Positions 1 through 64,000 of a stretch of DNA of 64,000 nt are shown here, in pieces. The stretch spans positions 434,001-498,000 of the forward strand of contig NZ_RFFM01000001.1 of assembly GCF_003696365.1 (NCBI RefSeq), given 5' to 3'. The first letter of the stretch is position 1. Every line of letters begins with the position of its first letter. The notes below the pieces were generated by a model that was given only the letters and a program-made list of their open reading frames with translations, made no database searches and was not told where the DNA came from. Made by a program: the position numbers and the translations under genes. Source of the stretch: Stutzerimonas zhaodongensis (GTDB lineage Bacteria; Pseudomonadota; Gammaproteobacteria; Pseudomonadales; Pseudomonadaceae).

Positions 1-674
1 CGAACCCAACGCGGGATCTCGGCGCCGCACGCGTCGGAGAAGCGCGCCAGCTTGCTGTAGTTGGTGATCGGCATGATGCCTGGAACGATCGGTGTTTCAA
101 CGCCCATCCTGCGTACACGCTCGACGAAGTAGAAGTAGCAGTCGGCGTTGAAGAAGTATTGGGTGATGGCGCTGTCTGCACCTGCCTTGGCCTTGCGCAC
201 GAAGTTGGCCAGGTCATCCTCGAAATTGCGCGCCTGCGGATGCATTTCCGGATAGGCCGCGATTTCAATGTGGAAGTGGTCGCCGGTTTCGCTGCGAATG
301 AATTCCACCAATTCATTGGCGTAACGCAGTTCGCCGCTGGCCATGCCCATGCCCGACGGCAGGTCGCCGCGCAGTGCGACGATGCGCTTGATCCCAGCGT
401 CCTTGTACAGGTTCAGCAATTCGCGCAGTTCTTGCTTGCCGTCACCTACGCAGGACAGATGCGGCGCGGTCGACACCTTCACATCGCCGTCGAGTTGCAG
501 CACGGTGTTCAGCGTTCGGTCGCGAGTTGAGCCGCCTGCGCCATAGGTGCAGGAGAAAAAGTCCGGGTTGTACTCGGCCAGGCGTCTGGCCGTTGCCATC
601 AGTTTTTCGTGCCCTGCGTCCGTCTTGGTGGGGAAGAACTCGAAGCTGAAGCTGTGGCTACGTGGTTGTGACAT
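1..674 (-). CDS. metF: 5,10-methylenetetrahydrofolate reductase (partial, N-terminal part)
   Basis: This flavoenzyme reduces methylene-THF to methyl-THF, the methyl donor for methionine synthesis, in the cytoplasm. The minus strand from 674 reads MSQPRSHSFSFEFFPTKTDA, followed by FFSCTYGAGGSTRDR, then VALRGDLPSGMGM and FHIEIAAYPEMHP, which are the conserved MetF barrel segments. About 224 codons are present; the C-terminal part lies beyond the left edge of the window. The ATG at 674 is preceded by AAAGGAA. The gene is 79 bp downstream of ahcY on the same strand without a visible terminator between them, so it is probably cotranscribed with ahcY and placed under the same SAH riboswitch. Confidence 0.95.
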   Translation of the reverse strand, partial: MSQPRSHSFSFEFFPTKTDAGHEKLMATARRLAEYNPDFFSCTYGAGGSTRDRTLNTVLQLDGDVKVSTAPHLSCVGDGKQELRELLNLYKDAGIKRIVALRGDLPSGMGMASGELRYANELVEFIRSETGDHFHIEIAAYPEMHPQARNFEDDLANFVRKAKAGADSAITQYFFNADCYFYFVERVRRMGVETPIVPGIMPITNYSKLARFSDACGAEIPRWV

Positions 675-753
675 GACAATTCCTTTCAGCGATCAGCCGC
701 ACCGGGCCACAACGAGCGGGCTCGTCCGAAGCCTGGTACGGCTGTGGCCTCGA

Positions 754-2163
754 TTAGTAGCGGTAGCTATCCGGCTTGAACGGACCTTCTACTTCCACGC
801 CGATGTACTCGGCCTGAGTCGGCGTCAGGCGAGTGATAACCCCACCGAAACCCTTGACCATCTCGGCTGCGACTTCTTCGTCGAGTTTCTTCGGCAGCAC
901 CATGACGGTGACGTTCTTGGTCTTTTCGGTAACCGGCAGGTCAGCGAATTTCTCATTGAACAGGTGGATCTGTGCCAGTACCTGGTTGGCGAAAGAGCCG
1001 TCCATGATCCGGCTCGGGTGGCCGGTGGCGTTACCCAGATTCACCAGGCGGCCTTCGGCCAGCAGGATCAGGTAGTCGTCATTGTGCGCATCGAAGTTGC
1101 CTGGACCGGTGCGGTGGATCTTGTGCACCTGCGGCTTGACCTCTTCCCATGCCCAGTTCTTGCGCATGAAAGCGGTGTCGATTTCGTTGTCGAAGTGGCC
1201 GATGTTGCACACCAGTGCCCGCTTTTTGAGGGCCTTGAGCATGCCGGCGTCACAGACATTGGCGTTGCCGGTGGTGGTGACGATCAGGTCGATCTTGCCC
1301 AGCAGCGCGGTGTCAATGCTGGCATCGGTGCCGTCGTTGAGGCCGTCCTTGTACGGGGAGACCAGCTCGAAACCGTCCATGCAAGCTTGCATGGCGCAGA
1401 TCGGGTCTACTTCCGAGACCTTGACGATCATGCCTTCCTGACGCAATGACTGCGCCGAGCCCTTGCCTACGTCACCGTAGCCAATCACCAGCGCCTGCTT
1501 GCCGGAGAGAAGGTGGTCGGTGGCGCGCTTGATGGCGTCGTTGAGGCTGTGACGGCAGCCGTACTTGTTGTCGTTCTTGCTCTTGGTGACCGAGTCGTTG
1601 ACGTTGATCGCCGGGATCTTCAGGGTGCCTTTCTTGAGCATGTCCTGCAGGCGATGCACGCCAGTGGTAGTTTCCTCCGTGACACCATGCACGCGCTCGA
1701 GCACCTGCGGGTACTTGTCGTGCAGGATCTGGGTCAGGTCGCCGCCATCATCCAGGATCATGTTGGCGTCCCACGGCTGGCCATCCTTGAGGATGGTCTG
1801 CTCGATGCACCACTCGTATTCTTCCTCGGTCTCACCCTTCCAGGCGAAAACCGGGATGCCGGCAGCTGCAATGGCAGCGGCGGCCTGATCCTGGGTGGAG
1901 AAGATGTTGCAGCTGGACCAGCGTACTTCGGCGCCGAGGGCGGTCAGCGTCTCGATCAGCACGGCGGTCTGGATGGTCATGTGAATGCAGCCGAGGATTT
2001 TCGCGCCCTTGAGCGGCTGCTCGCCGGCGTACTTGTGGCGAAGGCCCATCAGGGCAGGCATTTCGGATTCGGCGATGATGATCTCGCGGCGGCCCCAGGC
2101 GGCCAGAGAAATATCGGCGACTTTGAAATCGTTGAAACCGGCAGGCGTCATGACAGCGCTCAT
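754..2163 (-). CDS. ahcY: Adenosylhomocysteinase (S-adenosylhomocysteine hydrolase)
   Basis: The enzyme hydrolyses SAH to adenosine and homocysteine, removing the product inhibitor of methyltransferases. It is 469 aa from the chosen start. The NAD-binding turn [15 protein letters not shown], the substrate-domain stretch [16 protein letters not shown] and the C-terminal KPDSYRY are all present. An in-frame ATG five codons upstream (2178) exists, but the ATG at 2163 has GGAG at good spacing. It also gives the usual Pseudomonas N-terminus [10 protein letters not shown] and the usual family length. The 5' leader contains a SAH riboswitch, and metF follows on the same strand. Confidence 0.97.
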
Positions 2164-2193
2164 TAAAGAGTTCTCCATTCGTTTTGTGCGAAT

Positions 2194-2332
2194 GGGCGCC
2201 GTTGATGCGTATGGTTAACGCCCCATCCGAGCCTGACAGGTGAGGTCTGATCCGGATCCGCTATCTCGCGACGGATAAGTCGCGTGGCTTACGAGATCCA
2301 AACAGGTCCATACCTGCTGCAGCGCCCCTCGG
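2194..2332 (-). ncRNA. SAH riboswitch in the ahcY leader
   Basis: On the minus strand the leader reads CCGAGGGGCGCTGCAGCAGG, then a variable arm, then CAGGCTCGG and finally CAACGGCGCCC just before the ahcY start. The CCGAG and CTCGG segments pair as the outer stem. GGGCGCT can pair with GGCGCCC as the pseudoknot. This is the order and core sequence of the S-adenosylhomocysteine riboswitch known from Pseudomonas and Betaproteobacteria, where SAH binding raises expression of ahcY. The 3' pseudoknot strand lies about 30 bases before the start codon. The pairing was read by eye; no covariance model was run. Confidence 0.9.
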
Positions 2333-2380
2333 ACAGGTGGCGGGCACGGCCGAGCAGTGTCGGCGGTGTGAAGCTCGGCG

Positions 2381-2409
2381 ATTATAGCTGTGACCGCGAG
2401 CAATCCCAA
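2381..2409 (-). promoter_or_regulatory. Probable sigma-70 promoter for ahcY-metF
   Basis: On the minus strand TTGGGA (2409-2404) and TATAAT (2386-2381) are separated by exactly 17 bases, a near-consensus housekeeping promoter. Initiation would fall near 2374, about 40 bases before the 5' arm of the SAH riboswitch, so the riboswitch would be in the leader. Confidence 0.65.
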
Positions 2410-2429
2410 GCCCGACGCATTTCCAGCTG

Positions 2430-3683
2430 TCAGCGACTATTGCCGCTGTCACGCGTGCAGATATTGCGGACCAGACGACCAATGCTCAATCCCTGCACCA
2501 GGATCGAGAACAGAACCACCAGATAGGTGATGTTGAGCAGCAGATTACGCTCCTCACTGGCGGGCAGGGCGAGTACCAGCGCCACCGAGATTCCGCCTCG
2601 CAACCCACCCCAAGTGAGGATGCGAACGGTGCCGTTGGGCAGCGCGCGACCCATCTTGCGCAGCAATAGTGCTGGCGGGCCGACCGCGGCCAGGCGCGTG
2701 CCCAGGATCAGCAGCGTGATGCACAGGGCGATCAGCAGGTACTTCGCACTGAAGGGCAGCAGCACCAGCTCCATCCCGATCAGAACGAACAGCACTGCGT
2801 TGAGGATTTCATCAAGCAGTTCCCAGAAATTGTCCAGGTTCTCACGGGTATGGGCCGACATTGCATGCTTGCGCCCCTGGTTACCGATGATCAGCCCGGC
2901 CACCACCATGGCGATCGGCCCGGATACGTGCAGATGGGTCGCCAGGGTATAGCCGCCGAGCACCAGGGCAAGGGTCAGCAGCACCTCCACCTGGTACTGA
3001 TCGATGCTCTTGAGCAGTGCGAAGGTCAGTGCACCGAGCAACGCGCCGAGCAGAATTCCGCCCCCGGCTTCCTCGAAGAACAGCCAGACCGCTTCGCCGG
3101 CACCCGGGACTTCGCCTCTTGCCAGCACCCCCAGCAGTACGGTGAACACGACCACCGCGACCCCGTCATTGAACAGCGATTCGCCGACAATGGTGGTTTC
3201 CAGGGCTTTCGGTGCTCCGGCGGAACGCATGATGCCCAGCACCGCAATGGGGTCGGTGGGTGAGATCAGGGCGCCGAATAGCAGACAGTAGATCAGCGGC
3301 GGCTGCAGCCCGAACAGTTCGAGGATCCACCAGCTGCCGAACCCTATAACGGCCGTGGAAAACAACACCCCTGCGGTGGCCAACAGGCCGATGGCCCAGC
3401 GCCTCGCCCGCAGGTCGGCGAGATTGATGTGCAGTGCTCCGGCAAACAGAAGGAAAGAGAGCATGCCGTCCATCAACAGGTGATTGAAATCGATCCGGCC
3501 GATCAGAGACTCGATCAATTGTTCGAGCTGTGGGAATCCCAGCATTGCCAGCGCGTGCAAAAACAGAGAAAACACCAGGGCGGTGGCCATCACGCCGATG
3601 GTGGGCGGCAGCCCTATGAACCGGTAATTCACATAAGCAAGCAGCGCGGTCAGGGTGATGAATAGTGCCGATATTTCCAGCAT
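2430..3683 (-). CDS. Cation:proton antiporter, CPA1/NhaP-like
   Basis: This 417-aa protein is almost entirely hydrophobic, with about twelve likely membrane segments. It is expected to exchange Na+ or K+ for H+ across the inner membrane. The motif GESLFNDGVAVVVF near residue 160 carries the Asn-Asp pair typical of CPA1 antiporters, and GALISPTDPIAVLG lies just upstream, as in NhaP. TWGGLRGGISVALVLALP near the C-terminus is another CPA1 hallmark. There is no large cytoplasmic tail or TrkA-type domain. It is transcribed alone, away from ahcY. The transported cation cannot be told from the sequence. Confidence 0.88.
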   Translation of the reverse strand: MLEISALFITLTALLAYVNYRFIGLPPTIGVMATALVFSLFLHALAMLGFPQLEQLIESLIGRIDFNHLLMDGMLSFLLFAGALHINLADLRARRWAIGLLATAGVLFSTAVIGFGSWWILELFGLQPPLIYCLLFGALISPTDPIAVLGIMRSAGAPKALETTIVGESLFNDGVAVVVFTVLLGVLARGEVPGAGEAVWLFFEEAGGGILLGALLGALTFALLKSIDQYQVEVLLTLALVLGGYTLATHLHVSGPIAMVVAGLIIGNQGRKHAMSAHTRENLDNFWELLDEILNAVLFVLIGMELVLLPFSAKYLLIALCITLLILGTRLAAVGPPALLLRKMGRALPNGTVRILTWGGLRGGISVALVLALPASEERNLLLNITYLVVLFSILVQGLSIGRLVRNICTRDSGNSR

Positions 3684-3865
3684 GCAGGCCCCAGCTAGAC
3701 GATTTGGATAAGAGTCAGAGTTGACCTGCTCATGTCACGATTGGTGCCTGCCTTGATCTCGTCGTCGCAAAGAGCGCGCGCCGACGAACTCAGCCGGCGG
3801 CAGGGGGGTCGAATATTAAGGTTCGGTGAACCCCGTCGGGCCAATGACCCTCTGGAGCTGACAAC

Positions 3866-4300
3866 ATGAACCTCTCCTTACGTTCTGTTCTGCTTGCGGC
3901 TTGCGCCGTGGTGTCTCTGCCGGCGGCGGCCAATTCCTGCTATGTGACCGCTGAAACGTCCGGCGCCGTCCCGCCACCCGTAGTGACGGAAAAATGCTTT
4001 GAATTTCATGGTGCCGAAGACGATTCGATCGACTGGGTGTGCCAGGACAACGAGGCCATCAAGAACTCGCGGCGCGAAATCCGTGACAGTTGCCCGTCCG
4101 GCCACTTCGGCGTCTGCACGGCTGAGATGACTCCTGAAACGCTAGCCAACGAACGCGCCACAGGCAGCCAGGCAAATGACACACCTGCACCGACCACCGT
4201 GCCGGAAACCGCGAGAATCGTGACGTACAACTACGAGTCCACCAATCGTGGCCAGGCAAAGATTGATTGCGAAAGCGCGGGTGGTGAATGGTCGCAGTGA
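3866..4300 (+). CDS. Small secreted cysteine-containing protein of unknown function
   Basis: The 144-aa product begins with a clear Sec signal peptide, with cleavage likely after LPAAANS. The mature part has at least six cysteines (including SCYVTAE, EKCFEF, WVCQDN, DSCPSG, GVCTAE and DCESAGG), which suggests periplasmic disulfides. A Thr/Pro-rich linker (DTPAPTTVPETA) precedes a short C-terminal segment. GGAG lies 10 bases before the ATG. I do not recognise the family. It sits upstream of a cytochrome c'-like lipoprotein gene on the same strand, but the two are not obviously coupled. Confidence 0.75.
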   Translation: MNLSLRSVLLAACAVVSLPAAANSCYVTAETSGAVPPPVVTEKCFEFHGAEDDSIDWVCQDNEAIKNSRREIRDSCPSGHFGVCTAEMTPETLANERATGSQANDTPAPTTVPETARIVTYNYESTNRGQAKIDCESAGGEWSQ

Positions 4301-4372
4301 CCCGTCGGCGTTAGGTGAATTGAGCGGACGCAGGGATAATCGCTGTCCGTTGTGTTCACGAGTGCTTGGTCA

Positions 4373-4819
4373 ATGAAGCTGCTGTCGTTGTGTGTTTCGC
4401 TGATTGCCGTAATTGCCGTGGCGGGCTGTGATCGGATCGATCCCAATTCACCGCTGGGTAAACGCAAGGCCATCTACCAGCAGATGCTCGACGTCAAGGA
4501 GGATCTCGGCGGCATGCTCCGTGGGCGCCTGGAGTTCAATCCCCAGGAATTCGCCCGGGGCGCGGTCACGCTTGATGAGCTGTCGCGCCAACCCTGGCAG
4601 CACTATCCGGAAGTCAAGGAAGCTCAAAGTGATGCCCGCAATGATGTATGGGAAAAACAGGCGCGTTTCAACGAGCTGGCACGGGAGCTTGAAGCGCGCA
4701 CGGCGGAGCTGGTGACAGCGACTGCCGAGAGTGCAACGACAGTGCAGGGTGTGTCGCCAGCATTCCAGCGTGTCGAGGATGCCTGCGAGACTTGCCACAA
4801 GGCGTTTCGCGCTTACTGA
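4373..4819 (+). CDS. Cytochrome c'-like lipoprotein
   Basis: The 148-aa product has a lipobox (AVAGC, Cys19), so it should be a periplasmic lipoprotein. Its C-terminal CETCHKAF (residues 138-145) is a c-type haem attachment motif in the position used by cytochrome c' proteins. The region between is mostly helical, as expected for the four-helix cytochrome c' fold. The ATG at 4373 is preferred over a GTG at 4352 because it begins the signal peptide directly; no strong ribosome-binding site is visible for either. A redox or gas-binding role is plausible for the family but not shown here. Confidence 0.8.
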   Translation: MKLLSLCVSLIAVIAVAGCDRIDPNSPLGKRKAIYQQMLDVKEDLGGMLRGRLEFNPQEFARGAVTLDELSRQPWQHYPEVKEAQSDARNDVWEKQARFNELARELEARTAELVTATAESATTVQGVSPAFQRVEDACETCHKAFRAY

Positions 4820-4825
4820 GGGTTG

Positions 4826-5206
4826 TCAGCGCTTGGCGGCGTCGAGCAACTGCCGGGCATGATCCAGGCGCCTTTTGCTCAATTCGATCCTCTCCTGATC
4901 GCCAGTACCCAGCGCTTCGCGCAGCTGCGCTTCACGTTCATCGGCGACCCGAGTGGCTTTCTCGATCGCCAGATGATTGGGCTGTACGGGAACCACGCCA
5001 CGGCATTGCTTGTTGAGTTGCTGCAAGCGCTCTTCAAGCGTGCTTCGGCGGGCCTTGTCTCCCTGTAGCCGCGCTTCTTTGATCTGTTCGCCGATCACCT
5101 GACGTGAATCGGCGCAGACATTTTTCTGGTCCTGCTCCGCGCCTACCGACTGCATGATGCAGCCGGCCGTAATCAGCGCAGCGAAGGTGTATCGCCTGAG
5201 GGTCAT
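4826..5206 (-). CDS. DUF1090-type periplasmic protein
   Basis: The 126-aa product starts with a signal peptide (MTLRRYTFAALITAGCIMQSVGA). It then has a charged, helix-prone body with two short cysteine-containing elements (NVCADSR, NKQCRGV) and a C-terminal KRRLDHARQLLDAAKR helix. The pattern matches DUF1090 (YqjC-like) proteins, which are small periplasmic proteins of unknown function. GGAG precedes the ATG. It converges on the cytochrome c'-like gene, with only 6 bases between the two stops. Confidence 0.75.
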   Translation of the reverse strand: MTLRRYTFAALITAGCIMQSVGAEQDQKNVCADSRQVIGEQIKEARLQGDKARRSTLEERLQQLNKQCRGVVPVQPNHLAIEKATRVADEREAQLREALGTGDQERIELSKRRLDHARQLLDAAKR

Positions 5207-5263
5207 GCACGCTCCATTCTTATTGTTCTCCCTCTGAGACTGAGCAGAGCGCGCTAAGTGCCC

Positions 5264-7278
<2,015 letters not shown>

Positions 7279-8208
7279 GTGCAACCCGTGATTTCCATCG
7301 AGCAGCTGAGCAAGACCTACGCGTCCGGGCATCCAGCGCTCACCCAGATCGATCTGCAGATCAACAAGGGCGAAATCTTCGCTCTGCTCGGACCCAACGG
7401 CGCCGGCAAGACCACCCTGATCAGCATTATCTGCGGCATCGTCAATCCGGGCGGTGGGCGGGTGCTGGTGGACGGGTACGACATCGTCAACGACTACCGC
7501 GAAGCCCGCTCGAAGATCGGCCTGGTGCCGCAGGAACTGTTCAACGAAGGTTTCGAGAGTGTCTGGGCGACGGTGCGCTTTTCTCGCGGCCTGTTCGGCA
7601 AGGCGCCGGACGATGCCTATCTGGAAAAGCTGCTGCGTGATCTCTCGCTTTGGGACAAAAAAGGCGCGCGCATCATCGAGCTATCCGGCGGCATGAAGCG
7701 CCGGGTGATGATCGCCAAGGCACTGTCTCACGAGCCGAGCATCTTGTTTCTCGACGAGCCCACCGCAGGGGTCGATGTCGAGTTGCGCCGCGATATGTGG
7801 GAAATGGTCCGTGGCCTGCGCGAGCGCGGCGTGACCATCATCCTCACCACCCATTACATCGAAGAGGCCGAGGAGATGGCCGATCGCATCGGTGTAATCA
7901 GCAAGGGCGAGATCATCCTGGTCGAGGACAAGCAGGCATTGATGCAGAAGCTTGGCAAGAAGCAGCTGACCCTGCATCTGCAACGTCCACTGGCCGAAAT
8001 CCCGGCGGATCTGGCGGGTTATCCGCTCGAGCTGGTCGATTCCGGCAACCAGCTGGTGTTCACATTCGATGCGCAGCACGAGGACACCGGCATTGCTGAA
8101 TTGCTCAGGCGTCTGGCGGTACACAAGATCGATTTCAAGGATCTGCAGTCGAGCCAGAGTTCGCTTGAAGAAATCTTCGTCAGCTTGGTAAAGGGCAGCC
8201 GCACATGA
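7279..8208 (+). CDS. ABC-2 type exporter, ATP-binding protein (YadG-like)
   Basis: The 309-aa ATPase has Walker A (GPNGAGKTT), signature LSGGMKRR, Walker B ([12 protein letters not shown]) and the H-loop ([17 protein letters not shown]). The C-terminal ~80 residues form the extra domain seen in drug/polysaccharide-type ABC-2 ATPases. Translation starts at GTG 7279, with GGAG nine bases before it; no better ATG exists. The downstream permease overlaps by four bases, so the two form one transporter. It resembles E. coli YadG/YadH; the substrate is unknown. Confidence 0.92.
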
Positions 8209-8966
8209 ATTTCCACGCAATCCGCGCCATCTACCTGTTCGAGCTGGCGCGCACCTGGCGCACGCTGCTGCAGAGTATCGCCACGCCAGTCATTTCCACT
8301 TCTCTGTATTTCGTAGTGTTCGGCTCCGCCATTGGGTCGCGCATGGAGGCCATGCACGGCATTCCCTACGGCGCCTTCATCATTCCGGGTCTGATCATGA
8401 TGGCACTGCTTACCGAGAGCATTTCCAACGCTTCGTTCGGCATCTACATGCCGCGCTATTCGGGGACCATCTACGAGGTGCTCTCGGCACCGGTGTCGTA
8501 TCTCGAGATCGTCATCGGCTATGTCGGCGCCGCGGCGACCAAATCGATCATTCTCGGCCTGGTCATCCTGCTCACCGCTCGGTTGTTCGTTGATTACGAG
8601 ATTGCGCACCCGTGGGTCATGGCGCTGTTCCTTGTGCTCACCGCGGTGACGTTCTGCCTGTTCGGTTTCATCATCGGTATCTGGGCCGATGGCTGGGAAA
8701 AGCTGCAGATCGTGCCGTCGCTGATCGTCATGCCTTTGGCCTTTCTCGGTGGCAGCTTCTATTCCATCGAGATGCTTCCGCCAGTCTGGCAAAAGGTCAC
8801 GTTGTTCAATCCGGTGGTGTACCTCATCAGCGGCTTTCGCTGGAGCTTCTACGGCGTGTCGGACGTCAATGTCGGCATCAGCCTGGCCATGACGCTGGGC
8901 TTCCTCGCCCTGTGCCTCGGGCTCATCTGGTGGATATTCAAGACGGGCTATCGGTTGAAGAATTGA
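8205..8966 (+). CDS. ABC-2 type exporter, permease (YadH-like)
   Basis: This 253-aa inner-membrane protein has six likely membrane segments and the ABC-2 permease arrangement. This includes a central [20 protein letters not shown] segment, where [12 protein letters not shown] is typical of YadH-like permeases. The start codon overlaps the stop of the ATPase gene (ATGA), indicating translational coupling. It is presumed to dimerise and pair with the ATPase encoded at 7279-8208. The exported compound cannot be predicted. Confidence 0.92.
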
Positions 8967-8986
8967 GACGAGTAGAGGCCTGATGC

Positions 8987-9283
8987 CTAGCGGCCAAACT
9001 GCTTTTCGCATGGAATGCCGTCACCATCTCCGTCCATCTTCGTATTGGGGCAGTTGCGAATGAAGAACCTGGCTTCTTCATAAGAGCGCATCTGGCTGCA
9101 GTGCTGGCGGCCATCGCAACTGAATGTCTGGACTGGCGCAGATCTGATAGCGGTGGACTGGCTGGTTGGGTTTTGATTGCTGACAACCGGGCTGGAGCTG
9201 GAGCCCCAAGGCAGGCTCCATGTGCCAGTGACATAGCCGTAACCGAAATAAGCCAGAGCCGCGATAACTAAGAGCTTGCGCAT
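8987..9283 (-). CDS. Excalibur calcium-binding domain protein
   Basis: The 98-aa product has an N-terminal hydrophobic anchor or signal peptide (MRKLLVIAALAYFGYGYVTG) and a Ser/Thr-rich linker. Its C-terminal module has FSCDGRQHCSQMRSYEEA, then FFIRNCPNTKMDGDGDGIPCE. The DxDxDGxPCE ending is the Excalibur calcium-binding motif, and the four cysteines are in the usual spacing. It is likely surface or periplasmic. It converges on the ABC permease and lies downstream of the metK terminator as a separate unit. Its function is unknown beyond calcium binding inferred from the motif. Confidence 0.85.
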   Translation of the reverse strand: MRKLLVIAALAYFGYGYVTGTWSLPWGSSSSPVVSNQNPTSQSTAIRSAPVQTFSCDGRQHCSQMRSYEEARFFIRNCPNTKMDGDGDGIPCEKQFGR

Positions 9284-9393
9284 GTCTAAATCCTTTTAAT
9301 GCGTACGATGTTTTACGGGCGATGTGTCGGCGCGGAAGCGTAACGGCATCGATTGATTAGCGAAAGGGAGTCGGAAACGTTTCCCAGAGCAGT

Positions 9394-9432
9394 AAAAAGC
9401 CCCGCGCAGCTCTCGCTGGCGGGGCTTTTTTC
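9394..9432 (-). terminator. Rho-independent terminator after metK
   Basis: AAAAAGCCCCGC (9394-9405) pairs with GCGGGGCTTTTTT (9419 onward) around a 13-base loop. Read on the minus strand it gives a GC stem followed by a T-run, 17 bases after the metK stop. The flanking A/T runs make it potentially bidirectional. Confidence 0.85.
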
Positions 9433-9448
9433 TGGCAGCGGTCTGGGT

Positions 9449-10639
<1,191 letters not shown>

Positions 10640-10654
10640 CTATCGGTTCCTAAA

Positions 10655-11656
10655 TTACCGGTGGGTGAGTCGGCTGTCAGGGGCGGGCCGGGAAAAGTAC
10701 CGGGCCTGGATCTGAAAACCGTTCTTCAAGCCAATGTAGAGGCTCTCGCCGGGCGTGAGCCCCGCGGCATCGGCCCAACGGGCCAGATCGTCCTGTTCAA
10801 AGCCTAACCACAGATCGCCGCAGGCCTCCCTGGCCCAACTCTGGTTATGGCTGCACAGCTCGGTGATCAGCAGGCTTCCGCTCACGTTCACCAGCCGTGC
10901 CAGTTGCTTGAGTGCTTCACCTGGCGCCGCCAAGTGATGCAAAACCATGTTCAGCACGACGCAATCGGCCGACGGACATTCGTCCTGTAATGCGTCGGCA
11001 AGTTTCAACTCGACGTTGTCCAGCGTATCGCGCTCGCAACGTGAGCGAGCCAGCTCGAGCATCGCAGGACTGTTGTCCACCGCGACTACGCGAGCGAATC
11101 GATGGGCCAACTCCGGCAGAAAGCTGCCGTCCCCCGGGCCGACTTCGAGTGCTGTGCAATCCGCTGAAAGGTTCAGCGCATCGAGCAGCGCGACCACGCT
11201 GTCGCGGTACTGAGGAAGCCCGGCGATCATGTCCTGCCGTGCCTGGAAACTGCCTGCCATTTTTGCGAAGAAATCTTCGCTGGCTGCGCTGCGTTGGGCA
11301 TGCACGGCACCGATGCGCGCATGAACATCGGCAGGCAGCGTCAGCTGGTCGACCTCCTCCAGCAGCGCAGCATGCAGCTTGCCTCCAAGGCTATCGAGTT
11401 GGGGCAGGGCGCGGCGGTAGAAGATCGCGTTGCCTTCCCGGCGGGTCGCCAGCAGTCCGGCTTGAGTCAGCACCTTGAGATGATGGCTGATCCCGGATTG
11501 CCCGGTGGCGAAGATCTGCGCCAGTTCGAGCACGCCGAATGAGTCGCTTGCCAGCGCACGCAGCACGTTTAGGCGCAGCGAGTCGCCGCCGGCCTTGCAC
11601 AGGGCGGCGAGCTGATCGCTGTCATCGAAGGAGATCTGGGGAATACGCAGGCTCAT
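10655..11656 (-). CDS. ArsR-family regulator fused to a SAM-dependent methyltransferase domain
   Basis: The 333-aa protein has an N-terminal winged-helix domain (about residues 15-95). Its recognition helix reads ATGQSGISHHLKVLTQAGLL, the ArsR/SmtB pattern. A class I methyltransferase domain follows, with motif I EVGPGDGSFLPELA (about residue 170) and post-motifs VVLNMVLHHLAAPGEAL. No CxC-type metal site is visible. The gene is immediately upstream of metK and preceded by a perfect palindrome. I infer a repressor of metK that reads SAM or SAH through the methyltransferase fold, like the SahR regulators described in Proteobacteria (recalled, not looked up). It might alternatively be an active methyltransferase. 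Confidence 0.9.
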   Translation of the reverse strand: MSLRIPQISFDDSDQLAALCKAGGDSLRLNVLRALASDSFGVLELAQIFATGQSGISHHLKVLTQAGLLATRREGNAIFYRRALPQLDSLGGKLHAALLEEVDQLTLPADVHARIGAVHAQRSAASEDFFAKMAGSFQARQDMIAGLPQYRDSVVALLDALNLSADCTALEVGPGDGSFLPELAHRFARVVAVDNSPAMLELARSRCERDTLDNVELKLADALQDECPSADCVVLNMVLHHLAAPGEALKQLARLVNVSGSLLITELCSHNQSWAREACGDLWLGFEQDDLARWADAAGLTPGESLYIGLKNGFQIQARYFSRPAPDSRLTHR

Positions 11657-11693
11657 AGGCCGCGCAGTCTAGTCGGTCGTTTTTCGTCCAGCA

Positions 11694-11725
11694 ATGGCAA
11701 TATCAAAAAGTTTTGATATTGCCAT
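11694..11725. promoter_or_regulatory. Perfect 32-bp palindrome, candidate operator of the ArsR-methyltransferase/metK operon
   Basis: ATGGCAATATCAAAA (11694-11708) and TTTTGATATTGCCAT (11711-11725) are exact reverse complements around the two bases AG. The site is centred about 54 bp upstream of the ArsR-methyltransferase start, between that gene and the end of the LysE gene. ArsR-type repressors bind AT-rich dyads of this form. A factor-independent terminator is less likely, because no T-run follows on the minus strand. Confidence 0.7.
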
Positions 11726-11733
11726 GCGCCTCG

Positions 11734-12336
11734 TTATTTGATCAGGCTGTTGATGCCCATCCCGCATGAGACCAATCCCAGCCCGAGCAAGAAGAAGCTT
11801 GGTAGCAACGTCAGCGCGCGTTGCAGCGTGTCATGACTCGCCAGTCGCCGAGAAACCAGGCTGTAGGTCACCAGAATGGATATGTCGACAAATGCCCAGA
11901 TGGCGATCAGGGTCACCGCCTGGGGTGCGAAGGGTTGGGCCGGCAGAATGAATCCGGGCAGGAAGGCCAGAAAGAACAGGATGTCCTTGGGATTGGACAG
12001 GCCCACTGCCATGGCCCGCCAGAAGTAGTGGGACTGAGGGCGTGATATGTCCTTTTCTTCGTCATCGCCGCCGCAGAGGCCATCTGCGCCGAGCCAGATC
12101 AGGTAAAGCCCGCCGATGACCTGGCCCCATTCCAGAATCACCGGTTGCAGGTCCAGGGCGAGGTAGATCACCACCAGGGCGGCAATCATCAACAGCTGGG
12201 CTGAGAGCACGCCGCCAAGAATGGTCCAGGCGGGCCAGCTGCGCCTGGCATCGGCAATGACCAGCGCAACGACAGGACCAGGGGATGCGATCAGAAGGGC
12301 GACCGCCGCCGCAAAGGCTAGGTAAGTGGCGTTCAT
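11734..12336 (-). CDS. LysE/RhtB-family amino-acid exporter
   Basis: This 200-aa inner-membrane protein has about six hydrophobic segments and the family start LIASPGPVVALVIADARR. The conserved AVGLSNPKDILFFLAFLPGF segment is at about residues 110-130. The family exports amino acids or related small molecules using the proton gradient. The gene start overlaps the end of the 2-oxoglutarate oxygenase gene by four bases, so the two are translationally coupled. This suggests that the exporter handles the oxygenase product or substrate. Confidence 0.9.
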   Translation of the reverse strand: MNATYLAFAAAVALLIASPGPVVALVIADARRSWPAWTILGGVLSAQLLMIAALVVIYLALDLQPVILEWGQVIGGLYLIWLGADGLCGGDDEEKDISRPQSHYFWRAMAVGLSNPKDILFFLAFLPGFILPAQPFAPQAVTLIAIWAFVDISILVTYSLVSRRLASHDTLQRALTLLPSFFLLGLGLVSCGMGINSLIK

Positions 12337-13229
12337 AGTTCGGTGACCAGTTCGAAGATGCGCGACTGTTTGCCCAGCCGCTCGGTGTAGAAACGCAGGT
12401 TGCTGGTGGCGAAGGTGCGCTGCATCCAGCGATCACAGCCGTCGAAGTTGGCAGTGAAGGGGCTGCGCGCATGGGCCGTGCGGCGGTTGTCGATGACCAG
12501 CAGGTCGCCCTTTCGCATCCGCACCGGCTCAACCACGTCCCAGGCGATGCCACGAAGCCGTTCCAGAGCATGCTGCGCACGGTCGCTGTAGGCGACCATG
12601 AACTGTGGGTCGAAGCGGATGAAGGGCGCATCCGGGTCGCCGTAAAGCACCGTCTGGTGCTTGTTGATGTCGATGCGCTGGTTCTTCTCGCTGGCGCCGT
12701 AGTCCGACAGGAAGTTGTAGGGCTCATTGAGAAAGAACAGCTGATCCTGATATGTCATGCGCTCAAGGATGCGTTCGGCCGAGGCGATGTAGGTGATGGC
12801 TTCGGCGGCAGGGTCCTGGCGCAGGCAGAGCAAGAGCAGATAGTCCGGCTGGACCGCATGGAAGGCGTTTTCGGTGTGCAGGTCCAGTTCTGTGTCGAAG
12901 CTGTCCGAGGTCGCTGCGCGCGATTGGGTCTGTTGAGGGAAAAAGTTGTTGACGATGCAGCCGCCCGATTCCTGCACGTAACCAATGGGCTCGCCGAGCA
13001 GGGCCGTGGCCTGGAGCAGCAGGCGCTCGCTGGTATCATCCGGCTTGCTCAGATCGGCTCGGGACGCGGGCGTCGGCGGGACATCACCGATCGCCAACTC
13101 CTCCAGCAATAGAAAACCCTTGGGATTGCCGAACAGCTTGAACTCGAGAAGTTGCGCCATCTGCGCTTGAGTAAGGCCCCCGTGGCGGATGCTGGCAGAT
13201 AAAAGTTGGTCAAATTGGCGAGTGGGCAT
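12333..13229 (-). CDS. Fe(II)/2-oxoglutarate oxygenase, clavaminate synthase-like (VioC/AsnO-type amino-acid hydroxylase family)
   Basis: The 298-aa protein has the iron ligands H118 and E120 in LDLHTENAF, and a distal His (H253) in RRTAHARSPF. An Arg 14 residues later (R267, DRWMQR) is placed to bind 2-oxoglutarate. The HxE rather than HxD triad is the hallmark of the clavaminate synthase/VioC/AsnO branch, whose known members hydroxylate free or carrier-bound amino acids. The ATG at 13229 is chosen over one at 13286, because AGGGAAGGA lies just before it. The gene is coupled to a LysE exporter and divergent from a LysR regulator. The substrate is not known; an amino acid is the natural guess. 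Confidence 0.85.
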   Translation of the reverse strand: MPTRQFDQLLSASIRHGGLTQAQMAQLLEFKLFGNPKGFLLLEELAIGDVPPTPASRADLSKPDDTSERLLLQATALLGEPIGYVQESGGCIVNNFFPQQTQSRAATSDSFDTELDLHTENAFHAVQPDYLLLLCLRQDPAAEAITYIASAERILERMTYQDQLFFLNEPYNFLSDYGASEKNQRIDINKHQTVLYGDPDAPFIRFDPQFMVAYSDRAQHALERLRGIAWDVVEPVRMRKGDLLVIDNRRTAHARSPFTANFDGCDRWMQRTFATSNLRFYTERLGKQSRIFELVTEL

Positions 13230-13393
13230 GTCATCCTTCCCTAGCGTTATACAAGGCAGATGCCTCTTGTCTTGAGTCGTTGCCATCGCAGTACTGGCCC
13301 GATTGCCGGCGAGTATTGGTGGGGCCTGGAGGGTTGCAAAATGGAAAAAATGGTCAGCTCCGATGAGTTTTACTCATGCCGGAGCCGCTTCGC

Positions 13394-14314
13394 ATGACGT
13401 TGCGGATGCCACCGCTCTACGCGCTGAGGGCCTTCGAGGTAGCGGCGCGCTTTGGTTCTTTTACCCAGGCCGCCGAAAGCCTGTGCATTACCCAGAGCGC
13501 GGTCAGCCGGCACGTGAAGACGCTTGAGGAGCACCTCGGCTGCCCGCTGTTCGAGCGGCGCGGCTCACGGCTGGCGCTGACCGACACCGGCCGGATGCTC
13601 GCGCAGGAGCTCAAGGTTGGCTTCCGTACCATCGAAAATGCCTGCATTGCAGTAAACCGCCAGCGCGACGCCCTGCGGCTGAAAGCGCCGTCGACACTGA
13701 CCATGCGTTGGCTACTCGGCGCTTTGGATGACTTCCATCTCAGCCACCCGCAGGACCGGGTCCAGCTCACCAGTGCCTGGATGGATCTGGATGCGGTGGA
13801 TTTCCACAACGAGCCCTTCGACTGCGCCATCCTGCTTGGGAACGCCGGATTTCCAGCGGACTGGCATCGGGTCAAGCTGTTCGATGAATGGCTGGTGCCG
13901 GTGTGTGTGCCCGACTATCAGGGCGGGCCGCCCTGGACGGCCGCGCGCCTCTGCGAGGCGGAGCTGATTCACCCGTCGCGCGATTGTCGTGACTGGCGCC
14001 GCTGGCTGCAGCGGGTTGGCCTGGTGGATGCCGTCGCCTGGCAGCAGGGCAAGCTCTTCGACACGCTGGAACTCGGGATATCGGCGGCGGCGCAGGGGCA
14101 TGGAATTTCCATCGGTGATCTGGCGCTGGTGGATGCGGAATTGCAGAAGGGTTCGCTGATGTTGCCGTTCAGCCAGGCAGTTCGCTCCGGTGACAGCTAT
14201 TACCTGGTCTGGCCTGCCACCGGTGAAACACCTATGACGCTCACGCGCATGAAGGATTACCTCCTGCAGCATCTGCCTGACATCGACAGTCGCGGTGTCG
14301 CGTTGCTCGACTAG
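13394..14314 (+). CDS. LysR-family transcriptional regulator (GcvA-like)
   Basis: The 306-aa protein has the N-terminal winged-helix domain (LRAFEVAARFGSFTQAAESLCITQSAVSRHVKTLE) and a periplasmic-binding-like effector domain. The pattern of its C-terminal half (DCAILLGNAG, EAELIHPSRDCRDWRRWL, GISIGDLALVDAEL) resembles the GcvA subgroup. The ATG at 13394 has GGAG ten bases upstream; an ATG at 13376 has no ribosome-binding site. It is divergent from the oxygenase-LysE operon across a 164-bp gap, the classic arrangement of a LysR regulator and its target. The effector is probably an amino acid, by inference only. Confidence 0.92.
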   Translation: MTLRMPPLYALRAFEVAARFGSFTQAAESLCITQSAVSRHVKTLEEHLGCPLFERRGSRLALTDTGRMLAQELKVGFRTIENACIAVNRQRDALRLKAPSTLTMRWLLGALDDFHLSHPQDRVQLTSAWMDLDAVDFHNEPFDCAILLGNAGFPADWHRVKLFDEWLVPVCVPDYQGGPPWTAARLCEAELIHPSRDCRDWRRWLQRVGLVDAVAWQQGKLFDTLELGISAAAQGHGISIGDLALVDAELQKGSLMLPFSQAVRSGDSYYLVWPATGETPMTLTRMKDYLLQHLPDIDSRGVALLD

Positions 14315-14430
14315 GGCGCGCTAGCGAAACGGCCTTTATTCAGTCATTGCCCCGCCAGTCCCTGTAGGGGAAAATGACCGCCTTTTTCCGCCCCCTTCGT
14401 TTCAGAAGCTATCCCGCAGGAGATTCAGCG

Positions 14431-16428
14431 ATGCCCAGCCGTCGTGAGCGAGCCAATGCCATCCGCGCCCTCAGCATGGATGCCGTGCAGAAAGCCAACA
14501 GCGGCCACCCGGGTGCCCCCATGGGCATGGCGGACATCGCCGAGGTTCTCTGGCGTGACCATTTGAAGCACAGCCCGACCAATCCGCTGTGGGCCGACCG
14601 CGATCGGTTCGTGTTGTCCAACGGTCATGGCTCGATGCTGATCTATTCCTTGCTGCACCTGACCGGTTACGACCTGTCCATCGAGGACCTGAAGAACTTC
14701 CGTCAGCTGCATAGCAAGACACCGGGTCATCCCGAGTTCGGCTACACCGCAGGTGTCGAGACCACCACCGGCCCGCTGGGTCAGGGCCTGGCCAATGCGG
14801 TCGGTTTCGCCTTGGCGGAAAAGGTAATGGCCGCGCAGTTCAACCGCGACGGGCACAACATCGTCGATCACCACACCTATGTATTCATGGGCGACGGTTG
14901 CCTGATGGAAGGCATTTCCCATGAAGTCTGCTCGCTGGCAGGCACTCTTGGCCTCAACAAGCTGATCGGCTTCTATGACGACAACGGCATTTCCATCGAT
15001 GGCGAAGTCCATGGCTGGTTCACCGACGACACCCCGCGCCGTTTCGAATCCTACGGCTGGCAGGTGATCCGCAACGTCAACGGCCACGACGCCGAGGAAA
15101 TCCAGATTGCGCTTGAGACCGCGCGCAAGAGTGACCGTCCGACGCTGATCTGCTGCAAGACCGTCATCGGCTTTGGTTCGCCGAATAAGCAGGGCAAGGA
15201 AGAGTCACACGGCGCCGCGCTGGGTGATGCTGAGATCGCCCTGACCCGCGAAGCGCTGGGTTGGAGTCACGGCCCGTTCGAAATTCCAGCAGACATCTAT
15301 GCCGAGTGGGACGCCAAGCAGAAGGGTGCTGACGCCGAAAACGAGTGGAACAAGCGTTTCGCCGCCTATGAGGCCGAGTTCCCGGCGCTGGCGTCCGAGT
15401 TCAAGCGTCGCATGGCGGGCGAACTGCCGGCTGACTTCGCAGAGAAAGCCAGCGAGTTCATCCGCGAAGTCGCCACCAAGGGCGAAACCATCGCCAGCCG
15501 CAAGGCTAGCCAGAACTGCCTGAATGCTTTCGGGCCGCTGCTGCCTGAGTTGCTCGGTGGTTCGGCGGACCTCGCCGGTTCCAACCTGACCCTGTGGAAG
15601 GGCTGCAAGCCGGTGGTCGCCGAAGATGCTTCAGGCAACTACATGTACTACGGCGTGCGCGAGTTCGGCATGGCCGCGATCATGAATGGAGTTGCCCTGC
15701 ACGGCGGCCTGATCCCTTACGGCGCGACCTTCCTGATGTTCATGGAATACGCCCGCAACGCCGTGCGGATGTCGGCGTTGATGAAGCAGCGTGTGCTCTA
15801 CGTGTTCACCCATGATTCCATCGGCCTCGGCGAAGACGGCCCGACTCACCAGCCGATCGAGCAGCTGACCAGTCTGCGTACCACGCCGAACCTGGACACC
15901 TGGCGTCCGGCCGACACCGTCGAATCCGCGGTGGCCTGGAAGCACGCGGTCGAGCGCAAGGACGGGCCTAGCGCGCTGATTTTCTCGCGCCAGAACCTGC
16001 CTTATCACATCCGCGACAACGAAACCGAGTCGTCCATTTCCAAGGGTGGTTACATCCTCAAGAACTGCGAAGGCGAGCCGGAGCTGATCCTGATCTCCAC
16101 CGGTTCGGAAGTCGGCCTGGCCGTTCAGGCGTACGACAAGCTGACCGAGCAGGGCCGTAAGGTCCGCGTTGTATCGATGCCATGCACCAGTGTTTTCGAC
16201 GCCCAGGATGCCTCCTGGAAGCAGCACGTGCTGCCGGTCGAAGTCGGCGCGCGTATCGCCATCGAGGCGGCGCACGCGGACTACTGGTACAAGTACGTCG
16301 GCCTCGACGGCCGCATCATCGGCATGACCACCTACGGCGAGTCGGCCCCGGCTGGTCAGCTGTTCGAGGAATTCGGCTTCACCGTCGACAACATCCTCGC
16401 GGTTGCCGAAGAGCTGCTGGAAGACTGA
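14431..16428 (+). CDS. tkt: Transketolase
   Basis: Transketolase moves two-carbon units between sugar phosphates in the pentose phosphate pathway using thiamine diphosphate. The 665-aa product has [18 protein letters not shown] at the start, the ThDP motif [13 protein letters not shown] through NGISIDGEV, and the pyrimidine-domain segment [16 protein letters not shown]. The ATG at 14431 is used because GGAG precedes it and the protein then begins [20 protein letters not shown], the family start. An upstream in-frame ATG (14374) only adds unrelated sequence. It heads the run tkt-epd-pgk-fba. Confidence 0.97.
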
Positions 16429-16457
16429 TTCCAGCTGCCGCGGTTGGTCCTCAATCG

Positions 16458-16507
16458 GTAGAGGCGAGCTTGCTCGCGAAGCGTTCACGGCGCATTCGCG
16501 AGCAAGA
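16458..16507. repeat. REP element pair (BIME-like)
   Basis: GTAGaGGCGAGCTTGCTCGCGA at 16458-16479 is a Pseudomonas REP unit, itself an imperfect hairpin (GCGAGCTTGCTCGC). A partial inverted copy, TTCGCGAGCAAG, follows at 16495-16506. The element lies between tkt and epd. A second REP group occurs at 48481-48583. Confidence 0.75.
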
Positions 16508-16548
16508 GCCAAGTGCCTCCCTCGCGCCTACGAGACAGCGGAAGCTAT

Positions 16549-17592
16549 ATGCCCAATCGTCCCTACCGCATCGCGCTCAATGGCTACGGCCGTATCGGGC
16601 GCTGCGTGCTGCGTGCCTTCTACGAGCGCAACGCTGCATTCGATTTCGAAATTGTCGCCCTCAATGATCTTGCCGATATGGCGAGTCTCGAATACCTCAC
16701 GCGCTTCGACTCCACGCACGGCCGCTTCCCCGGAGAGGTGAAAGTGGAGGGCGATTGCCTGCACATAAACAGTCACTGCGTGAAGGTGCTGCGCCACTCG
16801 ACGCCGGAGGCGGTCGGTTGGCGAGATCTGGGTGTGGATCTGGTGCTGGAATGCTCCGGTGCCTACAACACCCGCAGTGAAGCTCAGCGATTCATCGATG
16901 CCGGTGCGCCGCGAGTGCTGTTATCTCAGCCCATGAGCGGCGCCGCCGATGTCGATGCAACGGTGGTCATGGGTATCAACCACGAGCGTTTGAGCGGTGC
17001 CGAGCGGTTGGTCTCCAACGCTTCCTGCACGACCAACTGCGGCGTGCCGCTGCTCAAACTGCTCAACGACGCGATCGGCCTCGATTACGTCTCGATCACC
17101 ACCATCCACTCGGCAATGAATGATCAGCCAGTCATCGACGCCTACCACCACGATGATCTGCGCCGCACGCGCTCGGCGTTCCAGTCAGTGATCCCGGTGT
17201 CCACCGGGCTTGCGAAAGGCATCGAGCGCCTGCTGCCGGAACTCTCGGGGCGGATTCAGGCCAAAGCGGTGCGGGTGCCGACGGTGAACGTGTCCTGCCT
17301 GGATATTACCTTGCAGATGTCCCGCGATACCGATGCCCAGACGATCAACCGGATCCTGCGCGAAGCTGCGCAATCCGGCCCGTTGGAAGGCCTGCTTGCG
17401 TACACCGAGTTGCCCCATGCCAGTTGTGATTTCAACCACGACCCGCATTCGGCGATCGTCGATGGCAGCCTGACGCGAGCGTCCGGCCCTCGACTGGTGA
17501 ACCTGCTGGCCTGGTTCGACAATGAATGGGGTTTCGCCAACCGTATGCTTGACGTGGCTGATCATTTTTTGCGCGTGGCCCATCGCGCTTAG
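16549..17592 (+). CDS. epd: D-erythrose-4-phosphate dehydrogenase
   Basis: Epd oxidises erythrose 4-phosphate to 4-phosphoerythronate, the first step of pyridoxal phosphate synthesis, and is homologous to GAPDH. The 347-aa product has the NAD fold start RIALNGYGRIGRCVLRAFYE and the catalytic cysteine in SNASCTTNCGVPLLKLL. The C-terminal WFDNEWGFANRMLD is also present. Its place between tkt and pgk is the usual Epd context and favours Epd over GAPDH. The ATG at 16549 follows GCGGAAG; an earlier ATG at 16513 would add a stretch running out of a REP element. Confidence 0.92.
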   Translation: MPNRPYRIALNGYGRIGRCVLRAFYERNAAFDFEIVALNDLADMASLEYLTRFDSTHGRFPGEVKVEGDCLHINSHCVKVLRHSTPEAVGWRDLGVDLVLECSGAYNTRSEAQRFIDAGAPRVLLSQPMSGAADVDATVVMGINHERLSGAERLVSNASCTTNCGVPLLKLLNDAIGLDYVSITTIHSAMNDQPVIDAYHHDDLRRTRSAFQSVIPVSTGLAKGIERLLPELSGRIQAKAVRVPTVNVSCLDITLQMSRDTDAQTINRILREAAQSGPLEGLLAYTELPHASCDFNHDPHSAIVDGSLTRASGPRLVNLLAWFDNEWGFANRMLDVADHFLRVAHRA

Positions 17593-17652
17593 CCGACAGG
17601 CTTAGGGCCGCTGCTCGACAACATCGCCGTTCTTGAACTTAAGGAAGATCAC

Positions 17653-18813
17653 ATGACCGTTTTGAAGATGACCGACCTCGACCTCCAGGGTAAGCGCGTG
17701 CTGATCCGTGAGGATCTCAACGTGCCGGTGAAGGATGGCGCGGTGAAAAGCGATGCACGCATCCTGGCTTCTCTGCCGACCATCAAGCTGGCGCTGGAGA
17801 AAGGCGCAGCCGTGCTGGTCTGCTCGCACCTGGGTCGCCCGGAAGAGGGCATCTACAGCGAGGAAGACAGCCTCAAGCCGGTCGCCGATTACCTGAGCAA
17901 GGCGCTGAACCGCGACGTCCCGCTGATCAAGGATTATCTCGAAGGCGTCGAGGTACAGCCCGGCGAGCTGGTGCTGCTGGAAAACGTTCGCTTCAACAAG
18001 GGCGAAAAGAAGAACACTGACGAGCTGGCGCAGAAGTACGCCGCGCTGTGCGACGTCTTCGTCATGGACGCTTTCGGCACCGCCCATCGAGCTCAGGGTT
18101 CGACCCATGGCGTTGCCAAGTTCGCCAAGGTCGCTTGTGCCGGTCCGCTGCTCGCAGAAGAACTGGATGCGCTGGGCAAGGCACTGAAAAGCCCGGCCCA
18201 ACCCATGGCTGCCATCGTGGCCGGTTCCAAGGTGTCGACCAAGCTGGACGTTCTCAACAGCCTGAGCCAGGTCTGCAACCAGCTGATCGTCGGCGGCGGC
18301 ATCGCCAATACCTTCCTCGCTGCTGCTGGTTTCCCGGTAGGCAAGTCGCTGTATGAAGCCGACCTGGTCGATACCGCCAAGGCCATCGCTGCGAAGGTCA
18401 GCGTGCCCCTGCCGGTCGATGTGGTCGTGGCCAAAGCGTTCGCCGAGGACGCCGAAGCGACGGTCAAGGCTGTGGCCGATGTCGCCGAGGACGACATGAT
18501 CCTGGATATCGGCCCGCAGACTGCTGCCAATTTCGCCGAGTTGCTGAAGTCGTCGAAGACCATCCTCTGGAACGGTCCGGTGGGCGTGTTCGAGTTCGAT
18601 CAGTTCGGCAACGGCACCAAGGTTCTTGCCCAGGCCATCGCTGAAAGCCCTGCGTTCTCCATCGCCGGTGGCGGCGACACCCTTGCTGCGATCGATAAGT
18701 ACGGCGTGGGCGAGAAGATCTCCTACATCTCCACAGGCGGCGGCGCTTTCCTCGAGTTTGTCGAGGGCAAGGTGCTCCCTGCTGTAGAGGTTCTGGAACA
18801 ACGCGCGCAATAA
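17653..18813 (+). CDS. pgk: Phosphoglycerate kinase
   Basis: Pgk transfers phosphate between 1,3-bisphosphoglycerate and ADP in glycolysis and gluconeogenesis. The 386-aa product has [38 protein letters not shown] and the nucleotide-binding [17 protein letters not shown], with the C-terminal [11 protein letters not shown]. Its length matches bacterial Pgk. AAGGAAG precedes the ATG. It lies 60 bp after epd and is probably cotranscribed. A long GC hairpin follows the stop. Confidence 0.98.
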
Positions 18814-18819
18814 GCCGCA

Positions 18820-18848
18820 GAGCCGAGCGCTTTCAATGCGCTCGGCTC
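18820..18848 (+). terminator. GC-rich hairpin after pgk
   Basis: GAGCCGAGCGC (18820-18830) and GCGCTCGGCTC (18838-18848) form a perfect 11-bp stem with a 7-base loop, starting 7 bases after the pgk stop. There is no T-run, so it may stabilise or attenuate the transcript rather than end it fully. Confidence 0.5.
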
Positions 18849-18926
18849 AACAAGCGCAACGGCAAAGGCAACCCCTGGAGCTTGGTGCTGTCTCTGTTCT
18901 GTCCAGACAAGGAATGGAGACTCACC

Positions 18927-19121
18927 ATGCGATATGCGGCTATAGCGATTTGCTGTCTCGGCCTGGCCGGTTGCGCCGGGGGCGTGCCGGATTCGGCCTG
19001 CGAAGTGTTCGATCCGCCACCGGTTGAAAGCCCCACCGCACAGAACGACCAGCGCATACAGATGCAAAGCACCGGGGATCCCACAGCCGGTACAGCCGCG
19101 GACGTTCAGGATTGCCCCTGA
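18927..19121 (+). CDS. Small lipoprotein of unknown function
   Basis: The 64-aa product has a lipoprotein signal peptide (MRYAAIAICCLGLAGCAGG) with the lipobox LAGC. A short polar mature part rich in Pro, Ser and Thr contains one cysteine in DSACEVF and one at DVQDCP. GGAG lies before the ATG at 18927. It sits between pgk and a MliC-like lipoprotein gene, 28 bp from the latter. I do not recognise a family. Confidence 0.65.
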   Translation: MRYAAIAICCLGLAGCAGGVPDSACEVFDPPPVESPTAQNDQRIQMQSTGDPTAGTAADVQDCP

Positions 19122-19149
19122 GTCGAAGCGCATCAAGCAAGGAGAAGCG

Positions 19150-19482
19150 ATGAAAGGCCTGTTCATCCCATTAGCCGCACTGCTGCTCGGCGGCTGCGGT
19201 CACTGGCAATCCGGCCCTGATGCGCCCTTCGTGCGCTGGAAATGCCAAAGTCAGCAGAACATTGCGTGGCGCTACGCCGATGACAGCCACCAGACGGTGG
19301 ACCTGAAAGTCGGTAATAGCGAGCAGGTGTATACCCTGCGCAAGGAACCAGCCACGCGAGGTGCTTTCTATAGCGATGGCGTAGTGGGCTTCCACAACAA
19401 AGGCAACGAGGCTCTGGTCTATCGGATCGCCGATGACAAGTTGCTGGCCCATGGTTGCAGCGCTTCCCTGATCACTATTTGA
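19150..19482 (+). CDS. MliC-like lipoprotein (C-type lysozyme inhibitor family)
   Basis: The 110-aa product has a lipobox (LLGGC). A compact beta domain follows, with VRWKCQSQQNIAWRYADDSHQTVDLKVG, then RGAFYSDGVVGFHNKGNEALVY and a final HGC. The pattern of a Cys near the start, an aromatic/basic centre and a FxxKGxxAxL-like strand matches MliC-type inhibitors of C-type lysozyme. These sit in the outer membrane or periplasm. AAGGAGA is immediately before the ATG at 19150. The assignment rests on motif pattern only and the match is not strong. Confidence 0.65.
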   Translation: MKGLFIPLAALLLGGCGHWQSGPDAPFVRWKCQSQQNIAWRYADDSHQTVDLKVGNSEQVYTLRKEPATRGAFYSDGVVGFHNKGNEALVYRIADDKLLAHGCSASLITI

Positions 19483-19642
19483 AGTGCTGCGCCAGGGAGA
19501 TTCAGGTGTTTTCGCCACAGTTGATGGCTTTTACCCCAGCCACCACTACAATGCCGCGCCATACCGCGTGGTGCTTGAACAGCGCCGGCCCCTGCGGCAG
19601 GCTTTACACGATTAATCGACCCTAACCGGGAGAAAGGAAAAC

Positions 19643-20707
19643 ATGGCACTCATCAGCATGCGCCAGATGCTCGACCACGCCGCCGAATTCGGCTACGGCG
19701 TGCCGGCTTTTAACGTGAACAACCTCGAGCAGATGCGAGCCATCATGGAAGCGGCCGACAAGACCGACTCCCCGGTGATCGTCCAGGCTTCGGCCGGTGC
19801 TCGTAAATACGCAGGTGCACCGTTCCTGCGCCACCTGATCCTCGCGGCGGTGGAAGAATTCCCCCATATCCCGGTGGTCATGCACCAGGATCACGGCACC
19901 AGCCCGGATATCTGCCAGCGCTCCATCCAGCTGGGCTTCAGCTCGGTCATGATGGATGGCTCGCTGCGTGAAGACGGCAAGACGCCTTCCGATTACGAAT
20001 ACAACGTCCGCGTCACCCAGCAGACCGTTGCCTTCGCCCACGCCTGTGGTGTCTCGGTAGAGGGCGAGCTGGGTTGCCTGGGCTCGCTGGAAACCGGTAT
20101 GGCCGGTGAAGAAGACGGCGTTGGTGCAGAAGGCACCCTGGATCACAGCCAGCTGCTGACCGATCCGGAAGAAGCCGCTGACTTCGTCGCCAAGACCAAG
20201 GTCGACGCCCTGGCGATAGCCATCGGCACCAGCCACGGCGCCTACAAGTTCACCAAGCCGCCAACCGGTGACACCTTGTCGATCCAGCGCATCAAGGAAA
20301 TCCACAAGCGTATTCCCGATACCCACCTGGTGATGCACGGCTCCTCCTCCGTCCCGCAGGAGTGGCTGAAAATCATCAACGAGTACGGCGGTGACATCAA
20401 GGAAACCTACGGCGTGCCGGTCGAGGAGATCGTCGAAGGCATCAAGTACGGCGTACGCAAGGTCAACATCGACACCGACCTGCGTCTGGCATCCACCGGT
20501 GCGATCCGCGAATTCATGGCGAAGAACCCAGCCGAATTCGACCCGCGCAAATACCTGGCCAAGACCGTGACTGCGATGCGTGACATCTGTATCGCTCGTT
20601 ACGAGGCCTTCGGCACCGCCGGCAACGCGTCGAAGATCAAACCGATCTCCCTGGACGCGATGTTCGAGCGCTACGCGCGCGGTGAGTTGGATCCTAAGAT
20701 CAACTGA
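19643..20707 (+). CDS. fba: Fructose-1,6-bisphosphate aldolase, class II
   Basis: The enzyme cleaves or forms fructose 1,6-bisphosphate using zinc. The 354-aa product has [22 protein letters not shown], the zinc-binding [15 protein letters not shown], and [19 protein letters not shown]. The later TSHGAYKF and [19 protein letters not shown] segments are those of the CbbA-type class II aldolases. AGAAAGGAAA precedes the ATG. A 160-bp gap separates it from the MliC-like gene, so it may have its own promoter. It completes the tkt-epd-pgk-fba cluster. Confidence 0.97.
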
Positions 20708-20722
20708 GTCATCGCTGTTGAA

Positions 20723-20747
20723 ACGAGCCCGCCTAGTGCGGGCTCGT
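20723..20747 (+). terminator. Hairpin terminator after fba
   Basis: ACGAGCCCGC (20723-20732) pairs with GCGGGCTCGT (20738-20747) in a perfect 10-bp stem, 16 bases after the fba stop. The tail TGCGTTAT is only moderately T-rich. Confidence 0.6.
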
Positions 20748-20793
20748 TGCGTTATAGCCGGGCAAACAAGTGGGCAGTAACGAGCAGGGCTAT

Positions 20794-21171
20794 TCAGGTA
20801 AGCAGTTGCTGAATCTGGCTGCGCAGGGTGTCGAGGGAGAAGGGCTTGGCAAGAATGGGCGCGGAGCGGGCAATTGGGCTGCCGGACTCCTGGATCTCGA
20901 TCGGGTAGCCACTGATGAAGATGACTTTCAGCTCCGGCCGCAACTTGAGCGCCGGCTCGGCGATCATTACGCCAGACACGCCGCCGGGTAGTCTGTAATC
21001 GGTAACCAGCAGATCCAGCTGGGGTTTGGTCGCCAGGATTTCGAAGGCTCGGGCCGAGTCGACTGCCTCCAGAACCTTGTAGCCTTCTCCTGCCAGATAG
21101 TCGGATAACAGCGTCAGAATATGGGGTTCGTCCTCAACGAGCAGAACTACTTTGGTTGGTGCTTGGCTCAT
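20794..21171 (-). CDS. Single-domain response regulator
   Basis: The 125-aa protein is just a receiver domain. The acidic pair is in LLVEDEPH, the phosphoacceptor Asp is D58 in LLVTDYRLPG, the Ser of the switch is in VIFISGYP, and the conserved Lys is K109 in ILAKPF. It has no output domain, so it may act by protein contact or in a phosphorelay. No kinase gene is adjacent, so its partner is encoded elsewhere. It is transcribed alone, convergent with fba. Confidence 0.92.
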   Translation of the reverse strand: MSQAPTKVVLLVEDEPHILTLLSDYLAGEGYKVLEAVDSARAFEILATKPQLDLLVTDYRLPGGVSGVMIAEPALKLRPELKVIFISGYPIEIQESGSPIARSAPILAKPFSLDTLRSQIQQLLT

Positions 21172-21380
21172 CGGAGCGATCTCGGAGTTTCGATAGCGTA
21201 GGGGTGAGTCCGGTACTCAAGCCGGCTTTAAAGGCAGCAGTTTGGAGCGCACGGACTGTCTGCAAGTTCATGAAAGTCCAGCCTTTCGTCAAGCATTTTC
21301 AACCGTTAAGGCATAACCGTCTCTAGGCGATCCGGCCTGGAGTCGCTAGCCTCCATTGAATTCACCTTTCGGAGCCTGGC

Positions 21381-22001
21381 ATGACAGACGAAAACGCTCG
21401 CGCTATCACAGCGCTTACTCTGGATGACTATCGCGCCAATGCCGAGGCATTCCGCGAGGGGACCCGAGATCATGATGTAAGCCAGAACATCGATGCGCTG
21501 CTGCGCCACATCCGGGGCGAGCCGCCTCATCGCATACTCGACCTCGGCTGCGGCCCAGGCCGAGACCTGAAAACCTTCACCGCGCGTGGGCATATTGCCG
21601 TGGGGCTAGATGGTGCCGAACCCTTCGTGCAGATGGCGCGCGCTGATACCGGCTGCGAAGTGTTGCATCAGGATTTCCTGCAGCTGGAGCTGCCAGAAGG
21701 AGCGTTCGACGGCATTTTCGCCAATGCCGTGTTATTCCATCTGCCCAGTCGCGAAATCGCTTCGGTGTTGTCAAAACTCCACGCAGCGCTACGCCCTGAT
21801 GGTGTGCTGTTCTGCTCCAATCCACGAGGTGACAACCGCGAAGGGTGGAGCGGCACCCGTTACGGTACCTGGTATGACTGGCCTACCTGGCGCGGCCTGC
21901 TGGAGTCCGTAGGTTTTGTCGAACTCGAGCATTACTACCGCCCTGCTGGATTGCCTCGCGAGCAGCAACCATGGCTCGCAAGCGTCTGGCGCAGGGGTTG
22001 A
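21381..22001 (+). CDS. Class I SAM-dependent methyltransferase
   Basis: The 206-aa cytoplasmic protein has motif I RILDLGCGPGRDLKTF (about residues 52-67) and the acidic end of strand 2 in AVGLDGAEPF. The FDGIFANAVLFHLPSREI region is motif IV/post-I. The fold is that of small-molecule methyltransferases of the UbiE/TehB kind. The substrate cannot be read from the sequence. GGAG precedes the ATG. The gene stands alone between a 209-bp gap and an AT-rich gap carrying inverted repeats. Confidence 0.85.
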   Translation: MTDENARAITALTLDDYRANAEAFREGTRDHDVSQNIDALLRHIRGEPPHRILDLGCGPGRDLKTFTARGHIAVGLDGAEPFVQMARADTGCEVLHQDFLQLELPEGAFDGIFANAVLFHLPSREIASVLSKLHAALRPDGVLFCSNPRGDNREGWSGTRYGTWYDWPTWRGLLESVGFVELEHYYRPAGLPREQQPWLASVWRRG

Positions 22002-22089
22002 ATCGAGGACATCGTCACCTTCGCATTGTTCATTGGGCAGCGCAGAATGCATGCCGTAAACGTAACGTTCATGCGTTTTGCATGCATAC

Positions 22090-22132
22090 AAAACGCTATT
22101 ATGTGACGTAAGTCACTGAAAATTAGCGTTTT
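22090..22132. repeat. Nested inverted repeats in an AT-rich gap
   Basis: AAAACGCTA (22090-22098) and TAGCGTTTT (22124-22132) form an outer dyad. Inside it lies GTGACGTAAGTCAC (22103-22116), a second dyad with arms GTGAC/GTCAC. On the plus strand this gives a two-part hairpin followed by ATTTATT. It lies between the methyltransferase and DUF3509-type genes and could be a terminator for the former or an operator of the latter. Confidence 0.5.
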
Positions 22133-22203
22133 ATTTATTGACTCCGGTTGGCACGAACGCTGCTCCTGCTATGGGTGCTGGACCATAACTGGAGTAAACA
22201 ACA

Positions 22204-22482
22204 ATGATCGCCGCTGAAAAAATTCTTACTGCCGCATTTCCCGAATTCGAAGTCACCACAACTCCACGTCCGGACGGCGGGCTTCTCCTGACCCTGCGCA
22301 ATGACGGACGAGACATCGTCAAGCGCGCGCTTTCGAAGGGCCAGACGCAGACCAACATTCAGCTGGAATGGGTTGTGAGCTCGATTCGCCGTGACCTCGC
22401 GCTGGAGGCCGGTATGTCGCCTGCCATCGCACGACTGCAGAGCCAGAGCCGCACTGCATTGCCTACTTATGAATATGCCTGA
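22204..22482 (+). CDS. DUF3509-type protein
   Basis: The 92-aa cytoplasmic protein contains FPEFEVTTTPRPDGGLLLTLRN and LEWVVSSIRRDLALEAG, the pattern I associate with DUF3509, a small family largely confined to Pseudomonas. The N-terminal half looks like paired beta strands and the C-terminal half like a helix. No catalytic motif is visible. GGAGTAAACAACA precedes the ATG. The gene is single and has an AT-rich, dyad-containing upstream region, which suggests regulation. Confidence 0.7.
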   Translation: MIAAEKILTAAFPEFEVTTTPRPDGGLLLTLRNDGRDIVKRALSKGQTQTNIQLEWVVSSIRRDLALEAGMSPAIARLQSQSRTALPTYEYA

Positions 22483-22607
22483 GCAGAGCAACCGGCCAGC
22501 CTTCGCGCTGGTCGGTTGACTGTACACACTGCGCAATCCTGCGCAGGGCGATCAGATCGGGCCATAGAGCCTGGGTGCTTCGCAAGCCTGATGAATGAGG
22601 AAACCAC

Positions 22608-23081
22608 ATGAACGCCATCGACCTGCTGATCGAAGACCACGAGAAAGTGAAAGACATTCTGACGCGCCTGACCGAGAGCACCGAGCGCGCAGTCAAAACC
22701 CGCACCGAGCTGCTGCAGAAGCTGGAAATGGAAGTCACCATCCACACTCAGCTCGAAGAGCAGATCCTCTACCCCGCCTATAAGGAAGCGGGTGGCAAGG
22801 AAGAGTTGGAAATGTATTACGAGGCAAAGGAAGAGCATCGCACCGTCGATTCTCTGGTCCTGCCCGACCTCAAGGCAACCGACCCTTCCAGCGTCGAATT
22901 TGCCGGACGCGCCAAGGTGTGCATGGAGCTGTTGGAACACCACATCGAGGAAGAAGAGGAAGAGATGTTTCCCAAGGCTCGGGAATTGTTCGACAAGGCG
23001 CGTCTTGAAGAGATGGGTCAGCAGATGAGCGAGCTGAGAAACCGTCTGAAGAAAGAGTTCATGGCCAGCCAGGCTGCATGA
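22608..23081 (+). CDS. Hemerythrin-like HHE-domain protein
   Basis: The 157-aa helical protein has the HHE cation-binding pattern. H11 lies in LIEDHEKVKD, H46 and E50 in IHTQLEEQILYPAY, H77 in AKEEHRTVD, and H111/H112 with E115 in LLEHHIEEEEEEMFP. These residues can hold a di-iron centre as in hemerythrins. Such proteins bind O2 or act in iron and stress handling; the exact role here is unknown. ATGAGGAAACC precedes the ATG. It stands alone. Confidence 0.9.
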   Translation: MNAIDLLIEDHEKVKDILTRLTESTERAVKTRTELLQKLEMEVTIHTQLEEQILYPAYKEAGGKEELEMYYEAKEEHRTVDSLVLPDLKATDPSSVEFAGRAKVCMELLEHHIEEEEEEMFPKARELFDKARLEEMGQQMSELRNRLKKEFMASQAA

Positions 23082-23384
23082 TTCTTCCGAGCCGGGGCGG
23101 AATGCCCCGACGCTCGCTATGGCCGCCGGCCGCTTCTGACCGTTGCGCTTATGTGCCCCTGAATTGCTTCGGCTTAAGGCCGTTGGATATTCCTACCATT
23201 CAGAGCATGCGCTCACTGATACCTGAAAGTTTGCATTCACGACGGTGCGCAATTTAAAGGCCACCAGGCAGACCCTAGGGCCGGCTGCGGCACTCTCGGT
23301 GTTCATGACGGTCAATTCCTCAACGCCTTTGACAATCAAGGGCTTGCTGGCGAAACGCCGGCACAACTCCCAAGGAGGTTATCC
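23082..23384. other. Non-coding gap before a Thr/Gly-rich lipoprotein gene
   Basis: A short hairpin (CGGGGC 23093-23098 with GCCCCG 23104-23109) sits 12 bases after the hemerythrin-like gene, without a T-run. The remaining sequence shows no small gene or clear promoter that I can support. Confidence 0.35.
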
Positions 23385-23744
23385 ATGCGTTTAGCTTATT
23401 TGTCTGCCCCGATACTTGGCCTGTTGCTCGTAGGCTGCGGTCCGGACGAAGAGCCGGCCCGCGAGGCGCCGCCACCACAGCCAACCACCGAACAGCCAGC
23501 CGCACCAGCGACAGGCACGCCACCGGCAGATAGCGGCACTGGTACTGCACCTGGCACCTCCGGCACCGGTACGGGTGGCGGTGTAGAAACTACCCCTGGC
23601 ACCGGAACCGGCACTGGCATGGACACCGGCACCAGCGGCAGCATGGACACCGCACCGGCCGATAACGGCAGCGGACTGGGTACCGAATCGGGTGCCGGTA
23701 CGGCGCCTAACCCAACTGGGACTGGCACTGGCACTTCTCAGTAA
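23385..23744 (+). CDS. Thr/Gly-rich low-complexity lipoprotein
   Basis: The 119-aa product has a lipobox (LLLVGC) followed by a Pro-rich segment. About 80 residues of Gly-Thr-Ser-Ala low complexity come next, with repeated TGTGTG and GTGTSG units. A very strong ribosome-binding site AAGGAGG lies before the ATG. The mature part is likely disordered and periplasmic or surface-exposed. A second small lipoprotein gene follows 62 bp later. The repeats make length variation between strains likely. No function is recognised. Confidence 0.7.
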   Translation: MRLAYLSAPILGLLLVGCGPDEEPAREAPPPQPTTEQPAAPATGTPPADSGTGTAPGTSGTGTGGGVETTPGTGTGTGMDTGTSGSMDTAPADNGSGLGTESGAGTAPNPTGTGTGTSQ

Positions 23745-23806
23745 GCGTTAGCGAATCCAGCAGGTGCCTGCGCAATTTCGCGAGGCACCTTGCCGAGGAG
23801 ATAATT

Positions 23807-23995
23807 ATGAAATCGAAATACATCACTATTGCTGCCGCGTTGCCACTTTCGCTGTTTCTCGCAGGCTGCTCGCCGGATGACGAGCCGTCCTCGATGGACA
23901 ATGTCAGCGAGAACCAACAGGAATATCAGAACACCGCGACCGATCCTGCAGGGCCTCGCGAGGCTTCCCCGCCGTCGAACCTGTCAAACGAGTAA
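23807..23995 (+). CDS. Small lipoprotein of unknown function
   Basis: The 62-aa product has a lipoprotein signal peptide ending in LFLAGC and a short acidic, polar mature part (SPDDEPSSMDNVSENQQEYQN). GAGGAGA precedes the ATG. Its lipobox and the following acidic residues resemble those of the upstream Thr/Gly-rich lipoprotein (GPDEEPA versus SPDDEPS), which suggests common ancestry or shared use. Confidence 0.65.
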   Translation: MKSKYITIAAALPLSLFLAGCSPDDEPSSMDNVSENQQEYQNTATDPAGPREASPPSNLSNE

Positions 23996-24032
23996 TAGCA
24001 AGGGTCCTGCGCGTCGCGCGCGGTGCTGATAT

Positions 24033-25214
24033 TTACACGTATTGTGCCGCTGCGTAGCCGGATGCCCAGGCCCACTGGAAGTTGAAACCTCCAAGATGAC
24101 CTGTGACATCCAACACTTCTCCTACGAAATACAGGCCCGGTGCCTTCAGCGACTCCATAGTCTTTGAAGAAACCTCGCGCGTATCCACGCCCCCTATCGT
24201 GACCTCCGCAGTGCGGTAGCCTTCGGTGCCGGCAGGCATCACGCGCCAGTTGCTGAGTTTTTCTGCTATCTCTGCCAGTTCAGCTGCGCTGTATTGCTTG
24301 AGTGGCTTTGAGACGAACCAGTGTTCGGCCAGCAGGGTTGCCATCTTGCGAGTGAACAGCTCGCCAAGCAGCGTTTTCAGCTCGGTATTGGGACGCTCCC
24401 CGCGTTGCTCATCGAGCCACTCGACGAGATCTAGATGTGGGAGCAGGTTGATCTCGATAGTGTCGCCTGGTTGCCAGTACGAAGACACCTGCAGGATTGC
24501 CGGCCCGGATAGTCCGCGATGGGTGAAGAGTATGTTTTCCCGAAAACTCTGCCCGTTACAGCTGACCAGACAATCCTCGACCGAAGTGCCAGACAATGAT
24601 TCGCACATACTCTTGAGCAGTGGCTCGGTGATGGTAAAAGGCACAAGTCCCGCTCGCGTCGGCAGTACGCTATGGCCGAACTGTCGCGCTACCTGATAGC
24701 CAAAGCCGCTGGCGCCGAGTGTGGGGATCGACAGGCCACCCGTGGCGATCACCAAGGATTGGCAAGCGAGCTCGCCGGCACTGCTCTGCAGCAGATAGCC
24801 GAGCTCGCCTTTTTCGATCGATTGCACACTGGTGTCCAATCGCAGGTCGACCCCCGCCTGCTCACACTCATCGAGGAGCATGCCCAGAATGTCGCTGGCC
24901 TTGTTGTCACAGAACAGCTGGCCCAGTTTTTTCTCGTGATAAGGCACGCCGTGGCGGCCGACCATCTCGATGAAGTCCCATTGCGTATAGCGCGCCAGCG
25001 CCGATTTGCAGAAATGCGGGTTGCCGGAGAGGAAGTTGGCCGGCTCGGTGTACATGTTGGTGAAGTTGCAGCGGCCGCCGCCCGACATCAGGATCTTCTT
25101 ACCGGCCTTGTTGGCGTGGTCGATGAGCAGAACCTTTCTACCGCGCGCTGCTGCCGTGAAAGCGCACATCAGGCCCGCAGCTCCTGCGCCGATTACCACC
25201 ACGTCCGTCTGCAC
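24033..25214 (-). CDS. HI0933-family NAD(P)/FAD-dependent oxidoreductase
   Basis: The 393-aa flavoprotein begins with the FAD-binding VVVIGAGAAGLMCAFTAAARG and continues with the family signature KKILMSGGGRCNFTN. SLVIATGGLSIPTLGASGFGYQVA and the C-terminal GLYFVGEVLDVTGHLGGFNFQWAWASG complete the HI0933 (BaiN-like) pattern. Members are soluble flavin enzymes of mostly unknown reaction. The gene is divergent from a periplasmic-binding-like gene across about 160 bp. No partner genes are seen. Confidence 0.92.
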   Translation of the reverse strand: MQTDVVVIGAGAAGLMCAFTAAARGRKVLLIDHANKAGKKILMSGGGRCNFTNMYTEPANFLSGNPHFCKSALARYTQWDFIEMVGRHGVPYHEKKLGQLFCDNKASDILGMLLDECEQAGVDLRLDTSVQSIEKGELGYLLQSSAGELACQSLVIATGGLSIPTLGASGFGYQVARQFGHSVLPTRAGLVPFTITEPLLKSMCESLSGTSVEDCLVSCNGQSFRENILFTHRGLSGPAILQVSSYWQPGDTIEINLLPHLDLVEWLDEQRGERPNTELKTLLGELFTRKMATLLAEHWFVSKPLKQYSAAELAEIAEKLSNWRVMPAGTEGYRTAEVTIGGVDTREVSSKTMESLKAPGLYFVGEVLDVTGHLGGFNFQWAWASGYAAAQYV

Positions 25215-25374
25215 TGCAGCCTACCTCGCCCAGAAAATGCGCGATGGTACTCCTGCCGCCGGCGGGCTGCAGCCCGGGCTTGGGGGATCCGACGAGCCGC
25301 GGCTACCAATCGGCTCGGTTTGTGCTTTGCTGACTGACATGGCGCTTCGCTATCGAAGTACAAGAGGGGAGAGG

Positions 25375-26133
25375 GTGAACGGGGTCGGACGTCTGCTAAT
25401 ATTGATCATGCTGCTGACAAGCAACTCGACCATGGCCGAGGTGTTGCGGCTGGCGGGTAATGTATGGCCTCCATACACGGACCATCAGTTACCCGAGGAC
25501 GGACTCTCTGCTGACATAATCCGCACTGCACTTGGCCGGGCTGGCTACCGTGTCGAGTACGTTCAGGTGCCTTGGGAGCGCGCATTGCTAGGACTGCGTA
25601 ACGGCACATACGACATGCTCAACGGTTGGCCGACAATGAAACGAGCGGACTATGTGCGTAGCTCCCGCCCCTTTCTGGTCAATCGCATGCGCTGGGTGCA
25701 GCGGCGCGACAGTGACATCCATTATCGCGACGCAGAGAGCCTGATCGGATATTCCATTGCGCTTAGCCGTGGTTACGCTTATGCCGAAGAGCTGAGCAAT
25801 GATGCAAGACTGGTTACGGAATATGCAGTCAATTTCATCCAGGCTGCCCGCATGGTACTTGCGCGACGGGTTGACCTGACTCTCGAGGACGAGCGCACTG
25901 CATCGTTTCACTTCGAGCGCGAGCTAAAGGATGTGAGCGCTGGCCTGCGCTTCGTACCGGGAGATTTCACGCTATTGAATCTATCGCTGGTGGTACGTAA
26001 CAGCCATCCGCAGCAGGCTGAGATCATCGCTGCATTCGATCGCGAGATAGACGCAATGGTCGAAGACGGCAGCTACGCGGCCATTTTCGCTCGCCATGGT
26101 CTGCCTGCACCCGTGTCGCTGCCTCAACCCTGA
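25375..26133 (+). CDS. Periplasmic amino-acid-binding-like (transporter substrate-binding) protein
   Basis: The 252-aa product has a signal peptide (VNGVGRLLILIMLLTSNSTMA) and a family-3 solute-binding fold. It contains LAGNVWPPYTDHQLPEDGLSADIIRTAL, YDMLNGWPTMKRADYVRSSRPF and a C-terminal FDREIDAMVEDGSYAAIFARHG. GTG 25375 with the purine-rich AGAGGGGAGAG just before it gives a proper signal peptide. An ATG at 25339 lacks a ribosome-binding site. There are no permease or ATPase genes beside it, so it is an orphan binding protein. It overlaps the convergent YccS-type gene by 10 bp. Confidence 0.8.
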   Translation: MNGVGRLLILIMLLTSNSTMAEVLRLAGNVWPPYTDHQLPEDGLSADIIRTALGRAGYRVEYVQVPWERALLGLRNGTYDMLNGWPTMKRADYVRSSRPFLVNRMRWVQRRDSDIHYRDAESLIGYSIALSRGYAYAEELSNDARLVTEYAVNFIQAARMVLARRVDLTLEDERTASFHFERELKDVSAGLRFVPGDFTLLNLSLVVRNSHPQQAEIIAAFDREIDAMVEDGSYAAIFARHGLPAPVSLPQP

Positions 26134-28310
26134 ACCTGTGGGCGCTCGCGTAGCAGGTGAGCGGCCATGCTGCGTAGCGGCCCCAATTGGCGACAGATAA
26201 GCCCCAGCTGCGTTTGCAGCAAACGATGGCTGTCATCTACATCTTCAGCTGCCTGTTCCAATTGTTGCGCCAACGCCTCCTCGGTTTCGTTGTAGACCGC
26301 AACCGGCTGGTTGTTCTGCAGCGCTGTCGCCAGCTCGTCGAGGCTGCTCGCAAGTTGCTGCGCGGCGTTTTCCAGCAGCTCGTCGCGGGCGTCGTCCGGG
26401 AGGCTTTCGCGATGGGCGCCCAGCCCGGATAGATAGTTGAGCAGGGTGTGCGAGAGGATCAGAAAGCGAAATCCGGTCTCGGCATCCTTGCGAAAGTGTC
26501 CCGGTTCCAGAAGCATGTTTGACAGCGTCGTGGACAGCGCGGCATCCGCGTTATGTGCATTGCGCCGCGCCAGCCTGTAGGCCAGATCGTCGCGCTTGCC
26601 GCTCTCGTACTGGCGCATGATCTGGCGCAGGTAGTCAGCGCTGCGGCTGAGGGTATTGGCGACCACCTGGTTGAGGCGTCGGCCCTGCCAGTCGGGAAGG
26701 ATCAGGAATACCGCAGCTGCGGCGATCAGGCTGCCCAGCAGCGTATCGACCAGCCGCGGCCAGATCAGTCCATAGCCGTCTCCGACCTGGTTGAAGCAGA
26801 ACAGCACCAGTAGGGTGATTGCAGCAGTTGCCAGTGTGTAGCGACTGCTACGCGTGGCGAAGAACACCACGCCCGCAATAACGGCAAATAGCGCCTGTAC
26901 TTGCTGGCTCGGGAACAGATCGAACAGCGCCCAGCCGACAACCAGTCCCGCCACGGTGCCCGTCACCCGTTGCACCAGTTTGATCCTTGTCGCGCCATAG
27001 TTCGGCTGGCAGACGAATACCGTAGTCAGCAACACCCAGTAGCCTTGCTCGGGATGGATCGCATGAAGCACGGCGTAGCCACATACCAGCGCCAGACTCA
27101 TGCGCAGTGCATGGCGGAAGAGCAAGGAGGTGGGCGTTAACTGCAGGCGGATGCGCGAAAGGGCGTCATGTACCGATTGGGGCTCGCGGTCCAGCAGGCT
27201 GCTGTCCTGTTCTCCTTCCAGTGCATCCGGGTTGCTGGCGCTGGCCAACTGGCGCTGCATGGTCGACAGGTTGCCCGACAGCGCGCGCAGTGACCGCAGC
27301 AGACCGCGCCACGCCGGATTGCTTTGAATACGCAGGTGTTCAAGGGAAGACTCAAGATCGGCCTGCGCTTGGGCATTCGCTTCGCTGTAGCGAAAGGGTT
27401 GACGCAACTGCACGGCGGTGGCCAGTTCGATACAGGCAACCCCCTGTAACCGAAGCAGCCGGCCGCATCGGAACAGCACATCGCTGTGAAAGAACGCCTC
27501 GGCCAGCTCCTGATAGGGGTAATGCGAGGAGCTGACGCGCTCGTGCAGGTCCTGGGCGAGAAAGTACAGCTTGAGGTAGTGGCTGATCTTCGCGCCCGGC
27601 CGGCCATTGCCGAGACGGTGCAGAAGGGTCTCCTTTGTCGCGTTCAGCGCGCTGACCACGCGCCCGTTCTGTTGCGCCAGTTGCAGGCGGCGTTCCTCTA
27701 CGTCCAGTTGTCGTACTGGCTCGAACAGCGTCGCCTTGAGTTTGAAGTACGCGCCCAGCTCCCGGTACAGCCGGGCCAGGCTCTGCTGTACCGGCTGATG
27801 CGAAAACAGGGCGTTCCATAGCACCGAGAGCAAGCCGTACCAGGTTGCGCCTGCCAGCAGGAGCAAAGGGTCGCTCCACGGGTTAGGCGCCTCTCCGCCG
27901 CGCTGATCAGCCGCGATCATGCTGTAGATGGAGAGGATCAGTGTGGCCTGTGCAATGGTCGCGTAGCGCTCCCCCAGTGCGCCCAGCATGACCAAGGCGA
28001 ATGCGGCAGCCGCCATCCCGCTGACGAACAACAGTGGGTAGGGAAACAACAGCTTCACTGATGCAGCGGCGACGGTGAAACACAGCAGTGTGACCAATAA
28101 CGCTGACAACCGGCCCAGCCAGCTGTCATCGGTTTCGGCCAGGGCACTGGCGATGATGCCCAGGAATAACGGGATGGCCATTGCAGGCTGTCCCAGATAC
28201 CAGCTCAATCCCATGCTGCTGGCTAGCGCGATCAGGACGCGCAAGCTATAGCCGAACTTGTCCAGCGCCCATATCCGGCGCAGAGAGTGGCTGAGCAAGG
28301 GTGTGCGCAT
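26124..28310 (-). CDS. YccS/FUSC-family inner-membrane protein
   Basis: The 728-aa protein has two hydrophobic blocks of about six membrane helices each (roughly residues 20-190 and 390-540), each followed by a helical cytoplasmic region. Features such as HPEQGYWVLLTTVFVCQPNYGATRIKLVQRVTGTVAGLVVG match the YccS/FUSC family of putative transporters. The start at 28310 (MRTPLLSHSLRRIW) is chosen over an upstream ATG at 28436, because the extra residues are not hydrophobic and look unrelated. The substrate is unknown; relatives are linked to efflux of aromatic acids. Confidence 0.85.
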   Translation of the reverse strand: MRTPLLSHSLRRIWALDKFGYSLRVLIALASSMGLSWYLGQPAMAIPLFLGIIASALAETDDSWLGRLSALLVTLLCFTVAAASVKLLFPYPLLFVSGMAAAAFALVMLGALGERYATIAQATLILSIYSMIAADQRGGEAPNPWSDPLLLLAGATWYGLLSVLWNALFSHQPVQQSLARLYRELGAYFKLKATLFEPVRQLDVEERRLQLAQQNGRVVSALNATKETLLHRLGNGRPGAKISHYLKLYFLAQDLHERVSSSHYPYQELAEAFFHSDVLFRCGRLLRLQGVACIELATAVQLRQPFRYSEANAQAQADLESSLEHLRIQSNPAWRGLLRSLRALSGNLSTMQRQLASASNPDALEGEQDSSLLDREPQSVHDALSRIRLQLTPTSLLFRHALRMSLALVCGYAVLHAIHPEQGYWVLLTTVFVCQPNYGATRIKLVQRVTGTVAGLVVGWALFDLFPSQQVQALFAVIAGVVFFATRSSRYTLATAAITLLVLFCFNQVGDGYGLIWPRLVDTLLGSLIAAAAVFLILPDWQGRRLNQVVANTLSRSADYLRQIMRQYESGKRDDLAYRLARRNAHNADAALSTTLSNMLLEPGHFRKDAETGFRFLILSHTLLNYLSGLGAHRESLPDDARDELLENAAQQLASSLDELATALQNNQPVAVYNETEEALAQQLEQAAEDVDDSHRLLQTQLGLICRQLGPLRSMAAHLLRERPQVQG

Positions 28311-28501
28311 AGATAATCCGGACCTGGTTCTGGCAATGGGTGTTGGACGCCCGTTTCGCCGGCACGTCACGGTTCGCTTAGCAAAGCTTATACCGTCCAT
28401 CCGTCCCTGATCACCGGAACGCCATCGCTTAGTCATCGTACTGCCGCATTAAGCTGGCTTCATTCATGCGCCCCTCCCATTCCTATAACAGAGGACATCG
28501 C

Positions 28502-29983
28502 ATGAACCGTGAACATGATGCCAGCCGCCGCAGCCTGCTCAAGAGTGGCGCCATTACCGCCGCCGTCGTTGCCAGCACGCCATTTCTCGGCACTCTTGAA
28601 GCCTTTGCCGCACGAAATGCCCAGGGTCGCGGCGCCGGTCTGGTGCGTAGCAGCTATGGCCCGGTGCGGCCAGTCAAAGATCTGACCACTGGCCTGGAGC
28701 TGCTTCAGCTTCCCGACGGCTTCCAGTACAAGAGCTTTTCCTGGACCGGCGACATGATGGAAAACGGCCAGCCCGTCCCTACCGCTCATGACGGCATGGG
28801 TGTTGTCACCGTGCGTCGCGGTCAGCATGGTCAGGAAATCGTGCTGGTCCGTAACCATGAAGCCAGCACCGGTCCGTTGATCGACGCTACCGGCATCTAC
28901 GATGACGTCACACTGGCCAATGGTCAGCGTCCGGCCGGCGGCACCACCAATCTCTACGTATCCCGCGATATATCGCAGCCGGTGCGCACCCTGCCGAGCC
29001 TTGGCGGAACTCGTACCAACTGTGCTGGCGGCGTTACTCCGTGGGGCACCTGGTTGTCTTGCGAAGAGACTACCGCTGACTATCGCAGTGTCGGCGGTCG
29101 CGCTCACGGCTATGTATTCGAAGTGACCGCCGACCCTGCGCTGACCACGGCCCAGCCGATCATCCAGATGGGACGCTTCGCCCACGAGGCGGTCGCAGTG
29201 GATCCCCGCAACAGCTACGTATACCTGACCGAAGATGCCCGTAACCGCGCCGGTTACTACCGTTACATCCCTACCGATGCCAGCCAGCAGCCGGGCTCGC
29301 TCGCTGTGGGTGGCATCCTGCAGGCAGCTCGCGTGCGCGACCGTGCGCTGGTCGATCTGCACGCGCCTAAGCAGGGCGACAGCTATCAATTGGAATGGGT
29401 TGAAGTTGCCTATCCAGACCTGGATCCGCAGCCTGAAGGTAGCGGTCCGTACGCCCAGGCACGTCGCGCTGGTGGTTTGAGCATGAGCCGCGGTGAGGGC
29501 ATCTGGTACAGCGAAGGCAAGCTCTACATCGTTGACACCAGCGCAGGCACGGACAGTCAGGGTCGCGCAGGTTACGGTGAAGGTGCGGTGTGGATGCATG
29601 ACCTGTCCACCGACCGCCTGACCTGTGTCTTCGCTTCTACGGACGCTGAGATCGCCAACAACCCCGACAACATTACCGTGAGCCCGCGCGGTGGCGTGCT
29701 GCTCTGTGAAGATGGCGGCGGTGTGCAGGACATGTACGGTTTCGGCGAGCGCCTGTTGGGTCTGACCACAGCCGGTGAAGCCTATGTTTTCGCCAAGAAC
29801 AACGTGGTGTTCGATGACGTCCAGGCTGCTGCGGCCGGTAAGAACGTGTCAGGCGGCGACTATCGCAGCCGCGAGTTCTGCGGCGCCTGTTTCGATCCGA
29901 GCGGGCATTTCCTCTTCGTCAACATCCAGACCCCCGGCATCACTTTTGCCATCTGGGGCCCATGGGCGCGCGGTTCGCTGTAA
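28502..29983 (+). CDS. Tat-exported PhoX-like (DUF839) protein
   Basis: The 493-aa product has a twin-arginine signal (SRRSLLKSG) with a following hydrophobic stretch, so it should be exported folded to the periplasm. The body shows the beta-propeller pattern of the PhoX/DUF839 family. Landmarks are LVRNHEAS, GGTRTNCAGGVTPWGTWLSCEE, MGRFAHEAVAVDP, and EDGGGVQD near the C-terminus. PhoX is a calcium/iron alkaline phosphatase; this protein is shorter than classical PhoX, so phosphatase activity is an inference. GAGG precedes the ATG at 28502. A terminator follows. Confidence 0.88.
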   Translation: MNREHDASRRSLLKSGAITAAVVASTPFLGTLEAFAARNAQGRGAGLVRSSYGPVRPVKDLTTGLELLQLPDGFQYKSFSWTGDMMENGQPVPTAHDGMGVVTVRRGQHGQEIVLVRNHEASTGPLIDATGIYDDVTLANGQRPAGGTTNLYVSRDISQPVRTLPSLGGTRTNCAGGVTPWGTWLSCEETTADYRSVGGRAHGYVFEVTADPALTTAQPIIQMGRFAHEAVAVDPRNSYVYLTEDARNRAGYYRYIPTDASQQPGSLAVGGILQAARVRDRALVDLHAPKQGDSYQLEWVEVAYPDLDPQPEGSGPYAQARRAGGLSMSRGEGIWYSEGKLYIVDTSAGTDSQGRAGYGEGAVWMHDLSTDRLTCVFASTDAEIANNPDNITVSPRGGVLLCEDGGGVQDMYGFGERLLGLTTAGEAYVFAKNNVVFDDVQAAAAGKNVSGGDYRSREFCGACFDPSGHFLFVNIQTPGITFAIWGPWARGSL

Positions 29984-30066
29984 CGCGCCAACCTTTTAAA
30001 GGCCGCTCGGTGTGACGCATCGAGCGAGCCAGTTCTGGTTGCACGGGGCGGGCAATCCGCCTCGCA

Positions 30067-30097
30067 ACGAGCCTGCGCTGCGGCAGGCTCGTTTCTC
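30067..30097 (+). terminator. Rho-independent terminator after the PhoX-like gene
   Basis: ACGAGCCTGC (30067-30076) pairs with GCAGGCTCGT (30083-30092) in a 10-bp stem, followed by TTCTCT. It lies in the gap between the convergent PhoX-like and dbpA genes, with the T-rich side facing the plus strand. Confidence 0.7.
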
Positions 30098-30101
30098 TAC
30101 G

Positions 30102-31496
30102 CTATAGCGTGCGTACCTTCAGTGAGCGACCTTTTATTTTCCCTGCATTCAGACGATTGAGCGCTTGTTTGGCAACGCTGCGCTCGACTGCGACGAATGC
30201 CTGGAAGTCAAAGATTGCGATCTTACCTACCTGTGTGCCGGGAATCCCTGCATCTCCTGTAAGCGCGCCGAGGATGTCGCCGGGGCGCAGCTTGTCCTTG
30301 CGTCCAGCGCCGATGCACAGCGTGATCATTGGCGGCTGAAGCGGCTCGCCTGGCTGAGCCTTTAGATCACCCAGTGGCTGCCAGTTGAGCGGCGCTTTCT
30401 GACGCTCCTCGATGGCCCGGGCACGATGGGCCTCGGCGGGTGCAACCAGGCTGATGGCGATTCCCTTCTTGCCGGCGCGTCCGGTTCGGCCAACCCGGTG
30501 AATGTGAATCTCGGAATCCCGGGCCAGTTCGACGTTGATCACCATGTCCAACGCATCGATATCAAGCCCGCGCGCCGCGACATCTGTCGCCACCAGTACG
30601 GACAGGCTGCGGTTGGAGAACATCGCCAGCACCTGATCACGATCACGTTGCTCCAGGTCGCCGTTGAGCGCCATGGCGGAGATGCCCTTGGCGCTCAGCT
30701 GGTCTACGAGCTCCTGGCATTGCTGCTTGGTAAAGCAGAACGCTACGCAGGTTTCCGGGCGAAAGCTGGCAAGGATGCGTACCACGGCGTCCATGCGATC
30801 GTCGGGATCGATCTCGTAAAAACGTTGTTCGATCTGCGAGTCGTCATGCAGCGCTTCGGCTTTGACCTGCTGCGGATCACGCATGAAGGTCGCGGAGAGT
30901 TGCTTGATCCCGGCGGGATAGGTAGCCGAGAACAAAAGGGTCTGCCGCTTGTTCGGGGTCTGGCCGATGATTTCAGCAATGGCGTCGTAAAACCCCATGT
31001 CCAGCATACGGTCGGCTTCGTCCAGCACCAGTGTGTTGAGGCCGTCTAGCTTGAGCGAGCCCTTTTTCAGGTGTTCTTGAATGCGCCCCGGTGTGCCGAC
31101 GATGACGTGTGCACCATGCTCCAAGGAGCCGATCTGCGGGCCAATGGAAACCCCGCCGCAGAGGGTGAGAATCTTGATGTTGTCGGCGGAGCGAGCAAGG
31201 CGTCGCAGCTCCTTGGCCACCTGGTCAGCCAGCTCGCGCGTCGGGCACAAGACCAGCGATTGGCAGCCGAAATAACGGGGATTGAGCGGTTCGAGCAGCG
31301 CGATGCCAAACGCGGCCGTCTTGCCGCTACCGGTCTTGGCCTGGGCAATCAGGTCCAGGCCCTTGAGCATCACGGGAAGGCTCTGCGCCTGGATTGGCGT
31401 CATCTCGGTGTAGCCAAGGGCGTCGAGGTTGGCCAGTGTCGCGGCGCTGAGGGGCAGGGTGGCAAAAGCTGAACTGGGCACGGGTGGGATCTGCAC
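30102..31496 (-). CDS. dbpA: ATP-dependent RNA helicase DbpA
   Basis: DbpA is a DEAD-box helicase used in late assembly of the 50S ribosomal subunit. It has AQAKTGSGKTAAF (Walker A), CPTRELADQV, VLDEADRMLDMG (DEAD), LLFSATYPAG and HRVGRTGRAG in order. The C-terminal RNA-binding domain with GRKDKLRPGDILGALTG is diagnostic of DbpA, which binds 23S rRNA hairpin 92. The start is uncertain: GTG 31496 or GTG 31481 would give 464 or 459 aa, and no ATG or clear ribosome-binding site precedes SSAFATLPLS. A GTG at 31604 would add about 36 unlikely residues. Confidence 0.93.
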   Translation of the reverse strand: MQIPPVPSSAFATLPLSAATLANLDALGYTEMTPIQAQSLPVMLKGLDLIAQAKTGSGKTAAFGIALLEPLNPRYFGCQSLVLCPTRELADQVAKELRRLARSADNIKILTLCGGVSIGPQIGSLEHGAHVIVGTPGRIQEHLKKGSLKLDGLNTLVLDEADRMLDMGFYDAIAEIIGQTPNKRQTLLFSATYPAGIKQLSATFMRDPQQVKAEALHDDSQIEQRFYEIDPDDRMDAVVRILASFRPETCVAFCFTKQQCQELVDQLSAKGISAMALNGDLEQRDRDQVLAMFSNRSLSVLVATDVAARGLDIDALDMVINVELARDSEIHIHRVGRTGRAGKKGIAISLVAPAEAHRARAIEERQKAPLNWQPLGDLKAQPGEPLQPPMITLCIGAGRKDKLRPGDILGALTGDAGIPGTQVGKIAIFDFQAFVAVERSVAKQALNRLNAGKIKGRSLKVRTL

Positions 31497-31616
31497 AAGA
31501 GGAAATGGCGTGCAGTCTATCAGGCCGGTCGAGGTGGCGTTGGCTGCCCATCGGAGCGAACCTGCTGGGGCCGAGAGGGTCCCAGAATGGTCACCTGAAA
31601 TCACCGGAGGTTCGTT

Positions 31617-32144
31617 TTGTCCCGTTTGTTGTTGCTGTTGAGCGCATTAACCCTTCCCGCCGTCGCTGCCGAACCCACCCTTTTCGGGCGCTACGAGCAG
31701 ATCAAGATCGAAGACCTCGGCAAGACACTCAAGGCAAAGATGGACACAGGCGCAATGACTGCCTCGCTGTCCGCGCGGGATATCGAGCGTTTCGAGCGCG
31801 AAGGTGAGGACTGGGTGCGTTTCCGCCTTGCGGTAGAGGGTGCAGACGACACCCTTTACGAGCATCGCCTGGCACGCATCGCCGAGATCAAGACCCGCTC
31901 CGAAGAGTCGTCTGCAGTTGATCCTGACGACGACAACGATGCCGAACAAGGCCCCGACTATGCCGAGCGGCCAGTGGTCCAGATGCAGCTGTGCATCGGC
32001 GATCAGCTTCGTGAAGCAGAGGTCAATCTCACTGACCGCACCCATTTCCGTTATCCCTTGCTGATTGGTGCTACGGCAATCCGGGACCTCGAAGCGGCCA
32101 TTGATCCAGCTCAGAAGTACACCGCAGGGCGCCCCACCTGTTAA
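31617..32144 (+). CDS. Retropepsin-like 'ATP-dependent zinc protease' family protein
   Basis: The 175-aa product has a signal peptide (MSRLLLLLSALTLPAVAA) and a conserved KMDTGAMTASLSA segment. That segment resembles the DTG/DSG catalytic loop of retropepsin-like aspartic proteases. Proteins of this family are often labelled ATP-dependent zinc protease or RimK-linked, a name with weak support. YPLLIGATAIRDLEAAIDP near the end fits the second family motif. Translation appears to start at TTG 31617, six bases after a perfect GGAGG. The N-terminus is divergent from dbpA. It is probably periplasmic. Confidence 0.82.
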   Translation: MSRLLLLLSALTLPAVAAEPTLFGRYEQIKIEDLGKTLKAKMDTGAMTASLSARDIERFEREGEDWVRFRLAVEGADDTLYEHRLARIAEIKTRSEESSAVDPDDDNDAEQGPDYAERPVVQMQLCIGDQLREAEVNLTDRTHFRYPLLIGATAIRDLEAAIDPAQKYTAGRPTC

Positions 32145-32446
32145 GAGCTGGTCGCCCCAGCAGCGTTGCCGACTGGCCCAAGCGGCCAGCCGGTTCGCAC
32201 AGGACCTGCTGAGCCTGTTCGGAGCTTCAACGTCGGTTGAGGCTGCCGTTACTGATGCTCTGTTTCCCGTGCCACTCGAATCTCAGCCGCTCGCAGCGGC
32301 CGTGCGGTTGAACCCAAGCCGCGAAGCGACTTCACAGTAGCAACTTTGCTAATAAGTAATATCCGAATTGGAAGTGCGACTAGATATGCATTCGGGCATA
32401 TGAGTTGTTCAATGTGCAACTTGTGGGCTTCACGCAGTTACCGTGT

Positions 32447-32475
32447 TTGCGGTTCAGATAACTTATATATGTAAT
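32447..32475 (+). promoter_or_regulatory. Possible sigma-70 promoter upstream of the DUF4212/symporter operon
   Basis: TTGCGG and TGTAAT are spaced by 17 bases in the most AT-rich part of the gap. The -10 matches five of six consensus bases, the -35 three of six. It would give a leader of about 350 bases, so a second promoter closer to the gene is possible. Confidence 0.3.
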
Positions 32476-32527
32476 ATTGATTTGGTAAAGGCAAGTTTAG
32501 GGTTCACCCATAAATGTGTGCGGCTAT

Positions 32528-32553
32528 ATATACGTAACCCATATACGTACCCC
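32528..32553. repeat. Tandem 13-bp direct repeat, possible activator site
   Basis: ATATACGTAACCC (32528-32540) is followed directly by ATATACGTACCCC (32541-32553), differing at one base. Each copy contains the palindrome TACGTA. The placement upstream of an acetate-permease-like operon suggests a regulator-binding site. Confidence 0.45.
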
Positions 32554-32833
32554 GAAACCGGGCTTGCGGATTGATGTTGGCGATAGCATGCGGGCCAGCC
32601 GCATAAGGGGAGCGTGCGGGCTTTATGCTTGGCCTGGTGTTCAATACCTCATGGGCTCAGATCCCCTCTAGCCAGGGTGATACACAGCGCCAAACGACTC
32701 GTCTGGCTCGCCGGTCGCCCCCGCGCAGCATCCCTAGTCAGACTAAAGTCGGGGCTATCTTTCTGTTACACATCCTTGCTAGATTCACGATGTGGTTCCC
32801 TTTACCCGTAATAAAAATAAGACGGAGAACGTC

Positions 32834-33097
32834 ATGGCCGACGCCGATAAAACAAATGCTGCTGCGTACTGGAAGGCGAACGTTCGCCTTATCACATGGA
32901 GCTTAGTGGTCTGGGCTCTAGTCTCATATGGTTTTGGCATCCTATTGCGTCCGCTGGTATCCGGTATCCCTGTTGGGGGAACGGATCTGGGCTTCTGGTT
33001 CGCTCAACAAGGTTCCATCATCACGTTCATTGCGATCATCTTCCACTACGCGTGGCGGCTGAACAAACTGGACAAGGAATTCGGGGTTGAGGAGTAA
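32834..33097 (+). CDS. DUF4212 membrane protein (symporter small subunit)
   Basis: The 87-aa protein has two membrane segments (residues about 17-37 and 55-72) and the family features YWKANVRLITW and HYAWRLNKLDKEFGVEE. DUF4212 proteins almost always precede a VC_2705-type sodium/solute symporter, as here, and are presumed to be its small subunit. ACGGAGAACGTC precedes the ATG at 32834. The symporter gene starts three bases after the stop. Confidence 0.93.
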   Translation: MADADKTNAAAYWKANVRLITWSLVVWALVSYGFGILLRPLVSGIPVGGTDLGFWFAQQGSIITFIAIIFHYAWRLNKLDKEFGVEE

Positions 33098-33100
33098 GCC

Positions 33101-34870
33101 ATGAGTCAATACTGGATCAACATGTCGTTCGTGGGCGCGTCCTTCCTGCTTTATATAGGGATCGCGATCTGGGCCCGCGCCGGCTCGACCAAAGAATTCT
33201 ATGTCGCTGGTGGTGGTGTTCACCCTGTAACCAACGGCATGGCCACAGCGGCAGACTGGATGTCTGCAGCTTCCTTCATTTCCATGGCGGGCCTGATCGC
33301 CTCCGGTGGCTACGCCACTTCGGTATACCTGATGGGCTGGACCGGCGGCTACGTGCTGCTGGCGATGCTGCTTGCGCCCTACCTGCGCAAGTTCGGCAAG
33401 TTCACCGTGCCTGACTTCATCGGTGACCGTTTCTACAGCCGTGGTGCTCGTCTGACTGCGGTCGTCTGCCTCATCCTCATCTCCGTTACTTACGTAATCG
33501 GTCAGATGGCTGGTGCTGGCGTTGCGTTCTCCCGCTTCCTGGAAGTGAGCAACTCCGCTGGTATCTGGATCGCTGCTGCCATCGTGTTCGCCTACGCGGT
33601 ATTCGGCGGCATGAAGGGCATCACCTACACTCAGGTGGCGCAGTACGTTGTTCTGATCATTGCCTACACCATCCCGGCCGTGTTCATTGCGATGCAGCTG
33701 ACTGGCAATCCGATCCCGATGTTCGGCATGTTCGGTACTCACGTAGAGTCGGGCGTACCGCTGCTGGACAAGCTGGATCAAGTCGTTACTGATCTTGGTT
33801 TTGCTGCCTACACTGCTGACGTCGACAACAAGCTGAACATGTTCCTGTTCACCCTGTCGCTGATGATCGGTACTGCTGGTCTGCCACACGTAATCATTCG
33901 CTTCTTCACCGTACCGAAGGTAGCTGATGCCCGTTGGTCCGCTGGCTGGACTCTGGTCTTCATCGCCCTCCTGTACCTCACCGCTCCGGCTGTTGCCTCC
34001 ATGGCTCGCCTGAACCTGGTACAGACTATCTATCCGGAAGGCCCGCAAGCCGAAGCAATCCGCTACGAAGATCGTCCGGAGTGGGTACAGACCTGGGAAA
34101 CGACTGGTCTGATCAAGTGGGAAGACAAGAACGGCGACGGTCGTGTGCAGATGTACAACGACGCCAACGCCGCCTTCACTCCAACCGCTACAGAGCGTGG
34201 CTGGAACGGCAACGAGCTGACCGTGAACAATGACATCATCGTTCTGGCCAACCCGGAAATCGCCAACCTGCCGGGCTGGGTCATCGGTCTGATCGCTGCG
34301 GGTGCCATTGCGGCAGCCTTGTCGACAGCTGCGGGCCTGCTGCTGGCAATCTCCTCGGCAATCAGTCACGACCTTATCAAGACGATCATCAATCCGAAGA
34401 TCAGTGAGAAGGGCGAGATGCTGGCCGCCCGTCTAGCGATGACGGCAGCGATCCTGCTGGCAACCTGGCTGGGTCTGAATCCACCGGGCTTCGCCGCGCA
34501 GGTGGTGGCACTGGCGTTCGGTCTTGCGGCAGCGAGCCTGTTCCCGGCGCTGATGATGGGGATCTTCTCCAAGCGCGTGAACAGCAAGGGTGCCGTCGCA
34601 GGTATGCTGGTCGGTGTAGTTTCCACCGCCGTGTACATCTTCCTGTACCTGGGCTGGTTCTTCATCCCTGGCACTGCGAGCATTCCTAACACCCCTGATC
34701 AGTGGTGGATGGGCATCTCCCCGCAGGCCTTCGGTGCAGTGGGTGCCATGCTGAACTTCGCAGTTGCTTACGCTGTTTCGATGGCTACCGAGCCTCCGCC
34801 GCAGGAAATTCAGGACCTGGTCGAGAGCGTTCGTACCCCTAAGGGTGCTGGCGCTGCGCTTGATCACTAA
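33101..34870 (+). CDS. Sodium/solute symporter, VC_2705 family (ActP-like)
   Basis: The 589-aa protein belongs to the SSS family and has about 13 membrane segments. It shows FYVAGGGVHPVTNGMATAADWMSAASFISMAGLIA, LRKFGKFTVPDFIGDRFYS and GAIAAALSTAAGLLLAISSAISHDL, typical of ActP-like carriers. An extra hydrophilic insertion near residues 310-380 (EDRPEWVQTWETTGLIKWEDKNGDGRV) is characteristic of this subfamily. Family members are associated with acetate or other small carboxylate uptake; the substrate here is inferred. It is cotranscribed with DUF4212 and ends at a strong terminator. Confidence 0.94.
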   Translation: MSQYWINMSFVGASFLLYIGIAIWARAGSTKEFYVAGGGVHPVTNGMATAADWMSAASFISMAGLIASGGYATSVYLMGWTGGYVLLAMLLAPYLRKFGKFTVPDFIGDRFYSRGARLTAVVCLILISVTYVIGQMAGAGVAFSRFLEVSNSAGIWIAAAIVFAYAVFGGMKGITYTQVAQYVVLIIAYTIPAVFIAMQLTGNPIPMFGMFGTHVESGVPLLDKLDQVVTDLGFAAYTADVDNKLNMFLFTLSLMIGTAGLPHVIIRFFTVPKVADARWSAGWTLVFIALLYLTAPAVASMARLNLVQTIYPEGPQAEAIRYEDRPEWVQTWETTGLIKWEDKNGDGRVQMYNDANAAFTPTATERGWNGNELTVNNDIIVLANPEIANLPGWVIGLIAAGAIAAALSTAAGLLLAISSAISHDLIKTIINPKISEKGEMLAARLAMTAAILLATWLGLNPPGFAAQVVALAFGLAAASLFPALMMGIFSKRVNSKGAVAGMLVGVVSTAVYIFLYLGWFFIPGTASIPNTPDQWWMGISPQAFGAVGAMLNFAVAYAVSMATEPPPQEIQDLVESVRTPKGAGAALDH

Positions 34871-34923
34871 CTGATAATGCAGCCGGACGTCAGACCTGTT
34901 CTGACACAAGGTTGAGGTAGAAG

Positions 34924-34954
34924 TCGGGCTTCCATATGGAAGCCCGATTTTTTT
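34924..34954 (+). terminator. Rho-independent terminator after the symporter
   Basis: TCGGGCTTCC (34924-34933) and GGAAGCCCGA (34938-34947) form a perfect 10-bp stem with an ATAT loop, followed by seven Ts. It is a textbook terminator and sits just before the next gene. Confidence 0.93.
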
Positions 34955-34967
34955 AGGGGAGTTTTAT

Positions 34968-35486
34968 ATGTTCTGGCATCTAATCGCGGCAATCGTCGCT
35001 GGTGTGGCGGGTGCAGGCATCGGGCTGCTGCTGCGCTCACTGACGCGCAAGCGAGTGCCGAAATGGATCATTCCGGTATGCGCCGGCGCGGGTATGCTGG
35101 CGTACACCATTCATTACGAATACACCTGGTTCGAGAGCACCGAAGCGCGGCTGCCAGAGGGGTCAGTGGTGGTATCGAGCGAGGAGGGCGAAATGCTTTG
35201 GCGGCCCTGGACCATGAAATTTCCGATGCCGTTGGGCTATACCGTTCTGGACAGCGCCAATGCGCAGGTCGAGGAGACCAGCCAGGGGCGCGTGGCGCGC
35301 TTCGTTCTCTACCGGTTCAAGAAAGAACATCTGATGTCGACGGTTACCAGTGCTCCGTACATGTTGCTATGTAGCGAAAAGACGATGTTCAGGCTCAACG
35401 ATGCGGGTCAGGCCAAGTTCGACAGCATGGTCAAGCTCGAAGCTGATGAGGCGCTTTATCAGCATATGTGCGCCGGGGACAGGTAG
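34968..35486 (+). CDS. Conserved hypothetical inner-membrane protein
   Basis: The 172-aa product has two N-terminal membrane segments (residues about 4-24 and 33-47). A mostly periplasmic or cytoplasmic beta-rich domain follows, with WRPWTMKFPMPLGYTVLDS and a final CAGDR. No catalytic motif was seen. GGGGAG precedes the ATG, and the symporter terminator lies directly upstream, so it has its own promoter or relies on read-through. I do not recognise a function. Confidence 0.7.
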   Translation: MFWHLIAAIVAGVAGAGIGLLLRSLTRKRVPKWIIPVCAGAGMLAYTIHYEYTWFESTEARLPEGSVVVSSEEGEMLWRPWTMKFPMPLGYTVLDSANAQVEETSQGRVARFVLYRFKKEHLMSTVTSAPYMLLCSEKTMFRLNDAGQAKFDSMVKLEADEALYQHMCAGDR

Positions 35487-35579
35487 CAGTGCAGGAGTTC
35501 GCCCATTGGGCACGGCTGATGCAGCGGATCATTTCCCGGACTGATACGTCCCAGCATGTGGGCGCTAGAAGTCGCTTGA

Positions 35580-35609
35580 AGCGCGCCCCTGTCTCATTAG
35601 AGGCGCGCT
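35580..35609. terminator. GC-rich hairpin between convergent genes
   Basis: AGCGCGCC (35580-35587) and GGCGCGCT (35602-35609) form an 8-bp stem around a 14-base loop. It lies between two convergent genes and has no T-run on either strand, so a terminator role is only suggested by position. Confidence 0.3.
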
Positions 35610-35721
35610 ATCCATCACTGGGTACCACAGCCTGATCGCTTAGTAGCGCCAGGGGCGGCATCGATGGGCGAACCTAGTCGAGTAAGTGCAGAGGCCCGGT
35701 CGGCGGCAAGCTTGCAGAACT

Positions 35722-36426
35722 TTACATGTAGTTGGCTTGTTGCCGCTGGCGCCAGTTCGCCAGTCGCTGGTTCAATGCGGTCAGGTTCTGCAGGCCCTGG
35801 TGTCGGGCTTTGCTGAGCAAGATCAGTGCGAGTTCCGCTGTCGCAAGGGCGTCAGCGCTGGCGTGGTGGCGTTGCAGCACGTGCAGTCCGAAATGGGTGC
35901 ACCAGTCATCCAGACTGTTCTGCCTGGGTCGGTTGTCCGGGCAGAGCATGGGGGCGAGCTCCGCCACATCGAAAAACGGATGGCGCAACTTGTAACCCAG
36001 CGTCTGCTTTAGCGCACGGGTCAGCATGCGCTGATCGAAGCTGGCATGGAAGGCGAGGATCGGGCTGTCGCCTACGAACTCCATGAAATCGAGCAGCGCC
36101 TCAGCCGGATCGTCGCCGGCCTCCAGTTCGCTTGGCGCGATGCCATGTATCAACACGCTTTCGCTGACTTTCTGGGCTGGGCGCAACAAGGTCGATTCGA
36201 ACTGATCTCCCAGATTGATTCCGCCGCCTTCTATCACCACCGCTCCGATGGACAAGACGATGTCTCGGCGCATGTCCAGCCCGCTGGTTTCCAGGTCAAG
36301 GACCACCATGCGTTGATCGTGCAGCGTGCAGAGATCCAGCGCCGCGGGTGGGTGCAACTGATCACGACGCTGGAGCTGCTCCAGGTCGAGGACTGGGCCG
36401 CGTAATTTGAACCAGGGCATATTCAT
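35722..36426 (-). CDS. DnaQ-type 3'-5' exonuclease
   Basis: The 234-aa protein has the DEDDh exonuclease motifs. ExoI is VVLDLETSGLDMRRD, ExoII is ILAFHASFDQRML, and ExoIII is HHASADALATAELALIL. It resembles the epsilon subunit of DNA polymerase III and PA3232 of P. aeruginosa. The start codon overlaps the stop of the upstream DUF294 gene by four bases, indicating a coupled pair. Substrate (DNA or RNA ends) is not known. Confidence 0.9.
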   Translation of the reverse strand: MNMPWFKLRGPVLDLEQLQRRDQLHPPAALDLCTLHDQRMVVLDLETSGLDMRRDIVLSIGAVVIEGGGINLGDQFESTLLRPAQKVSESVLIHGIAPSELEAGDDPAEALLDFMEFVGDSPILAFHASFDQRMLTRALKQTLGYKLRHPFFDVAELAPMLCPDNRPRQNSLDDWCTHFGLHVLQRHHASADALATAELALILLSKARHQGLQNLTALNQRLANWRQRQQANYM

Positions 36427-38357
36427 AGCTGATAGCGCAGCGCGAGGCTGCTCTGCAGGCGCTGAGCCTGTCGGAAGGATTCACGCAGGATACGCCGGTC
36501 CAGATGGTTGAGGTTGTCGGGGTCAAGACGGTTGGAGTAGGGCCGCCCATCCCGGGCCTGCTGTTGGTGCTGCTGCATGCGGGTCTGCTGGATGAAATGG
36601 TAGGCCTCTTCGTAGGCCGCACCATCCTTATCATCGATCACGTTTTTCTCGACCAGAAGGCGCAATCGGTCCAGCGTATTGCAGGTAGTAATGCCGTGAC
36701 CGAGTGCAAGCAGGCGTGCGCCATCGACGAAGGGTGTGAGGCCTTGAACCTTCAGGTCCAGAGTCGCCTTGCCCTCGCCTTTGCGAGCCACCACGAAATC
36801 GCGGAAGCGTCCGACTGGAGGCCGGTGGCGCAAAGCATTTTCAGCAAGCATGCGCTGAAAAAGCCGGTTCTCGCCGATCTCCTCCAGTAGATGGGCGCGC
36901 AGCTGCTCGTACCCCTCGCAAGGTCCCCATATCGCGCGCAGATCGAAATAGATGGTGCTGCTGAGCAGATTTTCTGGCGTCGATTCGCGAATGAAAGAGC
37001 TAAAGCGCCGCCGCCACTCCTGACGTGACAGGCAAAGCTCCGGATTGCTGGCCATGATATTGCCTTTGCAAAGCGCAAAGCCGCAGGTGTCCAGATCTCG
37101 GTTGATGCGCTCAGCCAATGGCAGCAAGTGCCCGCGAATGTGCGCCGCTTCGGCAGCATCGGCCGCCTCGAAAAGAATTCCGTTGTCTTGATCCGTATAT
37201 AAAGTCTGCTCTCGGCGCCCCTCGCTGCCGAAACACAACCAGGTGAAGGGAATGCCGGGATCGCCAAGCGCTTCAATGGCCAGCTCGATGACCCGGCACA
37301 CGGTGTGGTCGTTGAGCAGGGTAATGATGTGGGTAATCTGGGTCGAGGAAGCGCCATGGGCGAGCATGTTGTCCACCAGCTGCAAGATGCGGCTGCGGAT
37401 GATCACCAGCGTTTCGACGCTGTCGGCGTGAGATATCGCTTGCGCCAGGTGAACCAGGTCGACGCGTTGGAGAGAGAAAAGATCGCGTTCGGAAATGACA
37501 CCACGCAACAGCCCGTTCTCGACCACGCAAACGTGGGCGATGTGGCGCTCGGTCATGGCAATCGCCGCGTCGAATGCGGTCGCGTCCGGAGGCAGGTAGA
37601 ACGGGTCCTGCGTCATGAACTGGCTGATGGGCGTGTTCAGCTCCGTCGTTCCCGTTCCGATCACGCGCCGCAGATCGCGTAATGTGAAGATGCCCTGCGG
37701 GTGCATTTCGTGATCGGTGATCACGACGCTGCCGACATTGTTCTCATGCATCAGCGCCACCGCTTCGGACAGCGGCATGGTCGGAGGGCAAGACACCGGA
37801 TGATGCAGGGCCAGTTCGCCAACGCGAGTTTCCAGCGAGTACTGCTCGCCCAAGCTCTCTACCGCACGCATCTGCGCCTGTTGATTGACCAGGTCGAGCA
37901 GGCTGCTGACGCCACGCATGGCGAAGTCACGGAACGAGGCTGACTTGGATACCAGTTTGACGAATGCAGGCTTGTTAAGGAGAAAGCAGAATGTGTCTTC
38001 AGCGGCGAAGTGCCCCGTGCGGGTGGCGCGCTCGCCCATCAACGCCGCCATCGGGAAGCACTCGCCGACAATCACCTCAAAGGTGGTTTCAGTGCCGCGC
38101 TTGCTGGTGTGTGGTCTTTGGCCATGAACACGGCCCTGCTTGACGATGTAGAAGTGTTCGACGACCCCGTCATCGGGCGAGATGATGCAATCGCCCTCGC
38201 TGTAGAAGCGCAGCTGGCAGTTCTCCACGAGATAGGCGAGATGCCCCGGCTCCATCTGGTTGAACGGCGGGTACTTGCGCAGAAATTCCATGGTTCCATG
38301 AATGTTCTGCAGCACGGCTGTTTTGCCTGCCTCGGCGAAAGCACTGGCTTTGCTCAT
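36423..38357 (-). CDS. Cyclic-nucleotide-binding / CBS / DUF294 nucleotidyltransferase-like protein
   Basis: The 644-aa cytoplasmic protein has four parts. A cNMP-binding-like domain lies at about residues 20-125, and a CBS pair at about 160-300 (LRDLRRVIGTG, MTQDPFYLPPDATAFDAAIAM). The DUF294 nucleotidyltransferase-like domain has CFGSEGRREQTLYTDQDNG near 377, and a C-terminal DUF294_C domain follows. The GSxGRRE...DxD arrangement resembles the active site of GlnD-type nucleotidyltransferases. It is the PA3233-type gene, next to the exonuclease and opposite the DUF4212/symporter operon. It probably integrates a small-molecule signal; the target is unknown. Confidence 0.9.
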   Translation of the reverse strand: MSKASAFAEAGKTAVLQNIHGTMEFLRKYPPFNQMEPGHLAYLVENCQLRFYSEGDCIISPDDGVVEHFYIVKQGRVHGQRPHTSKRGTETTFEVIVGECFPMAALMGERATRTGHFAAEDTFCFLLNKPAFVKLVSKSASFRDFAMRGVSSLLDLVNQQAQMRAVESLGEQYSLETRVGELALHHPVSCPPTMPLSEAVALMHENNVGSVVITDHEMHPQGIFTLRDLRRVIGTGTTELNTPISQFMTQDPFYLPPDATAFDAAIAMTERHIAHVCVVENGLLRGVISERDLFSLQRVDLVHLAQAISHADSVETLVIIRSRILQLVDNMLAHGASSTQITHIITLLNDHTVCRVIELAIEALGDPGIPFTWLCFGSEGRREQTLYTDQDNGILFEAADAAEAAHIRGHLLPLAERINRDLDTCGFALCKGNIMASNPELCLSRQEWRRRFSSFIRESTPENLLSSTIYFDLRAIWGPCEGYEQLRAHLLEEIGENRLFQRMLAENALRHRPPVGRFRDFVVARKGEGKATLDLKVQGLTPFVDGARLLALGHGITTCNTLDRLRLLVEKNVIDDKDGAAYEEAYHFIQQTRMQQHQQQARDGRPYSNRLDPDNLNHLDRRILRESFRQAQRLQSSLALRYQL

Positions 38358-38497
38358 GGTTCAATCCCATTGTTTGCGCCCAATGGTGGGCGGAGGCGCC
38401 GTGGCGGCACATTGGACGTAAGTCTAGTCGCCAGCGGCCCGATTCGGGCAGACACAGGTCAGCTCGTCAGACGGGGGTGTTGCAGGGTTTTGCATTC

Positions 38498-38522
38498 AAA
38501 AAAAAACCGCCCCGTAGGGCGG
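38498..38522 (-). terminator. Rho-independent terminator after the phosphate-binding-like gene
   Basis: On the minus strand CCGCCC-TACG-GGGCGG (38522-38507) is followed by nine Ts (38506-38498), 21 bases after the stop at 38544. It closes the chemoreceptor-porin-binding-protein operon. Confidence 0.9.
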
Positions 38523-38543
38523 CTTCTTTGACACGGCGTCAGG

Positions 38544-38948
38544 TCACGGCAGGGTGAAAAGCACCTTGACCGAATCGTTGACCGCAGCACTGTTTACGTA
38601 GCCGATGGCATCGGCTTCGCCCGCGACCTTGGCGACCATCGCAGCATCATCCGCAACGCTCGGCAGAGGTTGGCCCTTGCCGGTGAAGATCAGCCCGGAC
38701 CAGTAGGACTTCAGTTGTGACTCGTTCTTGCTGGTTACCGCTGAATAGAAGGATTCCTTGGCGGGAGTCCAGCCGGCTTGGTCAACACCCTTCATGGACT
38801 TGTCTTTGCCCAGAAAGATGTTGGCGACGTCGGATTGCGAGGGCGCTTTCGCGGCGCCCGGATTGACGATTACTGCGACTTCGGCATGAGCCATGGAGAC
38901 CATGCCGAGCAGGGCTGCGCCGCTGAGAATGCGAAGGGATGTTTTCAT
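38544..38948 (-). CDS. Small PstS-like periplasmic phosphate-binding-like protein
   Basis: The 134-aa product has a signal peptide (MKTSLRILSGAALLGMVSMAHA). Its compact PstS-like core shows NIFLGKDKSMKG, GWTPAKESFYSAVTSKNESQLKSYWSGLIFTGKGQPLP and AIGYVNSAAVNDSVKVLF. It is much shorter than PstS proper (about 320 aa), so it represents one lobe-sized domain. GAGGAG precedes the ATG. It lies 11 bp after a porin gene, in an operon with a chemoreceptor. Phosphate binding is an inference from the family. Confidence 0.8.
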   Translation of the reverse strand: MKTSLRILSGAALLGMVSMAHAEVAVIVNPGAAKAPSQSDVANIFLGKDKSMKGVDQAGWTPAKESFYSAVTSKNESQLKSYWSGLIFTGKGQPLPSVADDAAMVAKVAGEADAIGYVNSAAVNDSVKVLFTLP

Positions 38949-38959
38949 CTGGACGCTCC

Positions 38960-40123
38960 TCAGAATACGAAATCGACGCCGACGGAAACGATGTCGCCGT
39001 CGTAGTTGCGAGCGGGAGTGCCGAAGCGACCGGTACGCTCGTAGACCGTGTTGTCGAACACTTCCTGGGAAGTGCGGGTGAACACGCCGTCGAAGCCATT
39101 CTTGGTATCGACGCGCTTGTACTCACCCTTGACCACGACGGTCGGGGAGGCCTGGTAGTTCAGACCCATGGTCCACGAGCTCTGGCGACCACCGTTGTCG
39201 TCCAGTTGTGCGTAGGTCACGTGCGGCAGGAAGTCGCCAAAGCGACGGCCACCCATCAGGTAGAACGAGTCGATGGACTCCATGCCGTCGTTCTCGATCA
39301 TGCGCGAGGTCCACTCGTTGCTGCTGATCCATGTGCCGTTGTCGTACTGGTAGCCAATCGAGGTGAACTTGCCTTTTTCTTTCTCGAGCGTCAGCAGAGG
39401 AAGGTTGGCGTTGGGATTGCCCACGAGGTAGTTGTTAACGGTGCCGCTAACAGCAGTTGTGATGTCTGCTTCGACGTAGCCGATGCGCAGTGTGCCGAAG
39501 TCATTGGTGTTAAGGCTTACGCTCGCACCGAACAGGTGACCGTAGTCGATATCGAACTGCTGGTCATAGGCGAAGTAGTCACGATTCTTTGCCTGGCCGC
39601 CAGCAACCTGGACGGAGACCGAACCGTAGGAGAGCGGAACGGTATAGACCGCATCGACGCCTTCGTAGTTGGTCACCTGAACCTGGCTGTAGACCTCGTC
39701 AGGCAGGCGCAGCCAAGGGTAGCTGTAGCCGACGTCGAGACTCTCGGAATACATGTAGACCGGGCTGCGCAGGCGGCCAGCACGGAGCATCAGCTGGTCG
39801 TTGGTCTGCCAGGAAAGGTAGGCCCACTCCAGGTTGGCTTTCCATTCGTCCTGCTGCGCTTTGGCGGTGGCCTGGACGGTCACGCCGACGGTATCAGTGA
39901 TGCCGTAGCTCAGCTGCGCGCCGAACTTGGACAGCTGATCGCCGCGCCAGGAATCGTTGGTTTGGCCCTGTATGCCATAGGTGCGGCCTTCATCTTCGCC
40001 ACCCAGGTGGGTAAAGCCGACGGTGCCAAAGCCGTTGAAGCGGTGTTCACCCTGTTCCAGGGCAAACGCTTGAGTGGTTGCCAGGCAGACGGCTGCCAGG
40101 CCGATAACACGTACTGCGGTCAT
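38960..40123 (-). CDS. Outer-membrane porin-like beta-barrel protein
   Basis: The 387-aa product has a signal peptide (MTAVRVIGLAAVCLATTQAFA) and many short amphipathic strands. It ends in a C-terminal phenylalanine (VGVDFVF), as outer-membrane barrels do. Features such as NLEWAYLSWQTNDQLMLRAGRLRSPVYMYSES are typical of pseudomonad porins. AGGAG precedes the ATG. It sits between the chemoreceptor gene (22 bp away) and the phosphate-binding-like gene (11 bp away). The solute is unknown. Confidence 0.85.
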   Translation of the reverse strand: MTAVRVIGLAAVCLATTQAFALEQGEHRFNGFGTVGFTHLGGEDEGRTYGIQGQTNDSWRGDQLSKFGAQLSYGITDTVGVTVQATAKAQQDEWKANLEWAYLSWQTNDQLMLRAGRLRSPVYMYSESLDVGYSYPWLRLPDEVYSQVQVTNYEGVDAVYTVPLSYGSVSVQVAGGQAKNRDYFAYDQQFDIDYGHLFGASVSLNTNDFGTLRIGYVEADITTAVSGTVNNYLVGNPNANLPLLTLEKEKGKFTSIGYQYDNGTWISSNEWTSRMIENDGMESIDSFYLMGGRRFGDFLPHVTYAQLDDNGGRQSSWTMGLNYQASPTVVVKGEYKRVDTKNGFDGVFTRTSQEVFDNTVYERTGRFGTPARNYDGDIVSVGVDFVF

Positions 40124-40145
40124 CAGATGCTCCTAAAAGCTGGTT

Positions 40146-41768
40146 TTAAACGCGGAATTGGGCCGTGGCTGCACGCAGGTGATCGCCCGTGCTAACCAGT
40201 TGTTCGCCCAGGCGGGCCGTTGCTTCGGCTCCGTTGGCGGTTGCTTGCGCATCCTGCTGCAACACTTGGGTTTCCTGTTGAATCGAACTCGAAAGGCCGA
40301 TCTGCTCCTGAGTGAACTGGGCGATGCCGGCATTGAGTTCGTCGATTTGATTGACCGTGCGCGCAATGGTCTCGAGTAGCTGAGTCGCCTCTACCGAGCG
40401 CTCGATGCTCGCGCGTGATTTTTCGCCGTTGCTGTTCATGACGTTGAGCACGGTGTTGGCGCTGCTTTGCAGTCGCTGGATGATCTGCTGGATTTCGGCG
40501 GTCGAGGCCGCGGTTTTCTGCGCCAGGTTGCGCACTTCGTCCGCTACGACGGCGAAGCCCCGACCCTGTTCGCCGGCACGGGCGGCTTCGATGGCCGCGT
40601 TCAATGCCAGCAGGTTTGTCTGTTCCGCGATGCTGCGGATCACGGTCAGCACCGAGCCGACCTCCTGGGTTTCTTCCTCGAGCTGCTCCATCGCTTGCAC
40701 GGCACTCATGACGCTGTTGCCCAGATCGCTGATTCCGCTGGACAGGCTGCCGACGTGCTCGCGCGCTGTGGCGGCCTGGCGTGCGGCCGAGTTGGCTTCA
40801 TCCGAGGCCTGCTGCGAGCGTTGCGCGACCTCTTGAATGCTGCCGGTCATAGTGAGGATGTCGCGAGTGATCGAGTCAGTATGGTGTTGCTGCGATTTGG
40901 CGTTTTCTTCGGAGCCCTGGGTCAGGTTGTACAGCTCCTTGGAGACCAGGCCGAGCGGGCTGGCAGCCTCGATGATCTGGCGGATTGTGCGCTGCAACTT
41001 ATCGAGGAAGCCGTTGAACAGCTCGATCATCGCGCCGATTTCGTCGTTCGACTTCACGTTCACGCGCTGAGTGAGATCGCCGTCGCCACGAGCTATTGAC
41101 TGCAACGATGCGATGACGCCGCGCACGTTGGCCATCACGCTGCGTATCACCAGCCAGGCGCCAACACCCACGACCACGATCAGCACCAGGCTAAGGATGA
41201 TTCCCAAGCGAGTGGTGTTTTCGTTGGCCTCACGGGTTTCGGCGAGCGTATTCTGGAAGTCGGCGTAGGCACCGGCGCGGAACTCGGTCGCCAGTTTCTG
41301 TGCCTGGGCCAGATCGCTGGCCATGCGATCCAGACTTGGGCGCAGGTCATCGAACGAGGCGCTGCCATCAATCAGTTTTGCCGAGGCATCCAGCGAGTTG
41401 TCCGCATAGGCCTTGACTGCACTGCGCCAGCTGTCGAGAGCCTGTTGCTGCTGCGGCTGACCCTTGAGGAGAGCTGCCAGTGCTTGCTGTTGCCCATCGA
41501 CCTCTTTGAGAACGTCACGCGCTTCGTCGAGAATCCCCGACTCGCCAGCAGCCACTGCGTTGTTCAGCAAGCTGGGGACGCGCGAAAACTGGAAGATTAC
41601 GGCGTCTGCCTTTTCCAGAGTTGGATAGCTCTGCGTTTCAATGCTGACCAGACGTGAATCCGTTGCGGACAGCTGCAACGAGGTGTAACCGACATACAGC
41701 ACCAGCCCGAACAGGGCAACGGCCGGCACCAAGGACAGCTTGGCGGTCAACGAGAAATTCTTGAACAT
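40146..41768 (-). CDS. Methyl-accepting chemotaxis protein
   Basis: The 540-aa receptor has a first membrane helix at about residues 10-30 and a periplasmic all-helical ligand region (about 35-180). A second helix ([18 protein letters not shown]), a HAMP domain and the signalling hairpin [38 protein letters not shown] follow. There is no C-terminal CheR-binding pentapeptide; it ends in TAQFRV. The start at 41768 ([12 protein letters not shown]) follows GGAG; an upstream in-frame ATG adds a poor segment. It is first in an operon with a porin and a phosphate-binding-like protein. Confidence 0.93.
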
Positions 41769-41920
41769 GCAGCAACTCCACGGCAGGCGGCGGATACTAC
41801 GAGCTGAATTGATATGGCGAAACGCCACTATTTAGAAAAATTGTGACTAGAGATGGCATTCGAAACAATTTATCGGTTAGCCCTGTACGAACTTGAATGC
41901 CGTTTGGCGGAGTTCAGCAA

Positions 41921-41947
41921 ATAAAAAAGCCGCCCGGAGGGCGGCTT
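41921..41947 (-). terminator. Rho-independent terminator after glcB
   Basis: On the minus strand AAGCCGCCC-TCC-GGGCGGCTT forms a 9-bp stem, with the T-rich run TTTTTTAT after it, 22 bases beyond the glcB stop. It is close to the start of the chemoreceptor operon and isolates the two units. Confidence 0.9.
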
Positions 41948-41968
41948 CTTTTACAGCCAACGAGGGGG

Positions 41969-44149
41969 TTACAGGCCGTTCTTGGCCTTGAACTCGCGGC
42001 GGCGGCGGTGCAGCACCGGCTCAGTGTAGCCGTTTGGCTGCTTGGTACCTTCAAGCACCAACTCAAGCGCGGCCTGGAAGGCGACGTTGTTGTCGAAGTC
42101 CGGGGCCAGCGGGCGGTAGGTCGGGTCTCCAGCGTTCTGGCGATCCACCACAGGCGCCATGCGCTTGAGGCTTTCGATGACCTGGTCTTTGGTGACCACA
42201 CCATGACGCAGCCAGTTGGCCATGTGCTGGCTGGAGATGCGCAGGGTGGCGCGGTCTTCCATCAGCGCGATGTCGTTGATGTCCGGCACTTTCGAGCAAC
42301 CCACACCAGCGTCGATCCAGCGGACCACGTAGCCGAGGATGCCCTGAGCGTTGTTGTCCAGCTCATTGCGCTTTTCGTCTTCGCTCCAGTTGGTCTCTGG
42401 TGCGAGCGGGATGGTAAGGATGTCATCGACCGAGGCCTTCGCGCGCTTGGCCAGCTCGGCCTGGCGCGCGAACACGTCGACCTTGTGGTAGTGCATGGCG
42501 TGCAGCGTGGCGGCGGTAGGCGAGGGGACCCAGGCGGTGTTGGCGCCAGCCATGGGGTGGCCGATCTTCTGCTCGAGCATGCTCGCCATCAGGTCAGGCA
42601 TTGCCCACATGCCCTTGCCGATCTGCGCTTTGCCTTGCAGGCCGCAAGCCAGGCCGACGTCGACGTTGTTGTTCTCGTAGGAGGCGATCCACTTTTCAGC
42701 TTTCATTGCCGCCTTGCGGACGACCGGGCCGGCTTCCATGGAAGTGTGGATCTCGTCGCCGGTGCGGTCGAGGAAGCCGGTGTTGATGAACACCACACGC
42801 TCGCGCGCTTCCTTGATGCACGCCTTGAGGTTGACCGTAGTGCGGCGTTCCTCGTCCATGATGCCGACCTTCAGGGTGTTGCGCGGCAGACCGAGCACGT
42901 CCTCGACACGGCCGAACAGTTCGGTGGCGAACGCCACTTCTTCCGGGCCGTGCATCTTCGGCTTGACGATGTACATCGAGCCGGTGCGGCTGTTGGCGCG
43001 GCTGGTGTTGCCCTTGAGGTTGTGCATCGCGGCCAGGCTGGTGAACAGGCCGTCCATGATCCCCTCTGGGACTTCGTTGCCTTCCTTGTCGAGGATGGCA
43101 TCGTTGGTCATCAGGTGGCCGACATTACGGATGAACAGCAGGGAACGGCCGTGCAGGGTCAGGTCGCCGTTGCCGTCCGCCTGGGTGTAAACGCGATCCG
43201 GGTTCATGGCGCGGGTGATGCGCTTGCCGCCCTTGTCCAACTCCTCGACCAGGTCGCCCTTCATCAGACCAAGCCAGTTGCGGTACACCAGCGTCTTGTC
43301 ATCGGCATCGACAGCAGCGATGGAGTCTTCGCAGTCCATGATAGTGGTCAGCGCCGATTCCATCAGAACGTCCTTCACGCCCGCCGCGTCGGTCTGGCCG
43401 ATGGGGCTGGCCGGATCGATCTGGATCTCGAAGTGAATGCCATTGTGCTTGAGCAACACGGCGATCGGTGCATTGGCGTCGCCCTGGAAACCGCGCAGTT
43501 GCGCAGGGTTCTGCAGGCCGGTGGTGCTGCCGTCCTTCAGTGAGACGACCAGCTTTCCGTCGTCGATGCGGTAGCCGGTGGAGTCGGCATGGGAGCCGGT
43601 CTCCAGCGCAGCGGCTTCGTCGAGGAAGGCACGCGCGTAGGCAATAACCTTGTTGCCGCGGATCTCGTTGTAGCCTGGGCCTTTGCTCGCGCCATCTTCT
43701 TCGGAGATGGCGTCGGTGCCGTAGAGCGCGTCGTACAGCGAACCCCAACGGGCATTGGCGGCGTTCAGGGCGAAACGCGCGTTCATGATCGGCACAACCA
43801 GCTGCGGGCCGGCCATGCTGGCGATTTCTTCATCGACGTTCTGTGTAGTGGCCTGGAAGTCTTCAGCTTCCGGCAACAGATAGCCAATTTCTTGTAGGAA
43901 GCTTTTGTAGGCCGCTGCGTCGTGTGCCTGACCAGCACGTGCCTGATGCCAGGAGTCGATCTGGGCCTGCAGGTCATCACGTTTGGCCAGCAGCGCGCGG
44001 TTCTTCGGCGCCAGGTCATGGATGACGCTGGAAGCGCCCGCCCAGAAGGCATCGGCTTCGACACCGGTACCAGGAATCGCTTCGTTGTTCACGAAGTCGT
44101 ACAGGACTTTGGCGACCTGCAGGCCACCGACTTGAACGCGCTCAGTCAT
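41969..44149 (-). CDS. glcB: Malate synthase G
   Basis: This glyoxylate-cycle enzyme condenses glyoxylate and acetyl-CoA to malate. The 726-aa length fits the G isoform. Landmarks are [82 protein letters not shown], and [22 protein letters not shown] with its catalytic region. The ATG at 44149 ([14 protein letters not shown]) is chosen over 44176 because it is preceded by GAGGCGAGAG and gives the normal start. It lies divergent from a GcvR-like gene. Confidence 0.97.
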
Positions 44150-44444
44150 CTCTCGCCTCACTTGGTTCTTCTTCAAATCCGTCGGACAAATGTCTTCTTG
44201 TAGTCCGGGTCGACGGATACTACATGAACCCGTTTGGAAAATCAGTCCGCCTGGCGGCGCCTATTCGTGGCGTCTGGCAGCCCTCGCGCAAGGCGCTCGA
44301 CGCGCTGTGGTACCGCCATTTTTGTAGGGCTTTGGCAGACGTTTGTTCTATACCTATGGAGCCGGCCGCCATGGCCGTGGTCCATTGCTTTCAACCACGC
44401 CTGGCGAGCAGCCCGCTGCCGCAATTTTTATGAAGGAGCCACAG

Positions 44445-44963
44445 ATGGATCATCTCGTACTAACCGTCATTGCCGAGGATCAGCCCGGACTGGTCGAACG
44501 CGTGGCCAAGTGCATCGCCGAGCATGGCGGCAACTGGCTGGAGAGCCGCATGTCGCGCATGGCCGGTCAGTTCGCAGGGATTCTTCGGGTCGACGTTCCA
44601 GCGCAGGCGCACGCAGGCCTGACCGAAGCCTTGCGCCAGCTTGAGCAGCAGGGCATTCGAGTGCTGGTCGCGCACAGTGGCGACGAGCCGGAGCGCCAAT
44701 GGCGCATGATTCACCTGGAGTTGGTCGGCAATGACCGCGCCGGTATCGTGCGTGACATCACCCAGCTGCTGGCTCGCCATGGTGTGAACCTGGAAAGCCT
44801 GGACACCGACGTGCTACCGGCGCCGATGACCAACGAGCTGCTTTTTCGGGCTGACGCCATGCTTGCGGTGCCGACTGAGCTCCCTCTGGACGATCTGCAG
44901 CAACATCTCGAGACGCTCGCTGACGACCTGATGGTGGAGCTCAAACTGCAGCCGGCCGAATAA
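44445..44963 (+). CDS. GcvR-like ACT-domain regulatory protein
   Basis: The 172-aa cytoplasmic protein is two ACT domains, about residues 3-80 (MDHLVLTVIAEDQPGLVERVAKCIAEHGGNW) and 90-170 (HLELVGNDRAGIVRDITQLLARHGVNLESL). This is the layout of GcvR, the glycine-responsive accessory repressor that acts on GcvA. AAGGAG precedes the ATG at 44445. It has no DNA-binding domain, so it must act through a protein partner encoded elsewhere. The exact ligand is not known. Confidence 0.85.
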   Translation: MDHLVLTVIAEDQPGLVERVAKCIAEHGGNWLESRMSRMAGQFAGILRVDVPAQAHAGLTEALRQLEQQGIRVLVAHSGDEPERQWRMIHLELVGNDRAGIVRDITQLLARHGVNLESLDTDVLPAPMTNELLFRADAMLAVPTELPLDDLQQHLETLADDLMVELKLQPAE

Positions 44964-44969
44964 GTCGCC

Positions 44970-45863
44970 TCAGCGTACAGCTGCTCTGCGCATCACACGC
45001 CAGGCGTCGTAGCTGTACACGGCGAGGCCCGCCCAGATAAAGATGAAGGCTAGCTGGCGGTCGGCGGGGAAGGGCTCGTTGAAGACCCAGACTGCCAGGA
45101 TCAACAGCAAGGTTGGCGTGATGTACTGCAGGAACCCCAGTGTCGAATAGGGCAGGTGGCGCGCGGCGGCGTTGAAGCACAGCAGCGGCAACAGGGTCAC
45201 CGGGCCTGCCGCCACCAGCCAGAGCGCCTGCGGATCGCTCCAGAACGACCATTCGGTGCTCACCCCCGAGCCGAAGAAGAACAGCCAACCCAAGGCGATC
45301 GGTAGTAGCAGCCATGTTTCCACTACCAAGCCCGGCAGGGCTGCCACAGGTGCCTGCTTACGCAGCAGGCCGTAGCTGCCGAAGCTCAGGGCCAGGATGA
45401 TCGACACCCAGGGGAAGTCGCCAAGCGTGATCAGCTGCAAGAGCACGCCGACGGCCGCCATCGCCACGGCCACCCACTGCAGCGGGCGTAAACGCTCGCG
45501 CAATACGATCAGCCCCAGCAGCACATTCACCAGCGGGTTGATGTAGTAGCCCAAGCTCGCTTCGAGCATGTGCTCATGATTGACCGCCCAGACGTAGATC
45601 AGCCAGTTGCTGGCGATCAGCACGCTGGAAATCATCAGCACGCCGATTCGCCTGGGGTGGGCGAGCAGTTCCTGCCACCACCCCGGATGCTTCCACAGGC
45701 TCAACACGAGGGTGCCGAACAGCGCCGACCAGATTGCGCGCTGCGTGACGATCTCCAAGGCGCCGTACTGCTCGATGGATTTGAAGTAGAGCGGAAACAG
45801 GCCCCAGATGGAGAAGGTCGTCAGACCCAGTAGATAACCCTTGCGCAGATCGGCGGTGGCCAT
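44970..45863 (-). CDS. rarD: RarD-type EamA-family transporter
   Basis: The 297-aa inner-membrane protein has about ten membrane segments in two EamA halves. It begins with MATADLRKGYLLGLTTFSIWGLFPLYFK, a characteristic RarD start. Other family segments are SNWLIYVWAVNHEHMLEASLGYYINPLVNVLLG and RHLPYSTLGFLQYITPTLLLILAV. The ATG at 45863 follows AGGA; the longer frame upstream has no hydrophobic character. RarD proteins are linked to chloramphenicol sensitivity, but the transported compound is unknown. Confidence 0.92.
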   Translation of the reverse strand: MATADLRKGYLLGLTTFSIWGLFPLYFKSIEQYGALEIVTQRAIWSALFGTLVLSLWKHPGWWQELLAHPRRIGVLMISSVLIASNWLIYVWAVNHEHMLEASLGYYINPLVNVLLGLIVLRERLRPLQWVAVAMAAVGVLLQLITLGDFPWVSIILALSFGSYGLLRKQAPVAALPGLVVETWLLLPIALGWLFFFGSGVSTEWSFWSDPQALWLVAAGPVTLLPLLCFNAAARHLPYSTLGFLQYITPTLLLILAVWVFNEPFPADRQLAFIFIWAGLAVYSYDAWRVMRRAAVR

Positions 45864-46057
45864 GGATGTCCTGAGGCGGGCAGCGGAGAGCCGGTCATTT
45901 TGCGCTTGCCCACGCGTGTTTGTCTGCCGTGGCGGCATCGCTCGGACGGCTTTGAAGCATTCGTAAACATGCGGCGTTGAACGCCCCGCTGCTGTTGCCC
46001 GTCTCACGTTGACGAATCGGGGCGTCGCTGCGACTCCACAGCCACATGAGGTGTTCG

Positions 46058-46825
46058 ATGAAATTGCAGAACAAGGTCGCGCTGGTCACCGGTAGCTCCC
46101 AAGGCATCGGCCGGGGCATTGCGGTGCGCCTGGCACGGGAAGGCGCTGACCTGATCATCAACGGGCGCAAGGAGGATGAAGGTGCCCGCGAGACGCTGGA
46201 ACAGGTACGGGCCGAGGGCCGACGTGCCTGCTTCATCGCCGCGGATGTGGGTGAGCCTGCCAATTGCTACCGTTTGATCGAGCAGGCCGTGGAGCAGATG
46301 GGGCGCTTGGACATTCTGGTCAACAACGCCGGCGTGCAGAAGCATGCGGCCTTTCTCGATGCCAGCGAGGCGGATTACGACCAGGTGTTGAACGTGAATC
46401 TGCGCGGCCCGTTCTTCCTCGCCCAGGCGTTTGCTCGTCATCTGCGTGACAGCGGTCGCGGTGGGCGCATCATCAACAACAGTTCGGTGCACGAAGAACT
46501 GCCGTTCCCCAACTTCAGCGCCTACTGCGCCAGCAAGGGCGGGCTGAAGATGCTCACCCGCAACATGGCGATCGAGCTGGCGCCGCTGGGGATCACCGTG
46601 AACAACGTTGCCCCGGGCGCGATCGAGACGCCAATCAATCAGGCGCTGATGAACCAGCCCGAGAAGCTCGAAAGCCTGCTGGATAACATACCAGCCAAGC
46701 GCCTGGGCCAACCTCATGACGTGGCTGGGGCGGTTGCCTTCCTTGCCTCCGACGACGCCGACTACGTCACCGGTACTACACTGGTGATAGATGGCGGCCT
46801 GCTATGGAATTACAGCGAGCAATGA
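46058..46825 (+). CDS. Short-chain dehydrogenase/reductase (glucose 1-dehydrogenase-like)
   Basis: The 255-aa oxidoreductase has the cofactor motif VTGSSQGIGRGIAVRLA, NNAG at ILVNNAGVQKHAA, and the catalytic Ser-Tyr-Lys (NSSVHEE, then YCASKGG). The motif and the segment IETPINQALMNQPEKLE resemble glucose 1-dehydrogenase relatives. GAGG precedes the ATG at 46058. The stop overlaps the start of the trehalase gene, so the two are coupled. The pair suggests that glucose released from trehalose is oxidised, which is an inference. Confidence 0.88.
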   Translation: MKLQNKVALVTGSSQGIGRGIAVRLAREGADLIINGRKEDEGARETLEQVRAEGRRACFIAADVGEPANCYRLIEQAVEQMGRLDILVNNAGVQKHAAFLDASEADYDQVLNVNLRGPFFLAQAFARHLRDSGRGGRIINNSSVHEELPFPNFSAYCASKGGLKMLTRNMAIELAPLGITVNNVAPGAIETPINQALMNQPEKLESLLDNIPAKRLGQPHDVAGAVAFLASDDADYVTGTTLVIDGGLLWNYSEQ

Positions 46826-48420
46826 CCGATACCGACCTGAACCCTTTCGACTACGACACTCATGCGGTATGCGCCGCCGACACCATGACCCCGGCCGACC
46901 GCTACCAGGAACTCTTCATTGCAGTGCAGACGCAGCGGGTATTTCCCGACAGCAAGACCTTCGTCGACTGCGCACCACGTCAGCACCCGGAGCGAATTCT
47001 GGAAGCCTATCGGGCCAGCAGCGCCGAGCCCGGCTTCGATCTCAAGGGTTTCGTCGAGGAACATTTCGTGACCTACGAAATGAAGCCGACCGAATTCGTT
47101 GCCAACCCGAATGATTCCCTGAGCGAACATATCGACCGGCTTTGGCCGGTACTCACACGGCATCCCAAACAGCATCCGGAACACTCTTCGCTGTTGCCGC
47201 TACCGCATGATTACGTGGTTCCCGGTGGGCGGTTCACTGAGCTGTATTACTGGGATTCCTACTTCACGATGCTTGGGCTGGACGAGAGCGGACATTGCGA
47301 GCTATTGCGGGCCATGGCGGACAATTTTGCCTTTCTGATCGATACCTATGGGCACGTGCCCAATGGCAATCGCTCCTACTACCTGAGCCGATCGCAGCCG
47401 CCGGTATTCGCCCTGATGACCGATCTGTTCGAGGAATCGGGCGTGCATCGCGCCAGCGATTACCTGCCGCAGCTGCGTAAGGAACACGCCTTCTGGACAG
47501 ACGGGGCCGATCGGCTGCGCCCTGGCGAAACCCATCGCCGCTGTGTCTGCCTGCCTGATGGCAGTGTGCTCAACCGGTACTGGGACGAGCGCGACACGCC
47601 GCGAGAAGAGTCCTACCTCGAAGACATCGAAACCGCACGCTCCTCGAGTCGGCCGGCTCACGAGGTGTATCGCGACCTACGCGCTGGAGCTGAATCCGGC
47701 TGGGATTTCAGCTCACGCTGGCTGGGCGATCCGCAGCGCCTATCGAGCATTCGCACCACTCAGATAATCCCGGTGGACCTGAACAGCTTTCTCTACAAGC
47801 TCGAGCGGCAGATTGCCCGGCTCAGCGAAGCCAGGGGCCGGCATGAGTGTGCTGAGGAGTTTGCCCAGCGGGCTGCAAACCGGTTGGCCGCCATCGATCG
47901 ATATCTGTGGAGCGAGCAGCGCGGCGCCTACTTCGACTTCGATTGGTGCCTTGGGCAGCCACGCGACAACCTGACTGCCGCGACGCTGACGCCGTTGTTC
48001 GTGCAGGTGGCAAGTGACAAACAAGCAGCCCGGGTGGCCGAAATCGTACGGGAGCGCTTGCTCGCGCCGGGTGGGTTATCGACCACCGAAATTGGCGACA
48101 GCGGCGAGCAGTGGGATCGTCCCAATGGCTGGGCGCCTCTGCAGTGGATCGGGATACGCGGGCTGCAGTCCTATGGGCATGACGCGTTGGCGCTACAGAT
48201 CGAAGAACGCTGGCTGAGCATCGTTTCCCACCTGTTCGAGCGTGAGAGCAAGTTGGTGGAGAAATACGTGCTCAGGCCATGCACCGAGCATGCAGGCGGT
48301 GGCGAGTACCCGCTGCAGGACGGCTTCGGCTGGACCAACGGTGTAACCCGCAAGTTGATGCAGGAAGATCCCAATCACGAAGCGCATCGCTGCCGCGCAG
48401 GTAACTGCCGGGTAGATTGA
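46822..48420 (+). CDS. treF: Cytoplasmic trehalase (GH37)
   Basis: Trehalase splits trehalose into two glucose molecules. The 532-aa product has both GH37 signatures: PGGRFTELYYWDSYF and QWDRPNGWAPLQ. It has no signal peptide, which fits TreF rather than the periplasmic TreA. The ATG at 46822 overlaps the SDR stop (ATGA); an ATG at 46804 would be 18 bases earlier and is possible. The C-terminal part carries EKYVLRPCTEHAGGGEYPLQDGFGWTNGV. REP elements follow. Confidence 0.92.
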   Translation: MTDTDLNPFDYDTHAVCAADTMTPADRYQELFIAVQTQRVFPDSKTFVDCAPRQHPERILEAYRASSAEPGFDLKGFVEEHFVTYEMKPTEFVANPNDSLSEHIDRLWPVLTRHPKQHPEHSSLLPLPHDYVVPGGRFTELYYWDSYFTMLGLDESGHCELLRAMADNFAFLIDTYGHVPNGNRSYYLSRSQPPVFALMTDLFEESGVHRASDYLPQLRKEHAFWTDGADRLRPGETHRRCVCLPDGSVLNRYWDERDTPREESYLEDIETARSSSRPAHEVYRDLRAGAESGWDFSSRWLGDPQRLSSIRTTQIIPVDLNSFLYKLERQIARLSEARGRHECAEEFAQRAANRLAAIDRYLWSEQRGAYFDFDWCLGQPRDNLTAATLTPLFVQVASDKQAARVAEIVRERLLAPGGLSTTEIGDSGEQWDRPNGWAPLQWIGIRGLQSYGHDALALQIEERWLSIVSHLFERESKLVEKYVLRPCTEHAGGGEYPLQDGFGWTNGVTRKLMQEDPNHEAHRCRAGNCRVD

Positions 48421-48480
48421 ATGACAGCTGAAGTGCTCGCGATCAGGCGGCAGCTCGGTTTCAGAGCGGCCTTGGAGCAT

Positions 48481-48583
48481 GGATCGCCAGCAAGCTGGCT
48501 CCTACACAGGCCGTCGAGGTGAGTAGAGAGGTCAGCCGCCCACCGTCGCGCTTTTTGTAGAGGCGAGCTTGCTCGCGATCGCC
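48481..48583. repeat. REP element group
   Basis: GCCAGCAAGCTGGCTCCTAC at 48486-48505 and GTAGaGGCGAGCTTGCTCGCGA at 48557-48578 are inverted REP units, about 50 bases apart. They lie in the gap between treF and a convergent LEA14-like gene, and belong to the same family as the REP at 16458-16507. Confidence 0.75.
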
Positions 48584-48672
48584 TTTGAGTCACTACGCAG
48601 CACGTCCCTTGCTCGACGTGCCGATCCGCTTACCTCGCCAAGCGGTGAATTAGCGTGCTCATCTAACGACAT

Positions 48673-49173
48673 CTACGGGCGTCGGTACGGGCTGGCTAAT
48701 GCGCCATTGAGGTCCAACGTGCCTTTTTCAACGAAGCGCTGGGTGCCGAACATTCCACCGGCCAGCTTCCCGCGCAACACATAGGGCACTTCATCCAGGC
48801 CGATGTGCTCGGCCAGGCCGAGTGCCTGGCGGGCAGCCGAGAAGGCCGAAATGGTGACCGGCACGCTGAGCACGGTTTCGCCGAAACGAGGCACGCTGCC
48901 ACGCGCGTCGCTAACGCCGCTTGCCAGGCGTCGCCCGTTGATTTCCAGATCCAGCGCCACGCCGTTGTAATCCAGCGCCATGTCATTGGGGTTCTGTATT
49001 CGCAACTTGACCGCCATGCGCAGTTCCAGCCCTTCGCCCGGCAGCGGCTGAATGCCCGCGACCTGCACGTTGAGCGGGTCACGCTTGGAAAAAGCGGCAC
49101 AGGCTGCAAGCGTCATCGTCAGCAGGACGACCGACAACAGGCGAACAAGGGGTACGGCTGAGCGCAAGGGCAT
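48673..49173 (-). CDS. LEA14/WHy-type lipoprotein
   Basis: The 166-aa product has a lipobox (MTLAAC). One LEA type 2/WHy domain follows: a core PLPGEGLELRMAVKLRIQNPNDMALDYNGVALDLEINGRRLASG, then SVPRFGETVLSVPVTISAF. These small beta-sandwich proteins are associated with stress and membrane functions. The gene starts seven bases after the slipin stop, so it is the third gene of the NfeD-slipin operon. It is probably a periplasmic lipoprotein of the outer or inner membrane. Confidence 0.85.
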   Translation of the reverse strand: MPLRSAVPLVRLLSVVLLTMTLAACAAFSKRDPLNVQVAGIQPLPGEGLELRMAVKLRIQNPNDMALDYNGVALDLEINGRRLASGVSDARGSVPRFGETVLSVPVTISAFSAARQALGLAEHIGLDEVPYVLRGKLAGGMFGTQRFVEKGTLDLNGALASPYRRP

Positions 49174-49180
49174 AAGGCTT

Positions 49181-49942
49181 CTACTCGGATTTCTTGGTGA
49201 GGTTGCCCAGGCCCTGTAGCAGCTCCATGGGCAGCGGGAAAACGATGGTCGAATTCTTGTCGCCGGCGATGTTGCTCAGCGTCTGCATATAGCGCAGCTG
49301 CATCGCACCTTGCTGGCGACCCAGCATTTCGGCGGCCTGCATCAGCTTCTCCGATGCCTGCAATTCACCCTCAGCATGAATGACCTTGGCCCGCCGCTCG
49401 CGTTCCGCCTCGGCTTGTCGGGCAATGGCGCGGATCATCGATTCGTCGAGGTCCACATGCTTGATTTCTACATTGGCAACCTTGATGCCCCAGGCGTCGG
49501 TCTGTGCGTCGAGCACGGCCTGAATATCGTTGTTGAGCTGCTCGCGCTCGGCCAGCATGTCGTCCAGGTCATGCTTGCCGAGAACCGCACGCAACGTGGT
49601 TTGCGCGAGCTGGCTGGTGGCGGAGTGGTAATCCTCGACCTGAATGATTGCCTTCTCGGCGTCCAGTACGCGGTAGTACACCACTGCGTTGACCTTGACC
49701 GATACGTTGTCCCGCGAAATCACGTCCTGGGTCGGTACGTCCAGCACCAGGGTGCGGAGATCCACCTTCACCATTTGCTGGATTCCGGGGATCACCATGA
49801 TCAGCCCGGGCCCCTTGACCTTCCAGAAGCGTCCCAGCTGAAACACCACGCCGCGTTCGTATTCGCGCAGGATGCGGAAGGTCGATGCAAGCAGCGCGAT
49901 GACCAGCACCAGTACCGCGATAAAGCTCATTTCCAAACCCAT
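49181..49942 (-). CDS. Slipin (SPFH/stomatin-family protein)
   Basis: The 253-aa protein has one N-terminal membrane helix ([20 protein letters not shown]) and the SPFH domain ([26 protein letters not shown]). A helical tail with [25 protein letters not shown] follows. Slipins form oligomers with NfeD-type proteins at membrane microdomains. GAGG overlaps the NfeD stop, three bases upstream, which couples the two genes. A second internal ATG at 49930 could serve as the start. Confidence 0.93.
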
Positions 49943-49945
49943 GGT

Positions 49946-51310
49946 TCACCTCTTATCGATTGGTGGCGCCTCGGCCACGGTGACATCCAGTTGCAGCCCG
50001 CGTCTGGCCACGACGCGCACCTGTTGGCCCGGCAGCAATGGTGCCGAGCTGTGTACCTGCCAGTGTTCACCCTGCAATTGCACCCATCCGCTGTTCGGGT
50101 CGGTGGTATTGACTCCGGTAACGGGTGTCAGGGCGCCGATCAGTTCGCTGTCCCCGCTGACCAGAGGCCGGCGACGCGCTTTCAAGGCCATGCGGACGAT
50201 CACGACGACTACCAAGGCGCTGATGACGCCGAGGGTGCCGATGAGCGAAAGCGGAATGCCGAAGCCGGGTACTTCGGTGTCCACCAGAATGATCGCGCCG
50301 GTGACGAAGGCCGCAACCCCGCCGAGGCCCAGCACGCCGAAACTTGGCACGAACGCCTCGGCGATCATGAACGCCAGGCCCAGGATGATCAGCGCGACGC
50401 CGGCGTAGTTGACCGGCAGCAACTGCAGCGAAAACATCGCCAGCAACAGACAGATACCGCCTATCACGCCCCCGCCCCCTGTACCTGGGTTGGAGAACTC
50501 GAAAATCAGCCCGTAGATGCCGATCATCATCAGGATCAGGGCCACGCTGGGGTTGGTGATCACGGCCAGAAAACGTACCCGCCAGTCCGGGTCGTGCCGC
50601 TCGACAATGGCGCCGCTGGTCTGCAAGGTAGTGGCCCCAGCGCTGGTCTCGATGACCTTACCGTCCAATTGAACGAGCAGGTCGTCCAGGTCGCTCGCCA
50701 GGTAGTCGATGACGTCCTGCGCCAGTGCCTCACGGGCCGACAGGCTGACTGCTTCGCGCACTGCACGCTCGGCCCAGTCGGCGTTGCGTTCGCGCAGTTG
50801 CGCCAGGCCGCGGATATACGCCGCCGCGTCATTCATCTGCTTGCGACTCATGGCGTCGCCGCTCTGCTGGTCGTCTTTCTTGGCCTCGGCAGAGGGTGTG
50901 GGCGTGCTGTCAGAGCCGCCAATCTGTACTGGCGTAGCTGCGCCAAGGTTGGTGCCAGGCGTCATTGCGGCGATATGGCTGGCGTAGAGCATATAGGTGC
51001 CCGCGCTTGCTGCCCGCGAGCCGCTGGGAGTGACATAGGTAGCGACCGGCACCGGGCTGGCGAGGATTTCCTTGATGATGTCGCGCATCGAGGTGTCCAA
51101 CCCACCTGGCGTATCCAGCTCCAGAATCAGCAACTGGGCCTCGGTTTCCTGTGCCTGCTTGATGCCTCTGATCACGTAGTCGGCGCTGGCGGGGCCGATG
51201 ACCCCGTCCACGCGCAGCACTGCGACGGGGCTCGCGGCATGGGACGTGCTGGCGAATGTCAGCAGCAACATCCATAGCCAGGCGAATCGGCAGATCGGGC
51301 GAAGGTGCAT
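49946..51310 (-). CDS. NfeD-family protein with serine-protease (ClpP-type) domain
   Basis: The 454-aa protein has a signal peptide or anchor and a ClpP-class domain (ILELDTPGGLDTSM; SGSRAASAGTYMLYASHIAAM with the candidate nucleophile Ser). Four or five membrane helices follow (residues about 245-370). The C-terminal NfeD OB-fold domain shows the segments SDLIGALT-like, GWVQLQGEHWQV and RVVARRGLQLDV. This is the long NfeD1b type that pairs with slipins. It heads the operon. It is thought to cleave the slipin partner, an inference from archaeal homologues. Confidence 0.92.
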   Translation of the reverse strand: MHLRPICRFAWLWMLLLTFASTSHAASPVAVLRVDGVIGPASADYVIRGIKQAQETEAQLLILELDTPGGLDTSMRDIIKEILASPVPVATYVTPSGSRAASAGTYMLYASHIAAMTPGTNLGAATPVQIGGSDSTPTPSAEAKKDDQQSGDAMSRKQMNDAAAYIRGLAQLRERNADWAERAVREAVSLSAREALAQDVIDYLASDLDDLLVQLDGKVIETSAGATTLQTSGAIVERHDPDWRVRFLAVITNPSVALILMMIGIYGLIFEFSNPGTGGGGVIGGICLLLAMFSLQLLPVNYAGVALIILGLAFMIAEAFVPSFGVLGLGGVAAFVTGAIILVDTEVPGFGIPLSLIGTLGVISALVVVVIVRMALKARRRPLVSGDSELIGALTPVTGVNTTDPNSGWVQLQGEHWQVHSSAPLLPGQQVRVVARRGLQLDVTVAEAPPIDKR

Positions 51311-51598
51311 CGGGTATGACCTCCAGTGCTGGCGACACAGCAGTTATCCACGCGAATCCAGAAAGAATAGTCCAGTCCAGCGGACGATCTTCAAACACCG
51401 TACAGGTGTCGCAGGTCATCAGGGAAGGACGTTGGACCTGAACTCTGTTGCGCTCCCAGGTCTCACAGATCATAGATCGCTGATTTGGCCGGCTGCCGCT
51501 TGGGTTCCAGGCAGGTAGTGCGGTAGCCCCAAGGCTGCGATGCAGGCTATGCACCGGGCTGAGGGCGTGCGAAGCGGCACGATGCCAGAGGAGGTTCC

Positions 51599-52433
51599 AT
51601 GCGCATTCATCATCTCAATTGCGGCTGCATGTGTCCGGTTGGCGGAAAGCTGTTCGATGGTGTCCAGCAGCGGCCTTACTGCACACCTGGTGTGTCACTG
51701 CCTGTTGATCGAGACCGAGCGGCACGGGTTGGTACTTGTGGATACCGGCTTCGGTAGCTGCGATGTGCTAGAGCCCCGCAAGCGGCTCAGCAGCTTCTTC
51801 ATCGCGTTTAACAACATCAAATTCGAGCGTCGTTTGACCGCGCTGGAGCAGGTCCGCGAGCTTGGCTTCAGCCAGCAGGATGTGCAGCACATCCTGCTGA
51901 CGCATCTTGATTTCGACCATGCCGGAGGGTTGGAGGATTTCCCCAACGCTCAGGTGCATGTATTGCAGCGGGAGATGGATGCTGCACGTACGACTCGGAG
52001 CTTTCTCGGCCACCGGCGTTATCGCCATCAGCAGTGGGATGAGGTGCGCAACTGGCAGTTTTATGAGCCAGGTGGTGGTACCTGGTTCGGTTTTCAGGCG
52101 GTTCGGGAGCTGCGCGGCCTGCCGCCCGAAATTCTGCTCATTCCGCTGACCGGGCATACGCACGGCCATGCCGGCGTGGCGCTGCAGACGGGCAATGGTT
52201 GGCTTTTGCACGCGGGGGACGCCTATTTCTATCGCGAAGAGGTAGGCCGGACTGAAAGGCACTGCACGCCGGGACTGCGCTTCTATCAGCGAATGATGGA
52301 AGTAGACCGGACGGCGCGGCTGGCCAATCAGCACCGGCTATGGACGCTGTCTCTGGAACACAAGAACGAAGTGACGCTGTTCTGCAGTCACGATGCCAAG
52401 GAGCTTGAACGCATGCAGGCAGGGCCGCTCTGA
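51599..52433 (+). pseudogene. Metallo-beta-lactamase-fold hydrolase gene with a probable frameshift
   Basis: A GGAGG four bases before ATG 51599 starts the reading MRIHHLNCGCMCPVGGKLFDG, the usual N-terminus of this hydrolase group. That frame stops near 51758. The rest (SSSGLTAHLVCHCLLIE, then the metal site THLDFDHAGG and GHTHGHAG) lies in the next frame to 52433. A one-base shift near 51660-51670 joins the two. Without it, translation could start only at ATG 51658 and would lose about 20 residues. The metal ligands are intact. It may be a true frameshift, a recent mutation, or a sequencing error. Confidence 0.8.
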
Positions 52434-52648
52434 TGGCGCAGCAAGACGACGACCGCTTCGGCGCAACGGTGCGTATGTTGATGGGCTATGTCAGGTGGGT
52501 CGGTTTGGTGGCCTGCTCGCTGGCAGCGCTGGGATACGCAGCGATTGGCAACTACAACATGACCGGGTTAATGGTGGCCTTGGCGGTGCTGTCGTGGATC
52601 AATATTCGCCGTAAGCGCGATAAACCCAGGGCGAACCAGCGGCCCTGA
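52433..52648 (+). CDS. Small hypothetical inner-membrane protein
   Basis: The 71-aa protein has two membrane segments (about residues 18-37 and 43-58) flanked by a polar N-terminus and a basic tail (RRKRDKPRANQRP). Its ATG overlaps the stop of the metallo-beta-lactamase gene (TGATG), so it is coupled to it. I do not recognise a family. Confidence 0.6.
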   Translation: MAQQDDDRFGATVRMLMGYVRWVGLVACSLAALGYAAIGNYNMTGLMVALAVLSWINIRRKRDKPRANQRP

Positions 52649-53037
52649 CGGTTGTGCGGAGGGGAAGCGGTCGATGTTCGACTTTCCGCGTATGGCTGGG
52701 GAGTCGATTGGCTGCGACAGTAGCCCTGTCAGGCAGTGCCTGACGATGCCAATGGCTCACGAGGCTGCTGGCATCGACGCATCAGCTACCTGACCCACGG
52801 TTGGCCGCGTCTTCTCCTCTCATGCACCCAGGTGCCCTCGGCGACTCAAACGGTCGCTACCGGATATTTCACGGCCACTGCCTGACGGCGGTGGCCGCCT
52901 CTGCTCCAGGCAGGCTGTCGATGCTGCCTGCCTCTCGAACCCTTGCGCTATTGCAGCGTATAAGTGAACCCCTATCCGGCAACCCGGTCGATTCACAGTA
53001 AGCCTGCACGGCAAAACCAGACCAAAGGGGAACCACA
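52649..53037. other. Structured non-coding gap before the Pmp3 gene
   Basis: The gap carries several dyads. These are GTCAGGC-AGT-GCCTGAC (52728-52744), CGGCCAC paired with GTGGCCG (52872-52897), and AGGCAGGC paired with GCCTGCCT (52908-52933). The octamer TGCCTGAC occurs at 52737-52744 and 52879-52886. No gene is seen. This could be an RNA or a cluster of operators. Confidence 0.4.
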
Positions 53038-53196
53038 ATGGACTTGATCCGCATCATCATCGCGATTCTGCTGCCACCGCTAGGCGTTTTCCTGCAAGTC
53101 GGCCTGGGTGGCGCATTCTGGCTGAACATCCTGCTGACCCTGCTCGGTTACATCCCGGGCATCATTCATGCGGTATGGGTCATCGCTCGCCGCTGA
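53038..53196 (+). CDS. Pmp3/YqaE-family small membrane protein
   Basis: The 52-aa protein MDLIRIIIAILLPPLGVFLQ... has two membrane segments, with LPPLGVFLQVGLGGAFWLNILLTLLGYIPGIIHAVWVI. The LPPLGVF and GYIPGIIHAxWVI motifs are diagnostic of Pmp3/YqaE (UPF0057), small stress-related membrane proteins. AAGGGGAACCACA precedes the ATG. A terminator follows. It is short and easily missed by length-filtered gene finding. Confidence 0.9.
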   Translation: MDLIRIIIAILLPPLGVFLQVGLGGAFWLNILLTLLGYIPGIIHAVWVIARR

Positions 53197-53215
53197 GTCG
53201 CCAGATGCGGCACCG

Positions 53216-53242
53216 AGCCCGGCCAATCAGCCGGGCTTTTTT
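53216..53242 (+). terminator. Rho-independent terminator after the Pmp3 gene
   Basis: AGCCCGGC (53216-53223) and GCCGGGCT (53230-53237) form an 8-bp stem around a 6-base loop, followed by T-rich sequence to 53242. It lies 19 bases after the stop. Confidence 0.88.
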
Positions 53243-53409
53243 GTGCTTGCAAGCGAGGCGGTGTAAAGTCCCCGGTCGACTGCGTGTCTGGCGGCATCTC
53301 ACGCGAATCACCTTGAACTTGACGGGATCGGAGCGTGCGCTTGACAGCGACGCAACTGCCCGCGCTGCCGTGGGTCTCTGTCTTGGCACAGGGCCTGGGA
53401 AGGAACCAG

Positions 53410-56400
53410 ATGGGCGACTCTTTCATCGATCAGAATAATTTCAAGCGCATCCTCAATCGCAATGTGGCGGTGCCGCTTGGCGTTGGCTTTCTCAGCGCCT
53501 TCTTCTTCAGTGCCATCGTCTATTTCCTGCTCAACGTCAGCCATTGGGTCGAGCGCTCTGTGGCGGGCGTTGCGTATGCCCATGATGTCTTGAAGGTGAC
53601 GGGCGACCTCGAGGCCTCGATGCGGGGTTACCTCATTGCAGGGGAGGAGGTGTTTCTCGAGCCCTATCGAAACGAACTGCCCGTATTCAACGAGCTGCTG
53701 GCCCAACTCAAGGAGTACGCGAGCGATGATCCGGTCCAGCTGAATCGTGTTGAGCGCATCGGTCGCCTGCACCAGCAGTGGGTGGGCTTTGCTGAGGAGG
53801 CAATTGCACGCCGTGCCAATGGCGAGCCTATCGTCGAATACGTGCGCAGCAAGCGGGGGCTTGAGCTGAAAGAGGAACAACGCCGTCAGCTCAACGAATT
53901 GATTGCTCACGAACGTGAGGCCCGGGCCAAGCGCACGGATACATCGGAAACCATCACCACCATACTCGTCGGCAGCTTTCTACTGTTCAGTCTGATTTTC
54001 AGCGGCTTGCTGGTTTACTTCGGGCGGCGCGATCTGTTCAGCCTCTCTGAAAGTTATGCTGCGTCGCTTCAACAGCAGCAGGCCCACGCCGCGGCGCTGG
54101 AAAAGCAGGCCTGGTATCGCACCGGTCAAACCCAGCTCAGCGAATCGCTGATCGGCGAGCAGGCCCTGCCGACCCTTGGCCAGAACGTGCTTACCTTTCT
54201 CGCGCGTTATCTCGATGTGGCAGTAGGCGCGCTGTACGTCACGCAGGACAGCAAGTTGCGGCGGGTGGCAGAGTTCGGCTGGGACAAGGACAGGCTGAAC
54301 AGTGACCGCACGCTGGAGATTGGCGAGGGGCTGGTAGGCCAGGCCGCGCTTGAGCGTCGTGTGATGCGGCTGGACAACCTGCCGCCGGGTTACCTGAAAG
54401 TGAGCTCGGCGCTGGGTAGCGCTGAAGCCACCTCAGTACTGATCTTCCCGGTCGAAGACAGCGGAATGCTCAACGCAGTGCTGGAAGTCGCCTTCCTGAG
54501 GCCACTGCGTGATGAGGACAGCGAGCTGCTCAGCCGGGTCAGAGATAACATCGGTTCGGCTATCGAGGCGGCACGTTACCGCCAGCGGCTACAGCGCATG
54601 CTGGCCGAAACGCAGCAGCTCAACGAAGAGCTGCAGGTGCAGCAGGAAGAGTTGCGCGCGGCCAACGAAGAGCTTGAAGAGCAATCCAATGCCCTGCGTG
54701 AATCCCAGGCGCACATGGAAGAGCAGCAGGCCGAGCTCGAGCAGACCAACGAGCAGCTCGCCGAGCACACTCAGCAGCTGGCCCGACAGCGTGACGAGGT
54801 GGATCTCAAGAACAACCGCCTGCACGAGGTGCAGCTGATGCTCGAAGAGCGCGCCGATGAGCTGCAGCGGGCCAGCCGCTACAAGTCGGAATTCCTCGCC
54901 AACATGTCCCATGAGCTGCGCACGCCACTCAACAGCTCGTTGATTCTTGCCAAGCTGTTGGCCGACAACCCGGAAGGCAATCTGCATGACGATCAGGTGC
55001 AGTTCGCTCGCTCGATCTACTCGGCCGGAAATGACCTGCTCAACCTGATCAACGACATCCTGGACATCTCCAAGGTCGAGGCGGGCAAGCTGGATGTGCG
55101 CCCTGAATTGCTCATCCTGACTCGTATGGTCGATGGCCTGAAAAGCCTCTTCCTCGCCCAGGCGCTGGAGAAGTCGCTGCAGTTCAATGTGGTGCTGGAC
55201 GAGGGTTTGCCATCTAGCCTCTACACCGATCGCCAGCGTCTGGAACAGATCCTCAAGAACCTGCTCTCCAACGCATTCAAGTTCACTGAGAAGGGTTCAG
55301 TAGAGCTGCGGGTGTCGCGTCGTGATAACGAGCACATGGCCTTTGCGGTCCACGACTCGGGTATTGGCATTCCATCGGACCAGCAGCAAGTGATCTTCGA
55401 AGCATTCCGACAGGCTGACGGCACCACCAATCGGCGCTACGGCGGTACCGGGCTGGGCCTGTCGATTTCCCGGGAGCTGGCGCAGTTGCTGGGTGGCACC
55501 ATCGAGGTCAGCAGCGAGCCGGGCGCAGGCAGCGTGTTTACCTTGATCGTGCCGGAAAACTACACCGAGCCGCAGGCGGACGAGTCGGAGGAAATCATCC
55601 CCGCGCCGACCCAGCCGACAGTCGCGGCGATTGCCGCCGCTGAGCCACCCACAACCCAGCGCATCGAGCCTGCCCGTGAGTACGCCCTGCCCACGGTGAG
55701 CGATGATCGCGGCGGCTTTCCCTTCAGTGAACGGTCGGTGCTGGTCATCGAGGATGAGCCACAGTTCGCCAGCATCCTCCGCGACCTGGCTCACGAGCTC
55801 AAATACAGCTGCCTGATCGCACACAATGCTGACCACGGCTTCGATACCGCCGTCCAGTATCGACCCGACGCCATCCTTCTCGACATGCGCCTGCCGGACC
55901 ATTCCGGGCTGACCGTGCTCGAACGCCTCAAGGAAAATCCGATCACCCGGCATATCCCGGTACATATCGTGTCCGTTGAAGATCGCAAGGAAGCCGCGCT
56001 GCAGATGGGCGCGATCGGTTACGCAACCAAGCCGACCACCCGCGAAGATCTCAAGGAGGTCTTCGGCCGCCTTGAAGCCAAACTGGCGCAGAAGGTCAAA
56101 CGCATCCTGCTGGTGGAGGACGACGCACGTCAGCGTGAAAGCGTGTCGCGCCTGATCGAGGATGTGGATATCGAAATCACCGCCGTGGAGTTCGGTGAGC
56201 AGGCGTTGGAGCTGCTGCGTTCGACCGTCTTCGATTGCATGATCATCGATCTCAAACTGCCGGACATGGACGGCCACCAGCTGCTCGAACGCATGGCGCG
56301 CGAGGATATCTGCTCCTTCCCTCCGGTGATCGTCTACACCGGGCGCAACCTGACCCGTGACGAGGAAGCGGCGCTGATGAAGTATTCGCGCTCCATCATC

Positions 56401-56913
56401 ATCAAGGGCGCACGTTCACCGGAACGCCTGCTCGACGAGGTCACGCTGTTCCTGCACAAGGTCGAGTCCGACATGCCGCCGGAGCGGCAGAAGATGCTCA
56501 AGAGCGTGCGCAGCCGCGAAAAGGCGTTCGAGGGCCGCAAGATCCTGGTGGTGGACGACGACGTGCGCAACGTCTTCGCCCTCACCAGCGCGCTGGAGCA
56601 GAAGGGCGCGCTGATCGAGATCGCCCGCAACGGCCATGAGGCCATCGCCCAGCTGCAGAACGTCAGCGATATCGATCTGGTACTGATGGACATCATGATG
56701 CCGGAGATGGACGGTTTTACCGCCATGCAGGAAATCCGCAAGGACCCGCGCTTTGCCAAGTTGCCGATCATCGCCGTGACCGCCAAAGCCATGAAGGATG
56801 ATCAGGACCGTTGCCTGCGCTCCGGTGCCAACGATTATCTGGCCAAGCCGATCGACCTTGACCGACTGTTCTCGCTGATTCGTGTGTGGCTACCGAAGGT
56901 GGAGCTGCTCTGA
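53410..56913 (+). CDS. Hybrid histidine kinase: CHASE3-GAF-kinase with three receiver domains
   Basis: The 1167-aa inner-membrane protein has a first membrane helix at about residues 20-42, a CHASE3-like periplasmic region and a second helix near 183-207. A GAF domain (about 235-385), a long coiled coil and a HisKA/HATPase core follow; the phosphorylated His is H501 in FLANMSHELRTPLN. Three receiver domains end the protein, with phosphoacceptor Asps at about 825, 947 and 1094. The ATG at 53410 follows GGGAAGGAACC and is preferred over GTG 53335. Its stop is one base from the cheR-type start, so it leads a four-gene signalling operon. Confidence 0.93.
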   Translation: MGDSFIDQNNFKRILNRNVAVPLGVGFLSAFFFSAIVYFLLNVSHWVERSVAGVAYAHDVLKVTGDLEASMRGYLIAGEEVFLEPYRNELPVFNELLAQLKEYASDDPVQLNRVERIGRLHQQWVGFAEEAIARRANGEPIVEYVRSKRGLELKEEQRRQLNELIAHEREARAKRTDTSETITTILVGSFLLFSLIFSGLLVYFGRRDLFSLSESYAASLQQQQAHAAALEKQAWYRTGQTQLSESLIGEQALPTLGQNVLTFLARYLDVAVGALYVTQDSKLRRVAEFGWDKDRLNSDRTLEIGEGLVGQAALERRVMRLDNLPPGYLKVSSALGSAEATSVLIFPVEDSGMLNAVLEVAFLRPLRDEDSELLSRVRDNIGSAIEAARYRQRLQRMLAETQQLNEELQVQQEELRAANEELEEQSNALRESQAHMEEQQAELEQTNEQLAEHTQQLARQRDEVDLKNNRLHEVQLMLEERADELQRASRYKSEFLANMSHELRTPLNSSLILAKLLADNPEGNLHDDQVQFARSIYSAGNDLLNLINDILDISKVEAGKLDVRPELLILTRMVDGLKSLFLAQALEKSLQFNVVLDEGLPSSLYTDRQRLEQILKNLLSNAFKFTEKGSVELRVSRRDNEHMAFAVHDSGIGIPSDQQQVIFEAFRQADGTTNRRYGGTGLGLSISRELAQLLGGTIEVSSEPGAGSVFTLIVPENYTEPQADESEEIIPAPTQPTVAAIAAAEPPTTQRIEPAREYALPTVSDDRGGFPFSERSVLVIEDEPQFASILRDLAHELKYSCLIAHNADHGFDTAVQYRPDAILLDMRLPDHSGLTVLERLKENPITRHIPVHIVSVEDRKEAALQMGAIGYATKPTTREDLKEVFGRLEAKLAQKVKRILLVEDDARQRESVSRLIEDVDIEITAVEFGEQALELLRSTVFDCMIIDLKLPDMDGHQLLERMAREDICSFPPVIVYTGRNLTRDEEAALMKYSRSIIIKGARSPERLLDEVTLFLHKVESDMPPERQKMLKSVRSREKAFEGRKILVVDDDVRNVFALTSALEQKGALIEIARNGHEAIAQLQNVSDIDLVLMDIMMPEMDGFTAMQEIRKDPRFAKLPIIAVTAKAMKDDQDRCLRSGANDYLAKPIDLDRLFSLIRVWLPKVELL

Positions 56914-56914
56914 C

Positions 56915-57733
56915 ATGCCAGACCGCAATCAGGCCATCGAACTGAAGCTGCTGATCGAAGCGATCTACCTGCGCTACAGCTACGATTTCCGGGACTACTC
57001 CAGCGCCTCGCTCAAGCGGCGGGTACTGCTGGCGCTCAAGCAGATGCAATGCGAGAACATCTCGGAGCTGCAGCGCAAGATTCTCTATGACTCACAAGCG
57101 TTCATGGACCTGCTGCAGTTCCTCACCATTCCGGTAAGCGAGATGTTTCGCGACCCCAGCTATTACCTGGCGCTTCGCGAACAGGTGGTGCCGGTATTGC
57201 GCACCTACCCGTCGCTGAAGATCTGGATTGCCGGCTGCAGCACTGGGGAGGAGGTCTATTCCATGGCAATCTTGCTGAAGGAAGAGGGCTTGCTGGATCG
57301 CACCATTCTCTACGCCACCGATATCAACCCACGTTCGCTTGAGCGCGCACGCCAAGGGATCTTCAACATAGACCACATGCGGCAGTACACCGGCAATTAT
57401 CAACGTGCCGGTGGCAAGTGCAGCCTGAGCGATTACTATACGGCCGCCTATGACTCCGCAATCATGGATAAGTCCTTGAAAGATAGGGTGACTTTCGCTG
57501 ATCACAGCCTTGCTACAGATAGCGTTTTCGCCGAGACGCAGCTGATTTCCTGTCGCAATGTGTTGATCTACTTCAACAAGCCTTTGCAGGATCGCGCCTT
57601 CGGACTGTTCCGCGAGTCGCTCTGTCACCGAGGATTTCTGGGTCTCGGCAGCAAGGAAACCGTCGAATTCTCAGGCTATGCCGAGCGCTTCGAGGCCTTC
57701 GACAAGCAGGAACGGATCTTCCGCAAGCTATGA
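56915..57733 (+). CDS. CheR-type protein-glutamate methyltransferase
   Basis: The 272-aa protein has the CheR N-terminal helical domain and the methyltransferase domain. The latter shows LTIPVSEMFRDPSYY, WIAGCSTGEEVYSMAILL (SAM motif), LYATDINPRSLERARQGIF and LISCRNVLIYFNKPLQDRAF. CheR methylates glutamates of chemoreceptors, but no receptor gene is beside it. Its stop overlaps the start of the CheB-type gene by four bases. It probably works with the hybrid kinase or with a receptor encoded elsewhere. Confidence 0.94.
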   Translation: MPDRNQAIELKLLIEAIYLRYSYDFRDYSSASLKRRVLLALKQMQCENISELQRKILYDSQAFMDLLQFLTIPVSEMFRDPSYYLALREQVVPVLRTYPSLKIWIAGCSTGEEVYSMAILLKEEGLLDRTILYATDINPRSLERARQGIFNIDHMRQYTGNYQRAGGKCSLSDYYTAAYDSAIMDKSLKDRVTFADHSLATDSVFAETQLISCRNVLIYFNKPLQDRAFGLFRESLCHRGFLGLGSKETVEFSGYAERFEAFDKQERIFRKL

Positions 57734-58332
57734 CCAGCACGGCCCATGATGCTTTCGCCAAGCTGTCCGGACGTCCCGTCGATGCTGTGGTGATTGGCGC
57801 GTCGGCTGGCGGGCTGGCGGCGCTCAGCGCATTGGTGACAGGGCTGCCGGCTAAGTACCGTTTGCCGCTGTTGATGGTCCAGCACGTGCCGCGCACGGGG
57901 CCCACTCAGCTGGTGGAAATCTTCCAGCGCAAGACGGACCTGCGCGTCACAGAACCGGGTGATAAGGAACCGGTGCGCGGCGGAACCCTGTATTTTGCGT
58001 CTCCGGGTTACCACCTGCTGGTCGAGAGCGACTTGAGTCTGTCGCTCAGCCAGGACGATGCGATGCATTTTTCACGGCCTTCGATCGACGTGCTGTTCGA
58101 GTCGGCGGCCGATGTTTGGGGGGAACGGGTTGCCGGCATATTGCTGACAGGCGCCAATGAAGACGGGGCGGCCGGGCTTGATGCGATCAGGCAGGCCGGC
58201 GGGTTGACAGTTGTTCAGGATCCCGGCGAAGCCGAGGTCGCTACCATGCCACTTGCAGCACTCCAGCGCTTTGCGCCGGATTTCATTTTGCCCTTGCGTG
58301 ATATCCATCGACTGTTGCGCGAACTGGAGTGA
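57730..58332 (+). CDS. CheB-type methylesterase domain protein lacking a receiver domain
   Basis: The 200-aa protein is only the CheB catalytic domain. The catalytic triad positions are S25 in VVIGASAGGLAAL, H52 in LLMVQHVPRTG and D145 in TGANEDGAAGL. The usual N-terminal receiver is missing, so activity cannot be switched by CheA in the normal way. It overlaps the CheR-type gene and precedes a receiver-kinase gene whose receiver might control it. The substrate is unknown. Confidence 0.93.
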   Translation: MTSTAHDAFAKLSGRPVDAVVIGASAGGLAALSALVTGLPAKYRLPLLMVQHVPRTGPTQLVEIFQRKTDLRVTEPGDKEPVRGGTLYFASPGYHLLVESDLSLSLSQDDAMHFSRPSIDVLFESAADVWGERVAGILLTGANEDGAAGLDAIRQAGGLTVVQDPGEAEVATMPLAALQRFAPDFILPLRDIHRLLRELE

Positions 58333-58335
58333 CTC

Positions 58336-59532
58336 ATGTCTGACCAAACGGATGAAGCGAACCTGCTGATCGTCGATGATCTGCCGGAGAATCTGCTGGC
58401 ACTGGATGCGCTGCTCAAGGCGCCGGGCATTCGCGTGCACCAGGCAGAGTCGGCCGAGCAAGCGCTTGAACTGCTGCTCAGACACGAATTCGCGCTGGCG
58501 ATCCTCGACGTGCAGATGCCAGGCATGGACGGTTTTCAATTGGCTGAGCTTATGCGTGGCACCGAACGCACCAAGCAGATCCCGATCGTCTTTGTAAGCG
58601 CTGCCGGCCGAGAGCTCAATTACGCGTTCAAGGGCTATGAAACCGGCGCTGTCGACTTCATGCACAAGCCACTGGATACCCATGCGGTGCGTAGCAAGGT
58701 CAGCGTATTCGTCGACCTGTATCGCAACCGCAAGCGGATGGCTCGCCAGCTCGAAGAACTCGAGCGCAGCCGTCGGGAGCAGGAAGTCCTGCTCAATGAG
58801 CTACGTAGGACCAAGGCCGAACTGGAAGATGCGGTGCGCATGCGAGACGACTTCATGTCCATCGTCTCCCATGAACTGAAAACGCCGCTCAATACCCTCA
58901 TTCTTGAAGTACAGCTGCGCAAATTGCAGCTCGGACGCAACAACCTCGCCGCCTTCACCGAAGACAAACTGCGGCATATGGTCGACAAGGACGAGCGACA
59001 GGTGCAAAGCCTGATCCGCCTGATCGATGACATGCTGGACGTGTCGCGTATCCGCACCGGCAAACTGTCCATCCGCCCCACCGAAGTGGATATCGGCAAG
59101 CTGGTCGCCAGCATGGTCGAGAACTTCGCGCCGCAAATGGAAGCCAGTGGTTGTCCACTGTTGTTCCAGCGTCCCGAGTCATTGATCGGCGTATGGGACG
59201 AATTCCGCATCGAGCAGGTTGTGGCCAACCTGCTGACCAATGCCATGCGCTATGGCGCTGGCAAACCTGTGCAGGTATCGGTTTCACGCCAAGGCGAGTC
59301 GGCGTGCGTGGAGGTGCGGGATCAGGGAATCGGCATCAGTTCAAAGAGCCTTGAGCGGATCTTCTGTCAGTTCGAACGAGCCGAAGGCAGTGAAAGCAGT
59401 GCAGGACTTGGTCTTGGATTGTTCATCGCCGAGCAGATCGTCAAGGCTCACCAGGGATGCATTCAGGTCGAGAGCGAAGAAGGGAAAGGCGCAGTGTTCC
59501 GCGTGCTGCTGCCATTGAATGCTGGGGCCTGA
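58336..59532 (+). CDS. Receiver-histidine kinase (hybrid, receiver first)
   Basis: The 398-aa cytoplasmic protein has an N-terminal receiver (phosphoacceptor D58 in LAILDVQMPGMDG). A coiled-coil linker follows, then the HisKA domain (H179 in SIVSHELKTPLN) and a HATPase domain (DMLDVSRIRTGKLS, later DQGIGISSKSLERIF and GLGLGLFIAEQI). There is no membrane segment. The gene starts three bases after the CheB-type stop. The receiver-first order fits a phosphorelay partner of the upstream hybrid kinase. Confidence 0.93.
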   Translation: MSDQTDEANLLIVDDLPENLLALDALLKAPGIRVHQAESAEQALELLLRHEFALAILDVQMPGMDGFQLAELMRGTERTKQIPIVFVSAAGRELNYAFKGYETGAVDFMHKPLDTHAVRSKVSVFVDLYRNRKRMARQLEELERSRREQEVLLNELRRTKAELEDAVRMRDDFMSIVSHELKTPLNTLILEVQLRKLQLGRNNLAAFTEDKLRHMVDKDERQVQSLIRLIDDMLDVSRIRTGKLSIRPTEVDIGKLVASMVENFAPQMEASGCPLLFQRPESLIGVWDEFRIEQVVANLLTNAMRYGAGKPVQVSVSRQGESACVEVRDQGIGISSKSLERIFCQFERAEGSESSAGLGLGLFIAEQIVKAHQGCIQVESEEGKGAVFRVLLPLNAGA

Positions 59533-59547
59533 ATCGGCCCCTTGGGC

Positions 59548-60201
59548 TTATCTCCAGGCCAGCAGCGGCCAGCCTCTGGCCTCTGCCTGCTCCCGCAGGA
59601 GCGGGTCGGGGTTTACCACATGGGGATAGGTGACCTGCTCGAGCAACGGTAGATCATTGATCGAGTCCGAATAGAAGTGCGCGTTCTGCACCGATTCGCC
59701 CTGTTCTGCCGCCCACGCCCACAGTCGAGTGGCTTTGCCTTCTCGGTAGCTGAGCACGCCGCGCGTCTTCCCGCTGTAGAAGCCATGCTGTTCTTCCAGT
59801 TGAATAGCCAGCACATCCTGAATGCCAAGCCGTGCAGCCACTGCCTTCACCAGAAACTCTGCTGAAGCGGAAATGATGAGCACGCGGTCGCCGGCTTTGC
59901 GGTGTTCGGCAACGTGGCGCATGGCGTCGCTGTAGATCAGCGGCTCGATGACATCCTCGACAAAGGGCTCGACCACATGGGCGACCTCGTCGGCAGTGCG
60001 GCCTACGAGCGGAGCCAGGCTGAAGGCCATGTAGTCCTCCATCGCCAGCCGGCCAAAGGCGTATTCGGCCATGAGCTCGGCGTCCTTGCGCAGAAAAGAT
60101 TCCCCGTCCACCCAGCCGATCTTGGCCATTTCATGGGCCCACAGGCTGGCGCAATCGCCGTCGATCAGGGTTTCGTCCAGGTCAAAAATTGCCAATGCCA
60201 T
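59548..60201 (-). CDS. HAD-superfamily phosphatase (HAD-IB type)
   Basis: The 217-aa soluble protein has motif I AIFDLDETLIDGD, motif II ILIISASAEF, a Lys in VKAVAARLG, and motif III FYSDSINDLPLLEQV. The SerB-like cap is short. HAD-IB proteins dephosphorylate small phosphates. The start at 60201 overlaps the stop of the ABC ATPase by one base, so it is coupled to that transporter. Together with the alkaline-phosphatase-type gene upstream, this suggests uptake and processing of a phosphate ester or phosphonate. Confidence 0.88.
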   Translation of the reverse strand: MALAIFDLDETLIDGDCASLWAHEMAKIGWVDGESFLRKDAELMAEYAFGRLAMEDYMAFSLAPLVGRTADEVAHVVEPFVEDVIEPLIYSDAMRHVAEHRKAGDRVLIISASAEFLVKAVAARLGIQDVLAIQLEEQHGFYSGKTRGVLSYREGKATRLWAWAAEQGESVQNAHFYSDSINDLPLLEQVTYPHVVNPDPLLREQAEARGWPLLAWR

Positions 60202-61202
60202 CAAGCCACCTCATGAATTGCCGAAGCGTCGATGGTAAGGCTTACGTGGCGGCCGTGGGGATAGAGATCAGCAGCAGAGCGATTAAGTACATCTACCAGC
60301 AGCTCGACATCGCGTACCTCGACGCGGTAGCGGATCACATTGCCGAGCAGGCTGTGGCTTTTGATGACTGCGGCGATCCCTTCGCTGCCCCCAACCGTAT
60401 TTGCCAAGGCAATGGCTTCAGGGCGGATCGCCACCTGCTTATCGATCGGACGTTGCAACAGTCGTGAAGCCACATCAGCGGTGAGCAGATTGTAGTTGCC
60501 GATAAAACCGGCGGCGAAGGCACTGACGGGCGCGGTGTAGAGGGTTTCGGCGTCCGCGCTCTGGACGATGCGTCCGGCGTTCATCAGCAGGATGCGATCT
60601 GAGAGGGTCAGTGCTTCTTCCTGATCATGTGTGACGAAGATAGTGGTCAGCTTCAGCTCTTGTTGGATCGCGCGGATCTGCTCGCGCAGATGCTTGCGGA
60701 TCCGCGCATCCAGCGCCGAGAGAGGTTCGTCGAGCAGCAGCAGCCGTGGGCGCGTGACCAGAGAGCGCGCCAGTGCTACGCGCTGGCATTGTCCGCCCGA
60801 GAGTTGGCTCGGGTAGCGGCGGGCGAACTCGCCGAGCTCTACCATTGCCAGCACCTCGGCCACCCGTCTGGCGCTTTCGTCCTTTGCGATATTTTGCATG
60901 CGCAGGCCAAAGGAAACGTTCTGCTCCACCGTCATGTTGGGAAACAGCGCGTAGCTCTGGAAGACCATGCCGATCTGGCGCTTCTGCGGTGCAACTGGCA
61001 CCAGGTCCTCGCCGTCCAGCAGGATCTGCCCGCCATCCACCTCGGTGAGCCCGGCGATGCAGCGCAACAGCGTGGACTTGCCACAGCCAGACGGGCCGAG
61101 CAGGGTGATCAGCTCGCCTTTGGCAATCTCGCAATCGATATCGCTGAAGACCTGGGTGTCACCATAGGTTTTGTGCAGGTTGCGGATGCTGAGGTAGCTC
61201 AT
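60201..61202 (-). CDS. ABC importer ATP-binding protein (Fe3+/phosphonate/polyamine type)
   Basis: The 333-aa ATPase has Walker A (GPSGCGKST, about residues 36-44), Q-loop, the signature LSGGQCQR, Walker B (LLLLDEPLSALD) and the H-loop (FVTHDQEEA). A C-terminal TOBE-like domain follows. It belongs to the import group that includes FbpC, PotA and the 2-aminoethylphosphonate transporters. The cysteine in place of the usual Q within LSGGQCQR is a minor variant. It follows two permeases and a phosphatase-like gene on the same strand. The substrate is not known. Confidence 0.9.
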   Translation of the reverse strand: MSYLSIRNLHKTYGDTQVFSDIDCEIAKGELITLLGPSGCGKSTLLRCIAGLTEVDGGQILLDGEDLVPVAPQKRQIGMVFQSYALFPNMTVEQNVSFGLRMQNIAKDESARRVAEVLAMVELGEFARRYPSQLSGGQCQRVALARSLVTRPRLLLLDEPLSALDARIRKHLREQIRAIQQELKLTTIFVTHDQEEALTLSDRILLMNAGRIVQSADAETLYTAPVSAFAAGFIGNYNLLTADVASRLLQRPIDKQVAIRPEAIALANTVGGSEGIAAVIKSHSLLGNVIRYRVEVRDVELLVDVLNRSAADLYPHGRHVSLTIDASAIHEVA

Positions 61203-61366
61203 GAATGTTCCTGTCTCGAATAACCGCAGCGGTGTTCGTGGTCCGCCGTAAAAGGGTGGGCAATGCGCTGCTCGGTTCAGTCGCCACGCTGCTGTGCCGT
61301 CTGGGGCGCTTCAGCCGCCGTCCAATAACTCCGACCCCGATCAGCCCCTCTCGTAAAGCCGGCACT

Positions 61367-62164
61367 TCAGGGCTGGTTTCGGCTCAACCGGGTTGCAGCC
61401 CAGGTAAACACGAGCACGAAGAAGAAGTAGGAAATCACCAGCGCACTGTTGAAGTGGCCGCTGCTGTTTTTCATGTTGTTCAGATAAACCTGCAAGGTTT
61501 CGTAGCGCGTGCCGACCAGCAAGTTGGCGAAGACGAACTCGCCGAACAGAAACGAGAACGACAGGAACAGCGACACCATCAGCCCCTTGCGCAGATTCGG
61601 CAGCACCACTAGAAACGCCGCCTTCCAGGTGCTGGCGCCGAGCAGATGGGCAGCATCCATCAGGTCGCGCAGATTGATTGCCTGCAGGTTGTTGCTGATC
61701 GCCCGGTACATGAATGGCAGCGCGATGGTGAAATAGGCGCCAATCAGGATCCATGGCGTCCCGACCATTGCCAGCGGGCCCGAGCCGTACAGCTGCAGCA
61801 AACCGACCGAGGACACCACCGGCGGCACAGCAAACGGCAGCAGAATCAGGATGTTCATCAGCCCGTCGAGCTTGGGGAAGTGATAATGCACCACGAACAG
61901 AAGCGGCAGTATCAGCACCACCGCCAGCGCTAGGGCACCCAGGCAGACCAGCAGCGACTGCGCGAACGCACGCAGGAAGCGCTCTTCACTCCATAGCTGC
62001 AGATACCAGTCGAAGGTCAATCCGTCCGGCAAGATGGTTGCCGACCAGCTGCTGGAGATCGAGTAGAGAAAGGTCGCGGCCAGTGGTAACAGCAGGATTA
62101 GGAAAAGCAGCCAGACCACCATGCGGTGGTACAGCGCACCGCGTTTCGCTTCAGCGGCTCGCAT
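61367..62164 (-). CDS. ABC importer permease, second subunit
   Basis: The 265-aa inner-membrane protein has about six helices and the EAA-type loop (NLRDLMDAAHLLGASTWKAAFLVVLPNLRKG) that contacts the ATPase. It begins with MRAAEAKRGALYHRM. Its start overlaps the end of the first permease gene by 14 bases. A 164-bp gap with no obvious gene lies before the ATPase gene. It resembles the second permease of phosphonate/iron/polyamine importers. Confidence 0.9.
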   Translation of the reverse strand: MRAAEAKRGALYHRMVVWLLFLILLLPLAATFLYSISSSWSATILPDGLTFDWYLQLWSEERFLRAFAQSLLVCLGALALAVVLILPLLFVVHYHFPKLDGLMNILILLPFAVPPVVSSVGLLQLYGSGPLAMVGTPWILIGAYFTIALPFMYRAISNNLQAINLRDLMDAAHLLGASTWKAAFLVVLPNLRKGLMVSLFLSFSFLFGEFVFANLLVGTRYETLQVYLNNMKNSSGHFNSALVISYFFFVLVFTWAATRLSRNQP

Positions 62165-63062
62165 GGTAGCTCCTCCTGAGCAGCAACTGATGCGCCACGG
62201 TGATCACGCCCATCAATCCAACCAACACCATCGCCAACGCGCTCGCCATGTTCGGATCGAGGGAAATGTCTCCGGAAATCATCGCCGCGATGCGGATCGG
62301 CAATACGTTGAAGTTTCCGGTGGTGAGGTAGTAAACGGTTGCATAGGCCCCCAGCGCATTGGCCAGCAGGATGACGAAGGTGCCCAGAAGTGCAGGCGTC
62401 AATACCGGCAGGCCTATATAGCGCCAGTAGCTCCAGGTCCCCGCACCCAGCAGGGATGCCGATTCACGCCAGTCCTCGCGCAATGCATCGAAGGCGGGGT
62501 AGAGCAGCAGCACACCCAGCGGTATCTGGAAGTACGTGTAGAGCACGATCAGGCCGGTCTTGGAGTAGAGGTTGAAATCTTCGATGATCCCGGCCTGCTT
62601 GAGCAGGATCGTCAGTGCGCCGTTGAAGCCGAGCAGGATGACGAAGGCGAAAGCCAGCGGAACGCCGGCGAAGTTGCTGGTCATATTGGAAAAGGCCATG
62701 ACGAAGTCACGCAACTTCGAATCGACCTGGCGCAACGAGTAGCTACCCAGGATCGCAATTACGATACCGAACAGGCTCGACCAAAAGGCGATCTGCAGGC
62801 TGTGCTTGATGGCTTGCAGATAGAACTTCGAGCCGAAGACTTTCTGAAAGTTGGCCAGGCCCCAGCCATCCGCGGTGTTCAGGCTGTTGAGCGTTACCCA
62901 TACCAGCGGGGCAATCTGAAACGCGAGAAAAAAAGCGGCGAACGGCAGCAGGCACAGCAGCGCCAGCCATTTGCCGCGCGGTGCTCGCCTGCTTGCCGCG
63001 GTAAGGCTGGCGCCGTCTCGGATGGCCGCGGTCTTGAGGTTGTCTTCCAGCCGCGCTGTCAT
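62151..63062 (-). CDS. ABC importer permease, first subunit
   Basis: The 303-aa inner-membrane protein has about six helices and the EAA loop region (YPAFDALREDWRESASLLGAGTWSYWRYIGLPVLTPA). The start at 63062 (MTARLEDNLKTAAIRD) overlaps the stop of the phosphatase-type gene (ATGA), so the two are coupled. A longer frame from 63128 would run inside that upstream gene and is rejected. It pairs with the second permease to form the channel. Confidence 0.9.
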   Translation of the reverse strand: MTARLEDNLKTAAIRDGASLTAASRRAPRGKWLALLCLLPFAAFFLAFQIAPLVWVTLNSLNTADGWGLANFQKVFGSKFYLQAIKHSLQIAFWSSLFGIVIAILGSYSLRQVDSKLRDFVMAFSNMTSNFAGVPLAFAFVILLGFNGALTILLKQAGIIEDFNLYSKTGLIVLYTYFQIPLGVLLLYPAFDALREDWRESASLLGAGTWSYWRYIGLPVLTPALLGTFVILLANALGAYATVYYLTTGNFNVLPIRIAAMISGDISLDPNMASALAMVLVGLMGVITVAHQLLLRRSYHASR

Positions 63063-63862
63063 TTCAGCAGCGCCGGGCACAGTGGCTTGTCGTGCGGCAC
63101 ACCGAGCAGCTGGCACACCGTGCCGCACAACTCGGTCTGCCTGGGCTGGGCTGAAAGGTCGAGGCTGAAGGCCGAGCCCAGCACGAACAGCGGTACCTCG
63201 CGTTCCTCCGCAAGCAGGCCGTTGTGCGAGCGGTCGTTGTTCATGCCGTGATCTGCTGTAACCAGAACCTGATAACCGTCATCCAACCAGCGCTGCAGGT
63301 ATTCGGCGAGCAGGATATCGGCGCGGCGTGCGGCGTTGCGGTATTGAGACGAGTCCAGGCCATACTTGTGGCCGGCGTCGTCGATGTTCATCGGGTGCAC
63401 CAGCAGGAAATCCGGGTTATGTCGCAGCCGCAGGCTCTCCGCGTCGGCGAACAGGTGCGAATCGGGATAGTGGTCCTCGTAATAGAAATGCCCGTGCTGG
63501 ATCGGTAGTTCGGGCGTCTCGCTGTGCCGGTCGCGTGCCGCCTGGAAAGGGGCGCGGTTATAGAGTTCGCTGATCCAGTGATAGGCCGCGGCGGCTGTGC
63601 TCAAACCGGCGTCGCGGGCGTAATGGAAGATGCTGCGCTCGGTGGACAGCCGCACCACGTCGTTATGTACGACGCCGCTGTCGATTGGTGGCACGCCGGT
63701 CAGGATGCATTCGTACAGCGGCCGGGACAGCGCAGGTAGCTCACATTGCAAGCGGTACAGCGCTCCTCGTCCGGCCAGGCAATAAGCCTGCAGATGCCCG
63801 AGCGCGTGCTCTGCGACCTGGTAGCCGAGGCCGTCGAGCACAACGAGGATGGCTTTGCTCAT
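63059..63862 (-). CDS. Alkaline-phosphatase-superfamily hydrolase (phosphodiesterase/phosphonate-hydrolase-like)
   Basis: The 267-aa protein has no signal peptide and carries the superfamily metal-site pattern. D10 lies in VVLDGLGY, the candidate nucleophile S46 in LPALSRPLYECILTG, D161/D162 with H165 in NIDDAGHKYG, and D204-H205 in VTADHGMN. The arrangement resembles nucleotide pyrophosphatase/phosphodiesterases and phosphonoacetate hydrolase. AGGAAAAG precedes the ATG. It is translationally coupled to an ABC importer and probably acts on its cargo. The substrate is not known. Confidence 0.85.
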   Translation of the reverse strand: MSKAILVVLDGLGYQVAEHALGHLQAYCLAGRGALYRLQCELPALSRPLYECILTGVPPIDSGVVHNDVVRLSTERSIFHYARDAGLSTAAAAYHWISELYNRAPFQAARDRHSETPELPIQHGHFYYEDHYPDSHLFADAESLRLRHNPDFLLVHPMNIDDAGHKYGLDSSQYRNAARRADILLAEYLQRWLDDGYQVLVTADHGMNNDRSHNGLLAEEREVPLFVLGSAFSLDLSAQPRQTELCGTVCQLLGVPHDKPLCPALLK

Positions 63863-63969
63863 TGGACTTTTCCTATCAGGAGTGGGCTGCGTTCCGCGTC
63901 AGCCCACACGCTGGCGAGCTGACGCGGTACACCGCTCGTAACCCTACGATCTGGCCTTTTGGCTGCGGA

Positions 63970-64000
63970 TCACTCCATTTCGATGATGACGTTTTCCTGC
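63970..64000 (-). CDS. Possible C-terminal end of an upstream gene (partial)
   Basis: The minus strand from the right edge reads QENVIIEME and then TGA at 63972-63970. In such operons a periplasmic binding protein often precedes the phosphatase-type gene, but only nine residues are visible here. The assignment is tentative. Confidence 0.3.
   Translation of the reverse strand, partial: QENVIIEME

Follow-up and report, generated by a model that had tools for sequence, protein, structure and literature searches.

A perfect 32-bp palindrome in the window (the whole 64-kb stretch of DNA that was analysed) most probably serves as the operator of the sahR-metK operon, bound by SahR, a regulator of the ArsR family responding to S-adenosylhomocysteine (SAH); judging from comparisons among genomes, we give this reading a probability of about 0.83. 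Such an operator would put metK, the synthetase gene for the main methyl donor S-adenosylmethionine (SAM), under an SAH-sensing protein. By analogy with SahR of other bacteria, it is also likely, with somewhat less confidence, that repression of sahR-metK is relieved by SAH in this organism. The features concerned are as follows.

754..2178, minus strand: ahcY, adenosylhomocysteinase (TIGR00936 above cut-off), directly behind the riboswitch
2187..2336, minus strand: SAH riboswitch (RF01057; 57.3 bits, gathering cut-off 37)
9449..10639, minus strand: metK, S-adenosylmethionine synthetase (TIGR01034, 598 bits), 15 nt past sahR
10655..11656, minus strand: sahR, 333 amino acids, with an ArsR-type winged helix (residues ~17-89) and a class I SAM methyltransferase domain (~164-277)
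11666..11671, minus strand: putative -10 hexamer TAGACT, separated from the -35 hexamer by 17 bp
11689..11694, minus strand: putative -35 hexamer TTGCTG
11694..11725, no strand: perfect 32-bp palindrome, two 15-nt arms and a 2-nt centre
11698..11721, no strand: putative operator, conserved 24 bp, CAATATCAAAA-NN-TTTTGATATTG, delimited by conservation across loci
11702-11717, no strand: innermost core ATCAA-N6-TTGAT, delimited likewise

With 15 nt each, the two arms (11694-11708 and 11711-11725) are 100% complementary and flank AG (plus strand), and the palindrome sits 38-69 bp 5' of the sahR ATG. The order on the minus strand is lysE (11734-12336), palindrome, sahR, 15 nt and metK. The first-pass annotation had described exact 15-bp reverse-complement arms around AG just 5' of a regulator gene and metK, and both statements were borne out, as 15/15 pairs are complementary and the regulator gene is the minus-strand ORF at 10655-11656 with metK right beyond it. 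When spacers of up to 8 nt are allowed, this is the longest dyad of the window. A chance origin was ruled out, as dyads with arms of at least 15 nt are expected ~0.001 times at the composition of the window, and the longest arm in ten dinucleotide-simulated windows never exceeded 12 nt. Two further near-perfect dyads were noticed in the window, at 51873-51899 (13-bp arms) and 34924-34947 (12-bp arms).

The regulator encoded at 10655-11656 is most likely SahR, an SAH-sensing repressor. Its winged helix is recognised by the ArsR/SmtB model NF033788 (69.6 bits, cut-off 55) and its methyltransferase domain by PF08241 and other models above cut-off, and the fusion of an ArsR-type winged helix to a class I SAM methyltransferase-like domain is a trait of SahR. 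The SAM/SAH-binding motif I reads EVGPGDG in the window protein, and its pattern, [E/D]-x-G-x-G-x-G, is kept in 224/224 orthologous proteins (a redundant set). None of the 32 matches to solved structures spans both SahR domains in its best stretch. Linkage to SAM-cycle genes, another SahR trait, is also present: metK lies downstream of sahR in 146/146 Pseudomonadaceae loci (a redundant set) and 78/78 loci from other families, and in 53 of the latter ahcY was found within the fetched stretch past sahR-metK. The first-pass reading of the gene as an ArsR-methyltransferase thus stands as far as the fusion is concerned, and can be made more specific, the protein being of the known SahR kind, which responds to SAH. 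Classical metal-sensing ArsR/SmtB proteins bind their ligands through a CxC motif in alpha3 or a DxHxxH motif in alpha5. The helix-turn-helix of the window protein does exceed the threshold set for the general ArsR/SmtB model, as would be expected if the palindrome were the operator of such a metal- or arsenic-sensing ArsR. We rejected this reading as hardly credible, because neither CxC (first 100 residues) nor DxHxxH (first 130 residues) occurs in any of the 224 orthologues of the redundant set, which keep the SAM-binding motif instead, and because the linkage to metK is universal in the loci compared.

Among the matches listed, the nearest named relatives belong to Stutzerimonas, with 95% identity in the regulator. 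SahR does not occur throughout the order, as 208/293 genomes gave a match at 1e-40 and 85/293 gave none. SahR homologues elsewhere in the phylum (~32-36% identity) were seen to carry a different perfect dyad, ATAAAGATATCTTTAT, near the gene start (L213, L214, L215, L217, L219, L220 and L224).

The operator reading, which the first-pass annotation had put forward together with a comparison of the upstream regions of metK operons, is supported by the conservation of the dyad core along with the regulator and metK. ATATCAA-N6-TTGATAT with 0-1 mismatch lies 61-63 bp before the ATG in 80/80 named loci (the best 80 of at least 499 relatives), all of them with metK downstream, and ATCAA-N6-TTGAT is intact in 142/142 Pseudomonadaceae loci, a set overlapping the 80 named ones; a loss of the palindrome in front of homologous operons, which would have spoken against the proposal, was seen in neither set. 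On the gene strand, the dyad of the window reads ATC-AAAACTTTTT-GAT and fits the published ATC-10 nt-GAT, so that the palindrome of ~20 bp with this pattern before the regulator's own operon, a further trait of SahR, is present as well.

The same site was recovered by a genome-wide pattern search made irrespective of adjacency to sahR. A site with at most one mismatch was found in 103/119 Pseudomonadaceae genomes, with exactly one copy in 90 and two to six copies in 13, and the reversed control pattern gave matches in 10/119 genomes, three of them with 2-4. Among the 16 genomes without such a site, 14 carry sahR with a readable upstream region, and all 14 have a variant site in which the inner ATCAA-N6-TTGAT is intact (e.g., AGCATCAAAACTTTTTGATGCT); as for the remaining two, a contig end truncates the start of sahR in one, and the other shows only a C-terminal piece. 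One genus seemed to lack the site in 11 of its 12 genomes, which turned out to be a false alarm, as these genomes carry sahR together with a variant site, in which one or both half-sites are changed around the same core; the one match in the twelfth genome (G163) is on a different contig from its sahR. In three loci of one genus (L184, L186 and L189) both half-sites are altered in the same way (GCATC instead of ATATC) around an unchanged inner core, and the recognition helix of SahR in that genus may have co-varied with the half-sites.

The wider comparison also bears on the upstream gene. The palindrome begins 8 nt past the stop codon of lysE and could fold as RNA, for which reason an intrinsic terminator or RNA hairpin of lysE may come to mind. 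Such a role is very improbable and was rejected: no T run follows the palindrome on either strand, a terminator scan made no call there, the dyad keeps an almost constant distance from the start of sahR, and, among the same best 80 of at least 499 relatives, lysE is near sahR in 22 loci, whereas the other 58 keep the dyad with a divergent tktA upstream and no lysE found. The lysE-like and TauD-like genes at 11734-13286 (minus strand) lie between sahR and tktA in only part of the Pseudomonadaceae.

The conserved unit is shorter than the palindrome itself. We compared arm pairs in 48 thinned Pseudomonadaceae sites with shuffles, excluding sites with more than one core mismatch and leaving p values uncorrected. 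Pairs 2-8 bp off the centre are nearly invariant, pair 1 at the very centre is not symmetric, and pairs 9-13 are complementary beyond the shuffles (p 0.0015-0.03), while no significant excess was found at pairs 14 and 15 (p 0.17 and 0.06, respectively). The distant pair 20 also gave p 0.006, which is taken as chance or promoter make-up. Since complementarity beyond shuffling reaches pair 13 and is not significant at 14-15, the operator is estimated at ~24-26 bp, and the outermost pairs of the arms seem to be a local addition. The 32-bp operator of the first-pass annotation is therefore right as an exact palindrome and too long as a conserved unit. In the other families (69 thinned sites, with the same exclusion and uncorrected), excess complementarity was found at pairs 13, 15, 16 and 17.

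Within its own genome, the site is single: one place matches with 0 mismatches and none with 1-2. At 3 mismatches there are 30 places, which we treated as background because the reversed control pattern gives 16. No site, including the 3-mismatch places, lies alongside metH (C23:33083-36628), and ~2 kb separate the metE-like gene (C1:1665043-1666218) from the closest 3-mismatch place. This metE-like gene is the only one in the genome, is short (model positions 1-395 of 754) and scores below cut-off; MetH is full. With a single site within 2 mismatches, SahR probably governs sahR-metK alone here, and the wide core regulon, comprising ahcY, metH and metF besides sahR and metK, is not seen, as neither ahcY, which has the riboswitch, nor metH carries a site. 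A wide core regulon is, in any case, a trait of the regulon and does not define the protein.

The operator is followed by a promoter-like arrangement, which is assigned from its conservation. Across 142 Pseudomonadaceae loci, which represent 113 distinct sequences (the named and unnamed sets overlap; TTGC was required and spacers of 15-19 were allowed), the layout is operator, TTGCNN, 17 bp (142/142), -10, 7-10 nt and ATG, i.e., a conserved TTGC-N19-TAGACT with TTGC in 142/142 and the -10 hexamer being TAGACT in 138, TAAACT in 3 and TACACT in 1. The full operator-promoter pattern was matched in 52/56 genomes of one genus; two of the other four are incomplete (71% and 73%) with no sahR found, and two are complete and carry sahR and an intact core with a 6-bp instead of a 7-bp gap before the -35, one of them having TTGT. 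A scan with the generic sigma-70 consensus called no promoter in 11000-15000, and TTGCTG is a poor -35 with 3/6 consensus matches.

The transcript of sahR is probably leaderless or nearly so, because the -10 hexamer is near the ATG, in-frame stops occur upstream (within 8 codons of the ATG in 124/142 loci), and a Shine-Dalgarno-like motif is absent (none in 146/146 Pseudomonadaceae loci). The distance from -10 to ATG is 6-9 nt in 60/73 labelled loci of other families and exceeds 12 nt in 13, and 3/73 have a Shine-Dalgarno-like motif.

The following scheme would account for these observations. A SahR dimer would read both CAATATCAAAA half-sites with its two winged helices and, while bound to DNA, keep the sahR-metK promoter low. 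Rising SAH would bind to the C-terminal methyltransferase-like domain, upon which SahR would come off its site, allowing more SahR and MetK to be produced. The effector is proposed by analogy with Desulfovibrio SahR, which Novichkov et al. are said to have described in 2014 as a negative regulator with DNA binding controlled by SAH. With its centre at ~-50.5, the operator lies away from the classical position of a simple repressor site, which counts against this scheme; the route of repression that we prefer from there is that SahR would mask the A/T-rich UP-element region and abut the -35.

The position of the operator was compared in a hand-picked sample of the order, about one locus per genus (78 loci, 30 families, 65 genera). 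A good -10 (at least 4/6) is present at 17, 18 and 19 nt after the core in 9, 49 and 2 loci, respectively, at 29, 30 and 31 nt in 2, 9 and 1, at offset 1, inside the palindrome, in 18, and at each other offset up to 49 in 0-2. When labels were given automatically from a -10 of at least 3/6 at offsets 17-19 (register B) or 29-31 (register A), 60/78 loci fell into register B, where the operator's own TTGATA forms the -35 (5/6 matches in 54/60), and 13/78, together with 146/146 Pseudomonadaceae loci, into register A, where the operator is just upstream of the -35. On the assumption of a transcription start 7 nt past the -10, the operator is centred at ~-38.5 in register B and ~-50.5 in register A, i.e., at places ~12 bp apart. 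Outside both registers, three loci were undecided (L049, L271 and L296), one fitted both (L265), and one had no site within 2 mismatches (L262). L295 was labelled B and probably belongs to A, as does its sister L048, and the -35 of L291 (A) is poor; with a stricter -10 and two doubtful labels dropped, B counts 58 and A 10. L195 and L197 were excluded before counting as their gene start is missing, and L147-L176, which came from a pattern search, are outside the counts.

A rapid maximum-likelihood tree was built from 101 SahR proteins, the 78 above and 23 selected ones from Pseudomonadaceae, with SH-aLRT as its sole measure of support. Its best topology implies 8 register changes as first labelled, 8 after mending the doubtful labels and 6 with strict labels. 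The number of changes forced by strongly supported branches drops to 2 once the doubtful labels are mended. This supports more than a single switch; the higher counts are those of the best tree. It is attractive to speculate, although we hold this at slightly less than even odds, that SahR acts from either of two distinct places, separated by about one turn of the DNA. In register B, the commoner one outside Pseudomonadaceae, the right half-site would be the -35 and SahR would repress by covering the promoter; in register A, found in Pseudomonadaceae and some other families, it would sit 12 bp further upstream on the UP-element region by a separate weak -35. Lineages would have changed register almost without intermediates, mostly with a leaderless regulator mRNA. 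If this is the case, regulation from a register-A operator, upstream of a separate -35, would be exerted via the alpha subunit or sigma region 4, by blocking or contact. With the two-register layout, one can test whether a family of repressors is able to exchange occlusion of the -35 for action one turn further upstream.

The same geometry raises the question of the sign of regulation. The hexamer at the -35 place matches the consensus at 3-4/6 in 144/146 Pseudomonadaceae loci, against the 5/6 of most operator-derived -35 hexamers elsewhere, and the distance from core to -10 is near fixed (30 nt in 145/146, 29 nt in 1), both of which would suit a SahR that activates, or both activates and represses, a weak sahR-metK promoter through contact with RNA polymerase. 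We regard this as unlikely, since SahR is reportedly described as a negative regulator in its founding paper and the register-B operator covers the -35, as suits repression. The mutant phenotypes, as given in the respective sections of the papers concerned, point in both directions: sahR and metR mutants of P. aeruginosa are alike sensitive to HOCl (PMC7950407), which would be in line with activation, whereas the sahR transposon mutant had no growth defect in LB according to its authors, although the gene is upstream of metK (PMC7950407), and the sahR transcript of Ensifer aridi was highest in the sahR deletion strain (PMC8877191). Repression by SahR remains the reading that we prefer.

A second SAH sensor is encoded in the window. 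The riboswitch that the first-pass annotation had placed on ahcY was confirmed as RF01057 at 2187-2336 (minus strand), with ahcY next to it. As SAH would act on this riboswitch, ~7 kb away, as well as on SahR, both ends of the SAM cycle would answer to the same signal. The riboswitch was detected in 114/119 Pseudomonadaceae genomes, and ahcY is absent from the retrieved flank (3 kb where the contig allows) in all 80 named loci, the best 80 of at least 499 relatives. An Rfam scan of 20 of the 78 stretches from other families, 14 of them including ahcY, gave no match. Four Pseudomonadaceae genomes (L297, L298, L299 and L300), examined since the genome survey had placed the riboswitch near sahR, show the order sahR-metK-riboswitch-ahcY; three of them are included in the SahR tree, where they branch first within Pseudomonadaceae, and a genome of another family (L301) has sahR-metK-ahcY with no riboswitch. 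In the simplest story, a single SahR operon would have acquired a riboswitch ahead of ahcY and later broken up, so that only sahR-metK stayed with SahR, and the cluster of the four genomes is possibly an intermediate between the two states. With metK under an SAH-sensing protein, as proposed here, and ahcY behind an SAH-sensing RNA, the system offers a setting to ask why two sensors are kept for one metabolite.

Much of this agrees with what is in print, as far as the parts of the literature consulted go. SahR was described as an SAH-responsive regulator with a 20-bp palindromic motif and with sahR and metK in its core regulon (Leyn et al. 2014, PMC4239095); the same survey gives ATC-10 nt-GAT as the consensus common to gamma-proteobacterial SahR and SamR motifs, lists SahR regulons in 8/8 and SAH riboswitches in 7/8 Pseudomonadaceae, and reports that the riboswitch does not control metK. 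PA0547/PA14_07110 has been named sahR as an ortholog of Desulfovibrio SahR (PMC7950407), sahR is autoregulated in Ensifer aridi and SAH control of SahR binding is cited in the same text (PMC8877191), and the SahR motif shows taxon-specific changes (PMC5343134). Under the locus tags of sahR in P. aeruginosa and others, the passages retrieved hold only mentions of phenotype or expression. As the 2014 survey reports SahR in 8/8 Pseudomonadaceae, the palindrome as a SahR operator is essentially known; the finding holds and has, for the family, already been accounted for in print. Only the registers and the leaderless mRNA may be new; neither is mentioned in the main-text SahR sections of PMC4239095, nor in the titles or abstracts of the papers listed in literature searches.

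Among known systems, the SahR regulon of Proteobacteria, as characterised in the texts cited, resembles the window most closely, in its ArsR-family regulator with a methyltransferase-like sensor, its ATC-N10-GAT palindrome, its core of sahR and metK, and its coexistence with the SAH riboswitch in Pseudomonadaceae. Unlike the wide SahR regulon, the genome studied here has only one close operator, and its regulator is likened to Desulfovibrio SahR by description. SamR of Xanthomonadales, according to its description in PMC4239095, shares ~30% identity, a partly similar palindrome and the target metK with SahR, and differs in its 24-bp motif, its linkage to metH1/metH2 and its wider regulon. The SAH riboswitch (RF01057) on ahcY shares both the signal and the genome with SahR, with an RNA as the sensor instead of a protein.
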